Part shown: in pieces, positions 1 to 36,946 of the stretch
How the letters are laid out: each line of letters opens with the position of its first letter
Numbering within the stretch: position 1 is the stretch's first letter
Assembly: GCA_019118545.1 (NCBI GenBank)
Contig: DWYT01000125.1
Location: forward strand, 1-36,946
Direction of reading: 5' to 3'
DNA from: Candidatus Mediterraneibacter merdavium
GTDB taxonomy: Bacteria > Bacillota > Clostridia > Lachnospirales > Lachnospiraceae
Length of the DNA: 36,946 bases
Program-made: the position numbers and the translations under genes
Notes under the pieces: model-generated
The model's database searches: none
Seen by the model: the letters and a program-made list of their open reading frames with translations, nothing else
Told to the model about the DNA's origin: nothing

Positions 1-185
1 CCATCCGGTTCTGTAAATTTTTCCGCAGTAAATGTGTAAACGTCCAAAATCGCCCGCATCGTTTCTAAATTGGACAGCCACATCCTGTCCCTTGTCCTTT
101 TTATGAATTTGGGTTTATCATGAATAACCGAATCTACAACGGAGGACCAGTCTTTCCTTACATCTGTTGCATTTTCCATTAACAT
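1..185 (-). CDS. Phd/YefM-like antitoxin, C-terminus cut by the window edge
   Basis: The visible N-terminal 61 residues have the layout of the Phd/YefM antitoxin fold: an NATDVRKDW opening, then a helix, then KPKFIKRTRDRMWLS and a following helix. In type II toxin-antitoxin systems such proteins neutralise a partner toxin and repress their own promoter. The reading frame stays open further upstream to an ATG at 212, but that ATG lies inside the -10 box of a strong promoter. An AAAGGAG site sits nine bases before the ATG at 185, so 185 is the likely start. Any toxin gene would lie beyond position 1 and cannot be seen. The family call is from recalled sequence pattern and is moderately sure. 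Confidence 0.6.
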   Translation of the reverse strand, partial: MLMENATDVRKDWSSVVDSVIHDKPKFIKRTRDRMWLSNLETMRAILDVYTFTAEKFTEPD

Positions 186-210
186 CTCTATCATCTCCTT
201 TGATACCCCC

Positions 211-239
211 ATTGTATACAGAAATGTTCATTATGTCAA
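211..239 (-). promoter_or_regulatory. Sigma-A-type promoter of the antitoxin gene
   Basis: On the minus strand there is a perfect TTGACA -35 box (234-239) and a TACAAT -10 box (211-216) separated by 17 bases. It points at the antitoxin gene and leaves a short leader carrying the AAAGGAG site. Confidence 0.75.
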
Positions 240-250
240 CAGTGTACACT
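213..250. promoter_or_regulatory. Paired palindromes, candidate antitoxin operator
   Basis: A perfect 10-bp palindrome AGTGTACACT (241-250) lies just upstream of the -35 box, and an 8-bp palindrome TGTATACA (213-220) covers the -10 box. Both share a TGTA...TACA core. Phd-type antitoxins are known to bind short palindromes over their own promoters, so autoregulation is a reasonable inference. Confidence 0.45.
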
Positions 251-257
251 TTTAAAC

Positions 258-932
258 TTACTCCGCCTGTGTATCCGCAATCAGCAGAGCATCCAGCCTG
301 TCCATATCTTCCTGTGATATGGTAAACTCACTGCTCCCGTCTTTTTTCACCTCAAGGGTGATATTCTTTGCCTCGCCGTAGAGCATCCCTGAATCCATCT
401 TTTCCTTTAGCACGTCATAATAGATCTGGTAAATCTCTTTCTGCATCTCCTCGTCCGAGGGCATCTCCCCGCCGTTCATCACACTGTCTGTCACCTGATC
501 CGCATACTCCTGCGCCTTCTTCTGAAATGTGCTGTATGTATCCGGGAGCAGAGTGATCGGCTTGACCTTTACCAGCACCTCGTAGACACCGTCCTCTTCC
601 TTCACAGGTTCACCTACCGTGTAGCTCACCTTTTTCGCAAGCTCCGCGAAAAGCTCGCGGTATTGAGGGAGAAGCTCCTCCGGCATGTCCGACGTCTCGA
701 ATCCTGCCATGGTCGCGTCCAGATTGTTCTCAAATATCTGCTCTGCTTCATCCTCCGGTGTTCCGGTGATCTCCACATACTGCTCTGTCTTATTCTTGTA
801 GGATACGTCCAGCACCGCGCGCACATACTCCCCTGCATCAAACCGGTTTCTGTACATATTCGTCCCGATCACAGCCGCTGTAATGAGTACAGCAAGCACT
901 GCCGCTATGAGAATGATCCTCTTCTTTGTCAT
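258..932 (-). CDS. Membrane-anchored extracytoplasmic protein of unknown function
   Basis: This gives a 224-residue protein starting MTKKRIILIAAV. The start is chosen because AAGGAGG lies seven bases before it; an in-frame extension of 21 codons to 995 lacks such a site. Residues 5-25 form one hydrophobic segment after a basic N-terminus, so the protein is a signal-anchored or secreted protein with the rest outside the cell. No lipobox cysteine is present. The body is acidic and mostly predicted helix with a short beta-rich part near the middle (residues about 115-135). I do not recognise a named domain. It lies 144 bp downstream of the ABC permease on the same strand, so it may be cotranscribed with that exporter. 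Confidence 0.75.
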   Translation of the reverse strand: MTKKRIILIAAVLAVLITAAVIGTNMYRNRFDAGEYVRAVLDVSYKNKTEQYVEITGTPEDEAEQIFENNLDATMAGFETSDMPEELLPQYRELFAELAKKVSYTVGEPVKEEDGVYEVLVKVKPITLLPDTYSTFQKKAQEYADQVTDSVMNGGEMPSDEEMQKEIYQIYYDVLKEKMDSGMLYGEAKNITLEVKKDGSSEFTISQEDMDRLDALLIADTQAE

Positions 933-1076
933 ATTCTTCCTCCTTCTTTTTGCGGTATCTCCCATCTGTATCCCACATTTTAGAAAATACCACATAGACT
1001 ACTATGATCTGCCACAGTATATCACTGTAAGGAAAAGAAAAAAGAAGAATCCTGTCGGCTCTACCGGAAAATATTT

Positions 1077-3101
1077 TTATGCGTCAGGCACAACGACACA
1101 GGAAAGATATGATGTCGAATTTGTCTCCGTATCCTCCACCTCTATCCTTATATCCTTCGTATGATCAAGCGGATAGAGAAGCGGCTGGACGTCAAAGTCA
1201 TAGGGCGCCAGCTTCTGCTTCCACTCTTCTACATCCTCCGGTCTGTCATAATACTCCCTTTTCACCCCGCCGGAGCTTCCGGCAGGTGTGGGGAATAATG
1301 TCTCCGTAACCTCCACGGACTTCACCGGATAATCTGCCAGCGTCTTCCCTGTCTCCACGCCACATTTTTCAAGAAGGGAGCAGGTTTGTTCAAAGAAGGG
1401 GTACACGGTCATCTCCGTCGTATTGCCTGTCTCTGAGGACTTGATCTTCATCCTTCCCAGAGGGAGCGCCGTCCCAAGCTCTGACATCTCAAGCTCCGCC
1501 ACATCCTCTCTGTACGCCGCGATGAGCGCCTCCTTCTCATCCGCAGTCATTTTAAGGTCAGAAGAACTGGCGGAATCATCCCATGTGAAACGGTCTTCCG
1601 AAACATTTTCCAGTCCCACAGCCGGGTAAGCAAGCTGTCTGTACTCGTCCGTCTCATACACAGCGGCAAACGCTTCTGCCGCCTCCCTGCTAAGAGCATA
1701 TGTCCGGTAATGGTTCCCGCCGTCCCCGGTCTGATAGCATACGTCCGCATAGGTATATACCTCCGGCGCCTCTTTTTCTGATAATCCCTGCCGGGACAAC
1801 GCCTGCTGTTCCACGACCATTCCAAGCCAACTCATGGCGGCACTCCTGCCCTCTGCCGTGAGCGTGTATCTTTGCATCTGCTTCTCCGCCTCGTAGCACT
1901 CGCCCTTGCGGCTCACTTCCACATAGGCATCGTAATCCATATCAATGCCGTCCAAACTGATACTCACTGCCGCAACCTTCTCTGGATCTGGAAGATATCC
2001 GTCATAGGCGGACGCCCCTGCCGGAAATGCTGCCCCCGCCGCAGCGGCCGCCGCGCAGACAGCAGCAAGCTGCCATTTCCGCCGCAGAAGTTTTGCGGCA
2101 GGATTCTTCGTAAGTCCTTCCAAAAGAAAATGTACTGCGCATACGGCGGCAATACTCACTGCCGCACCCAAAAGTCCGGCCATAAGCGGACTATTCTTTG
2201 CCATGCCGGACGCGTCAATGACAAACCCGGCCGCCCATATTCCTGCAAGAAGCGAAAAGCCGATCTCACAAACGCGCTCTGCCGTACCAAGGGCAAATAT
2301 ACGTCCTGTCCGCTCAGCCTTTCTCTTGCCCGCTGCCATCGCCGCAAGAGCGAACAGAAGCACTATCCAGACAAGCGCCGCCGCCACAGACAGAGCCGAC
2401 GGACTGAAACGCAGGACCAGCGGTTTTTCAAACACATCGCCCCCGCTCATATAGGCGGACAGATGAAAGGGAGAAAAGATATTATTTAATTTCTCAAGCA
2501 ATGTTATTTTATAATAAGTTGCGAAATAATTTTCACAAAACATGGTCACCGCCGTTTTGATCAGAACCGGGAAATACAGGATCCATGCCGCGCATACCGG
2601 CACTGCGGAGATCACATTTCCGCACACTGTAACGCAGAGTATCCCAATGTGATAAAAGATCAGGAACACCCCCGCAAAGACAAGCATGCTTTTCGCTGTA
2701 TAGCTGCCCACAAACGGCGCGAATTCCATGTCCACCGAAGTCTGGTAAATACCGCACACTGCCATGACAAGGATAAAGGGTACAAGAAAATGGACAAGTC
2801 CATGCGCATACCTGCTCCAGAAGATCATGCTCTTTCTTACCGGCAGGCTGTAATAAAAGTCCTGCTTCTTCTGCCAAAGCAGATAGAAAAATTCCAGAAA
2901 CGCAAGAAACAGGCCCAGTCCCGCGCAGACCCATTTAAGCTCCGCGCTCCCGATACCGAAGTAAGTATAATCCGTATCAAAACTCAGGCGGGTAATCGTA
3001 AGCACACCGTACAGAAGCAGCGTTCCCCATCCTGCAAAGGCGCAGAGATGTCCTCTGCCCGCCTCTTTCATCCAGCTAATGAAGCACTTTCCGAATGTCA
3101 T
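1077..3101 (-). CDS. ABC-2 type transporter permease with large C-terminal extracytoplasmic domain
   Basis: The protein is 674 residues long. The first half (about residues 20-365) holds many hydrophobic segments, including ones near residues 25-40, 57-75, 100-120 and 140-185, plus a basic loop KKQDFYYSLPVRK typical of ABC-2 exporters of the lachnospiral DUF6449 type. The C-terminal part (about 385-674) is soluble, acidic and probably outside the membrane. The start overlaps the end of the ATPase gene by 26 bp, so translation is coupled and the two proteins should form one exporter. The substrate is unknown; relatives are often linked to antimicrobial peptide or envelope stress responses, which is family knowledge and not shown here. 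Confidence 0.8.
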   Translation of the reverse strand: MTFGKCFISWMKEAGRGHLCAFAGWGTLLLYGVLTITRLSFDTDYTYFGIGSAELKWVCAGLGLFLAFLEFFYLLWQKKQDFYYSLPVRKSMIFWSRYAHGLVHFLVPFILVMAVCGIYQTSVDMEFAPFVGSYTAKSMLVFAGVFLIFYHIGILCVTVCGNVISAVPVCAAWILYFPVLIKTAVTMFCENYFATYYKITLLEKLNNIFSPFHLSAYMSGGDVFEKPLVLRFSPSALSVAAALVWIVLLFALAAMAAGKRKAERTGRIFALGTAERVCEIGFSLLAGIWAAGFVIDASGMAKNSPLMAGLLGAAVSIAAVCAVHFLLEGLTKNPAAKLLRRKWQLAAVCAAAAAAGAAFPAGASAYDGYLPDPEKVAAVSISLDGIDMDYDAYVEVSRKGECYEAEKQMQRYTLTAEGRSAAMSWLGMVVEQQALSRQGLSEKEAPEVYTYADVCYQTGDGGNHYRTYALSREAAEAFAAVYETDEYRQLAYPAVGLENVSEDRFTWDDSASSSDLKMTADEKEALIAAYREDVAELEMSELGTALPLGRMKIKSSETGNTTEMTVYPFFEQTCSLLEKCGVETGKTLADYPVKSVEVTETLFPTPAGSSGGVKREYYDRPEDVEEWKQKLAPYDFDVQPLLYPLDHTKDIRIEVEDTETNSTSYLSCVVVPDA

Positions 3102-3981
3102 AATCCTTACCCTCCATTTCTGAGATGAAGATCTCTTCTAAGCTCATAGGCGCCTCTCTGACGACCACCGCTGAGCGCGCCGCCAGCTTTGCCTTCGCAT
3201 CCCCCTCTTTGTCGCGTATGACAAGAGTGACAAAGCTTCCATCCACATGGCTTCGCACAACATCCAGTTCTTTTGCAGCCTCCTCCGCGATCTTATCCAC
3301 ATCCTCACCTTCCGCGAAGACACACTGAAACTTTTTTACATCCTCTGTCCTTCCCTTCATATCTCCCGCAGTCACAAGACCGCCTTTGTGAAGAATGGCA
3401 ATGTTCCCGCAGATATCCTCCAGTTCACCCAGCCGGTGCGACGCCACAACCGCCGTGAATTTCCTCTCCTTCATCTCCTGACGGAAAAGATTCTTCATCA
3501 CCTCTGTCACAATGGGGTCCAGTCCGTCAAACACTTCGTCGCAGAGCAGGTACTTTGTCCTCGCGCACAGCGCCAGTATGAGAAATGCCTGCCTCTTCAT
3601 CCCTTTGGAAAAGGTGCGCAGGGGACGCCTTACGTCCAGCTCCAGCGCCTCCGCCATATAGGAGACGGATTCCTGATCCATGTCCGCATACTGGTCTGCG
3701 TAGAACTTTGCCATCTGCTCCATACTTGCATTCGGGAAATAGTACGGACTGTCCGGCAGGAAAAAGAGCTTTTCCTTTGCCTTATGAAGGGGTTCCCCGT
3801 CGATCCCGATCTCCCCGCCATCCGCCTCTAAAATCCCTGACAGTATGCGTAACATGGTCGTCTTCCCCGCGCCATTCGTCCCCAATAAGCCGAAAAGAGT
3901 TCCCTCCGGGATATCCAGAGTAACATCACTGACCGCGCAGACATCGTCAAAAGTTTTCTTTAGTCCTTTGATCTGTATCAT
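3076..3981 (-). CDS. ABC transporter ATP-binding protein
   Basis: The 301-residue protein carries a Walker A motif GTNGAGKTT (residues 34-42), an ABC signature of the form FSKGMKRQ, and a Walker B region YLLCDEVFDGLDP. It belongs to the ABC-2 exporter ATPase group (CcmA/YtrB-like). The signature lacks the usual LSGGQ and reads SKGMKRQ, which is normal for this group. Residues from about 225 on form an accessory domain. The gene is preceded by AGGAGG seven bases before the ATG and by its own promoter at 4020-4048. It overlaps the permease gene downstream, so both are made as one unit. Confidence 0.9.
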   Translation of the reverse strand: MIQIKGLKKTFDDVCAVSDVTLDIPEGTLFGLLGTNGAGKTTMLRILSGILEADGGEIGIDGEPLHKAKEKLFFLPDSPYYFPNASMEQMAKFYADQYADMDQESVSYMAEALELDVRRPLRTFSKGMKRQAFLILALCARTKYLLCDEVFDGLDPIVTEVMKNLFRQEMKERKFTAVVASHRLGELEDICGNIAILHKGGLVTAGDMKGRTEDVKKFQCVFAEGEDVDKIAEEAAKELDVVRSHVDGSFVTLVIRDKEGDAKAKLAARSAVVVREAPMSLEEIFISEMEGKDYDIRKVLH

Positions 3982-4010
3982 AGGTATCCTCCTGAGTTTA
4001 CGAGTTGAAA

Positions 4011-4048
4011 TGTTAATTTATTTTAACATATTTGTAATATTTATGCAA
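4011..4048 (-). promoter_or_regulatory. Promoter of the ABC exporter operon, with palindrome
   Basis: On the minus strand TTGCAT (4043-4048) and TAAAAT (4020-4025) are spaced by exactly 17 bases. A palindrome TGTTAA-6-TTAACA (4011-4028) covers the -10 box and start-site region, which is where a repressor would bind. No regulator gene lies next to the operon in this window. Confidence 0.65.
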
Positions 4049-4069
4049 TAATTAAAGATCCGCAGACAG

Positions 4070-5062
4070 TCACACGACCGTCCACGGATCTTCTTTCCCC
4101 TGTGCATGGAGAATACAGCTCTCGATGGAGTGCCTTACCATATCGCTCACCGCCTGATCGGTATAGAATGCCATATGGGGAGTCACGACCACATTGGGGA
4201 AGCCTCTGAGGATATACAGATCACGCTTACTGAGCACGTCCGATTTCCTGTCATAATAGTACATCCCGAACTCGTCCTCAATCACGTCAAGTCCTGCCGC
4301 GCCTACCTTGCCCCTCTCTATGCCTTCGATGAGAGCCTTTGTATCGATAAGTCCTCCTCTGGCGGTATTGACAATGACCACGCCGTCCTTCATCTTCCCG
4401 ATCGCTTCTTTATCGATAAGGTGGAAGTTGTCGTCAAGGAGCGGCATGTGCAGGGTGATAAGGCCGCACTCCCTGTAAATCGTATCCAGATCAGCATATT
4501 GCGCATATTCTTTTACCGCTTCATTCTCATATTTGTCATAGGCAAGTATCCTGCACCCGAAACCGGACAGATCGCGGATAACCGCCCTTCCGATACGCCC
4601 GGTTCCGAGAACGCCCACCGTAAAATTCGGAAGCTCCCGTCCCTGTATCCCCGGCAGGGAGAAGTCATTCACTTCCGCCCTCTGCATGATCCGTTTCATC
4701 TTGCGGATGGACATGAGAATCAGCATGACCGTGTAGTCTGCCACACATTCCGGCGAGTATGTCACATTGCTCACATGGATGCCGAGCCGTTTCGCCGTCT
4801 CAATGTCCACATGGTCATATCCGATTGTACGGGTAGAGACCATTTTCACGCCCAGCCTGTGGAATCTCTCCATCAGCTCGCCGTCAATCTTCGACGTGAT
4901 GATGCTCACATACTCATATCCTTCCGCCAGATGCGCGTTTTCCAGAGTGGGAGCGTCCGTGCATATTCCCAGCTCCACGCCATACTCCTCTGAAAACTTC
5001 TGAAAATAGTCCGCCTCGTCAAACTCCCGGTAATTATAGACAAAAATCTTCATCCTCTCCAT
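4070..5062 (-). CDS. D-isomer-specific 2-hydroxyacid dehydrogenase (D-lactate dehydrogenase/VanH type)
   Basis: The 330-residue protein has the full layout of NAD-dependent D-2-hydroxyacid dehydrogenases. The nucleotide motif GTGRIGRAV is at residues 153-161. Catalytic residues are Arg235 in NTARGG, Glu264 in DVIEDE and His296 in TPHMAFYT; this numbering coincides with that of lactobacillar D-lactate dehydrogenase as I recall it. The STRTIGYDHVD segment is typical of the LdhA/VanH branch. It should interconvert pyruvate and D-lactate in the cytoplasm, although other 2-oxo acids are possible. There are no vanA or vanX partners nearby, so a role in glycopeptide resistance is not supported. It follows the Cof-type phosphatase by 18 bp, as the second gene of that operon. 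Confidence 0.88.
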   Translation of the reverse strand: MERMKIFVYNYREFDEADYFQKFSEEYGVELGICTDAPTLENAHLAEGYEYVSIITSKIDGELMERFHRLGVKMVSTRTIGYDHVDIETAKRLGIHVSNVTYSPECVADYTVMLILMSIRKMKRIMQRAEVNDFSLPGIQGRELPNFTVGVLGTGRIGRAVIRDLSGFGCRILAYDKYENEAVKEYAQYADLDTIYRECGLITLHMPLLDDNFHLIDKEAIGKMKDGVVIVNTARGGLIDTKALIEGIERGKVGAAGLDVIEDEFGMYYYDRKSDVLSKRDLYILRGFPNVVVTPHMAFYTDQAVSDMVRHSIESCILHAQGKEDPWTVV

Positions 5063-5080
5063 CTTGCACCTTCCCTTCTT

Positions 5081-5872
5081 CTATGTCAGTCCGTAATGCT
5101 CCATGGCGTGAGCAAGGCCGTCCTCCTCAACGGTCTTTGTCACATACTCTGTGTAGGGTTTTAGTACGTCGTCGTGTTTTCCAAGCGCCACCGTATGCTT
5201 TGCGAAGCGGAACATGTCAAGGTCATTGCTGCTGTCTCCGAACACATACGCCTGTTCCTTTGTAAAGCCGAGCTTTTCAAGGATAGTCTCACATGCCGTA
5301 GCCTTTGTGTATCCCTTCTGGATAATCTCATACGTGCTCTTTCCCCTGTCGATTGCCACCATGTCTTCTGCAATAAACTTTAAAAATCCTTCCAGATCAC
5401 TCTTTGGATCCGCATAGACAAGGAGCTTGTCATACACAAATCCGCCATCCTCGATGTAACATTCGATTCCCAGTCCTTTTTCCTGAAAATATCTCCTCGT
5501 GCTCTCCAAGCCGTCAAATCTGCTCATCCGCTTGGAAAAATAGACGTCCTCCGGTCCCTCAGCAACGCATCCCAGACCGTGTTCCGTCACCTTATCCAGT
5601 ATCTTTCTTCCCCGTTCCTGCGGCACTGAGCGGGCGAACAGCACCTCTTCATGATATATAAGGCATGTCCCGCATCCGCACAGATACCCGTCAAAAGGAA
5701 ATCTTTTGATCTCCGCCGGCAGGCTGCATCTCGTCCTTCCTGTATTGATAAACAGCAGATGTCCGTTGTCTTTCGCTTTTTTAAGCGCCTCTATGGCACT
5801 CTTTGGTATCTCCTTCGTGACCTCGCTGAGCAGGGTTCCGTCAATATCAAAAAACAACACTGATCTTTCCAT
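5081..5872 (-). CDS. Cof-type HAD-IIB family phosphatase
   Basis: This is a HAD superfamily hydrolase with motif I FFDIDGTLL (nucleophile Asp9, acid Asp11 counted from MERSVLFF), motif II INTGRT, a C2-type cap domain in the middle, and motif IV FGDSSNDLDMF near the C-terminus. Family members remove phosphate from small sugar phosphates or cofactors in the cytoplasm; the substrate cannot be told. The frame also allows starts at 5884 and 5875, but a GGAG site sits six bases before the ATG at 5872, so that start is preferred. It is the promoter-proximal gene of a two-gene operon with the D-lactate dehydrogenase. Confidence 0.85.
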   Translation of the reverse strand: MERSVLFFDIDGTLLSEVTKEIPKSAIEALKKAKDNGHLLFINTGRTRCSLPAEIKRFPFDGYLCGCGTCLIYHEEVLFARSVPQERGRKILDKVTEHGLGCVAEGPEDVYFSKRMSRFDGLESTRRYFQEKGLGIECYIEDGGFVYDKLLVYADPKSDLEGFLKFIAEDMVAIDRGKSTYEIIQKGYTKATACETILEKLGFTKEQAYVFGDSSNDLDMFRFAKHTVALGKHDDVLKPYTEYVTKTVEEDGLAHAMEHYGLT

Positions 5873-5908
5873 CATGTTCTCCATTCTTTAACTTAATTTT
5901 CCTGTAAT

Positions 5909-5937
5909 ATTTTACTACCCTCTCCCGCAAATGTCTA
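5909..5937 (-). promoter_or_regulatory. Sigma-A-type promoter of the phosphatase-dehydrogenase operon
   Basis: On the minus strand TAGACA (5932-5937) and TAAAAT (5909-5914) are spaced by 17 bases, each matching five of six consensus positions, about 40 bp before the phosphatase start. Confidence 0.65.
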
Positions 5938-5977
5938 CCGTCCGAATCGTATCTGTTTTTATTTCCGCCAGCAACAA

Positions 5978-6036
5978 GCCAAGCGGGCATGCTCACATGT
6001 CCATTTGGCAACTGCCGCGAGGGTCAAATACCCCGC
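5978..6036. other. Two adjacent intergenic hairpins upstream of pdaA
   Basis: The first hairpin pairs GCCAA (5978-5982) with TTGGC (6005-6009), with an inner GCATG/CATGT pairing. The second pairs GCG-GGG (6017-6023) with CCC-CGC (6031-6036) around a TCAAATA loop. There is no U-run, so they are not ordinary terminators. They lie between the divergent phosphatase and pdaA genes, about 95 bp before pdaA. The function is unknown; a structured leader or a small repeat are both possible. Confidence 0.4.
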
Positions 6037-6129
6037 AGGATATCACATGTTTTCATTATTTTTATCTGACATTCATATATTATCTATAAATCACGACCGC
6101 GCCGTCATCTATCGGCGCCAAGGCAGGAT

Positions 6130-6996
6130 ATGATCATGAGAAAACTCATCTCACACAGACTTTCTCCATTTATCAGAAAAACACTCCTGACAAAAAAGGC
6201 AGGCGCAGTCCTGCTTCTGTTTCTCGCGGCGTATACTCTCGGGACAGGGGTCGGATTCTTCCTCGACCGCCTTCCTTCCCACCGAAATATGGATGCCGTC
6301 GAGACTTCCGCAGAAGGGAACTGGGGACTGAGCTTTCAGGAAGAGGGGCAGTCCCCGGTGGCAAACGCCACCTTTGAAGAGCTGGCACGGTATGACGCTT
6401 ACTACGCGCAGGATACGGACGAAAAAGTCCTGTATCTGACCTTTGACTGCGGATATGAGAACGGAAATACCCCGCAGATACTGGACGCCCTGAAAAAGCA
6501 CAATGTCTCCGCCACATTTTTCGTCGTAGGGACTTACATAGAATCAGAGCCTGATCTTGTCAAACGGATGGCCGCTGAAGGTCATACGGTCGGGAATCAC
6601 ACATGGCATCACCCCGATATGTCCCAGATCTCAACAATGGAAACATTTGCGCCGGAGCTGACGGATGTAGAGGCGGCCTACAAAGAAGCCACGGGCGAAG
6701 AAATGACAAAGTTCTATCGTCCCCCGCAGGGCAAATACAGCGAAACAAACCTGAAAAACGCCCAAGAATTAGGTTATAAAACGTTCTTCTGGAGCCTCGC
6801 CTATGTAGACTGGTATGAGGACGACCAACCCACAAAAGAAGAAGCCTTTGACAAACTGCTCGGGCGCATCCACCCCGGGGCGGTCGTACTGCTCCACAAT
6901 ACGTCGGCCACCAACGCGGAGATACTCGATGAACTGTTGGGGAAATGGGAAGAAATGGGATATCAGATAAAACCCCTGACAGAACTGGCTCAGTAA
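6130..6996 (+). CDS. pdaA: PdaA-type polysaccharide (peptidoglycan) deacetylase
   Basis: This is a NodB-fold deacetylase. After a basic N-terminus one hydrophobic segment (residues 24-45) anchors it or directs export. The catalytic domain starts near residue 100 with LTFDCGYENGNT, the form typical of delta-lactam-biosynthetic de-N-acetylases (metal/catalytic Asp106), followed by HTWHH (His157, His161), YRPPQGKYS and LLHNTS. PdaA removes the acetyl group from muramic acid so that muramic delta-lactam can form in spore cortex, which fits the other sporulation genes in the window. Starts at 6130 and 6136 are both in frame and share the AAGGCAGGA ribosome site; the longer is listed. The gene stands alone, divergent from the phosphatase operon. 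Confidence 0.85.
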   Translation: MIMRKLISHRLSPFIRKTLLTKKAGAVLLLFLAAYTLGTGVGFFLDRLPSHRNMDAVETSAEGNWGLSFQEEGQSPVANATFEELARYDAYYAQDTDEKVLYLTFDCGYENGNTPQILDALKKHNVSATFFVVGTYIESEPDLVKRMAAEGHTVGNHTWHHPDMSQISTMETFAPELTDVEAAYKEATGEEMTKFYRPPQGKYSETNLKNAQELGYKTFFWSLAYVDWYEDDQPTKEEAFDKLLGRIHPGAVVLLHNTSATNAEILDELLGKWEEMGYQIKPLTELAQ

Positions 6997-7041
6997 CTAC
7001 GGATTTAAGAAGAACAAAAGTCCTTGTAAATCTCTACTTTG

Positions 7042-7151
7042 GCGAAATGCACAGAAAGAACTGGTCAGCACGACTTTGCACACGGTAGAAATGAGACTCA
7101 TTGGAATGTTTCGTGCGCCGGAGCGCTGAGAGATGCTTTTGTGCATTTCGC
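7042..7151. other. 110-nt three-tier inverted-repeat element
   Basis: A perfect 12-bp inverted repeat GCGAAATGCACA (7042-7053) / TGTGCATTTCGC (7140-7151) encloses GCACGA (7068-7073) pairing with TCGTGC (7111-7116), and an apical AATGAG-A-CTCATT palindrome (7090-7102). The three nested stems suggest a folded RNA or a small palindromic insertion. It lies between the ends of convergent pdaA and the nuclease remnant. It lacks the U-run of an intrinsic terminator. I do not recognise the family. Confidence 0.45.
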
Positions 7152-7184
7152 TACATATAAAATTAAAAATGGACTAAAACCTTT

Positions 7185-7691
7185 TTATTTCATTTCCGGC
7201 TCTAACTGTGCAAGTCGTTTTTTCAATTCCTCAAGTTCCTTTCTCTGCGCATCGATCGTACCTTGCTGCGCTTCGATTTTATCATCTTTTTGACTCAGCA
7301 ATTTTCCCTGCTCTGCAATCGTCTCTTTCTGCGCGTCGATCTCGTCCTTCATATCATCGATCATATACTGCACGGTATTCCTGTCCAGCTCCCGTAATTC
7401 CTCTGAGAACATTCCCATCACCCTCTCTGTGTTCCTGCACAGCTTATAGATTTCTTCGTAATACTTCTCAAACTGCGGATACTCCCGGATCAGTTTCGCG
7501 ATCGTCTCCGGCTCATCCACGCTGAGAAATGTAAGCCATGCTTCTAGCTTGTTCCTGATACCTTTATTGTGCAAAATGCCATGGAAGTTGTCAAGGGAAA
7601 TGAAAACATATTCCTGCAAAAGATCAATCTCGATTCCCGTATCTGATCTCTGGGCGAAACACCATACACAGTTCCCTCCTTTGTGCGGCGT
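7185..7691 (-). pseudogene. Rpn-family PD-(D/E)XK nuclease/transposase, N-terminal part missing
   Basis: The frame is open from a stop at 7692 and encodes about 168 residues, of which the last 144 resemble the C-terminal part of Rpn-type recombination-promoting nucleases: KLEAWLTFLS, an ERVMGMFSEELRELD segment, and a long coiled tail with MKDEIDAQKETIAEQ. The usual N-terminal nuclease core with its acidic catalytic residues is absent, and no ribosome site fits an ATG in this frame. A promoter-like pair and leader remain further upstream (7840-7868), so an internal deletion has probably removed the catalytic half. It is most likely not functional. A different, intact member of the same superfamily lies at 9973-10929. 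Confidence 0.7.
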
Positions 7692-7839
7692 TCAGAAAAA
7701 CAACTGAACAATAGATGAATCTAAGGTTAGTAAGTTACGTTCATCATCGGGTAAGCGTTCCGAAAGGGAACTTCCGAAAATGAGAAGCCTAACGGCATGA
7801 ATACAGGATGGCAAGAGCGCCGTCCGTATCAGTGAAGAA

Positions 7840-7868
7840 ATAATAGCATAAAAAGTGCCGGAAAACAA
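7840..7868 (-). promoter_or_regulatory. Promoter-like pair, probably the relic of the truncated nuclease gene
   Basis: On the minus strand TTGTTT (7863-7868) and TATTAT (7840-7845) are spaced by 17 bases and point towards the truncated nuclease. The -35 box lies inside a TGCCGG/CCGGCA hairpin (about 7856-7876) that ends in CTTTTTA and could also work as a weak minus-strand terminator. Confidence 0.4.
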
Positions 7869-7913
7869 TCCGGCAGAATACACAAAACATATGTGCCTTT
7901 AGAATACGGATTG

Positions 7914-7974
7914 GTCAGGGCAATTCCCAGTCGCAGGGGCATATATACCCCCTGTTGTTTTCCTGTTCCCTGAC
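7914..7974. other. Intergenic nested hairpin
   Basis: GTCAGGG (7914-7920) pairs with CCCTGAC (7968-7974), and inside it CAGGGG (7934-7939) pairs with CCCCTG (7949-7954) around a short AT-rich loop. It sits between the nuclease relic and the diverged hairpin repeat. No U-run follows on either strand. The rest of 7975-8050 shows nothing I can name. Confidence 0.35.
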
Positions 7975-8049
7975 AATTTACAATGGGCGGGTTGTGTCAA
8001 ACTCGGAGCGTACATCTGAGTAACAAAACCCTTGTTGTATTTTGCTATA

Positions 8050-8371
8050 CTGATATACTTCCGACGCTTACGAATTGCCGTGGTAGCAAAAAGGCCGCCG
8101 GAGTTTTTTCGAAAGCCTTTCTGCGGGGATGTGTTGGCAGATGCGGCGACTTCGGAATAGAACTTAGAAAAATAAAAATCCGGGAACATGCGTCGAAATT
8201 GGCAGAGAGATTGTCTGAGGCAAAGCCGAGTTGCTCTCTTCCAATTTCCGTTTTTAGCATGTTTCCAGATTTTGTTATTTTTCTTAATTCTATGGAGCGG
8301 AGCCGAAACTGCCAACATATTTCCGCAGAATATGTCTTAGATAAAACATCACGGACGGATAATCCGAAGTT
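8050..8371 (-). repeat. Long hairpin repeat, copy D (diverged)
   Basis: Read on the minus strand, this directly follows the glmM stop codon. It keeps the family hallmarks: an apical GGC-TTT-GCC triloop hairpin followed by TCAGACAAT, the segment TATTCCGAAGTCGCC, and a CCGCT...ATAAGAAAA stretch in the left arm. Its arms differ strongly from the other copies but pair with each other: GAAATTGG with CCAATTTC near the apex, and ATGTTGGCAG with CTGCCAACACAT further out. The core is clear from about 8075 to 8340; the ends are approximate because the terminal repeats are worn. Confidence 0.65.
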
Positions 8372-9715
8372 TTACTCTGCCAGTCCCTCTGCCTTGATGA
8401 CTTCCACAACGCTGTCCACGTGTTTCTCGCAGATCTCGTCCGTAGCCGCCTCGACCATGACGCGGATCAAAGGCTCTGTGCCGCTCTCGCGCACGAGGAT
8501 ACGGCCATCACTCCCAAGTTCATCCGCCACTTTCTGTACCGCCGCCTGAACAGCCGGATTCTCCCTTGCCGTCTTCTTGTCTGTGACACGCACATTTTTG
8601 AGAAGCTGCGGGAATATCTTTACTTCGTCAGCCAGCTTTCCAAGTGACTGCTTCTTCTCAAGGATTACTTCCATAATCATAAGGGAAGTAAGGATACCGT
8701 CACCTGTTTTCGCGTGCTTACTGAAAATGATATGTCCTGACTGCTCCCCGCCCAATACATATCCGTTCTTCAGCATATTTTCGTATACGTATTTATCGCC
8801 GACTGCTGTCTGCTCGTACTTCATGCCGATCTTATCACACGCTTTGTAAAGTCCCAGATTGGACATCACCGTTGTGACGATCGTATTATCCTCAAGGCGT
8901 CCCTGTTCCATAAGATATTTCCCGCAGACGTACATGATACGGTCGCCGTCTACGACATTTCCATTCTCATCCACCGCGATACATCTGTCGGCATCTCCAT
9001 CGTAAGCAAATCCCACGTCAAGCTTCTTCTCTTTTACAAACTGCTGGAGTATCTCGATATGGGTGGAGCCGCAGTTTGTATTGATGTTTGTTCCGTCCGG
9101 CTCATTGTTGATCACATATGTCTTTGCACCAAGAGCGTCAAACACACTCTTCGCGATGGCAAATGCGCTTCCGTTGGAGCAGTCAAGTCCGACTCTCTTG
9201 TCCTCGAAAGAGCGTGTCGCGAGGGAGATCAGATGTCCCATGTAACGGTTTCTTCCTGCCGCGTAGTCCACCGTGCGTCCGATATTCTCCTTTGTGGCAA
9301 GCGGAAGCTCTCCGATCTCGCCGTCGATGTATGCCTCGATCTTATCCTCAACCTCTGCCTCCATCTTATGTCCGGCGCTGTTGATAACCTTGATACCGTT
9401 ATCATAGAAAGGATTATGACTTGCTGAAATCATGATACCGCAGTCAAAATCCTCCGTCCTGACAACATAGGAGACACTCGGTGTCGTCGTGACATGGAGC
9501 AGATACGCGTCTGCACCTGACGCTGTCAGTCCCGCCGCCAACGCATACTCAAACATATAACTGCTTCGTCTTGTGTCTTTTCCGATCACGACTCTCGCCT
9601 TGTGATCCTGACCGAAATACCATCCTAAGTAACGCCCCACCTTAAACGCATGCTCTACAGTAAGAACTACATTCGCCTCTCCGCGGAAACCGTCCGTTCC
9701 AAAATATTTACCCAT
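8372..9715 (-). CDS. glmM: Phosphoglucosamine mutase
   Basis: The 447-residue protein is a full-length GlmM. It begins GKYFGTDGFRG, has the active-site phosphoserine loop MISASHNP (Ser99), the magnesium site DGDADR (Asp239, 241 and 243), and the C-terminal phosphate-binding loop VRESGTEPLIRVMVE. It converts glucosamine-6-phosphate to glucosamine-1-phosphate in the cytoplasm, feeding UDP-GlcNAc and peptidoglycan synthesis. It appears to be transcribed alone from a good promoter at 9792-9820 with a leader of about 70 nt. AGAGGAAG lies before the ATG. It ends directly against hairpin repeat copy D, which would therefore form its 3' untranslated region. Confidence 0.95.
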   Translation of the reverse strand: MGKYFGTDGFRGEANVVLTVEHAFKVGRYLGWYFGQDHKARVVIGKDTRRSSYMFEYALAAGLTASGADAYLLHVTTTPSVSYVVRTEDFDCGIMISASHNPFYDNGIKVINSAGHKMEAEVEDKIEAYIDGEIGELPLATKENIGRTVDYAAGRNRYMGHLISLATRSFEDKRVGLDCSNGSAFAIAKSVFDALGAKTYVINNEPDGTNINTNCGSTHIEILQQFVKEKKLDVGFAYDGDADRCIAVDENGNVVDGDRIMYVCGKYLMEQGRLEDNTIVTTVMSNLGLYKACDKIGMKYEQTAVGDKYVYENMLKNGYVLGGEQSGHIIFSKHAKTGDGILTSLMIMEVILEKKQSLGKLADEVKIFPQLLKNVRVTDKKTARENPAVQAAVQKVADELGSDGRILVRESGTEPLIRVMVEAATDEICEKHVDSVVEVIKAEGLAE

Positions 9716-9791
9716 AGTTATCTTCCTCTTACTCTTCCATAATATTTATGCCGGGCACAGAACATTCATATCCATTTCCTGACACATCCAC

Positions 9792-9820
9792 ATTATATTA
9801 CTATTACAGAACAGTTACAA
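9792..9820 (-). promoter_or_regulatory. Sigma-A-type promoter of glmM
   Basis: On the minus strand TTGTAA (9815-9820) and a perfect TATAAT (9792-9797) are spaced by 17 bases, about 77 bp before the glmM start codon. Confidence 0.75.
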
Positions 9821-9866
9821 GTATTTCTTTTTTGTTACAAAAGTTCAGCCATAGATATATTGCGAT

Positions 9867-9895
9867 GCGAAAAATGAGCTTGCTCATTTTTTCGA
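9867..9895. terminator. Terminator-like hairpin between divergent promoters
   Basis: GCGAAAAATGAGC (9867-9879) is followed after two bases by GCTCATTTTTTCG, giving a stem of about 12 bp with T-runs at its foot in both directions. It lies between the glmM promoter and the nuclease-gene promoter, so it may insulate them or be left over from an older gene border. Confidence 0.45.
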
Positions 9896-9909
9896 GAAAA
9901 ACTCCCGCA

Positions 9910-9938
9910 TTTACGGGGCGTTCATTTTATGATATTAT
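9910..9938 (+). promoter_or_regulatory. Promoter of the intact Rpn-family nuclease gene
   Basis: TTTACG (9910-9915) and TATTAT (9933-9938) are spaced by 17 bases. Transcription would begin near 9945, which supports translation from 9973 and argues against the longer in-frame opening at 9748. Confidence 0.5.
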
Positions 9939-9972
9939 GATAGTGCATTACATCGCAGCTATAATTACATTT

Positions 9973-10929
9973 ATGAAAAAACACAATGCAGCAAAAACAC
10001 AAAAGAAAACTCCCCGTAAGACTTTGGGAGATATTCCCGCCGACCGTCTGGCGGAGAGGGAATATCTTCTTAAGAGACTGACGAAATTCACTCTCTTAAG
10101 CGACGTATTTATGTCTGTCGTATTCTCCGATCTTGAAGCATGCCAGCATGCTATAAGGATACTTTCAGGTGACAGCCGTATCCGGCTGAAAACGGTACGG
10201 ACGCAGTATGCCATTTCCAAGGCTGTTTCCCACGGAGCCCGGCTGGACGTGCTTGCTGAGGATATGGACGGCCGACTGTATCACATGGAGATTGAAGGCT
10301 CCGATACGGTGGATCATGCCCGAAGAACAAGATTTTACAGTGCCATGACAGACAGCGAGACGCTTCGTAAAGGAAGCTCATACAGTGAACTGCCCCGCCG
10401 CTATATCTTTTACATAAGCGGGCCTGATATCTGGAAGGGCGGGTACACTGTATATGAAGAGGAAAAGCGTCTGCGCCAGACAGGTCAGCCGCACGATGAC
10501 GGCGTCCGCATAGCTTATGTAAATACTGCCATAAACGATGGGAGCAGGATCGCGAAACTGATGGACTATTTCAAAACAGCAGACCCTTTCGATGACAGTG
10601 AGGGGGAGTTATCGAAGATGGTGCGCTTTTTAAAGACCGAGGAAAGGGGAATGGATATCATGTGTGAGATTATGGATCAGATCAGAGAAGACGGAAAGCA
10701 GGAAGGTATGCGAAAAGGACTGCAAAAAGGGTTGCAAAAGGGCCTCCGAGAAGGCAGACGGAAAGGCAAACGGGAGGGCAGACGCGCCGGTGCCTTGGAA
10801 AGCAGCAGAAAAGCCGCGCGGAATTTAAGCAGGATGGGGATGCCCGCAGAAATGATCGCCCAAGTTGTTGAAAAAGATGTATCGACCATAGAAAAATGGC
10901 TGTCTGATAACGGAGGAAACGCATCATGA
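9973..10929 (+). CDS. Rpn-family PD-(D/E)XK nuclease / putative transposase
   Basis: The 318-residue protein has the Rpn-family layout. The nuclease core is in the first half, with GARLDVLAEDMDGRLYHMEIEG (Asp92, Glu106), and the beta-strand TRFYSAMTD and RRYIFYISG segments follow. The family usually has a glutamine two residues after the catalytic glutamate; here it reads MEIEG, so activity is uncertain. Residues about 230-275 are a degenerate four-residue repeat of the type RKGLQKG, rich in K, R and G, and the C-terminus holds a helix-turn-helix-like MGMPAEMIAQVVEKDVSTIEKWL. Rpn proteins are known to promote recombination and have been linked to phage defence. The start at 9973 is set by the promoter; the ribosome site is poor. 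Its stop overlaps the start of the HAD gene as ATGA. Confidence 0.75.
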   Translation: MKKHNAAKTQKKTPRKTLGDIPADRLAEREYLLKRLTKFTLLSDVFMSVVFSDLEACQHAIRILSGDSRIRLKTVRTQYAISKAVSHGARLDVLAEDMDGRLYHMEIEGSDTVDHARRTRFYSAMTDSETLRKGSSYSELPRRYIFYISGPDIWKGGYTVYEEEKRLRQTGQPHDDGVRIAYVNTAINDGSRIAKLMDYFKTADPFDDSEGELSKMVRFLKTEERGMDIMCEIMDQIREDGKQEGMRKGLQKGLQKGLREGRRKGKREGRRAGALESSRKAARNLSRMGMPAEMIAQVVEKDVSTIEKWLSDNGGNAS

Positions 10930-11714
10930 TAAAACTGATCGCAAGCGATCTGGACGGCACACTGCTAAGAGACGGGGCGCAGGAACTCACGCCCCGGGCC
11001 GTGCGCCTCATCCACAAGCTGACGCAGAAGGGAATTCATTTTGTGGCGGCAAGCGGCCGCCAATATGACAGCGAACGGTATATATTCAGAAAGATCAAGG
11101 ACGATATCTCTTATATCTCTGACAATGGCTCACTGTGCATCCATCAGGGAGAGGCCATCTCCTGCGGCAATATTTCCGACGGACTTGCGCTGAGGGTCAT
11201 TGACGAGGTGAGGAAGAATTCTGAGTATGAGCTTCTCATATCACGGCCGGAGGCAAGCTACATTGAAGCGGGGAATCCGGACTTTGAGAATCATATGAAA
11301 AATGTGATGCATTTTAATATCAGAACCGTAAAAGATATAAGAGACGTGGAACTGCCGTTCATGAAGATTGCCGTTGCCAATCTGGGAACAGACGACAATA
11401 TGGAGTATCTAAATCATCTGAAAGATATGTTCGGGCAGGAGATCAAAGCCGTGACTTCGGGAACGATATGGATTGACTTCATTACTCCCGGATGCAGTAA
11501 AGGCAAGGCGCTCAAGACGCTGATGGAGCGCTTTGGCATCAAGCCGGAGGAATGTATGGCTTTCGGCGATGAGTACAATGATGTGGAAATGCTGGAACTG
11601 GCCGGGAAAAGCTATGCCATGTCAGGCTCCGCTCCCGGTATCGCCCAGCATGCCGCTTATGTGACAGATTCGGTAGAAGACGTATTAGAGGAAGTCCTAG
11701 GCGGGTTAGATTAA
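10926..11714 (+). CDS. Cof-type HAD-IIB family phosphatase
   Basis: The 262-residue protein has motif I IASDLDGTLL (Asp8, Asp10), motif II AASGRQ, a C2B-type cap, the conserved lysine region CSKGKALKTL and motif IV AFGDEYNDVEML. It should be a cytoplasmic magnesium-dependent phosphatase of small metabolites; the substrate is unknown. The start codon overlaps the stop of the nuclease gene (ATGA), and the GGAGG ribosome site lies within the end of the nuclease gene, nine bases before the ATG. It depends on the nuclease transcript as no separate promoter is visible. It ends 21 bp before the convergent thioesterase gene, with no evident terminator. Confidence 0.88.
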   Translation: MIKLIASDLDGTLLRDGAQELTPRAVRLIHKLTQKGIHFVAASGRQYDSERYIFRKIKDDISYISDNGSLCIHQGEAISCGNISDGLALRVIDEVRKNSEYELLISRPEASYIEAGNPDFENHMKNVMHFNIRTVKDIRDVELPFMKIAVANLGTDDNMEYLNHLKDMFGQEIKAVTSGTIWIDFITPGCSKGKALKTLMERFGIKPEECMAFGDEYNDVEMLELAGKSYAMSGSAPGIAQHAAYVTDSVEDVLEEVLGGLD

Positions 11715-11735
11715 ATCCGTTGAGGACTCCCTCTC

Positions 11736-12527
11736 TTATCTCATCTCAATGACCGCATACGGGTTTTTATCTGCATCGCACAGTTCGATCACGATGCGTT
11801 CCTGCTCCGTGGCGATTCTCGGCCAGATCACATCTCCGAGCACTGCCGACTTCTTATAGTCCACTCTTACCTGCCTGACAGATACGTCCCCCGGAAGCAT
11901 TTCCATCGCCATCTGGACATACTGACAGTTATTCACATGCTCATTCGTGTCAATATGGTATTTTCTCACCGGGAAAGGCTCCCGCTCTTCGAACGATTCC
12001 GGCACGATGATCTTCCTGTCCTCATAGGGCATGTCCAGCGGCTTGCTTACTCCGTAGGGTTCGATATACTCCGGCGAAGGTCTGCACGGTCTTCCTTTCT
12101 CAAGATCCATGAATGCCCATATCGAATTGGCACATGCGATCATGCCTCCGTCCTTATCCTTCATATAGAAATTTCGGTTCCCGAACAGTCCCCTGAATTC
12201 TGTGGCAAAAGTCCCTACCGTAATATGCTCTCCCATCTTCGGATAGCGTTCTATGATGATCTGCCAGTAGGAAAGCACCCACGCCTTTTTATCCTTTTTA
12301 AGCTTTTCCATACCCAGTCCCAGTTCTTCTGACTGGAAGGTGCTCCCGTCCTGAAAATAATTGATCAGCGCCGGAAGCGTCATGGTTCCCCTGTGATCGA
12401 TCTCGCTGTACCTTACCCTGCTGTCAAATTCATATCGGTTTCCCGCCGCATCATCTTGCGGCCGCTCATATTGGAACTGTCCGCTTATTACCTGCCTGCT
12501 CTGTATCTCTGCTTTATTCTCTGTCAT
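11736..12527 (-). CDS. Acyl-ACP thioesterase (FatA/FatB-like)
   Basis: The protein is a double hot-dog acyl-ACP thioesterase of the bacterial PF01643 type. The N-terminal half carries the conserved YSEIDHRGTMTLPALINYFQD region and a WVLSYWQI strand, and the C-terminal half has the catalytic segment IDTNEHVNNCQYVQMA. It releases free fatty acids from acyl carrier protein in the cytoplasm. A GTG at 12536 is in frame, but a GAGGAG site inside the end of the cation transporter gene lies eight bases before the ATG at 12527, which is the better start. It is the last gene of the minus-strand cluster. Confidence 0.88.
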   Translation of the reverse strand: MTENKAEIQSRQVISGQFQYERPQDDAAGNRYEFDSRVRYSEIDHRGTMTLPALINYFQDGSTFQSEELGLGMEKLKKDKKAWVLSYWQIIIERYPKMGEHITVGTFATEFRGLFGNRNFYMKDKDGGMIACANSIWAFMDLEKGRPCRPSPEYIEPYGVSKPLDMPYEDRKIIVPESFEEREPFPVRKYHIDTNEHVNNCQYVQMAMEMLPGDVSVRQVRVDYKKSAVLGDVIWPRIATEQERIVIELCDADKNPYAVIEMR

Positions 12528-12532
12528 CTGTA

Positions 12533-13717
12533 TCACTCCTCAGTCTTTGCCACATACTCATAGTCCACGGTTATCACGCACCTGTATCTGGAATCTTCCT
12601 TTTGCAGCCGTTCTGTCAGATGCTGCGGAAGGGCGCTTCTCTTCTCTTCATCATACTCGATGGGGATGACCATATCAAAGATAAGATTGATCTGCTTCTC
12701 CCCGTGTACCACGCGGAAGTCGTGGATGCTGCACGTTGGGTCTAATTCCTTCAGGATGTGTACAGCACGTTCCCTGATACCGAGCACACGCTCGTCTTTC
12801 ATTTCCACCGGGTCCATATGGATGACAAGGAATACTCCCAGTTTCTTCGCCGCGTCCCGCTCGATGCGGTCTATAATCTCATGGGACTGCTCGATATCCA
12901 CATCGTTAGGAACCTCCGCGTGGATGGACGCCATGCTCCGCCCCGGCCCATAGTTATGTACGATCAGGTCATGGGTGCCCTGAATTCCCTCATAGTCTTC
13001 TACAAACCTCTTAATCTGCTCATATACTTCCGGGTCAATGGCCTCACCGATGAGCGGTTCCAGCGTGTCCTTCGCGATCCCCACGCCTGCCCACATAACG
13101 ACCAGCGCAACACCCACGCCGACGAATCCGTCGATATTGACGCCTGTCACCCCGAAAAAAAGGATGGAAAGGATCGTAGCGCCCGTGGTAACCGCATCCC
13201 CCATGGAGTCCGTAAACACAGCCATCATCACTTTAGAGTTGATCCTTGCCCCCAGTTTCCGGTTGAACAGGCCGAGCCACAGCTTTACCGCCACGGACAA
13301 CACAAGGATGAGCACGGACACCGCCTGAAAATTCAGTTCCTCAGGTGTGCGGATCTTGGCGATAGAGTCCTTTAAAAAAGTGAATCCGACTTCCAGCACA
13401 AGGAAGGACACGATCAGCGCCGCTATATATTCGATGCGCCCGTGTCCGAAAGGATGATCCTTGTCCGCCGGCTTCTCCGCCATCTTCACCCCTACAAAGC
13501 TGATGATGGACGAACCCGCGTCCGAAAGATTGTTGAAAGCATCCGCAGTAACGGACACACTGTGAAGCACAAGTCCCACCACGAATTTTACAATAAAAAG
13601 GAACACATTACAGAAGATACCCACAATGCTGGAGAGCACACCATATGCCGTCCGCACGGATATCTTCTCAACGTCCGTATAATCTTTTACAAAATGTCTT
13701 ACTAAAAATTCCGTCAT
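12533..13717 (-). CDS. Cation diffusion facilitator family exporter, manganese-like metal site
   Basis: The 394-residue protein has about six hydrophobic segments in the first 215 residues and a cytoplasmic C-terminal domain. Conserved CDF sequences are ADAFNNLSDAGSS in membrane helix 2, HPFGHGRIEYIAAL in the loop and FTDSMGDAVTT in helix 5. The metal-site pattern is N-x3-D in helix 2 and D-x3-D in helix 5, with no H-x3-D as in zinc exporters. That pattern is known from manganese exporters such as MntE, so manganese (or iron) export is inferred. The gene starts 9 bp after spoIIR with GAGGAG before the ATG, and runs into the thioesterase gene. Confidence 0.87.
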   Translation of the reverse strand: MTEFLVRHFVKDYTDVEKISVRTAYGVLSSIVGIFCNVFLFIVKFVVGLVLHSVSVTADAFNNLSDAGSSIISFVGVKMAEKPADKDHPFGHGRIEYIAALIVSFLVLEVGFTFLKDSIAKIRTPEELNFQAVSVLILVLSVAVKLWLGLFNRKLGARINSKVMMAVFTDSMGDAVTTGATILSILFFGVTGVNIDGFVGVGVALVVMWAGVGIAKDTLEPLIGEAIDPEVYEQIKRFVEDYEGIQGTHDLIVHNYGPGRSMASIHAEVPNDVDIEQSHEIIDRIERDAAKKLGVFLVIHMDPVEMKDERVLGIRERAVHILKELDPTCSIHDFRVVHGEKQINLIFDMVIPIEYDEEKRSALPQHLTERLQKEDSRYRCVITVDYEYVAKTEE

Positions 13718-13726
13718 ATTTCTCCT

Positions 13727-14392
13727 CTATTTTTCTCCGAAGAAAAACCAGCTTATCTCAAAGTCTGATGTGGCGGTCACTTCCGCGTACTCCTCCTCCG
13801 TCAGCACGTTTTTCAGCTTCTGCTTTCCTTCCTCTGGCACGACAGCGTTCGTCGTGTCAAGAAAACAAAGGCTTGGATAGAGTACGCACCACCAGTTATG
13901 GCCTTTTGCGGCACCGATCTCGATGCGCAGCGCCTCATAATTTCCCGCCGGAAACGTAACGTCCCCGTAGCTTTTATCCGGGAACCAGCAGGTGGTTACT
14001 GCCGCGCTGACCGTCTGATCCGCCCCTGACGCGGCTACGGCATCACGCCCTGCTTCTTCAATGTCGTCGATATGCTCCCTCGCCCATGCCGTTGTCTCCG
14101 CCGCACTGTCAGTCCGAGGCATGTTTTCTTCGAGGAACGAAAGTACACTGTCACGCACCTCCAGTTTTAAGGACTGGTCTTCCTCGCTGTCGCTATTTGC
14201 CAGCACGTGGAATCTTAAGACTTCCTCCGCCAGATGCTCCTGCAGCTTTGCCTGTGCAGCCGCTCCCGCTCTCTCATATGCCATCCCTGTAAACAATGCC
14301 GCAGTACAGAGCGCCATAATCAGGATCATAAAAGATGCCCTTCTGTCCGCCATGCTGATAATATTACGCCTCGTACTATAGCTTCTGTCCAT
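13727..14392 (-). CDS. spoIIR: Stage II sporulation protein R
   Basis: SpoIIR is made in the forespore and crosses into the intermembrane space, where it triggers SpoIIGA to activate sigma-E in the mother cell. The protein here has an N-terminal hydrophobic segment (about residues 22-40 from MDRSYST), then the family blocks RFHVLANSDSEEDQSLKL, FPDKSYGDVTFPAGNYEALR and NWWCVLYPSLCF. The start at 14392 has a perfect GGAGGT site seven bases upstream; the earlier in-frame ATG at 14407 has none. It lies 69 bp after the GntR gene. In Bacillus it is under sigma-F; no clear sigma-F promoter could be picked here. Confidence 0.93.
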   Translation of the reverse strand: MDRSYSTRRNIISMADRRASFMILIMALCTAALFTGMAYERAGAAAQAKLQEHLAEEVLRFHVLANSDSEEDQSLKLEVRDSVLSFLEENMPRTDSAAETTAWAREHIDDIEEAGRDAVAASGADQTVSAAVTTCWFPDKSYGDVTFPAGNYEALRIEIGAAKGHNWWCVLYPSLCFLDTTNAVVPEEGKQKLKNVLTEEEYAEVTATSDFEISWFFFGEK

Positions 14393-14401
14393 ATGTATGA
14401 C

Positions 14402-14427
14402 CTCCATAATCTGTTTGATATATGGAG
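14402..14427 (-). promoter_or_regulatory. Hairpin that would mask the spoIIR ribosome site
   Basis: On the minus strand CTCCATA (14421-14427) pairs with TATGGAG (14402-14408) around a 12-nt loop. The second arm contains part of the GGAGGT ribosome site of spoIIR, so folding would hinder translation. The seven-base stem is modest and its role is inferred only. Confidence 0.35.
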
Positions 14428-14461
14428 TATGGACAGATCCGCTCCGACTTATTCACCGCCG

Positions 14462-15139
14462 TTATTCTTCTTTGCGTTTTAAAGTCCCCAACACGGTATC
14501 TACCTGATTGTTGATGTGCTGTCCCGTTATCTTCGTCGCTTTTTCTTTATCACGGCTTTCGATGGCAGCGATGATCGCCTCATGCTCCGCCAAAAGCTGG
14601 GGATGACACTCTTTCTTCTTAAGATATTCGATGCGGTAGCGGTACATCTGCTCCCTTAAGTTGTTTAAAAGCTGGATCAGCCGTCCATTGTCCGTGGCAG
14701 TGAAAATCACATCGTGAAACGCCTCGTCCGCCTGAGCGATCTGCGTGATATCGTCACTTCCCAGCACATCACGGAAATGATCCGCCGCCGCGTGGAGCTC
14801 TTTGATCTCACGTTTATCGATCCGTTCGCAGGCAAGCTGTACCGCAAGCTCCTCCAATGCACAGCGCACCTCAAGGACATCCCGCAGATTTTTTTCGGTA
14901 ATCTCAGCAACCTCGGCGCCTTTTCTGGGAATCATGAGCACCAGTCCCTCAAGCTCCAGCTTACGTATGGCCTCTCGTATCGGGGTACGGCTTACGCCCA
15001 GCTTGTTGGCAAGCTGTATCTCCATAAGGCGCTCGCCGGGTTTGAGCTCGCCGCGCAGAATCGCGCGGCGCAGTGTGTTAAATACCACATCCCTTAATGG
15101 AAGATATTCATTCATTGTAACTTCAAAATCAATGGGCAT
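14462..15139 (-). CDS. GntR-family transcriptional regulator, FadR/FCD subgroup
   Basis: The 225-residue protein has an N-terminal winged helix domain (residues about 12-80) with LANKLGVSRTPIREAIRKL as the recognition helix region, and a C-terminal helical FCD ligand domain with conserved acidic and histidine positions (EAFHDVIF, AEHEAII). FCD regulators bind small organic acids and often repress neighbouring catabolic genes. The target here is unknown, since it sits between ispE and spoIIR. AAGGAGGG lies seven bases before the start. The start overlaps the end of ispE by 11 bp, so it is translated from the ispE transcript. Confidence 0.88.
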   Translation of the reverse strand: MPIDFEVTMNEYLPLRDVVFNTLRRAILRGELKPGERLMEIQLANKLGVSRTPIREAIRKLELEGLVLMIPRKGAEVAEITEKNLRDVLEVRCALEELAVQLACERIDKREIKELHAAADHFRDVLGSDDITQIAQADEAFHDVIFTATDNGRLIQLLNNLREQMYRYRIEYLKKKECHPQLLAEHEAIIAAIESRDKEKATKITGQHINNQVDTVLGTLKRKEE

Positions 15140-16016
15140 CCTGATCCCTCCTTACGCTGTGTATACTCGTCACATAGACCTGTCTGGCCAGCGACTTTTC
15201 TCTGATTCTTCTCTGCGCCTCGCGGGCAGCGCCCCGGTTCTCAAAAAGTCCGAATACCGTGGGGCCGCTTCCGCTCATCATCGCGTTTAGTGCTCCTGCC
15301 TCCATCATCTCCCGCTTGATGTCTTCTATCACGGGATGTATAGGTATGGTGACATCTTCCAATACATTTCCCATGCAGGCGGCCACCCTTTTCAGGCTGC
15401 CCGCTTTCAGTCCGTCTATAATCCCGTCGATATCCGGGTGTGTTCCAGTCTCCTTAGAATCAAGCGCCTCATATACAGTCTTCGTTGACACGCTGATGGG
15501 CGGCTTGGCGATGAGCACCGTACATTTAGGCATCGCCGGAAGAACGCTCAGCTCCTCGCCGATCCCTTCCGCAAGCACGGTTCCCCGCATGATACAGTAG
15601 GGAACATCCGCCCCGAGCTGTACTCCTCTCTCCATGAGATCCTTCTGTGACAATCCCAGACGGAACATCCGGTTCATGCCGAACAGCACTGCCGCCGCGT
15701 TAGAGCTGCCGCCCGCAAGTCCCGCCGCTACCGGGATATGCTTGTTCAGGGAAATGCGGACTCCCTCTTCGATATGGAACTCTTCTTTTAAAAGCTTTGC
15801 CGCCTTATACGCGATATTCCCATCCCCGGTGGGAAGAAAATTTAAATTCGACGCTACTTTGATCTCTGATGAGGCTGTTCTCTCGATCTTTACCTCGTCG
15901 TACAGATAGATGGACTGCATGACCATACGCACGTCATGGTATCCGTTTTCTCTTCTTCCGAGTACATCCAACCCCAGATTGATCTTTGCCAGCGCTTTTA
16001 ATTCAATCTGATTCAT
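15129..16016 (-). CDS. ispE: 4-diphosphocytidyl-2-C-methyl-D-erythritol kinase
   Basis: The 295-residue GHMP-family kinase begins with LKALAKINLGLDVLGRRENGYHD, has the ATP-binding loop PVAAGLAGGSSNAAA and the C-terminal MMSGSGPTVFGLF motif. It phosphorylates CDP-methylerythritol in the MEP pathway of isoprenoid synthesis in the cytoplasm. Its length and motifs are complete. GGAGG lies seven bases before the ATG. It follows the coat gene by 43 bp and overlaps the GntR gene, so it is part of the same minus-strand run. Confidence 0.94.
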   Translation of the reverse strand: MNQIELKALAKINLGLDVLGRRENGYHDVRMVMQSIYLYDEVKIERTASSEIKVASNLNFLPTGDGNIAYKAAKLLKEEFHIEEGVRISLNKHIPVAAGLAGGSSNAAAVLFGMNRMFRLGLSQKDLMERGVQLGADVPYCIMRGTVLAEGIGEELSVLPAMPKCTVLIAKPPISVSTKTVYEALDSKETGTHPDIDGIIDGLKAGSLKRVAACMGNVLEDVTIPIHPVIEDIKREMMEAGALNAMMSGSGPTVFGLFENRGAAREAQRRIREKSLARQVYVTSIHSVRRDQDAH

Positions 16017-16059
16017 CCTGTGTCCTCCGTTATGCTTCTGTATCTTGTATACATTGTGC

Positions 16060-17619
16060 TTACAGTATACTCATATTTTCTTTCAAAATCAACAGTTTAT
16101 CCCCCGGTCTGACATTTTCGCTGTCCAGTCCGTTGATCTCTTTGATCCCGTCTATGGTCGTCATATACTGCTTGGCAAGACTCCACATATCCTCCCCGCC
16201 GCGCACGATGTGGCCCACAATTCCCGGCCGTTTTGACAATGCCTCCATATCGAGAGGTTTCGTCTCCGCCTTGGTGATCACATTTACCGGAACCATTCTC
16301 CTTAAGAAGACGTCAAAGGCCAGCACTGCCTTGACTTCCACTGCCTCACTGCCCGCAAGCGTCACCGCAAGCTGTTCCACATGGCTTGACAGGCTGCTCT
16401 GCGTCCCTTCCGGCATATCGGGATACTCGATCAGATAGGAAAACGGTAAAATTCCCTGCCAGCTTCCATAAGGCTCCGTATCATCCCCTCTCACATACAA
16501 AAATGACAGGTGCAGTATACCCTCCACTTTGATTCCCTCCTGCGTGTGCTGTTCGCTCTCCATCTGGATATTGCCCTGACTGTGGATAATCTGGAGCACA
16601 TCCTCCTTAAGCTCTGGCAGGGCGAGACGCTCGGATAATTTACATCTGGACTGGTTCTGCATCAGAAGCTCTTCAAATACCGTATCCTGAGTGTCAAAAG
16701 AGCACTCCTGTTCCAGCGAGTACATATCCCTTAATATTTCTGTGTCCTCTTCCTCATAAATATTCATCCTCAGCACAAGCGTGGCCTCAATTCCTATGAT
16801 CCTCATCTCCCCGTCCTCGTCAAGACGGACATCGGACAGCGTATCCTCAAGGGAATGTCTGATATGGTGGAACATGCCTTCCGTCACGCCGTCGCACGGG
16901 ATTCTTCCCTCATATGGAACGCTCTGCTCGATCCAGTCCGTTTTCTCCTCCGCAGAGAGATACATACAGAACACAAGGAGTTCTCCCCGGATGAGGATCT
17001 CATCCTGCCCCAGCCGGATATCCATTTTCCTGCTCACGATGTCCGCTGACAGCATCTGGCCGATGCTCTCTTTTGTTCCCGGCAGAACAATCTCTTCTTT
17101 AATACGGTATGTATCCTTTTTAGAAACCGCCAGCTTTAACAGGTTCATCTTCTCCATCTTCCGGTAGACCGGAATATCGCTCTCCACATCCACTGTCAGC
17201 TCCTCGTCCCGCAGGCTCTCCCTTCCAAGCTCCAGCTCTGTCATAATGCGCAGGCTTAGTTTTCTTGAATGTACCACGGATCCGGTGAATTCTGTGCGCA
17301 TATTTCTGATAAAAAACGTCTCATTTCCGTCATTTTCCGCGTACACCATCTCTTCAAAGGGCAGCTTCCCCTCCAGAACCGCAGGCTTTGGATCCCCGGA
17401 GGCTGTCATATAAAGGATGCGGAAGTAGACTTTTCCCGTAACCTTCACATAGTTCTCCACCGGACGGACGTCCTCCGGCCTGCACTCCGCGCTTCCCTGT
17501 ATGATCCGCTGTACGTCGTCCTTCTGGTCCGGGACATTATAATCTTCATCCAGATAGAACTGGTCGAAGATGCTTTTTCCCTCCTGCGTGTAATGGATTG
17601 GTTTTCTTATCAGCTCCAT
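16060..17619 (-). CDS. sipL: SipL-like spore coat morphogenetic protein (SPOCS domains and LysM)
   Basis: The 519-residue protein has three SPOCS (DUF3794) domains at about residues 30-150, 165-290 and 310-440, and a C-terminal LysM domain (466-519) containing HIVRGGEDMWSLAKQY and NVRPGDKLLI. This layout and length match SipL of Clostridioides difficile, which binds the ATPase SpoIVA through its LysM domain and is needed to attach the spore coat. It should act in the mother cell. The start at 17619 has GAGGAGGAG just upstream; a TTG at 17634 in the same frame is less likely. It follows the lipoprotein gene by 11 bp and precedes ispE. The match is by domain order, so orthology is likely and not proven. 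Confidence 0.8.
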   Translation of the reverse strand: MELIRKPIHYTQEGKSIFDQFYLDEDYNVPDQKDDVQRIIQGSAECRPEDVRPVENYVKVTGKVYFRILYMTASGDPKPAVLEGKLPFEEMVYAENDGNETFFIRNMRTEFTGSVVHSRKLSLRIMTELELGRESLRDEELTVDVESDIPVYRKMEKMNLLKLAVSKKDTYRIKEEIVLPGTKESIGQMLSADIVSRKMDIRLGQDEILIRGELLVFCMYLSAEEKTDWIEQSVPYEGRIPCDGVTEGMFHHIRHSLEDTLSDVRLDEDGEMRIIGIEATLVLRMNIYEEEDTEILRDMYSLEQECSFDTQDTVFEELLMQNQSRCKLSERLALPELKEDVLQIIHSQGNIQMESEQHTQEGIKVEGILHLSFLYVRGDDTEPYGSWQGILPFSYLIEYPDMPEGTQSSLSSHVEQLAVTLAGSEAVEVKAVLAFDVFLRRMVPVNVITKAETKPLDMEALSKRPGIVGHIVRGGEDMWSLAKQYMTTIDGIKEINGLDSENVRPGDKLLILKENMSIL

Positions 17620-17630
17620 AACTCTCCTCC

Positions 17631-18086
17631 TCAATCTAACAAGACTTCTTTTTCAATATATTCAAGCTGTATGACCACATAGGGAAATGTGGCGGCGTCT
17701 TTTGTCTCCTCTCCTTTTTCAGGCCCTAACAGATTCGTATGCACATGGACGGCGTCCTCTGTCTCATACAAGGCGTTCACCTCCACACTGTACCCCGATG
17801 TGGGACGCTCCCCATATCCCTTTGCTATATAAAGGCATCCCTGATCCGCGTAAGTCAGAAAAAAAGCCTCTGTCTGCCGCCCGTCAATCTGCGCGGCAAG
17901 CTCTTTCGGGATCGTATCTTTGTCCAATACAGTAAATTCAATATCCCTTAGCTTCTGTCCGTTGCCTGTCTTGGTGACACACCCTGTCATCAGACAGAGG
18001 ATCACGAAAATAACAGCGCCTAAAAACAAGAGCCTTTGGCATCCCCCGCTCCGTTCATATTTATTTCCTGTCCATGACCGTCCCAT
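17631..18086 (-). CDS. Lipoprotein with PrcB-like C-terminal domain
   Basis: The 151-residue protein has a basic N-terminus, one hydrophobic segment (residues 19-34) and a lipobox LMTGC with Cys36, so it is likely lipid-anchored outside the membrane. The mature part has the short beta-rich layout of PrcB C-terminal domains (FFLTYADQGCLYIAKGYGERPTSGYSVEV, given here only as a region, residues about 75-105). PrcB is named from a spirochaete protease complex, and its role in Firmicutes is not known to me. It is the first gene before sipL, with 11 bp between them, and a sigma-E-like promoter lies upstream, so a role in spore formation is inferred. Confidence 0.7.
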   Translation of the reverse strand: MGRSWTGNKYERSGGCQRLLFLGAVIFVILCLMTGCVTKTGNGQKLRDIEFTVLDKDTIPKELAAQIDGRQTEAFFLTYADQGCLYIAKGYGERPTSGYSVEVNALYETEDAVHVHTNLLGPEKGEETKDAATFPYVVIQLEYIEKEVLLD

Positions 18087-18115
18087 TTCCCCTGCCAGCG
18101 AGCATTTTTCCCTAT

Positions 18116-18145
18116 AAGCATATGTCCCCCATGGCCGGATTATGC
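18116..18145 (-). promoter_or_regulatory. Sigma-E-like promoter of the lipoprotein-sipL operon
   Basis: On the minus strand GCATA (18141-18145) and CATATGCTT (18116-18124) are spaced by 16 bases. This resembles the mother-cell sigma-E consensus (ATA and CATAnnnT). SipL is known to be sigma-E dependent in C. difficile, which fits. No good sigma-A pair is seen. Confidence 0.5.
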
Positions 18146-18164
18146 AAAAAGCGTGTATTCAGCC

Positions 18165-18485
18165 GTTTCATTCAGGAACCTCTTATTGCACAACTCGAAA
18201 ACAGTCCCAATCACTAAGACATATTCCGAGAATGGGCCGGGGCGGTTGGATTCCGCTACAGGGGATAGGAAAACTAGAGGTTCTGAATCCGTCCGAAAAA
18301 CAGGACTTTCCATGGACAACTCCCTTCGGTCAGACAATTCCATGAAAAGTCCTAAGGGACGAATCCAGAACCTTAAGTTTTACTACTCCCCTTCCGAAGT
18401 CATCCTCCCGCCCGGCCCATTCCCGAAAAGTTTTCGCATTGGGTCTGTTTTCTGTTCTGTCCAATACGGAAGTCAGTAAATAAAC
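18165..18485 (+). repeat. Long hairpin repeat, copy A
   Basis: This 321-bp imperfect palindrome starts GTTTCATTCAGGAACCTC and ends with AATAAAC. From the outside inwards, AATGGGCCGGG pairs with CCGGCCCATT, GGTTCTG with CAGAACC, GTCC with GGAC, and the apical GGACTTTCCATGG with CCATGAAAAGTCC. The tip is a CC-TTC-GG triloop followed by TCAGACAAT (18330-18338). The segment TTCCGAAGTCA is in the right arm. It fills the gap between the sipL operon promoter and copy B. No reading frame in it looks like a gene. Confidence 0.85.
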
Positions 18486-18507
18486 GGCAGAAAAGCTGCA
18501 CGGGCAG

Positions 18508-18831
18508 GTTTATTCGGAAACTACATATCTGAAGAGCTTAAGAAAACGAAATACTTGAAAAAACTTTCAGAGCGGGTGAAGGAGTTGCCCGGGTGACTTC
18601 GGAAGGGAATTAGAAAAACTCAAGGTTGCGGGTATGTCCCTTAGGACTGCCGATGGAATTGTCTGACCGAAGGGAGTTGTCCATTGGCAGTCCTTGTTTA
18701 TCGGACATAGCCGGAACCTGTAGCTTTTCTTATTCCCTGTAGCGGAATCCCGGCGGCCCTCCATCCGCTCTGAATACGTTTTGCGCGCTTTCAGTTTCTG
18801 AATTCTGTAAGATAGAGTTCCTGAATTAAAC
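18508..18831 (-). repeat. Long hairpin repeat, copy B
   Basis: Read on the minus strand this 324-bp element begins GTTTAATTCAGGAACTC and ends GAATAAAC. The apical GGACTGCCAATGG pairs with CCATCGGCAGTCC with one mismatch. The tip is CC-TTC-GG followed by TCAGACAAT, and TTCCGAAGTCACC follows in the right arm. It faces copy A tail to tail across a 22-bp spacer (18486-18507) that itself contains a small CAG/CTG hairpin. It lies upstream of plsC. Confidence 0.85.
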
Positions 18832-18868
18832 GGTTGATGAAACGTGACAGAACGCGGCACGACAAGTC

Positions 18869-18897
18869 TTGTTTTTTCAGTATTTCCGCTGTATAAT
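18869..18897 (+). promoter_or_regulatory. Sigma-A-type promoter of plsC
   Basis: TTGTTT (18869-18874) and a perfect TATAAT (18892-18897) are spaced by 17 bases, 63 bp before the plsC start and 38 bp beyond the end of copy B. Confidence 0.65.
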
Positions 18898-18960
18898 TTA
18901 GTTTGCCCTTTTTCAAATGGGCATACTATAAAGATGAAAGAAAAGTTTGAGGACTGACTT

Positions 18961-19704
18961 ATGTTTCGATTTATTTGTATCGTGGTCTTTCTGATCACAT
19001 TTCTCATCGTGACCATTCCCGTACTGGCGGCGGAATGGCTCATAGGAAAATTCAATCCGAAAGCGCGGGATATGAGTTCCATGTACATTGTGCGCTGGGG
19101 ATTTCGGAGCATCTTGAAGATCACAGGTGTGCAGGTGACTGTCATCGGTGAAGAAAATGTTCCTGACGAGCCTGCGCTTTTTATCGGGAACCACAGGAGC
19201 TACTTCGATATCCTCCTGACCTACAGCCGCTGTAAAAGACCCATGGGTTATATCGCGAAGAAGGAAATGAAGCGCTATCTGACGCTGACCCTGTGGATGC
19301 GCCGCATCTACTGTCTTTTCTTAGACCGGGATGATCCTAAAGAAGGCTTAAAGACGATCCTTACAGCCGCTGAACATATCAAAAACGGCGTCTCCATCTG
19401 TGTATTCCCGGAAGGAACAAGAAATGAAGGCGAGGAACTGAGCATGATGCCGTTCAAGGACGGCGCGCTTAAGATCGCCACCAAGACCGGATGTCCGATT
19501 GTTCCCATCTCCATGAACAATACGGCGGAAATGTTCGAAAATCATTTTCCGAGGATTAAAAAGACTCACGTGATCATCGAATACGGGAAACCTATCTATC
19601 CTGATGAACTGGATAAGGATACGAAAAAGCGTATCGGAAGCCATGTAAAGGGCATCATTCAGGAGACGATCCGCAGAAACGCCGCGCTTCTTGAAGAAAA
19701 CTAA
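18961..19704 (+). CDS. plsC: 1-acyl-sn-glycerol-3-phosphate acyltransferase
   Basis: The 247-residue protein starts with a membrane segment (residues 3-25) and has the acyltransferase blocks NHRSYFD (the H-x4-D motif), FLDRDD, and FPEGTRN, followed by IVPISMNN. It transfers an acyl chain to lysophosphatidic acid at the inner face of the membrane to make phosphatidic acid. GAGGAC lies before the ATG. It has its own promoter and is followed by the alpha-glucosidase gene after 115 bp, in which a second promoter is likely. Confidence 0.92.
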   Translation: MFRFICIVVFLITFLIVTIPVLAAEWLIGKFNPKARDMSSMYIVRWGFRSILKITGVQVTVIGEENVPDEPALFIGNHRSYFDILLTYSRCKRPMGYIAKKEMKRYLTLTLWMRRIYCLFLDRDDPKEGLKTILTAAEHIKNGVSICVFPEGTRNEGEELSMMPFKDGALKIATKTGCPIVPISMNNTAEMFENHFPRIKKTHVIIEYGKPIYPDELDKDTKKRIGSHVKGIIQETIRRNAALLEEN

Positions 19705-19754
19705 GAAAGTGTTGAAAAGGAAGAGTATTGTGCAAAAAAGAGACAGGATTGTGC

Positions 19755-19783
19755 AAGACATTGACCACGGGGCATCTTATACT
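19755..19783 (+). promoter_or_regulatory. Candidate promoter of the alpha-glucosidase gene
   Basis: AAGACA (19755-19760) and TATACT (19778-19783) are spaced by 17 bases, 36 bp before the start codon at 19820. The -35 box is a moderate match (four of six). Confidence 0.45.
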
Positions 19784-19819
19784 GTCACCAAAATAACAAA
19801 CGACACAGGAGGCGGCAGT

Positions 19820-21838
19820 ATGACACGAAAATACGTTTACGGCGATCCTTTCCCCACGGAGGCGATCGTCCGCACTTTCCCGGCAGAGGACAAAGCTCCT
19901 GCATACGGGCACATCTCAACTGAAAACGGATTTACATTTACTTACACAATGGATGAGGACGATATCGTCTACGGTCTCGGCGAATCCAACAGAGGCATCA
20001 ATAAGAGAGGCTACTGCTATATCAGCGACTGCTCTGACGATCCCATTCACACAGAGGATAAGCGTTCCCTTTATGCGGCGCACAATCTGATTATCATCGC
20101 GGGCGCCCGGACTTTCGGACTGTTTTTTGACTATCCGTCGCAGATCACATTTGACATTGGATACACAAAGGCTGACACACTGACCGTATCCTGCGGGTGT
20201 GCGGATCTCAGTCTGTATGTTATCGATGGGGATCGTCCCTATGATATCGTAAAGGAATTCCGTAAAATCATCGGACGCAGCTATATCCCGCCGAAATTCG
20301 CTTTCGGATACGGACAGAGCCGTTGGGAGTATAAGACAAAAGAAGATTTCCGCAAGGTGGCGAAGAGCTATCGCAAGGCGGGCATTCCGCTGGATATGAT
20401 CTATATGGACATCGACTATATGGATTCTTATAAGGACTTCACTCTCGGCGGGCAGTTTGATGATTTTGCGGACTTTGTACAGGAGATGAAAGATCAGCAT
20501 GTCCGCCTCATCCCCATCATCGACGCGGGTGTTAAGATCGAGGACGGATATGACGTGTACGAAGAAGGTGTGAAGAACAGCTATTTCTGCAAAAGGGCAG
20601 ACGGGAGCAACTTCGTCGCCGCTGTGTGGCCGGGCGATACCCATTTCCCGGATTTCCTAAATCCCGACGCGCGCAAATGGTTCGGCGACAAATACCGTTT
20701 CCTCACGGATCAGGGAATCGAGGGTTTCTGGAACGATATGAACGAGCCGTCCATCTTCTACTCCAAAGAGGGATTAGAAGAAGCGAAAGAAATGGCTCTT
20801 AAATTCGCCGGGGCAGATCCGGCAAACTGGGACGGAAGCACCGGAGGGGAAGGCATCGGCGTATGGCAGATGGGCGATAAGCTGAGAAGCCTTGCCAACA
20901 GCCATGAAGATTACAAGCGGTTCTACCACAATGTAAACGGCAGGATGATACGCCATGACAAGGTACACAATCTGTTCGGGTTCAACATGACACGCGCCGC
21001 GGGAGAAGCGTTCGACCGGATCGATCCTGACAAAAGATTTCTCATGTTCTCCCGTTCCTCCTACGTGGGGATGCACCGCTACGGTGGAGTCTGGACAGGG
21101 GACAATATGTCATGGTGGTCCCACCTTCTTCTGAATATAAAGATGATGCCGTCACTCAATATGTGCGGCTTCCTCTACACTGGAGCTGATCTTGGGGGAT
21201 TCGGCGGAGATACGACAAGGGAACTGCTGCTTCGTTTCCTCGCGCTCGGCGTGTTCACACCTCTGATGCGCAACCACTCCGCATTAGGAACAAGGAAGCA
21301 GGAATGTTATCAGTTTGAGAATACAGAAGATTTCCGCCATGTAATCGGCGTGAGATACCGCCTCATCCCTTACATTTACAGCGAGTACATGAAGGCAGCG
21401 TTAAGCGACGATCTGTATTTCAAGCCTCTGGCATTCGTCTGGCCGGATGATAAGATGGCCCGCCGCATTGAGGATCAGCTCGTAATCGGAGACGAGATCA
21501 TGATCGCCCCGGTGTATGAGCAGAACGCGCGCGGTCGCTATGTCTATCTGCCGGAGGAAATGAAGTTCGTCAAGTTTCTCCCGGACGGCTCCCTCAGCGA
21601 GAAAGTCCTGCCGCAAGGCGTCCACTACATTGACGCAGCGCTCAATGAAGTGCCGCTCTTCATCCGCAAAGACCGCTGTATCCCGTTGGCAGGGCAGGCA
21701 GAGTATGTGGATATGATCGACACAGAACACCTGACCATGATCGGATACAAGGGCGCCAAATATGTACTGTACGATGACGACGGAGTACATAAAGACTACG
21801 ATAAGAAAGAAAATTATAAGACATTGACAATGTCATAA
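19820..21838 (+). CDS. Glycoside hydrolase family 31 alpha-glucosidase
   Basis: The 672-residue protein starts MTRKYVYGDPF; GGAGG lies seven bases upstream, while the longer frame to 19691 overlaps plsC and has no such site. The family 31 nucleophile is Asp306 in WNDMNEP and the likely acid/base is Asp428 in WTGDN. The sequence closely follows, from memory, the structurally known Ro-alphaG1 of Blautia (Ruminococcus) obeum, including Trp169 in GQSRWEY. In that enzyme Trp169 favours alpha-1,6 over alpha-1,4 linkages, so isomaltose-type oligosaccharides are the expected substrate. No signal peptide is present, so it acts in the cytoplasm on imported sugars. It ends at a strong terminator. Confidence 0.93.
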   Translation: MTRKYVYGDPFPTEAIVRTFPAEDKAPAYGHISTENGFTFTYTMDEDDIVYGLGESNRGINKRGYCYISDCSDDPIHTEDKRSLYAAHNLIIIAGARTFGLFFDYPSQITFDIGYTKADTLTVSCGCADLSLYVIDGDRPYDIVKEFRKIIGRSYIPPKFAFGYGQSRWEYKTKEDFRKVAKSYRKAGIPLDMIYMDIDYMDSYKDFTLGGQFDDFADFVQEMKDQHVRLIPIIDAGVKIEDGYDVYEEGVKNSYFCKRADGSNFVAAVWPGDTHFPDFLNPDARKWFGDKYRFLTDQGIEGFWNDMNEPSIFYSKEGLEEAKEMALKFAGADPANWDGSTGGEGIGVWQMGDKLRSLANSHEDYKRFYHNVNGRMIRHDKVHNLFGFNMTRAAGEAFDRIDPDKRFLMFSRSSYVGMHRYGGVWTGDNMSWWSHLLLNIKMMPSLNMCGFLYTGADLGGFGGDTTRELLLRFLALGVFTPLMRNHSALGTRKQECYQFENTEDFRHVIGVRYRLIPYIYSEYMKAALSDDLYFKPLAFVWPDDKMARRIEDQLVIGDEIMIAPVYEQNARGRYVYLPEEMKFVKFLPDGSLSEKVLPQGVHYIDAALNEVPLFIRKDRCIPLAGQAEYVDMIDTEHLTMIGYKGAKYVLYDDDGVHKDYDKKENYKTLTMS

Positions 21839-21876
21839 ATAGAAAAAATCCTCCGGCCGGAGGATTTTTTCTATTT
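21837..21876. terminator. Perfect 40-bp palindromic bidirectional terminator
   Basis: Two 20-bp arms meet with no spacer at GG|CC: a TCCTCC GC-rich core flanked by A and T runs. The T-runs follow the stem on both strands, so it can end transcription of the alpha-glucosidase gene (plus) and of the family 2 hydrolase gene (minus), which converge here. Confidence 0.92.
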
Positions 21877-21921
21877 ATGCTTTTTCACACTATCACCATA
21901 CGTTTACCAGATAAGGCTCTC

Positions 21922-24261
21922 TCACGCCTGTGCGGAAACGGTCAGCACATGTTCCCCCACGTACTCTCCTGAAATTTTTACACTTACTGTCTGTGCATCT
22001 TGATCCTTTTTGACATACACGATCATCCTTCCCTTATAAAGCCTGCGGCTGTCTGACGTGTAGTCTGTAACGTCATATAGATCTCCATTCTCTATCCCCC
22101 GCAAATCGCCGCCTTCCACGCAGACTGAGAGTTTGTCCGAAGCCGTTTCTACAAAATATCCGTTCTGATCCACTGCGGTTACCTCAAACTGTAAAAGTTC
22201 ATCCTCTGCACTGCCGCTTTCCCACAGTTTTACAGTGAGCCCCACCGCAACAGACGTTGTGACAGCTTCCGCCCATGTGCGTCCTTTTTCATCCACTGCG
22301 CTGATAGTTCCGGGAACAAAAGGAAGTCTCCAGCTCAAATATTCTTTTTCTCTTTTTTCCGGCTCCCCAACGCTTTCTCCGTTCAGGCAGAGATGTATTT
22401 CCCTGATATTGGTGTAACACCGGACCTCTGTCTCCTCGTCCGGTCTATAATTCCAGTTTTCACCAAATCCTCCCATCTCCGTATCATACGTTCCATATCT
22501 CCGAATCAGGATACGGGCAAAGGGCCTTTCGCTCCACAGCGCTTTGCGCCTGTAATAGCCCGGCTTTTCCCAGCCTGCCATGGTGAGAAGTCCTGCGCTG
22601 CTTCCCCGCATTGTCCACCCTAATGCCTCTCCCATATAGTCAACTCCTGTCCACAGAAATTGTCCGCATATATATGGTCTCTGCGCAGCATCATACGCTT
22701 CTTTTCCGTGATCTGTTTCACTTCCCAGAAATACCTTCCCCGGAAATTTACGGTGATGCTCTTCGTAAAGATTTTCTTTATAGTTATACCCCACGACATC
22801 CAGTCCATCAAGAAATCCAATCTGCGCGGTCAGCTCCGGAAAGGCCGCCGCCACTGTCACGGGCCGGGTGTCATCTGCCTCTTTTGCCTCCTCTAAGAGC
22901 ATGGACAGTATCTGAGGCAGCCTTTCCGCATTTGGTTTCCCCGGATTGTACTGTCTTTCCTCAGCCGGTTTATTAGCGTCATTGTTCCCGGTCATTGTTT
23001 TAAACAGGGGATGGCAATATGGATCGTTCGGATAATCCAGTTCATTTCCCACACTCCAGATAATCACACAGGGATGTGACCTGTCACGGCGGATCATTGC
23101 CTGAAGATCCTCTTTGTGCCATTGATGGAAATATTTATAATATCCCTCATGGCCCGGCGGATAGACATTGTGGCCCCTGCGCCACTTATTTTTGGGGTTT
23201 TCCCATTCATCAAAAGCTTCATCCATCACATAGAATCCCATCTCATCGCACAGTTCATACAGCTCCGGCATATGTGGATTGTGGCTCATGCGCAGGGCGT
23301 TGCATCCCATATCCTTTAGTTTCTCCAGCCTTCTTTTCCAGACTGCTTTTGTAACTGCCGCCCCAAGACAGCCTGCATCATGATGGATGCACACGCCTTT
23401 GAGCTTCTTCGGCCTCCCATTCACTGACATCCCTTTTTCCGGATCAAATTTTACTTCCCGTATTCCAACCTTTCTCGTATCCGCCGTATACCAGCCATCA
23501 TGTTCTGTCCTTATCTCAGTTTCCAAGGTATACAGGTACGGCCGGTCGTCCGACCAAAGAAACGGGTTCTGTATCAGGGCGCTTTTTTTAAGCGCCCGCT
23601 TTTCTCCTGTCCTGATCTCCATAGGTGCTGAGAGTTCCAGCACCGTTTTGCTATTTTGGCTGCGAAGCCTGCTTCTGATCTCAATATTCTGATCTTGGAT
23701 GGAGCTGTTTTCCACCTCCCACTGGACGGAAACTTCTGCCTGTGACTCTCCCGCCCATACAGTCGAGAAAAAAACTCCGTCGATCATGGTGTGCACAGGC
23801 TCCTGTATGACAAGTCCTGCCTTTCTTGTAATTCCTGCACCGGTAAACCATCTGGAATCGGATGTCTCGCTCTGGTTCACCCGCACTGATATCCCGTTTG
23901 TCTCTCCCGGCCGGACGATATCGCTGATATCCACCAAAAAAGTGGTATATCCATAAGGGTGTCCGCCCACGCAGCAGCCGTTTACCCAAATCGTGCTGTT
24001 TTTGTATATACCGTCAAAGAGAATCCCTGTCTTTTTCCCTCTGTAGTCTTCTGGCAGAAAAAAGCTGTGTCTGTACCAGCCGACGCCGCCCCTGACATAT
24101 CCTGTACCGCTAGAATAATCCCTTGAGAAGGGGTACTCCACCGACCAGTCGTGGGGCAGCTCTACGTCCCGCCAACCCGAATCGTCAAAGTCCATGCGCC
24201 ACGCGTCTTCCTCATCTCCAAGGCAAAATTTCCAATTTTTGTTTTGTAATAAATATTTCAT
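21922..24261 (-). CDS. Glycoside hydrolase family 2 enzyme (beta-galactosidase/beta-glucuronidase-like)
   Basis: The 779-residue protein has the family 2 order: an N-terminal sugar-binding jelly roll (residues 1-165, with LPHDWSVEYPF and GGVGWYRHSF), an Ig-like domain (about 170-275), the TIM barrel (about 280-580), and two further beta-sandwich domains of the DUF4982 and Ig-like type. The acid/base is Glu407 in WSVGNE and the nucleophile is probably Glu515 in FLGSETDHG. There is no signal peptide, so it acts inside the cell. The exact sugar cannot be read from sequence; with a family 43 neighbour, a plant or host oligosaccharide with beta-linked galactose, xylose or arabinose is possible. 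It is the last gene of the sugar operon, 24 bp after the binding protein. Confidence 0.85.
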   Translation of the reverse strand: MKYLLQNKNWKFCLGDEEDAWRMDFDDSGWRDVELPHDWSVEYPFSRDYSSGTGYVRGGVGWYRHSFFLPEDYRGKKTGILFDGIYKNSTIWVNGCCVGGHPYGYTTFLVDISDIVRPGETNGISVRVNQSETSDSRWFTGAGITRKAGLVIQEPVHTMIDGVFFSTVWAGESQAEVSVQWEVENSSIQDQNIEIRSRLRSQNSKTVLELSAPMEIRTGEKRALKKSALIQNPFLWSDDRPYLYTLETEIRTEHDGWYTADTRKVGIREVKFDPEKGMSVNGRPKKLKGVCIHHDAGCLGAAVTKAVWKRRLEKLKDMGCNALRMSHNPHMPELYELCDEMGFYVMDEAFDEWENPKNKWRRGHNVYPPGHEGYYKYFHQWHKEDLQAMIRRDRSHPCVIIWSVGNELDYPNDPYCHPLFKTMTGNNDANKPAEERQYNPGKPNAERLPQILSMLLEEAKEADDTRPVTVAAAFPELTAQIGFLDGLDVVGYNYKENLYEEHHRKFPGKVFLGSETDHGKEAYDAAQRPYICGQFLWTGVDYMGEALGWTMRGSSAGLLTMAGWEKPGYYRRKALWSERPFARILIRRYGTYDTEMGGFGENWNYRPDEETEVRCYTNIREIHLCLNGESVGEPEKREKEYLSWRLPFVPGTISAVDEKGRTWAEAVTTSVAVGLTVKLWESGSAEDELLQFEVTAVDQNGYFVETASDKLSVCVEGGDLRGIENGDLYDVTDYTSDSRRLYKGRMIVYVKKDQDAQTVSVKISGEYVGEHVLTVSAQA

Positions 24262-24285
24262 ATATGCCCTCTTTTTGGATGGCTT

Positions 24286-25614
24286 CTACTGCGCGTCCGC
24301 TATTTTCTGTACGCCCTCCAGCTCTGTCAGCGGATCTCCGCCTGCCGCCACATTCTGCATGGCAACCTGAATTGCTTTCTCTACTTCACTGTTAGAAAGC
24401 TTTCTGTCTCCTGCCGCGTTCTGTACATATTCGTTCACGGTGTCAATAGACTCCTGCATAAGCTCGCCGTCAACAGTTCCTGTATAGGCTACATTGTTTG
24501 ATACGGGCGCTCCCTGAAGGTAATTTACCCATTGCTGCTGCCCTTCACCGTCTGCAAGGAACTGAATGAATTTCATTGCAGCCTCTTTTTCTTCACAATC
24601 CTTATTCATAGAAATCATAACGTCAACCCCGGAGGTTGCAAGCATCTCGCCGCTGTCTGATACTGACGGGAACGGAGCCATGCCGATGACATCTCCCTGA
24701 TTGCCGATCTCTGTCCCCTGAATCTCACTGTTCGTAGGCGATGTCGGTCCGAGGTGCCATGAACCAGTCAGGAAAAATACGGATTTCCTCGCAAAGAAAT
24801 ACTGGTCTCTTGCATCCGGGTAAGTCGCCACACCGAGCGCGCCCTCTTCAAAAATTCCTTCCGTGAACATATTCTTCCATGCCTGCATAGTATCCACAAA
24901 GCACTGATCCGTCCACTTCCTCTCTCCTGCGTCAGCCTCATATACCGCACCGTTTTCAAATTCATTTGCCGCCTGTACAAACCAGTCTGAATTCACCCAG
25001 TCATCGGCAGCTCCGGCCGCGATACACACATACCCGTGCTCTTTTGCTTTCGCAGACGCGTCCAGAAGCTCTTCGTAGGTTGTCGGAACCTTCTCGATGC
25101 CACATTCCTCCATAAGTGTCTGATTGTACATCAGTGTCGTCATTCCTGCAACCAGCAGCGGCATCCCCGCCATTGTTCCGTCGTCCGTGGTGCACTGCTC
25201 TATGGCTGTCTCATTGATGGTGTCACTCCAACCGTCCCAGTATTCATCCGCAGTCTCTTTCATATCCACAGAAAATTTTGCGTACTGCTGCATCATCGGT
25301 CCCGTAGTCATTCCATAAAGATCCGGGCCTGTTCCTGACGCCATGGCCACCTGAAGCTTTTCAAAGAAGTCATCCTGCTCTGTCCTGATATAATCAATCT
25401 TGATATCCGGGTTTTCCTCCTCAAATGCCGCGATCATATCCCCTGACTGTTCTGTTGTCGGAAGCCACGACCAGAATGTAAGCGTCACTTTTCCGTCCTC
25501 TGATTTCCCGGAATCCTCCCCGGCATTTCCTCCGCCCGACGCAACACAGCCTGCCAGTGACGCTGTCATTGCCGCCGCTGTCAGCAGAGCAACAAACTTT
25601 CTCATTTTTTTCAT
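24286..25614 (-). CDS. Extracellular solute-binding lipoprotein of a sugar ABC importer
   Basis: The 442-residue protein has a signal peptide ending in the lipobox LAGC (Cys23), a short G/S/E-rich linker, and a family 1 solute-binding fold that begins VTLTFWSWLPTTEQSGDM. It captures an oligosaccharide outside the membrane and hands it to the two permeases. The gene lies after the family 43 gene and not before the permeases, which is less usual. AAAGGAGGAG precedes the ATG, and a hairpin in the 95-bp gap upstream could stabilise its message. Confidence 0.9.
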   Translation of the reverse strand: MKKMRKFVALLTAAAMTASLAGCVASGGGNAGEDSGKSEDGKVTLTFWSWLPTTEQSGDMIAAFEEENPDIKIDYIRTEQDDFFEKLQVAMASGTGPDLYGMTTGPMMQQYAKFSVDMKETADEYWDGWSDTINETAIEQCTTDDGTMAGMPLLVAGMTTLMYNQTLMEECGIEKVPTTYEELLDASAKAKEHGYVCIAAGAADDWVNSDWFVQAANEFENGAVYEADAGERKWTDQCFVDTMQAWKNMFTEGIFEEGALGVATYPDARDQYFFARKSVFFLTGSWHLGPTSPTNSEIQGTEIGNQGDVIGMAPFPSVSDSGEMLATSGVDVMISMNKDCEEKEAAMKFIQFLADGEGQQQWVNYLQGAPVSNNVAYTGTVDGELMQESIDTVNEYVQNAAGDRKLSNSEVEKAIQVAMQNVAAGGDPLTELEGVQKIADAQ

Positions 25615-25643
25615 TGTCTTCTCCTCCTTTTGTTTGCTGAGAT

Positions 25644-25672
25644 AAGCATACCTTGATCAGACCCTTATGCTC
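25644..25672 (-). promoter_or_regulatory. Intercistronic hairpin before the binding-protein gene
   Basis: On the minus strand GAGCATA pairs with TATGCTT around a 15-nt loop, about 30 bp before the start codon. It lacks a U-run directly after it, so it is more likely to protect the downstream message than to end transcription. Confidence 0.4.
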
Positions 25673-25709
25673 ACTCTATTTTTTTGTCTTTCCATTCATT
25701 TTTTTGCGG

Positions 25710-27500
25710 TTACAATTCTGTATTTTCGTATTCCGATATTTGGACTCCCTCTGTCTTAAAACTGTATTCCCCCGCAGCCATCTCTCCCTCTGTCTGTATC
25801 CATCTCCCGTTGGCTAAAAATACGTCACGCCCCGCCTCAAAAATATGATACACTGAAAAAGTATGTCTTACATTTTCCGCGAGGAGTACCCGCCTGCCGC
25901 CTCTGATAAACTCAACACAGTTCTTATCATTTTGAATATCAAAGGTCATTGCCTCTTTAAACTCTGCCTGTTTCTGGAGCCTTTTTAATTCCATCTGTCC
26001 GCTCCCGGAGCCGATTGCGCCGTCCAGTCCGGCAGCGGAAAATCCATACAGTTCTCCCATAAGGCGAAGGTCGTTCCCTGTGAGGAATATGGAACGCGTC
26101 ATTGCGAAACTAATCAAGGTAAGGTCTGTAAAATATGGAACAATCCCCGCTTTCCCAACGCTTACCATACCGTCATCCGTACAGCAGACGCTTTCCCTGC
26201 CGTCAAAGACAGCCTCATATTTATTAAATCTCTTTATAACGGTCAGGCGGTGGGGAACCGTATAATCAAAGTCGCGTTTGATCTTCACCGATGTCCGGCA
26301 GTATCTAAGCCCCGATCTGACGGTATACAAAGACACTGTCTTTTTCCCACTGTGAAAGCGAAGCTCAACATAGTTGTTTTCATCCTGATAATTGAGGAAA
26401 AATCCCCAACATGCCCCCGTGTGCATCAGTTCCGCCCTGATCCACATTTCCGCCATATAATACGGACTGCTGTCACAGAGGAATTTTCTTTCACATATCC
26501 TCTCCTCAGAAAATTTGACCGCAGGAAGTCCGGGCGCCTTCTTCCTCTCTTGGCTCGGGCCGAAGCAGAGCAGTTCTTCCCCGTTAAAATAAAGGGGATC
26601 AATACGCATCTCCCTCTGCTCTGTTCCCTCTACAAGCTCCTCTGACGCAAAGCGTCCATGGTATACGATCCAGTCGTCGGCCATGTTAGGCGCCTTTGCC
26701 ACCGTATTGTGTCCTGTTCCCTCCACATTGTCATTCTTTTTCAAAAGCGGATGCCACACGGATTCTGACGGATATTTTTTCCAATTCATATCCTTCATGT
26801 CATTTTTACATTCTGCCACTGCCGTCCCAATAAAATAATCGGTGTTTACATAGGCATTTGCAGAATACAGCAGCCAGAACCGTCCGCCCCTGACTACATG
26901 GGACGCTCCTTCGATCGTATACCAGTCCCTGCCGTCGCCAAAGCGGTTCTGCGCATAAATCTCCTGTCTGATTCCCGGTATGACCGCCTCCCGCGGGTCC
27001 CCAGAGAATTCCTGCGGATCTTTCATCTCATCGATCAGGATACTTGTCCCTGATCTTCTCTCATCTGTCCCGTTCCAATCATTGACGGAGTAGAACATCT
27101 CCAGCTTTCCATTCCATAAAACTGGGTGTGCGTCTATAGAAAACTTATTAAAAAATGTCTTCCTGTACCGGAATCCGCAGACAGGATTCTCTGACACGGC
27201 CAGCTTCAGCCACTCCTGATGGCAGTCGCCGCACCCGGAAGGTACGTTGGAGTAATACATATAAAAGGTTCCGTTGTCATAAAACACAGCGGGAGCCCAG
27301 TAATCCCGGTATTCCTCTTCCCTCAGAGCGTAGCCTTCAAAATGCCACCTGACCAGATCCTCTGACACGCTGACCTTCACTCCAAATTCATCGCTTGCAT
27401 AGCAATAATACTTTCCACACCATGATAAAATGTATGGATCCGGATTCGTGTGCCGTTTCCCGTCCGAAAACGGCACAGGGTTACAATACTCTCTGCTCAT
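25710..27500 (-). CDS. Glycoside hydrolase family 43 enzyme
   Basis: The 596-residue protein starts with a five-bladed propeller domain (about residues 1-320). The family 43 triad is visible: base Asp21 in TNPDPYI, pKa-setting Asp123 in SIDAHP and acid Glu197 in TIEGASH. The second half (about 330-596) is beta-rich and contains a concanavalin-like sandwich region (YYMAEMWIRAEL onward). Family members act as alpha-L-arabinofuranosidases, beta-xylosidases or exo-beta-galactosidases; the choice cannot be made here. There is no signal peptide, so it acts on imported sugars. It starts 7 bp after the MalG-like permease gene ends. Confidence 0.85.
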   Translation of the reverse strand: MSREYCNPVPFSDGKRHTNPDPYILSWCGKYYCYASDEFGVKVSVSEDLVRWHFEGYALREEEYRDYWAPAVFYDNGTFYMYYSNVPSGCGDCHQEWLKLAVSENPVCGFRYRKTFFNKFSIDAHPVLWNGKLEMFYSVNDWNGTDERRSGTSILIDEMKDPQEFSGDPREAVIPGIRQEIYAQNRFGDGRDWYTIEGASHVVRGGRFWLLYSANAYVNTDYFIGTAVAECKNDMKDMNWKKYPSESVWHPLLKKNDNVEGTGHNTVAKAPNMADDWIVYHGRFASEELVEGTEQREMRIDPLYFNGEELLCFGPSQERKKAPGLPAVKFSEERICERKFLCDSSPYYMAEMWIRAELMHTGACWGFFLNYQDENNYVELRFHSGKKTVSLYTVRSGLRYCRTSVKIKRDFDYTVPHRLTVIKRFNKYEAVFDGRESVCCTDDGMVSVGKAGIVPYFTDLTLISFAMTRSIFLTGNDLRLMGELYGFSAAGLDGAIGSGSGQMELKRLQKQAEFKEAMTFDIQNDKNCVEFIRGGRRVLLAENVRHTFSVYHIFEAGRDVFLANGRWIQTEGEMAAGEYSFKTEGVQISEYENTEL

Positions 27501-27507
27501 ATTCCAC

Positions 27508-28308
27508 CTAACCTTTCACGGAACCCGCCGTAATGCCCGCCACAAGGAATTTCTGGCTGAACAGGTATACCAGAATGGAGGGCAGCGCCAAAAGGATCAT
27601 AACCGCATATATTCTCGCCACATCCACAGGACTTTGGTATGTACTGGACATAAAATACTGCGCGGCCAAAGTTACCGGATAGTTTTCCTCGCTTCTCATG
27701 ACCAGAAGCGGTACCAGATAATCGTTCCACGAATAGATAAACGTAAGGACAAGCACATTCGCGATCATCGGTACGCTTAAAGGAACCATAAATTCATACC
27801 ACAGCCTGAAGGTTGTCGCCCCGTCTATTCTCGCGCTTTCCAGCAGTTCATCAGGAATTGTGTCAAAGTAGTTTTTCAGCATCAGGAGCATCATGGGAGA
27901 ATTAAACGCCACAAGCGGAAGAATCACGCCAAAATGCGAATCAAGAAGCCCCAGATTTTTAATAGTTGCAAAGAGCGGGCTTGTGACGGCCGCCACCGGA
28001 ACTGCCAGACATGCCAATATCGCCCCATACAAAAATTTTGAACCGTGAAATTTCATCTTGGAAAAGGCAAAGGCTGCCAGCGCCGTGATCACCGTTACTG
28101 TAGCCGCGCTTACGACCGCAATAAACATACTGTTGAATATCACGCGGAAGTAATTGATCTTATCATAGGTAAGCACATATTTGTAATTGTCAAAGCCCTC
28201 GATGGTAAATGATTTCACAAGGGCAATGAGCAGCGGAAGTATCCATATTGCCGCGAAGATAAGCAATACGGCATAAGTAGGGACGACCCCTCTCCATTTT
28301 CTTCTCAT
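27508..28308 (-). CDS. Carbohydrate ABC transporter permease, MalG type
   Basis: The 266-residue membrane protein has about six hydrophobic segments and the inner-face EAA loop in the form LLESARIDGATTFRLWYEF, which docks to the ATPase. It is the second permease of the CUT1-type sugar importer. It follows the MalF-type gene by 3 bp and is followed by the family 43 gene. No ATPase gene occurs in the locus. Confidence 0.92.
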   Translation of the reverse strand: MRRKWRGVVPTYAVLLIFAAIWILPLLIALVKSFTIEGFDNYKYVLTYDKINYFRVIFNSMFIAVVSAATVTVITALAAFAFSKMKFHGSKFLYGAILACLAVPVAAVTSPLFATIKNLGLLDSHFGVILPLVAFNSPMMLLMLKNYFDTIPDELLESARIDGATTFRLWYEFMVPLSVPMIANVLVLTFIYSWNDYLVPLLVMRSEENYPVTLAAQYFMSSTYQSPVDVARIYAVMILLALPSILVYLFSQKFLVAGITAGSVKG

Positions 28309-28311
28309 TTC

Positions 28312-29187
28312 TTAATCCTCCTTTCCCAGTCTGATCTGAAGAAACGACATGATCATAGCGATAATCAGAATCGCCACTCCGATCGAAGCCGCGCCTCCGG
28401 CATCAAAATTGTTGAACGCCTTTTCATACAGATATGTGTTCATAACCGTCGTCGTCCGTCCGGGACCTCCGGCTGTTAAAAGCTTCACCAGATCGAACGT
28501 CTTAAGCGAACCTACGATGCCGAGGATCAGAAGGACATTTGTCGTTCCTTTCACCATGGGGAATGTAACTGAAAAAGTTGTTCTCCAGAAACCGGCTCCG
28601 TCGATCTTTGCGGCTTCATAAACATCATCCGGAAGACTCATCAATCCCGCGTAGTACGTGATCATAGAAAATCCCATCCACTGGAAAATATTTACCAGAA
28701 TCACAGAGAACATCGCGATCTTTGGATCACCGAGCCAGCTCATGGCCAGCCCGTCCAAATTGATCGTGCGCAGGAACTGGTTCAGCGTTCCGTTCGTCGG
28801 ATCCATGATGATCTTAAAGATCGCAGTGATAATCGAGGTTGCCATCGCGATCGGCATAAAGTAGACGGCTTTAAACACATTCGAGCCCGGAAGCTTCTGT
28901 TTGAGCAGAACCGCAAGAATAAAGCCAAGAAATGCCTGTACAAATACTGTTCCAAAGAAAAATACGATATTGTTTTTGACAGATGTCCAGAATACCGGGT
29001 CCTGCAGCATTTCCACATAGTTTTTCAGCCCTACAAGCCCGAATTCTGCCGACATTCCATCCCAGTCCGTGAAGCTGACGGCTATCGTATTTATAATGCA
29101 GTAATACACAAGCACGAACGACAGCACCATCAGAGGCAATATATACAAATATGCCATTACGTTATTTTTTTTGCCTAATTTATTCAT
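28312..29187 (-). CDS. Carbohydrate ABC transporter permease, MalF/UgpA type
   Basis: The 291-residue protein has six hydrophobic segments, beginning with VMAYLYILPLMVLSFVLVYY (residues 9-28), and an EAA loop VYEAAKIDGAGFWRTT. It pairs with the MalG-type protein to form the membrane channel of a CUT1-family sugar importer. AGGAGGTG lies before the ATG. A TATAAT box without a good -35 lies 21 bp upstream, which would suit an activator-dependent promoter. Confidence 0.92.
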   Translation of the reverse strand: MNKLGKKNNVMAYLYILPLMVLSFVLVYYCIINTIAVSFTDWDGMSAEFGLVGLKNYVEMLQDPVFWTSVKNNIVFFFGTVFVQAFLGFILAVLLKQKLPGSNVFKAVYFMPIAMATSIITAIFKIIMDPTNGTLNQFLRTINLDGLAMSWLGDPKIAMFSVILVNIFQWMGFSMITYYAGLMSLPDDVYEAAKIDGAGFWRTTFSVTFPMVKGTTNVLLILGIVGSLKTFDLVKLLTAGGPGRTTTVMNTYLYEKAFNNFDAGGAASIGVAILIIAMIMSFLQIRLGKED

Positions 29188-29207
29188 CTCTCACACCTCC
29201 TGAACTG

Positions 29208-29213
29208 ATTATA
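29208..29213 (-). promoter_or_regulatory. Isolated -10 box, possible YesN-activated promoter
   Basis: A perfect TATAAT on the minus strand lies in the 71-bp gap between the regulator gene and the first permease. No -35 match is found 16-18 bases upstream. Promoters lacking a -35 often need an activator, and the AraC-type regulator is next door. This is inference. Confidence 0.3.
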
Positions 29214-29258
29214 AAAAGAAGCGGTGTTAAAAAAGATGATAATTTTTTAGGATATACT

Positions 29259-30806
29259 CTAATTTTTTGTCAGGAATTCCGTAGGTGTCATTCCTTCCAT
29301 TTCTTTGAATACTTTGAAAAAATAATTGTAATTCCGAAAGCCTGAGCGCTGTGCAATCTCCCGCATAGGGATATCCTTGCGCACAAGCAGGCTCTTCGCC
29401 TTGTTCACCCTGCACCGGTTCAGAAATTCTACAAAACGCATCCCCGTCTCTTTCTTGAACGATCTGCTTAGATAAGTGTAGCTTATCCCCGTAACCTCAG
29501 CGCATTTTTCCAGTGAAATGTCCTGCATGTAATTTTGTTCAATATATTGCGCCGCCTGCATGATCTGTGAAGAATATTTATGCTCCTGCGACTGCCTCAT
29601 ACGGTTTTTGCGGTTCAGCGTCTCAAGGATCTCGCTGCGGATCTCTGTATATTCCTCATGCTGTTTTATGCGCTCATACATTTCCTCGCACTCTGCTGCG
29701 TCAAGAACCGTATTTTTCTCCAGAAGCTCCAGTATACGGCTACAGTTCTTTATCACTTTCTGCCGTGCAAGCCTTTCCTTCCCCATCACATCCAGAACAT
29801 CCCTGACTGTAAGTAGATATCCGTCCATTTGGTTTTTCAATTCATATTGAAGCTGATTCCAAAGGTTGTCCGGAATCTCTTTTTCACTATAATCCAGCTT
29901 TTGGGCGATCGCCTCAGACACAATGCGGTTTCCTCCAAGATACATCTTATCCTCCAGAAGCCCGTCCATGCGGCGCGCCTGTTCCAGAGCCTGTTCCAGT
30001 GTTCTCTGCACGTCCCCTACCACGATAGTTGCCGTTATATCCAACATTCTGACAATCTGATTCTGGATTCTGCGTACAAGATTTCCCGCAACATTCATCA
30101 TCAGCAGTGTGCTCTTTTCCTCCGTGAAGGAGACAAGAGGTATGATATGCCCTTTTCCTGTCACATGGATCAGATACGGATAGCGGTCTCCCAACATCTG
30201 ATTTAACATATCAATCACAGCGTTTACAATATCCCTGCGGTATTCCTTTTCATGAATCCCCTTTTTTAAACGATAATCAGGGCTAATGGCCACAGCGATG
30301 ATATTGGCTGTTTTAAACTCAATGTAGTTCCGGTCGATCAGCTTCGATATTCCTTCTGCTGAGAACTCCTTCTCATCATAGATACAGTATCCCCGCCTGT
30401 AATATACTTCTCCTCCGGCAGGCACGATCCGGTAACGCTCCCTGACCTGATCCAGAACATAAAGGAGCTGTTTTTCCGTAAGCTCATGCTTTAGCAGATA
30501 ATTGCAGGCACCGTTTATCAGACTGCCCCTCACATAGTCAAAATCATCAAACCCGCTGATCGCGATAATAGGAAGATATTCATTGATAATATGTACGCTG
30601 CGCATCAGCTCCACCCCGTCTATCCCCGGCATCTGCATATCACACAGCATAATGTCAGCCGTATTTTGCCTCAGCCAGTCCAATGCCATCTTTCCATTCG
30701 GAAAGTCTCCGGCAACTTCATATATCTCACTGCCTTCCAAAAGCTTTTTTATTGTATTTCTGCTTGTCAGCTCATCGTCCACTATAAGTATCCTGATTCG
30801 GTTCAT
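29259..30806 (-). CDS. YesN-type response regulator with AraC DNA-binding domain
   Basis: From the chosen start MNRIRILIVDDE the protein has 515 residues. The receiver domain (1-120) has the acidic pair DDE and the phospho-acceptor Asp in IMLCDMQMPGIDG. A long middle region follows, and the C-terminal 100 residues are a two-helix-turn-helix AraC domain (ISLEKCAEVTGISYTYLSRSF and IPMREIAQRSGFRNYNYFFKVF regions). It should bind operators of the sugar operon when phosphorylated by the adjacent kinase. The start is set by a GGAG site eight bases upstream and by a 4-base ATGA overlap with the kinase stop; the longer frame to 30842 has no ribosome site. Confidence 0.92.
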   Translation of the reverse strand: MNRIRILIVDDELTSRNTIKKLLEGSEIYEVAGDFPNGKMALDWLRQNTADIMLCDMQMPGIDGVELMRSVHIINEYLPIIAISGFDDFDYVRGSLINGACNYLLKHELTEKQLLYVLDQVRERYRIVPAGGEVYYRRGYCIYDEKEFSAEGISKLIDRNYIEFKTANIIAVAISPDYRLKKGIHEKEYRRDIVNAVIDMLNQMLGDRYPYLIHVTGKGHIIPLVSFTEEKSTLLMMNVAGNLVRRIQNQIVRMLDITATIVVGDVQRTLEQALEQARRMDGLLEDKMYLGGNRIVSEAIAQKLDYSEKEIPDNLWNQLQYELKNQMDGYLLTVRDVLDVMGKERLARQKVIKNCSRILELLEKNTVLDAAECEEMYERIKQHEEYTEIRSEILETLNRKNRMRQSQEHKYSSQIMQAAQYIEQNYMQDISLEKCAEVTGISYTYLSRSFKKETGMRFVEFLNRCRVNKAKSLLVRKDIPMREIAQRSGFRNYNYFFKVFKEMEGMTPTEFLTKN

Positions 30807-32524
30807 ATGCTTTTCTCCACAACGGGCAGCCGGAAAACGCATTTTGTATACTGTCCCTGTACGCTTTCATACGCGATCCCGTAGTCCTCTCCAAGAAACA
30901 GTTTTATTCTTTCATTTACGTTTCTGACTCCGATTCCGTTAAAACCATGTTCTTTATCTTTTGCCTGTCCCAACAGCTCCATGATCTTTTTTTCATCCAT
31001 GCCTTTTCCATTATCTTCGACAACAATATATAAAAGTCCGTCCCTGATCTCTGCGGTGATCTTTATGCAGCCCTGCTTTGTCAGTTCCTGACCCAGCCCG
31101 TGACATATGGCGTTTTCCACTATAGGCTGGAGGATGAAACGCGGGATCAGCAGATGTATTGTTTCTTCCGCTATACACTTTTCCACGCAAAAATCATAGT
31201 TCCCGCTATATTCCATTATGGTTATATAATTGTCCACATATTGCAGCTCGTCTGAAAGCGGGATCATATCCTTTTCCTGATGCATAGCGCTGTAAAGCAG
31301 GTGATTTAATGAGTTCACAAGAGGAATCAGATTATCGGCATGATGGATTCTGGCCATCCACACTACTTTGTTTAAGACATTTGATATAAAGTGAGGATTG
31401 ATCTGTGCCTGAAGAAAGGCGATCTCATTAAGCCGTTTCTGCTTTTCCTCGTCTGCCACGCGGCCCATCAGTTCTTTGATACGCACTGCCATATAATTAA
31501 AGGTATGTCCCATCTCTCCTATCTCGTCGCTGCTCTTCACCTCGTATCTCACATCCATATCGCCGTCTGCCATTGCGGTCATCTTTTCTTTGAGCACAGT
31601 AATCTCGCCCGTCATTTTTGACACTGATACAATGCAGAGTATGACAGATGCCATAATGATCAGTCCTATGATTACTCCGGTCAGTACCACCGTTTTATTA
31701 ATATCTCCAGTATAAGTGCCGGAAGGGATCCCCATGTAAAAGTCCCATCCCACATCGTGAGCGGAAAATGTATTCTCCACATAGCTCTCGTCTGCCTTTC
31801 CAAACTCCCCTTTTGTATTTGTGTTTGAAAATATTTCTGCACCCTGCCGGTTTATGACCTTAAAATAACTTCCTTGCGGAAGATTGACAGAAAATATCTG
31901 TTCAATGACCCCATAATCGAAATACAGTACTACAAATCCGTTGATGTCCCCTTCCCTGTCCACGATACCCCTCACCGCAGGCACAACATAATCACTGGAG
32001 ACCGTTGATTTCAGGCCCTCCAGATGAATGGGATCGAGCATGACCATGGAATACCGCAGCTCTTCTTTATCGATTGCCGATATTTCTTGGTATAACTGCT
32101 CTTTGTCGAGAGTAATCTGGCCTGATGAAAAGATATGTTCCGTACCTGCCAGCACAGCAATTCCCGCTATATAATACTTATACCCGTACATACCTTTGAT
32201 ATATTCTTCAATCAGCCGGCTGTTATCAAGATAGTCCCTTGTCCACTGGCCGTTTTGCATAAGGATTCCGCTCTTGTCATTGAGTTCCTCCACCGGGCCG
32301 ATAATGTTTTTGTCATTTGTGGCGATTAATGTCGCCATGTATTCCGTATCCGTCAGAAGATATTCAAACGCATTATATGCGTATTCCATCGTACTCTTTG
32401 AGACGTCGTTTAAATAGCGGTCTGACAGCTTTCTGCTATTTCCATACCAGATGAGCGTACTGATAAATCCGCTTATCAAAAGAATGAGCAGCATAGACGC
32501 CAGCAGCTTATCCCTGATCTTCAT
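30803..32524 (-). CDS. YesM-type sensor histidine kinase
   Basis: The 573-residue membrane kinase has a first membrane segment at residues 9-26, an extracellular sensor region (about 30-275), a second membrane segment (about 278-300), a HAMP domain (300-355), the histidine region AQINPHFISNVLNKV and an ATPase domain with N-box NAICHGLG and G-box VEDNGKGMDEKK. In this family the histidine box usually reads INPHFLYNTL, so the FISNVL form is a mild variant; the histidine itself is kept. It should sense an external sugar or related cue and phosphorylate the response regulator, to which it is coupled by an ATGA overlap. GGGAGG lies before the ATG. Confidence 0.92.
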   Translation of the reverse strand: MKIRDKLLASMLLILLISGFISTLIWYGNSRKLSDRYLNDVSKSTMEYAYNAFEYLLTDTEYMATLIATNDKNIIGPVEELNDKSGILMQNGQWTRDYLDNSRLIEEYIKGMYGYKYYIAGIAVLAGTEHIFSSGQITLDKEQLYQEISAIDKEELRYSMVMLDPIHLEGLKSTVSSDYVVPAVRGIVDREGDINGFVVLYFDYGVIEQIFSVNLPQGSYFKVINRQGAEIFSNTNTKGEFGKADESYVENTFSAHDVGWDFYMGIPSGTYTGDINKTVVLTGVIIGLIIMASVILCIVSVSKMTGEITVLKEKMTAMADGDMDVRYEVKSSDEIGEMGHTFNYMAVRIKELMGRVADEEKQKRLNEIAFLQAQINPHFISNVLNKVVWMARIHHADNLIPLVNSLNHLLYSAMHQEKDMIPLSDELQYVDNYITIMEYSGNYDFCVEKCIAEETIHLLIPRFILQPIVENAICHGLGQELTKQGCIKITAEIRDGLLYIVVEDNGKGMDEKKIMELLGQAKDKEHGFNGIGVRNVNERIKLFLGEDYGIAYESVQGQYTKCVFRLPVVEKSI

Positions 32525-32538
32525 ACTCTTTCCTCCCG

Positions 32539-32578
32539 ATTATAATTATATCTTACCGTACTTCAATTTCTTGTGTAA
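32539..32578 (-). promoter_or_regulatory. AT-rich promoter region of the kinase-regulator operon
   Basis: Several overlapping minus-strand candidates occur: two tandem TATAAT boxes (32539-32544 and 32545-32550), TTGAAG at 32561-32566, and TTACAC-17-TAAGAT (32550-32578). The TATAAT boxes are so close to the ribosome site that the last pair gives the most workable leader. The exact promoter cannot be settled by eye. Confidence 0.35.
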
Positions 32579-32649
32579 TTTTCTTCCTTTTACTATACAT
32601 TTTTGCACTTTTTTGTTTTTCTCTGGAACAAAGAGTTCCGCTATGATAC

Positions 32650-32690
32650 AAAAAGCCGTTACGCCCGATCATTTTTGGGCTAACGACTTT
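32650..32690 (-). terminator. Intrinsic terminator of the ABC fusion gene
   Basis: On the minus strand GTCGTTAGCCC pairs with GGGCGTAACGGC (one bulge, one G-U pair) and is followed by TTTTTG. It lies just past the stop of the ABC fusion gene and before the kinase gene. A T-run on the other side makes it usable from the plus strand too. Confidence 0.8.
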
Positions 32691-32706
32691 TTTACCTCAT
32701 CTGCCT

Positions 32707-35700
32707 CTATTCTGTTCTAAGCGCTGTCACGGGATCGCTCTTCGCCGCCTTCCTCGACGGGATCAGACCGCCGATCAGGGTCAGCACCACGCTCAATAAG
32801 ATCAAAATGACTGCCGGGAGAACCGGAAGAGACGCGCTCACGTCATTGGTTCCCGCCAGATAGTGGATCAGCGCGTTGCCCGGGATAAGGATGAGAAGGG
32901 ATAACCCGATGCCGATCAATCCCGCGCACAGTCCGATGATGAATGTCTCCGCGTTAAACACCTGCGAGATATTTCCCTTGGACGCTCCGATGGCGCGCAG
33001 TATACCGATCTCCTTTTTCCGCTCAAGCACACTGATGTAAGTGATAACGCCGATCATAATGGAAGACACGATAAGGGAGATCGCCACAAACGCGATCAGC
33101 ACATAGCTGATAATATCGATGATATCCGTCACGGACGACATGAGCGCACCGACCACATCCGTGTAAGTGATCACCTGTTCCTCCTTTCCCTCTTCCTCCA
33201 TACGGGCATTATAGCTGTCCAGTATATTTACAACCTCTTCTTTACTCTCAAAGTCCTTCGGGTAGATGTCTATTCCGGCAGGCACGGCAAAATCCACATA
33301 CCCCAGATCCTTTAAATTATTTTCATAGGTGGCATTTCCCGTGGCGTTCATGGACATCATAAGCTCCGCCAGCTCCTCTCCTGTCATGTTCATCTGAAAT
33401 GCCTCTGCAAATGCGTCCGCATCGATGCTCATGGCGTTCTCAAGACTGCTGCCGATCTGCGACATCATATTTCCAATCGCCCTCTCCATGCCTGACGCAA
33501 GCTGTCCCATAACCTGCCCCATAGCAGAAGATATCTCCTGCTCTAACGTCTGGCCAAATGCGCTGCCGTAAGCTGATACCGCGCTCTGCATGTATCCTTC
33601 GACCGCGCCGGATATCTGCTGCTCAATGCTGTCCATGTTCACCACAGCCGCCAGTCCGTCCGAGAGCCGCCTCTGTCCGTCCTCTGTACCTAGGTAAGCA
33701 AGAAAATGCTCCGGTATCTTACTCGGATCGGGGCCGTTACCCGCAGCGGCATATGCCAGATACCCTGCTGCCAGTTCTTTGGCAAGCTTCTCCACCTGCT
33801 CCTGACTCACTGTGACGTTCTCTGTGATCCCACCGAAGATCCGGTTCGCATATTCCGCCAATATCTGCTGCGCCTCCGGTGTATTCAGGTAAGCCTCAAA
33901 AGAAGGATCAGCCGGATTGAGGGCGGCATAACCCGCGTACCCTTCCATCAAGGCGGATGCCATCTCCGTCAGCTCTTCCACTGTCACAGAGACCCCGTCC
34001 CCTGAATCAATGATCTCGCGGATATTATTTATAAGGACATTGCGCGCTTCTTCGGTGTTTAAATAAGCGGCGAACGCTTCTCCAAGTCCGGAGTAATCGG
34101 CCTCGGGATGTGCGGCAGCATACTCCTGATACCCTTCCAGCAGGCTTGACGCCAACCCTGCCAGTCCGTCAGGGGACACGGACACGTCCAGATTCCCCAG
34201 TATATCTGACAGGTTCATCTCCGGCATATCAGGAAGATTCATGGAAATGCTCCCAAGATCCAGTGCTCCCGACAGGTCAAGGGAGTTACCCGCAGAGCTG
34301 AACATGCCGGAAAAGTCCATCGCCCCGGCTGCTCCTGACAGTCCGGACAAAGCACTCTCATCAAAGGCAAAGGCCTGCTGCAGCTTCTCCTCGTCGATGG
34401 TAAATAAGGAATCCATATCAAATCCATCCTGATCACTGTCCTCACCGAAGGCTTCCCCCGTGAATACATTCACAGACGGATCGGCAAGCTGCTGCCGCAC
34501 GATCTCCTTTTTCTCCGCCCGCTGCGCCACATGCTTTGTCAGTGAAGCCGGATAGCCGATCCCATGGGAAAGCGCGGAGCCGTTCGCATCCTCGGATGCC
34601 TGCACGATCCCCACGATGGTCAGCTCCTCTCCGTCTGCCACGAGCTTTTTCATATACTCCGCGTCGCCGGTCTTATCCTTCCACACGTGATACTGGCTGT
34701 CATACTCATAGTAATCCGCGCTGTCCACCAGACGGAAGGTAGTCCCAAGGATATCCTCGTAGGAATAATCCTCTGCTTTTTCCGGCGTTTCTATATTTTC
34801 TTCATTGATAAAATCCCGGATCATTTCCTCTAATTCAAGCTGGTCTCTTAATCCTAATGTATATAGGAGCTGATCGCTCATGCTTCCGCCTGAGGTAAGC
34901 ACAAGCACACACTCGTCATAATTGTTGGGCCATCTTCCCGCTTTCACGTCGTACTGCCCTTCGTATAGCTCCGTTTTCTCCGGCATTTCATAGAACACGT
35001 CCGTGCTCATCATAGTGGACATCATACTGTTAGAGCCTGTTGACGAACCTAAACCCATCTCCTCAAAAGACGCGTCCGGGTGTACCTGATGGACCTCATC
35101 TTCATCCTCCCGGTAAATCTGAGGCACCACATTATAGGAATACTCAATGGCGTTCGTGTATTCTTCGATCCCGCTCTCCCCGCTGTCCAGATAGGATTTC
35201 AGCGATTCCAGATCATTGGAATCCAGAGTGGAGAACATATCCGTGACCATGTTAATCACATGAATATCCCCCTCTTTTTTCTCCTGCCCTTCTGTTCCGC
35301 CGCCTTCGCCGCCCGTCAGGATCGAGCTGAAATCAAATCCCGTGCTCTGAATCTGCAGGGGGTACTCAGCGAGGGTTTCTTTTTCGATGTCCTTGATATA
35401 ATCGTTCACCCCTGTGGAGAGCGACAGGATCAGCGCAATGCCGATGATCCCGATGGAACCCGCGAAGGATGTGAGCAGTGTTCTTGCCTTTTTTGTCCTT
35501 AAGTTGTTAAAACTAAGCGACAATGCGGTCATAAAGGACATGGACGCCTTTCCCATATTTCTGTGCTCCGGTTCTTCTGTCTCCTCCGGCGCAAACTCAT
35601 CGCTGTCCGAGCGGATCTTCCCGTCCTTTAAGTTCACGATGCGGGTGGCATACTCCTGCGCAAGTTCTGGATTGTGGGTGACCATCACCACAAGCCGGTC

Positions 35701-36267
35701 GCTTGCCACCTCCTTTAACAGCTCCATGACCTGTACGCTCGTCTCGCTGTCCAGAGCGCCCGTAGGTTCGTCCGCCAGCAGGATATCCGGGTCATTTACA
35801 AGAGCGCGGGCGATGGCCACTCTCTGCATCTGTCCGCCGGAGAGCTGGTTCGGCCTTTTGTGGAGCTGGTCGCCCAGTCCCACCTGCTTAAGCGCCCGTT
35901 TCGCCCGTTTCCTGCGCTCAACCTTGCCGATCCCGGAGATAGTCAGGGCCAGCTCCACGTTCGCCAGAATCGTCTGATGGGGAATCAGATTATAACTCTG
36001 AAAAACAAATCCGATCGTGTGGTTCCTGTAGGAATCCCAGTCCCTGTCCTTATATTTCTTCGTGGAAATACCGTTGATGATCAGATCACCGCTGTCGTAG
36101 CGGTCCAGACCTCCGATGATATTAAGAAGCGTCGTCTTTCCTGAGCCGCTGGGGCCTAAGATAGCGACAAACTCATTGTCCCGCAGATTCAGGCTCACAT
36201 TGTCAAGCGCTTTCTGCACTAAGCTTCCTGTACGATATTCCTTACAGATATTTCTGATCTGAAGCAT
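32707..36267 (-). CDS. ABC transporter ATPase-permease fusion (MacB-like) with large repeat-bearing outer domain
   Basis: The 1186-residue protein joins an ATPase (residues 1-225; Walker A GPSGSGKTT at 38-46, signature LSGGQMQR, Walker B ILLADEPTGALD) to a FtsX/MacB-type permease. One membrane segment lies near residues 265-285 (SIGIIGIALILSL), and three more are near the C-terminus (about 1065-1170), ending GGLIPSRKAAKSDPVTALRTE as a region. Between them about 780 residues lie outside the cell. This part holds three related units (about residues 695-876) with the shared pattern LAxxLxEGYxxYAA...AYLNTxEA, followed by a Q/S/A-rich helical stretch. Such proteins use ATP to move or signal across the membrane without necessarily transporting; the role is unknown. 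GGAG lies eight bases before the ATG. It stands alone between a terminator and repeat copy C. Confidence 0.88.
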   Translation of the reverse strand: MLQIRNICKEYRTGSLVQKALDNVSLNLRDNEFVAILGPSGSGKTTLLNIIGGLDRYDSGDLIINGISTKKYKDRDWDSYRNHTIGFVFQSYNLIPHQTILANVELALTISGIGKVERRKRAKRALKQVGLGDQLHKRPNQLSGGQMQRVAIARALVNDPDILLADEPTGALDSETSVQVMELLKEVASDRLVVMVTHNPELAQEYATRIVNLKDGKIRSDSDEFAPEETEEPEHRNMGKASMSFMTALSLSFNNLRTKKARTLLTSFAGSIGIIGIALILSLSTGVNDYIKDIEKETLAEYPLQIQSTGFDFSSILTGGEGGGTEGQEKKEGDIHVINMVTDMFSTLDSNDLESLKSYLDSGESGIEEYTNAIEYSYNVVPQIYREDEDEVHQVHPDASFEEMGLGSSTGSNSMMSTMMSTDVFYEMPEKTELYEGQYDVKAGRWPNNYDECVLVLTSGGSMSDQLLYTLGLRDQLELEEMIRDFINEENIETPEKAEDYSYEDILGTTFRLVDSADYYEYDSQYHVWKDKTGDAEYMKKLVADGEELTIVGIVQASEDANGSALSHGIGYPASLTKHVAQRAEKKEIVRQQLADPSVNVFTGEAFGEDSDQDGFDMDSLFTIDEEKLQQAFAFDESALSGLSGAAGAMDFSGMFSSAGNSLDLSGALDLGSISMNLPDMPEMNLSDILGNLDVSVSPDGLAGLASSLLEGYQEYAAAHPEADYSGLGEAFAAYLNTEEARNVLINNIREIIDSGDGVSVTVEELTEMASALMEGYAGYAALNPADPSFEAYLNTPEAQQILAEYANRIFGGITENVTVSQEQVEKLAKELAAGYLAYAAAGNGPDPSKIPEHFLAYLGTEDGQRRLSDGLAAVVNMDSIEQQISGAVEGYMQSAVSAYGSAFGQTLEQEISSAMGQVMGQLASGMERAIGNMMSQIGSSLENAMSIDADAFAEAFQMNMTGEELAELMMSMNATGNATYENNLKDLGYVDFAVPAGIDIYPKDFESKEEVVNILDSYNARMEEEGKEEQVITYTDVVGALMSSVTDIIDIISYVLIAFVAISLIVSSIMIGVITYISVLERKKEIGILRAIGASKGNISQVFNAETFIIGLCAGLIGIGLSLLILIPGNALIHYLAGTNDVSASLPVLPAVILILLSVVLTLIGGLIPSRKAAKSDPVTALRTE

Positions 36268-36387
36268 TGATGTCTCTCCTTTTCATGCACCGCCTAAAGA
36301 TTTTACTATTCTAACACATTCAAGAAGATTTCACCAGTAGGCAGGGAGAAGCAGTCCTGTACGACACACTTTCTTCACATATTCAGC

Positions 36388-36711
36388 TATTAATTTAGGA
36401 ACTTCTTCTTGCAGAATCCGAAAACCGAATTGCTAAACACGTATTCGGAGAGGGTGAAGGGCTGCCGGGATTCCGCTGCAGAAGATAGAAAAACTAACAG
36501 GCTCCGGCTATGTCCGAAAAGCAAGGACTGCCGATGGACAACTTGCTTCGCTCAGACAATTCCATCGGCAGTCCTAAGGGACATACCCGGAGCCTTAAGT
36601 TTTACTACTCTTCTTCCGAAGTCACCCGGACAGCTCCTTCACCCGCTCCGAAAGGTTTTTCAAACATATAGTTTTCCAAAACTTTCCAGACATGAAGTTC
36701 CTGAATTAAAC
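36388..36711 (+). repeat. Long hairpin repeat, copy C
   Basis: This 324-bp element has the best-preserved stem. It starts TATTAATTTAGGAACTTC and ends GAAGTTCCTGAATTAAAC. GGGTGAAGG pairs with CCTTCACCC, GGCTCCGG with CCGGAGCC, ATGTCC with GGACAT, and the apical GGACTGCCGATGG with CCATCGGCAGTCC perfectly. The tip is GC-TTC-GC followed by TCAGACAAT. TTCCGAAGTCACC is in the right arm. It lies about 120 bp upstream of the ABC fusion gene, divergent to it. Confidence 0.88.
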
Positions 36712-36719
36712 AGCCGGAG

Positions 36720-36783
36720 AGCAACAAGGCGCGGCTTGAAGACTTTCATCTGTTGAATAGTTCTTACGCCGCGCCGTGTTGCT
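36720..36783. other. Spacer hairpin between copies C and E
   Basis: AGCAACAAGGCGCGGC (36720-36735) pairs with GCCGCGCCGTGTTGCT (36768-36783) with one mismatch, around a 32-nt loop. It fills nearly the whole 80-bp gap between the facing repeats. No long U-run follows, so it is not a plain terminator. Confidence 0.6.
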
Positions 36784-36791
36784 TTCCAGAT

Positions 36792-36946
36792 GTTTATTTA
36801 CTAACTTTCGCCTTTGGTAACCGAGAAAACAGGCTCTATTTCGAGATACTTTCGGAGATGAGAATGATGTCGGGCAGGTGACTGCGAAAGGGATTAATAA
36901 AACTTAAGGTTCTGGATTCGTCCATTAGGACTTCCGGTGGAATTGT
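36792..36946 (-). repeat. Long hairpin repeat, copy E, cut by the window end
   Basis: Read on the minus strand this is the right half of the element: from the apical ACAATTCCACCGG through TTCGCAGTCACC to the terminal GTAAATAAAC. It matches copy A most closely near the apex (CCAGAACCTTAAGTTTTA). It faces copy C tail to tail. The left arm lies beyond the window. Confidence 0.75.

Follow-up and report, generated by a model that had tools for sequence, protein, structure and literature searches.

The window, a stretch of 36,946 nucleotides from Candidatus Mediterraneibacter merdavium (contig DWYT01000125.1, positions 1 to 36,946), carries five long imperfect hairpins, which alignment showed to be homologous. 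A sequence-only reading had noticed all five and described them as separate copies of a palindromic element. Four of them are instead the halves of two larger units (18165-18485 with 18508-18831, and 36388-36711 with 36792-36946), each made of two unlike arms joined tail to tail. The GTTTAATTCAGGAAC-type ends attributed to the whole set were present in the copies at 18165, 18508, 36388 and 36792, but not in the one at 8050-8371, which is of another type (C). The repeats of the window, where R1 denotes a sequence model built from 16 arms, are the following.

8050..8371, reverse strand: single divergent arm of type C, directly 3' of an ORF at 8372-9715 (reverse strand), with an R1 match at 8101-8344
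18160..18486, forward strand: unit 1, arm B, an imperfect hairpin of about 327 bp with its outer end, CAGCCGTTTCATTC, at 18160
18487..18507, no strand: unit 1, spacer remnant, 21 bp left between arms B and A
18508..18836, reverse strand: unit 1, arm A, tail to tail with arm B
36384..36715, forward strand: unit 2, arm A, with outer end CAGCTATTAATT
36537..36561, forward strand: apical loop region of arm A of unit 2, GGACAACTTGCTTCGCTCAGACAAT, the most conserved part of the family
36716..36788, forward strand: unit 2, GC-rich spacer hairpin between arms A and B, GGAGAGCAACAAGGCGCGGC...GCCGCGCCGTGTTGCTTTCC
36789..36946, reverse strand: unit 2, arm B, cut at the hairpin tip by the contig end

Unit 1 (B+A) thus spans 18160-18836, or 677 bp, and lies in a divergent gap between ORFs, while unit 2 (A+B), at 36384-36946, is incomplete because the contig ends at the tip of its second hairpin. 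The outer ends of the pairs lie a few bases beyond the limits first given and read CAGCC at 18160, CGGTTG up to 18836, and CAGCTA at 36384. Five contigs of the source genome end at a hairpin tip in this way (C53, which is that of the window, C5, C121, C88 and C111, at R1 model positions 163-182), so the arms probably break assemblies, and the family is probably one source of broken assemblies among gut genomes. One copy, 36388-36711, was compared with shuffled sequences and folded at -143.6 kcal/mol against -77.2 +/- 4.7 for the shuffles, none of 100 being as good (z -14.1). A whole unit folds into a closing stem, two giant arms and the small spacer hairpin, at -410 kcal/mol. That the repeats hold no credible gene was borne out, as the five mechanical ORFs overlapping the window arms had no Pfam match at E<=0.01.

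The source genome is a draft of 2.77 Mb in 168 contigs, 89.6% complete and with 5.3% contamination. R1 gave 105 matches on its two strands, palindromes matching twice, and profiles of types A, B, C and D, applied to fetched loci in contig coordinates at a score of at least 20 bits, resolved the copies into 62 loci: 26 tail-to-tail pairs, one irregular locus and 35 single arms or fragments. Each element is built from imperfect hairpin arms of about 330-370 bp, found alone or paired, and a pair consists of two unlike arms flanking a short GC-rich hairpin, measuring 735-757 bp in seven of eleven measured cases and 571-843 bp overall. By type, the pairs were A-D (10), A-B (4) and B-D (12), and none of the 26 joined two arms of the same type. 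This lack may reflect the near-perfect palindrome that near-identical inverted arms would create, but it may equally stem from descent from three founder pairs. The single arms and fragments were of types D (18), C (11), A (3) and B (3), and the irregular locus, on contig C68, combined an arm A with a D piece on the same strand. One paired unit (C24:6888-7736) carries an insertion of about 100 bp between arm A and the spacer, with palindromes of its own (GGACATGCAAGCATGTCC).

Whether such units are insertions was judged from nine occupied sites other than that of the window, for which 200 + 200 bp of flanking sequence were joined and compared with 58 genomes of the genus, including the own genome. 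As the sequence-only reading had anticipated for a mobile family, an unbroken junction was found in at least one genome for seven of the nine (L179, L153, L165, L171, C21a, C21b and C24a), and for two (L143 and L186) none was present among the matches listed from these 58 genomes. The pairs are therefore inserted DNA, and insertion polymorphism of the kind that marks miniature inverted-repeat elements (MITEs) is a property of the paired units. The clearest case was L179, from CALWTQ, a congener (uncultured Mediterraneibacter BRZ_GH bin5). Among the matches listed, this site was unbroken in at least 46 of the 58 genomes and was split by 757 bp in CALWTQ only; G010 had a 66-bp split, G070 and G081 matched on one side only, and eight genomes were not among the matches listed. 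In an alignment of 16 genomes the insertion came immediately behind a stop codon, any duplication being limited to a possible 2 bp, and on our reading the site lies between a gene end and the promoter of the next gene. At three sites of the source genome, the element was absent from G032 and from G076, which of the congeners listed is the closest, and short stretches had been added or lost at the junctions.

All scored sites lie between genes or at gene ends, which, with the length of the hairpins, is what would be expected of a chromosomal site or terminator that has a host function and was spread by duplication. Against this, presence at a given site varies between species, the number of R1 matches runs from 0 to 26 per genome among 36 congeners (up to 26 being scored), and the orientation of flanking genes is mixed (12 tandem, 5 convergent and 5 divergent among 22 sites scored with a crude ORF caller), so that we regard a host site of this kind as very improbable.

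The ends of the repeats were more informative for single arms than for pairs. Single D arms of the source genome are 358-369 bp long, extend to GTAACAGTTCAGCCATTTGATTC, and have terminal inverted repeats (GTAACAGTTCAGCC). Such repeats are another mark of MITEs, and the length of these arms also fits the MITE range of 50-500 bp, which the paired units (571-843 bp) exceed. Ten of the eleven displayed D arms were used to look for target duplications, nine of them with both ends. Exact 8-bp duplications flanked three of the nine (TTGCGCGG, GCATGAAC and AAGGGCCT), two more matched at 7 of 8 positions, and the remaining four had none (1, 2, 1 and 4 of 8 matching). A scan over lengths and offsets peaked at exactly 8 bp and zero offset (z 6.8), and an additional D arm, C88:9636-9997, also has an exact duplication. 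A search with the D-end pattern gave 74 matches versus 23 in a reversed control, and among the short pairs of ends were small elements of 54-164 bp that share the D-arm ends (GTAACAGTTC). Ten distinct short pairs were counted among those listed, four with an exact 8-bp duplication and one with 7 of 8. These small elements apparently share the mobilisation system of the single D arms, judging from their ends and duplications; the five with these exact or 7-of-8 duplications, from the source genome, are given here.

C18:18884-19047, small element (locus L302)
C154:42513-42676, small element (locus L304)
C9:19205-19282, small element (locus L307)
C83:14825-14897, small element (locus L309)
C42:1318-1371, small element (locus L312)

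Paired units have other ends. The 23 complete pairs of CALWTQ are 755-763 bp long (from extrapolated BLAST ends), that of R. turbiniformis is 765 bp, and both are bounded by CAGCTATWWAG...CTAAATAGCTG, an end pattern with 144 + 124 matches in a whole-genome count versus 0 + 0 in the reversed control. Scanning 19 units from CALWTQ and 11 from the source genome revealed no clear target duplication; the best peaks (z 4.2 and 3.6) arose among thousands of frames, and these weak peaks fall near the frame expected were the 9-bp tips present. At the unit ends of CALWTQ (82, two of which were dropped), 13 of 80 keep at least 6 of the 9 positions of GTAACAGTT, versus 22 of 1603 control windows, and the tip may therefore be ancestral and mostly lost. 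Two CALWTQ units in which both tips are partly kept (L160 and L128) had no matching 8-bp flanks. In five other CALWTQ loci (L153, L186, L189, L191 and L133), an extra copy of an end, of about 16 bp and like CAGYTATWWAGTTYAA, lies directly outside the element.

Among possible enzymes is that of IS66, whose elements have GTAA ends (PMC12888890). The IS66 transposase domain (PF03050) was detected in 11 of 37 searched genomes, and classical IS66 was rejected as the driver, since the domain is missing from the source genome and from 9 of 16 arm-positive congeners. A divergent match in a congener, G016, proved to belong to an intact-looking element of 1.8 kb (L267:149-1968) with ends GTAACAGTTCAGCC and GTAACAGTTCACCC and a flanking 8-bp duplication, CGAAAAAA. 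It shares 14 of 14 bp of its left end and 13 of 14 of its right end with the single D arms, and contains a single ORF for a protein of 485 aa that matches DDE_Tnp_IS66 (PF03050) at E 6e-21 and the NCBIfam model NF033517 (IS66) with 145.6 bits, below the 180-bit cut-off. By its ends, duplication, protein and size this is an element of the ISBst12 group of IS66, and its closest described relative among those compared is ISDge4 of the same group, for which PMC12898284 gives ends GTGACTACTCAGCA/GTAACTGCTCAGCA, a transposase of 449 aa and an 8-bp repeat. A small element with a similar end adjoins it. GTAA.. ends together with an 8-bp duplication, which characterise the group, were found in the single D arms, not in the paired units.

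A full match to this transposase occurred in one of 58 genomes, itself without an R1 arm, and no autonomous copy was found in the source genome. Relatives of about 30% identity were seen in G062, G013 and G033, while CALWTQ had a broken relative and G008 a fragment. Judged by eye from end spacing, in part among the first 100 of 268 end matches, neither the source genome nor CALWTQ showed an autonomous copy. The one IS256 gene (PF00872) of the source genome was also considered, but a nearby GTAACAG-like match resembles coding repeats and was taken as chance.

The most plausible explanation, in our view a likely one, is that the arms form a non-autonomous, MITE-like mobile family, the D arms being moved by an ISBst12-type transposase acting in trans; this reading is favoured because the units are insertions and the D arms have GTAACAGTTCAGCC ends with 8-bp duplications. 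Their shared ends and duplications make an IS66 transposase of the ISBst12 group the probable one for the single D arms. Pairs enter as whole units at sites that relatives have intact. In this scheme, a transposase of the L267 type, supplied in trans, would move single D arms and probably also the small elements with D-arm ends. The paired units might descend from the same system, with the outermost 9 bp and the duplications since lost, or might take another route. As the transposase is rare and absent from the source genome, mobilisation in trans is something we infer for the D arms, and with less assurance for the pairs. Loop sequences persist while stems change by paired substitutions, and the folded hairpin, in all likelihood in the form of a DNA cruciform or of single-stranded DNA, would be read by a factor of the cell or of the element.

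Among known systems, the ISBst12 group resembles the single D arms in its end (GTAAC.G.TCAGC) and its 8-bp duplication. It has a single-ORF DDE transposase, whereas the arms have no recognisable gene and the paired units mostly lack both the outer 9 bp and the duplication. Like type II prokaryotic MITEs, whose similarity to a parent is confined to the ends, the family is non-coding, with many intergenic copies, inverted ends, sites that are unbroken in relatives, and probable mobilisation in trans (review PMC10969869). MITEs are typically 50-500 bp, while here one or two giant hairpins make up the element (571-843 bp when paired), the arms of the 26 typed pairs are always unlike, and loops are conserved across genera. 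It is thus an unusual build on a MITE-like base, a known kind in a new form. The sequence-only reading had proposed a MITE-like element among its options, and the many intergenic copies and the unbroken sites in sister species bear it out. As regards ends, the likeness holds for single D arms, with their inverted ends, 8-bp duplications and an autonomous element bearing the same ends, but not for the paired units. Overall, its observation stands with the corrections given above, and its interpretation is partly supported. If the reading is right, the family unites ordinary MITE mobility, in the single D arms, with a fold that keeps its loops from genus to genus and whose tip occurs in some other phyla. 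It offers a concrete candidate transposase for single arms, open to assay, and would serve as a test case of the ways in which bacteria tolerate, detect or make use of very long hairpins in their DNA.

A REP-like nature had also been suggested. The inverted palindrome pairs do resemble enlarged BIMEs, and 20 of the 26 congeners with arms, as well as 4 of the 10 without them, have an ORF which, from its size and weak Y1 match, we take to be RAYT-like. However, repeats moved by a RAYT (TnpA_REP) transposase should be linked to it, and no arm was detectable in any of the 20 RAYT-like loci (nhmmer, E<=1, profiles of arms from the source genome), no RAYT-like ORF was seen in the arm-rich source genome itself, and the RAYT-like gene carries short inverted repeats of its own in the 15 loci displayed with complete flanks. 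We therefore consider a REP or BIME origin highly unlikely. Palindromes, inverted pairing and intergenic position are shared with REPs, BIMEs and REPINs, but the arms are about ten times longer, REPs being 20-40 bp in the description given in PMC3733652, and the linkage to RAYT is lacking. The RAYT-like genes of the 20 congeners (L240-L259) encode Y1_Tnp proteins of 234-284 aa with inverted repeats CGGGGACGTAGTAAAAT, and in our reading of 15 loci the gene lies between the end of a glyS-like gene and an aminopeptidase-like gene.

Under strict filters, with at most 26 candidates scored per genome, R1 arms were found in 26 of 36 congeners and in none of 24 genomes from other families of the order. 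In a sample of the family that took a single genome from each genus (299 in all), R1 matched the own genome and 2 of the 298 others, which had two and one weak matches. A pattern scan of a named genome collection returned 70 stretches, of which 61 were in CALWTQ. The others came from another Mediterraneibacter MAG (2), the Lapin-021 Lachnospiraceae MAG (2), R. turbiniformis, Clostridium sp. Marseille-P3244 and Candidatus Mediterraneibacter stercoripullorum and, outside the family, from a Gastranaerophilales MAG and Thiomicrospira sp. ALE5, the last two against about 0.03 matches expected by chance (estimated from 22 fixed bases). Phages and plasmids were rejected as carriers of the whole element, as there was no match in phage and plasmid records, and the viral contigs scanned with the pattern gave none either. 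Literature searches, which covered an open-access library, turned up no description of the family or of its tip sequence.

The arms might alternatively be transcribed and act as a structured RNA family on a mobile element. The fold was analysed in 38 A arms and 44 D arms from CALWTQ. Consensus pairs were kept in 98.1% of cells in A arms and 97.8% in D arms, against 39-54% in slid controls and 93% in shuffles, and 21 of 84 pairs in A arms and 18 of 78 in D arms had changed on both sides. Since most of these double changes separate a few sequence groups, they represent fewer events than cells; in A arms, 499 of 500 shuffles had more further pair types than were observed, and among 500 shuffles of the D arms 10 reached the observed number of double-changed pairs. 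Template switching within the palindrome could, moreover, yield double changes without selection. One D arm (L161:267-613) has a 5' half from one sequence group and a 3' half from another, a mosaic that points to exchange between copies within the hairpin.

Very stable folds, paired stem changes and conserved loops are all features that an RNA would have. Yet G-U and A-C mismatches were equally common in three alignments (26:29, 36:31 and 22:35), which reveals no preference for an RNA strand and weakens, without excluding, this reading, as copies may be drifting. Nor did any described family match the repeats: the window gave none at the gathering score among the 4227 families of Rfam 15, and two smaller Rfam searches, with E up to 10, returned chance-level matches only. 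Clostridiales-1 and Gut-1, the Rfam entries that the sequence-only reading had named as examples, are structured intergenic sequences of gut Firmicutes, a trait shared with the arms. In the 26 tail-to-tail pairs, furthermore, one arm is antisense to the other, and the flanking ORFs have all orientations. An RNA function is on balance improbable, although the conserved loops may still serve a function that depends on reading of the structure.

The conservation of these loops extends across genera. The apical loop, GG.CAACTC-N-TCARACAA, is kept in arms of the genomes G196 and G362 and of the Lapin-021 MAG, as is, one stem below, the pair CTAAAAGC (5') with AACGC (3'), more loosely on the 5' side in G362, while the stems of these arms differ from those of the window arms. 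In a table of hairpins, 19 of 20 of which could be located, the 13-nt loop had a mean identity of 0.92, a figure that is partly built in, since the loop served to locate the rows; the 13-nt stems beside it were near random, at 0.33-0.34.

One reading of this pattern makes the folded hairpin the signal for mobility: an enzyme would recognise apical and internal loops on folded single-stranded DNA and move the element without duplication, the IS66-type ends on some single arms being a secondary capture. It would account for paired units that insert without clear duplications, for loops more conserved than stems across genera, for the equal numbers of G-U and A-C mismatches, and for the occurrence of the tip on perfect stems in some other phyla. 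No such enzyme was found, however, the RAYT-like Y1 genes are not linked to arms, and the single D arms show textbook DDE-type duplications, and we think this rather unlikely. Slightly better placed, though still tentative, is the broader proposal that the arms are members of a class of giant ladder hairpins, as yet without a name and spread across phyla, with short drifting stems, fixed internal loops (5' CTAAAAGCA / 3' TTAACGC) and a cap, AACTC-N-TCARACA. The fold would then be the conserved object, read by some factor and spread without duplication, the Mediterraneibacter pairs would be two-ended mobile forms, and the IS66-type ends a secondary, hitchhiking route.

The reach of the tip beyond the family was explored with a 34-nt BLAST query, which on plasmids matched Marinobacter, Parabacteroides (2), Aureibacter and Ilyobacter (5 records, 8 places, E 0.3-0.9). 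This count is little above that of a reversed-query control (3 records, E 0.9), in which one of two loci examined has a 7-bp stem, counting G-U. A match in a Pseudoalteromonas phage had 1 bp and no stem and was taken as chance, and the tip was not found in E. coli. Stems next to the tip were weak in Ilyobacter (6 bp) and in Gastranaerophilales (3 bp next to the loop). In four other bacteria, the tip AACTCGCTNCGCTCARACA sits on stems of 7-11 bp that directly abut it, as follows, with the background chance of such a stem per position.

L323:2380-2640, Marinobacter: stem of 10 bp, chance 0.004
L325:2400-2620, Aureibacter: stem of 9 bp, chance 0.010
L190:5850-6060, Thiomicrospira: stem of 11 bp, chance 0.003
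L324:2000-2220, Parabacteroides: stem of 7 bp (in two Parabacteroides records), chance 0.058

It is because stems surround the tip in these four, rather than because of the BLAST count, that a hairpin tip appears to recur in distant bacteria, possibly as one ancient class, the sameness of the element itself not being proven. In Aureibacter, the likeness includes a CTAAAA/TTAACG pair one stem below the tip.
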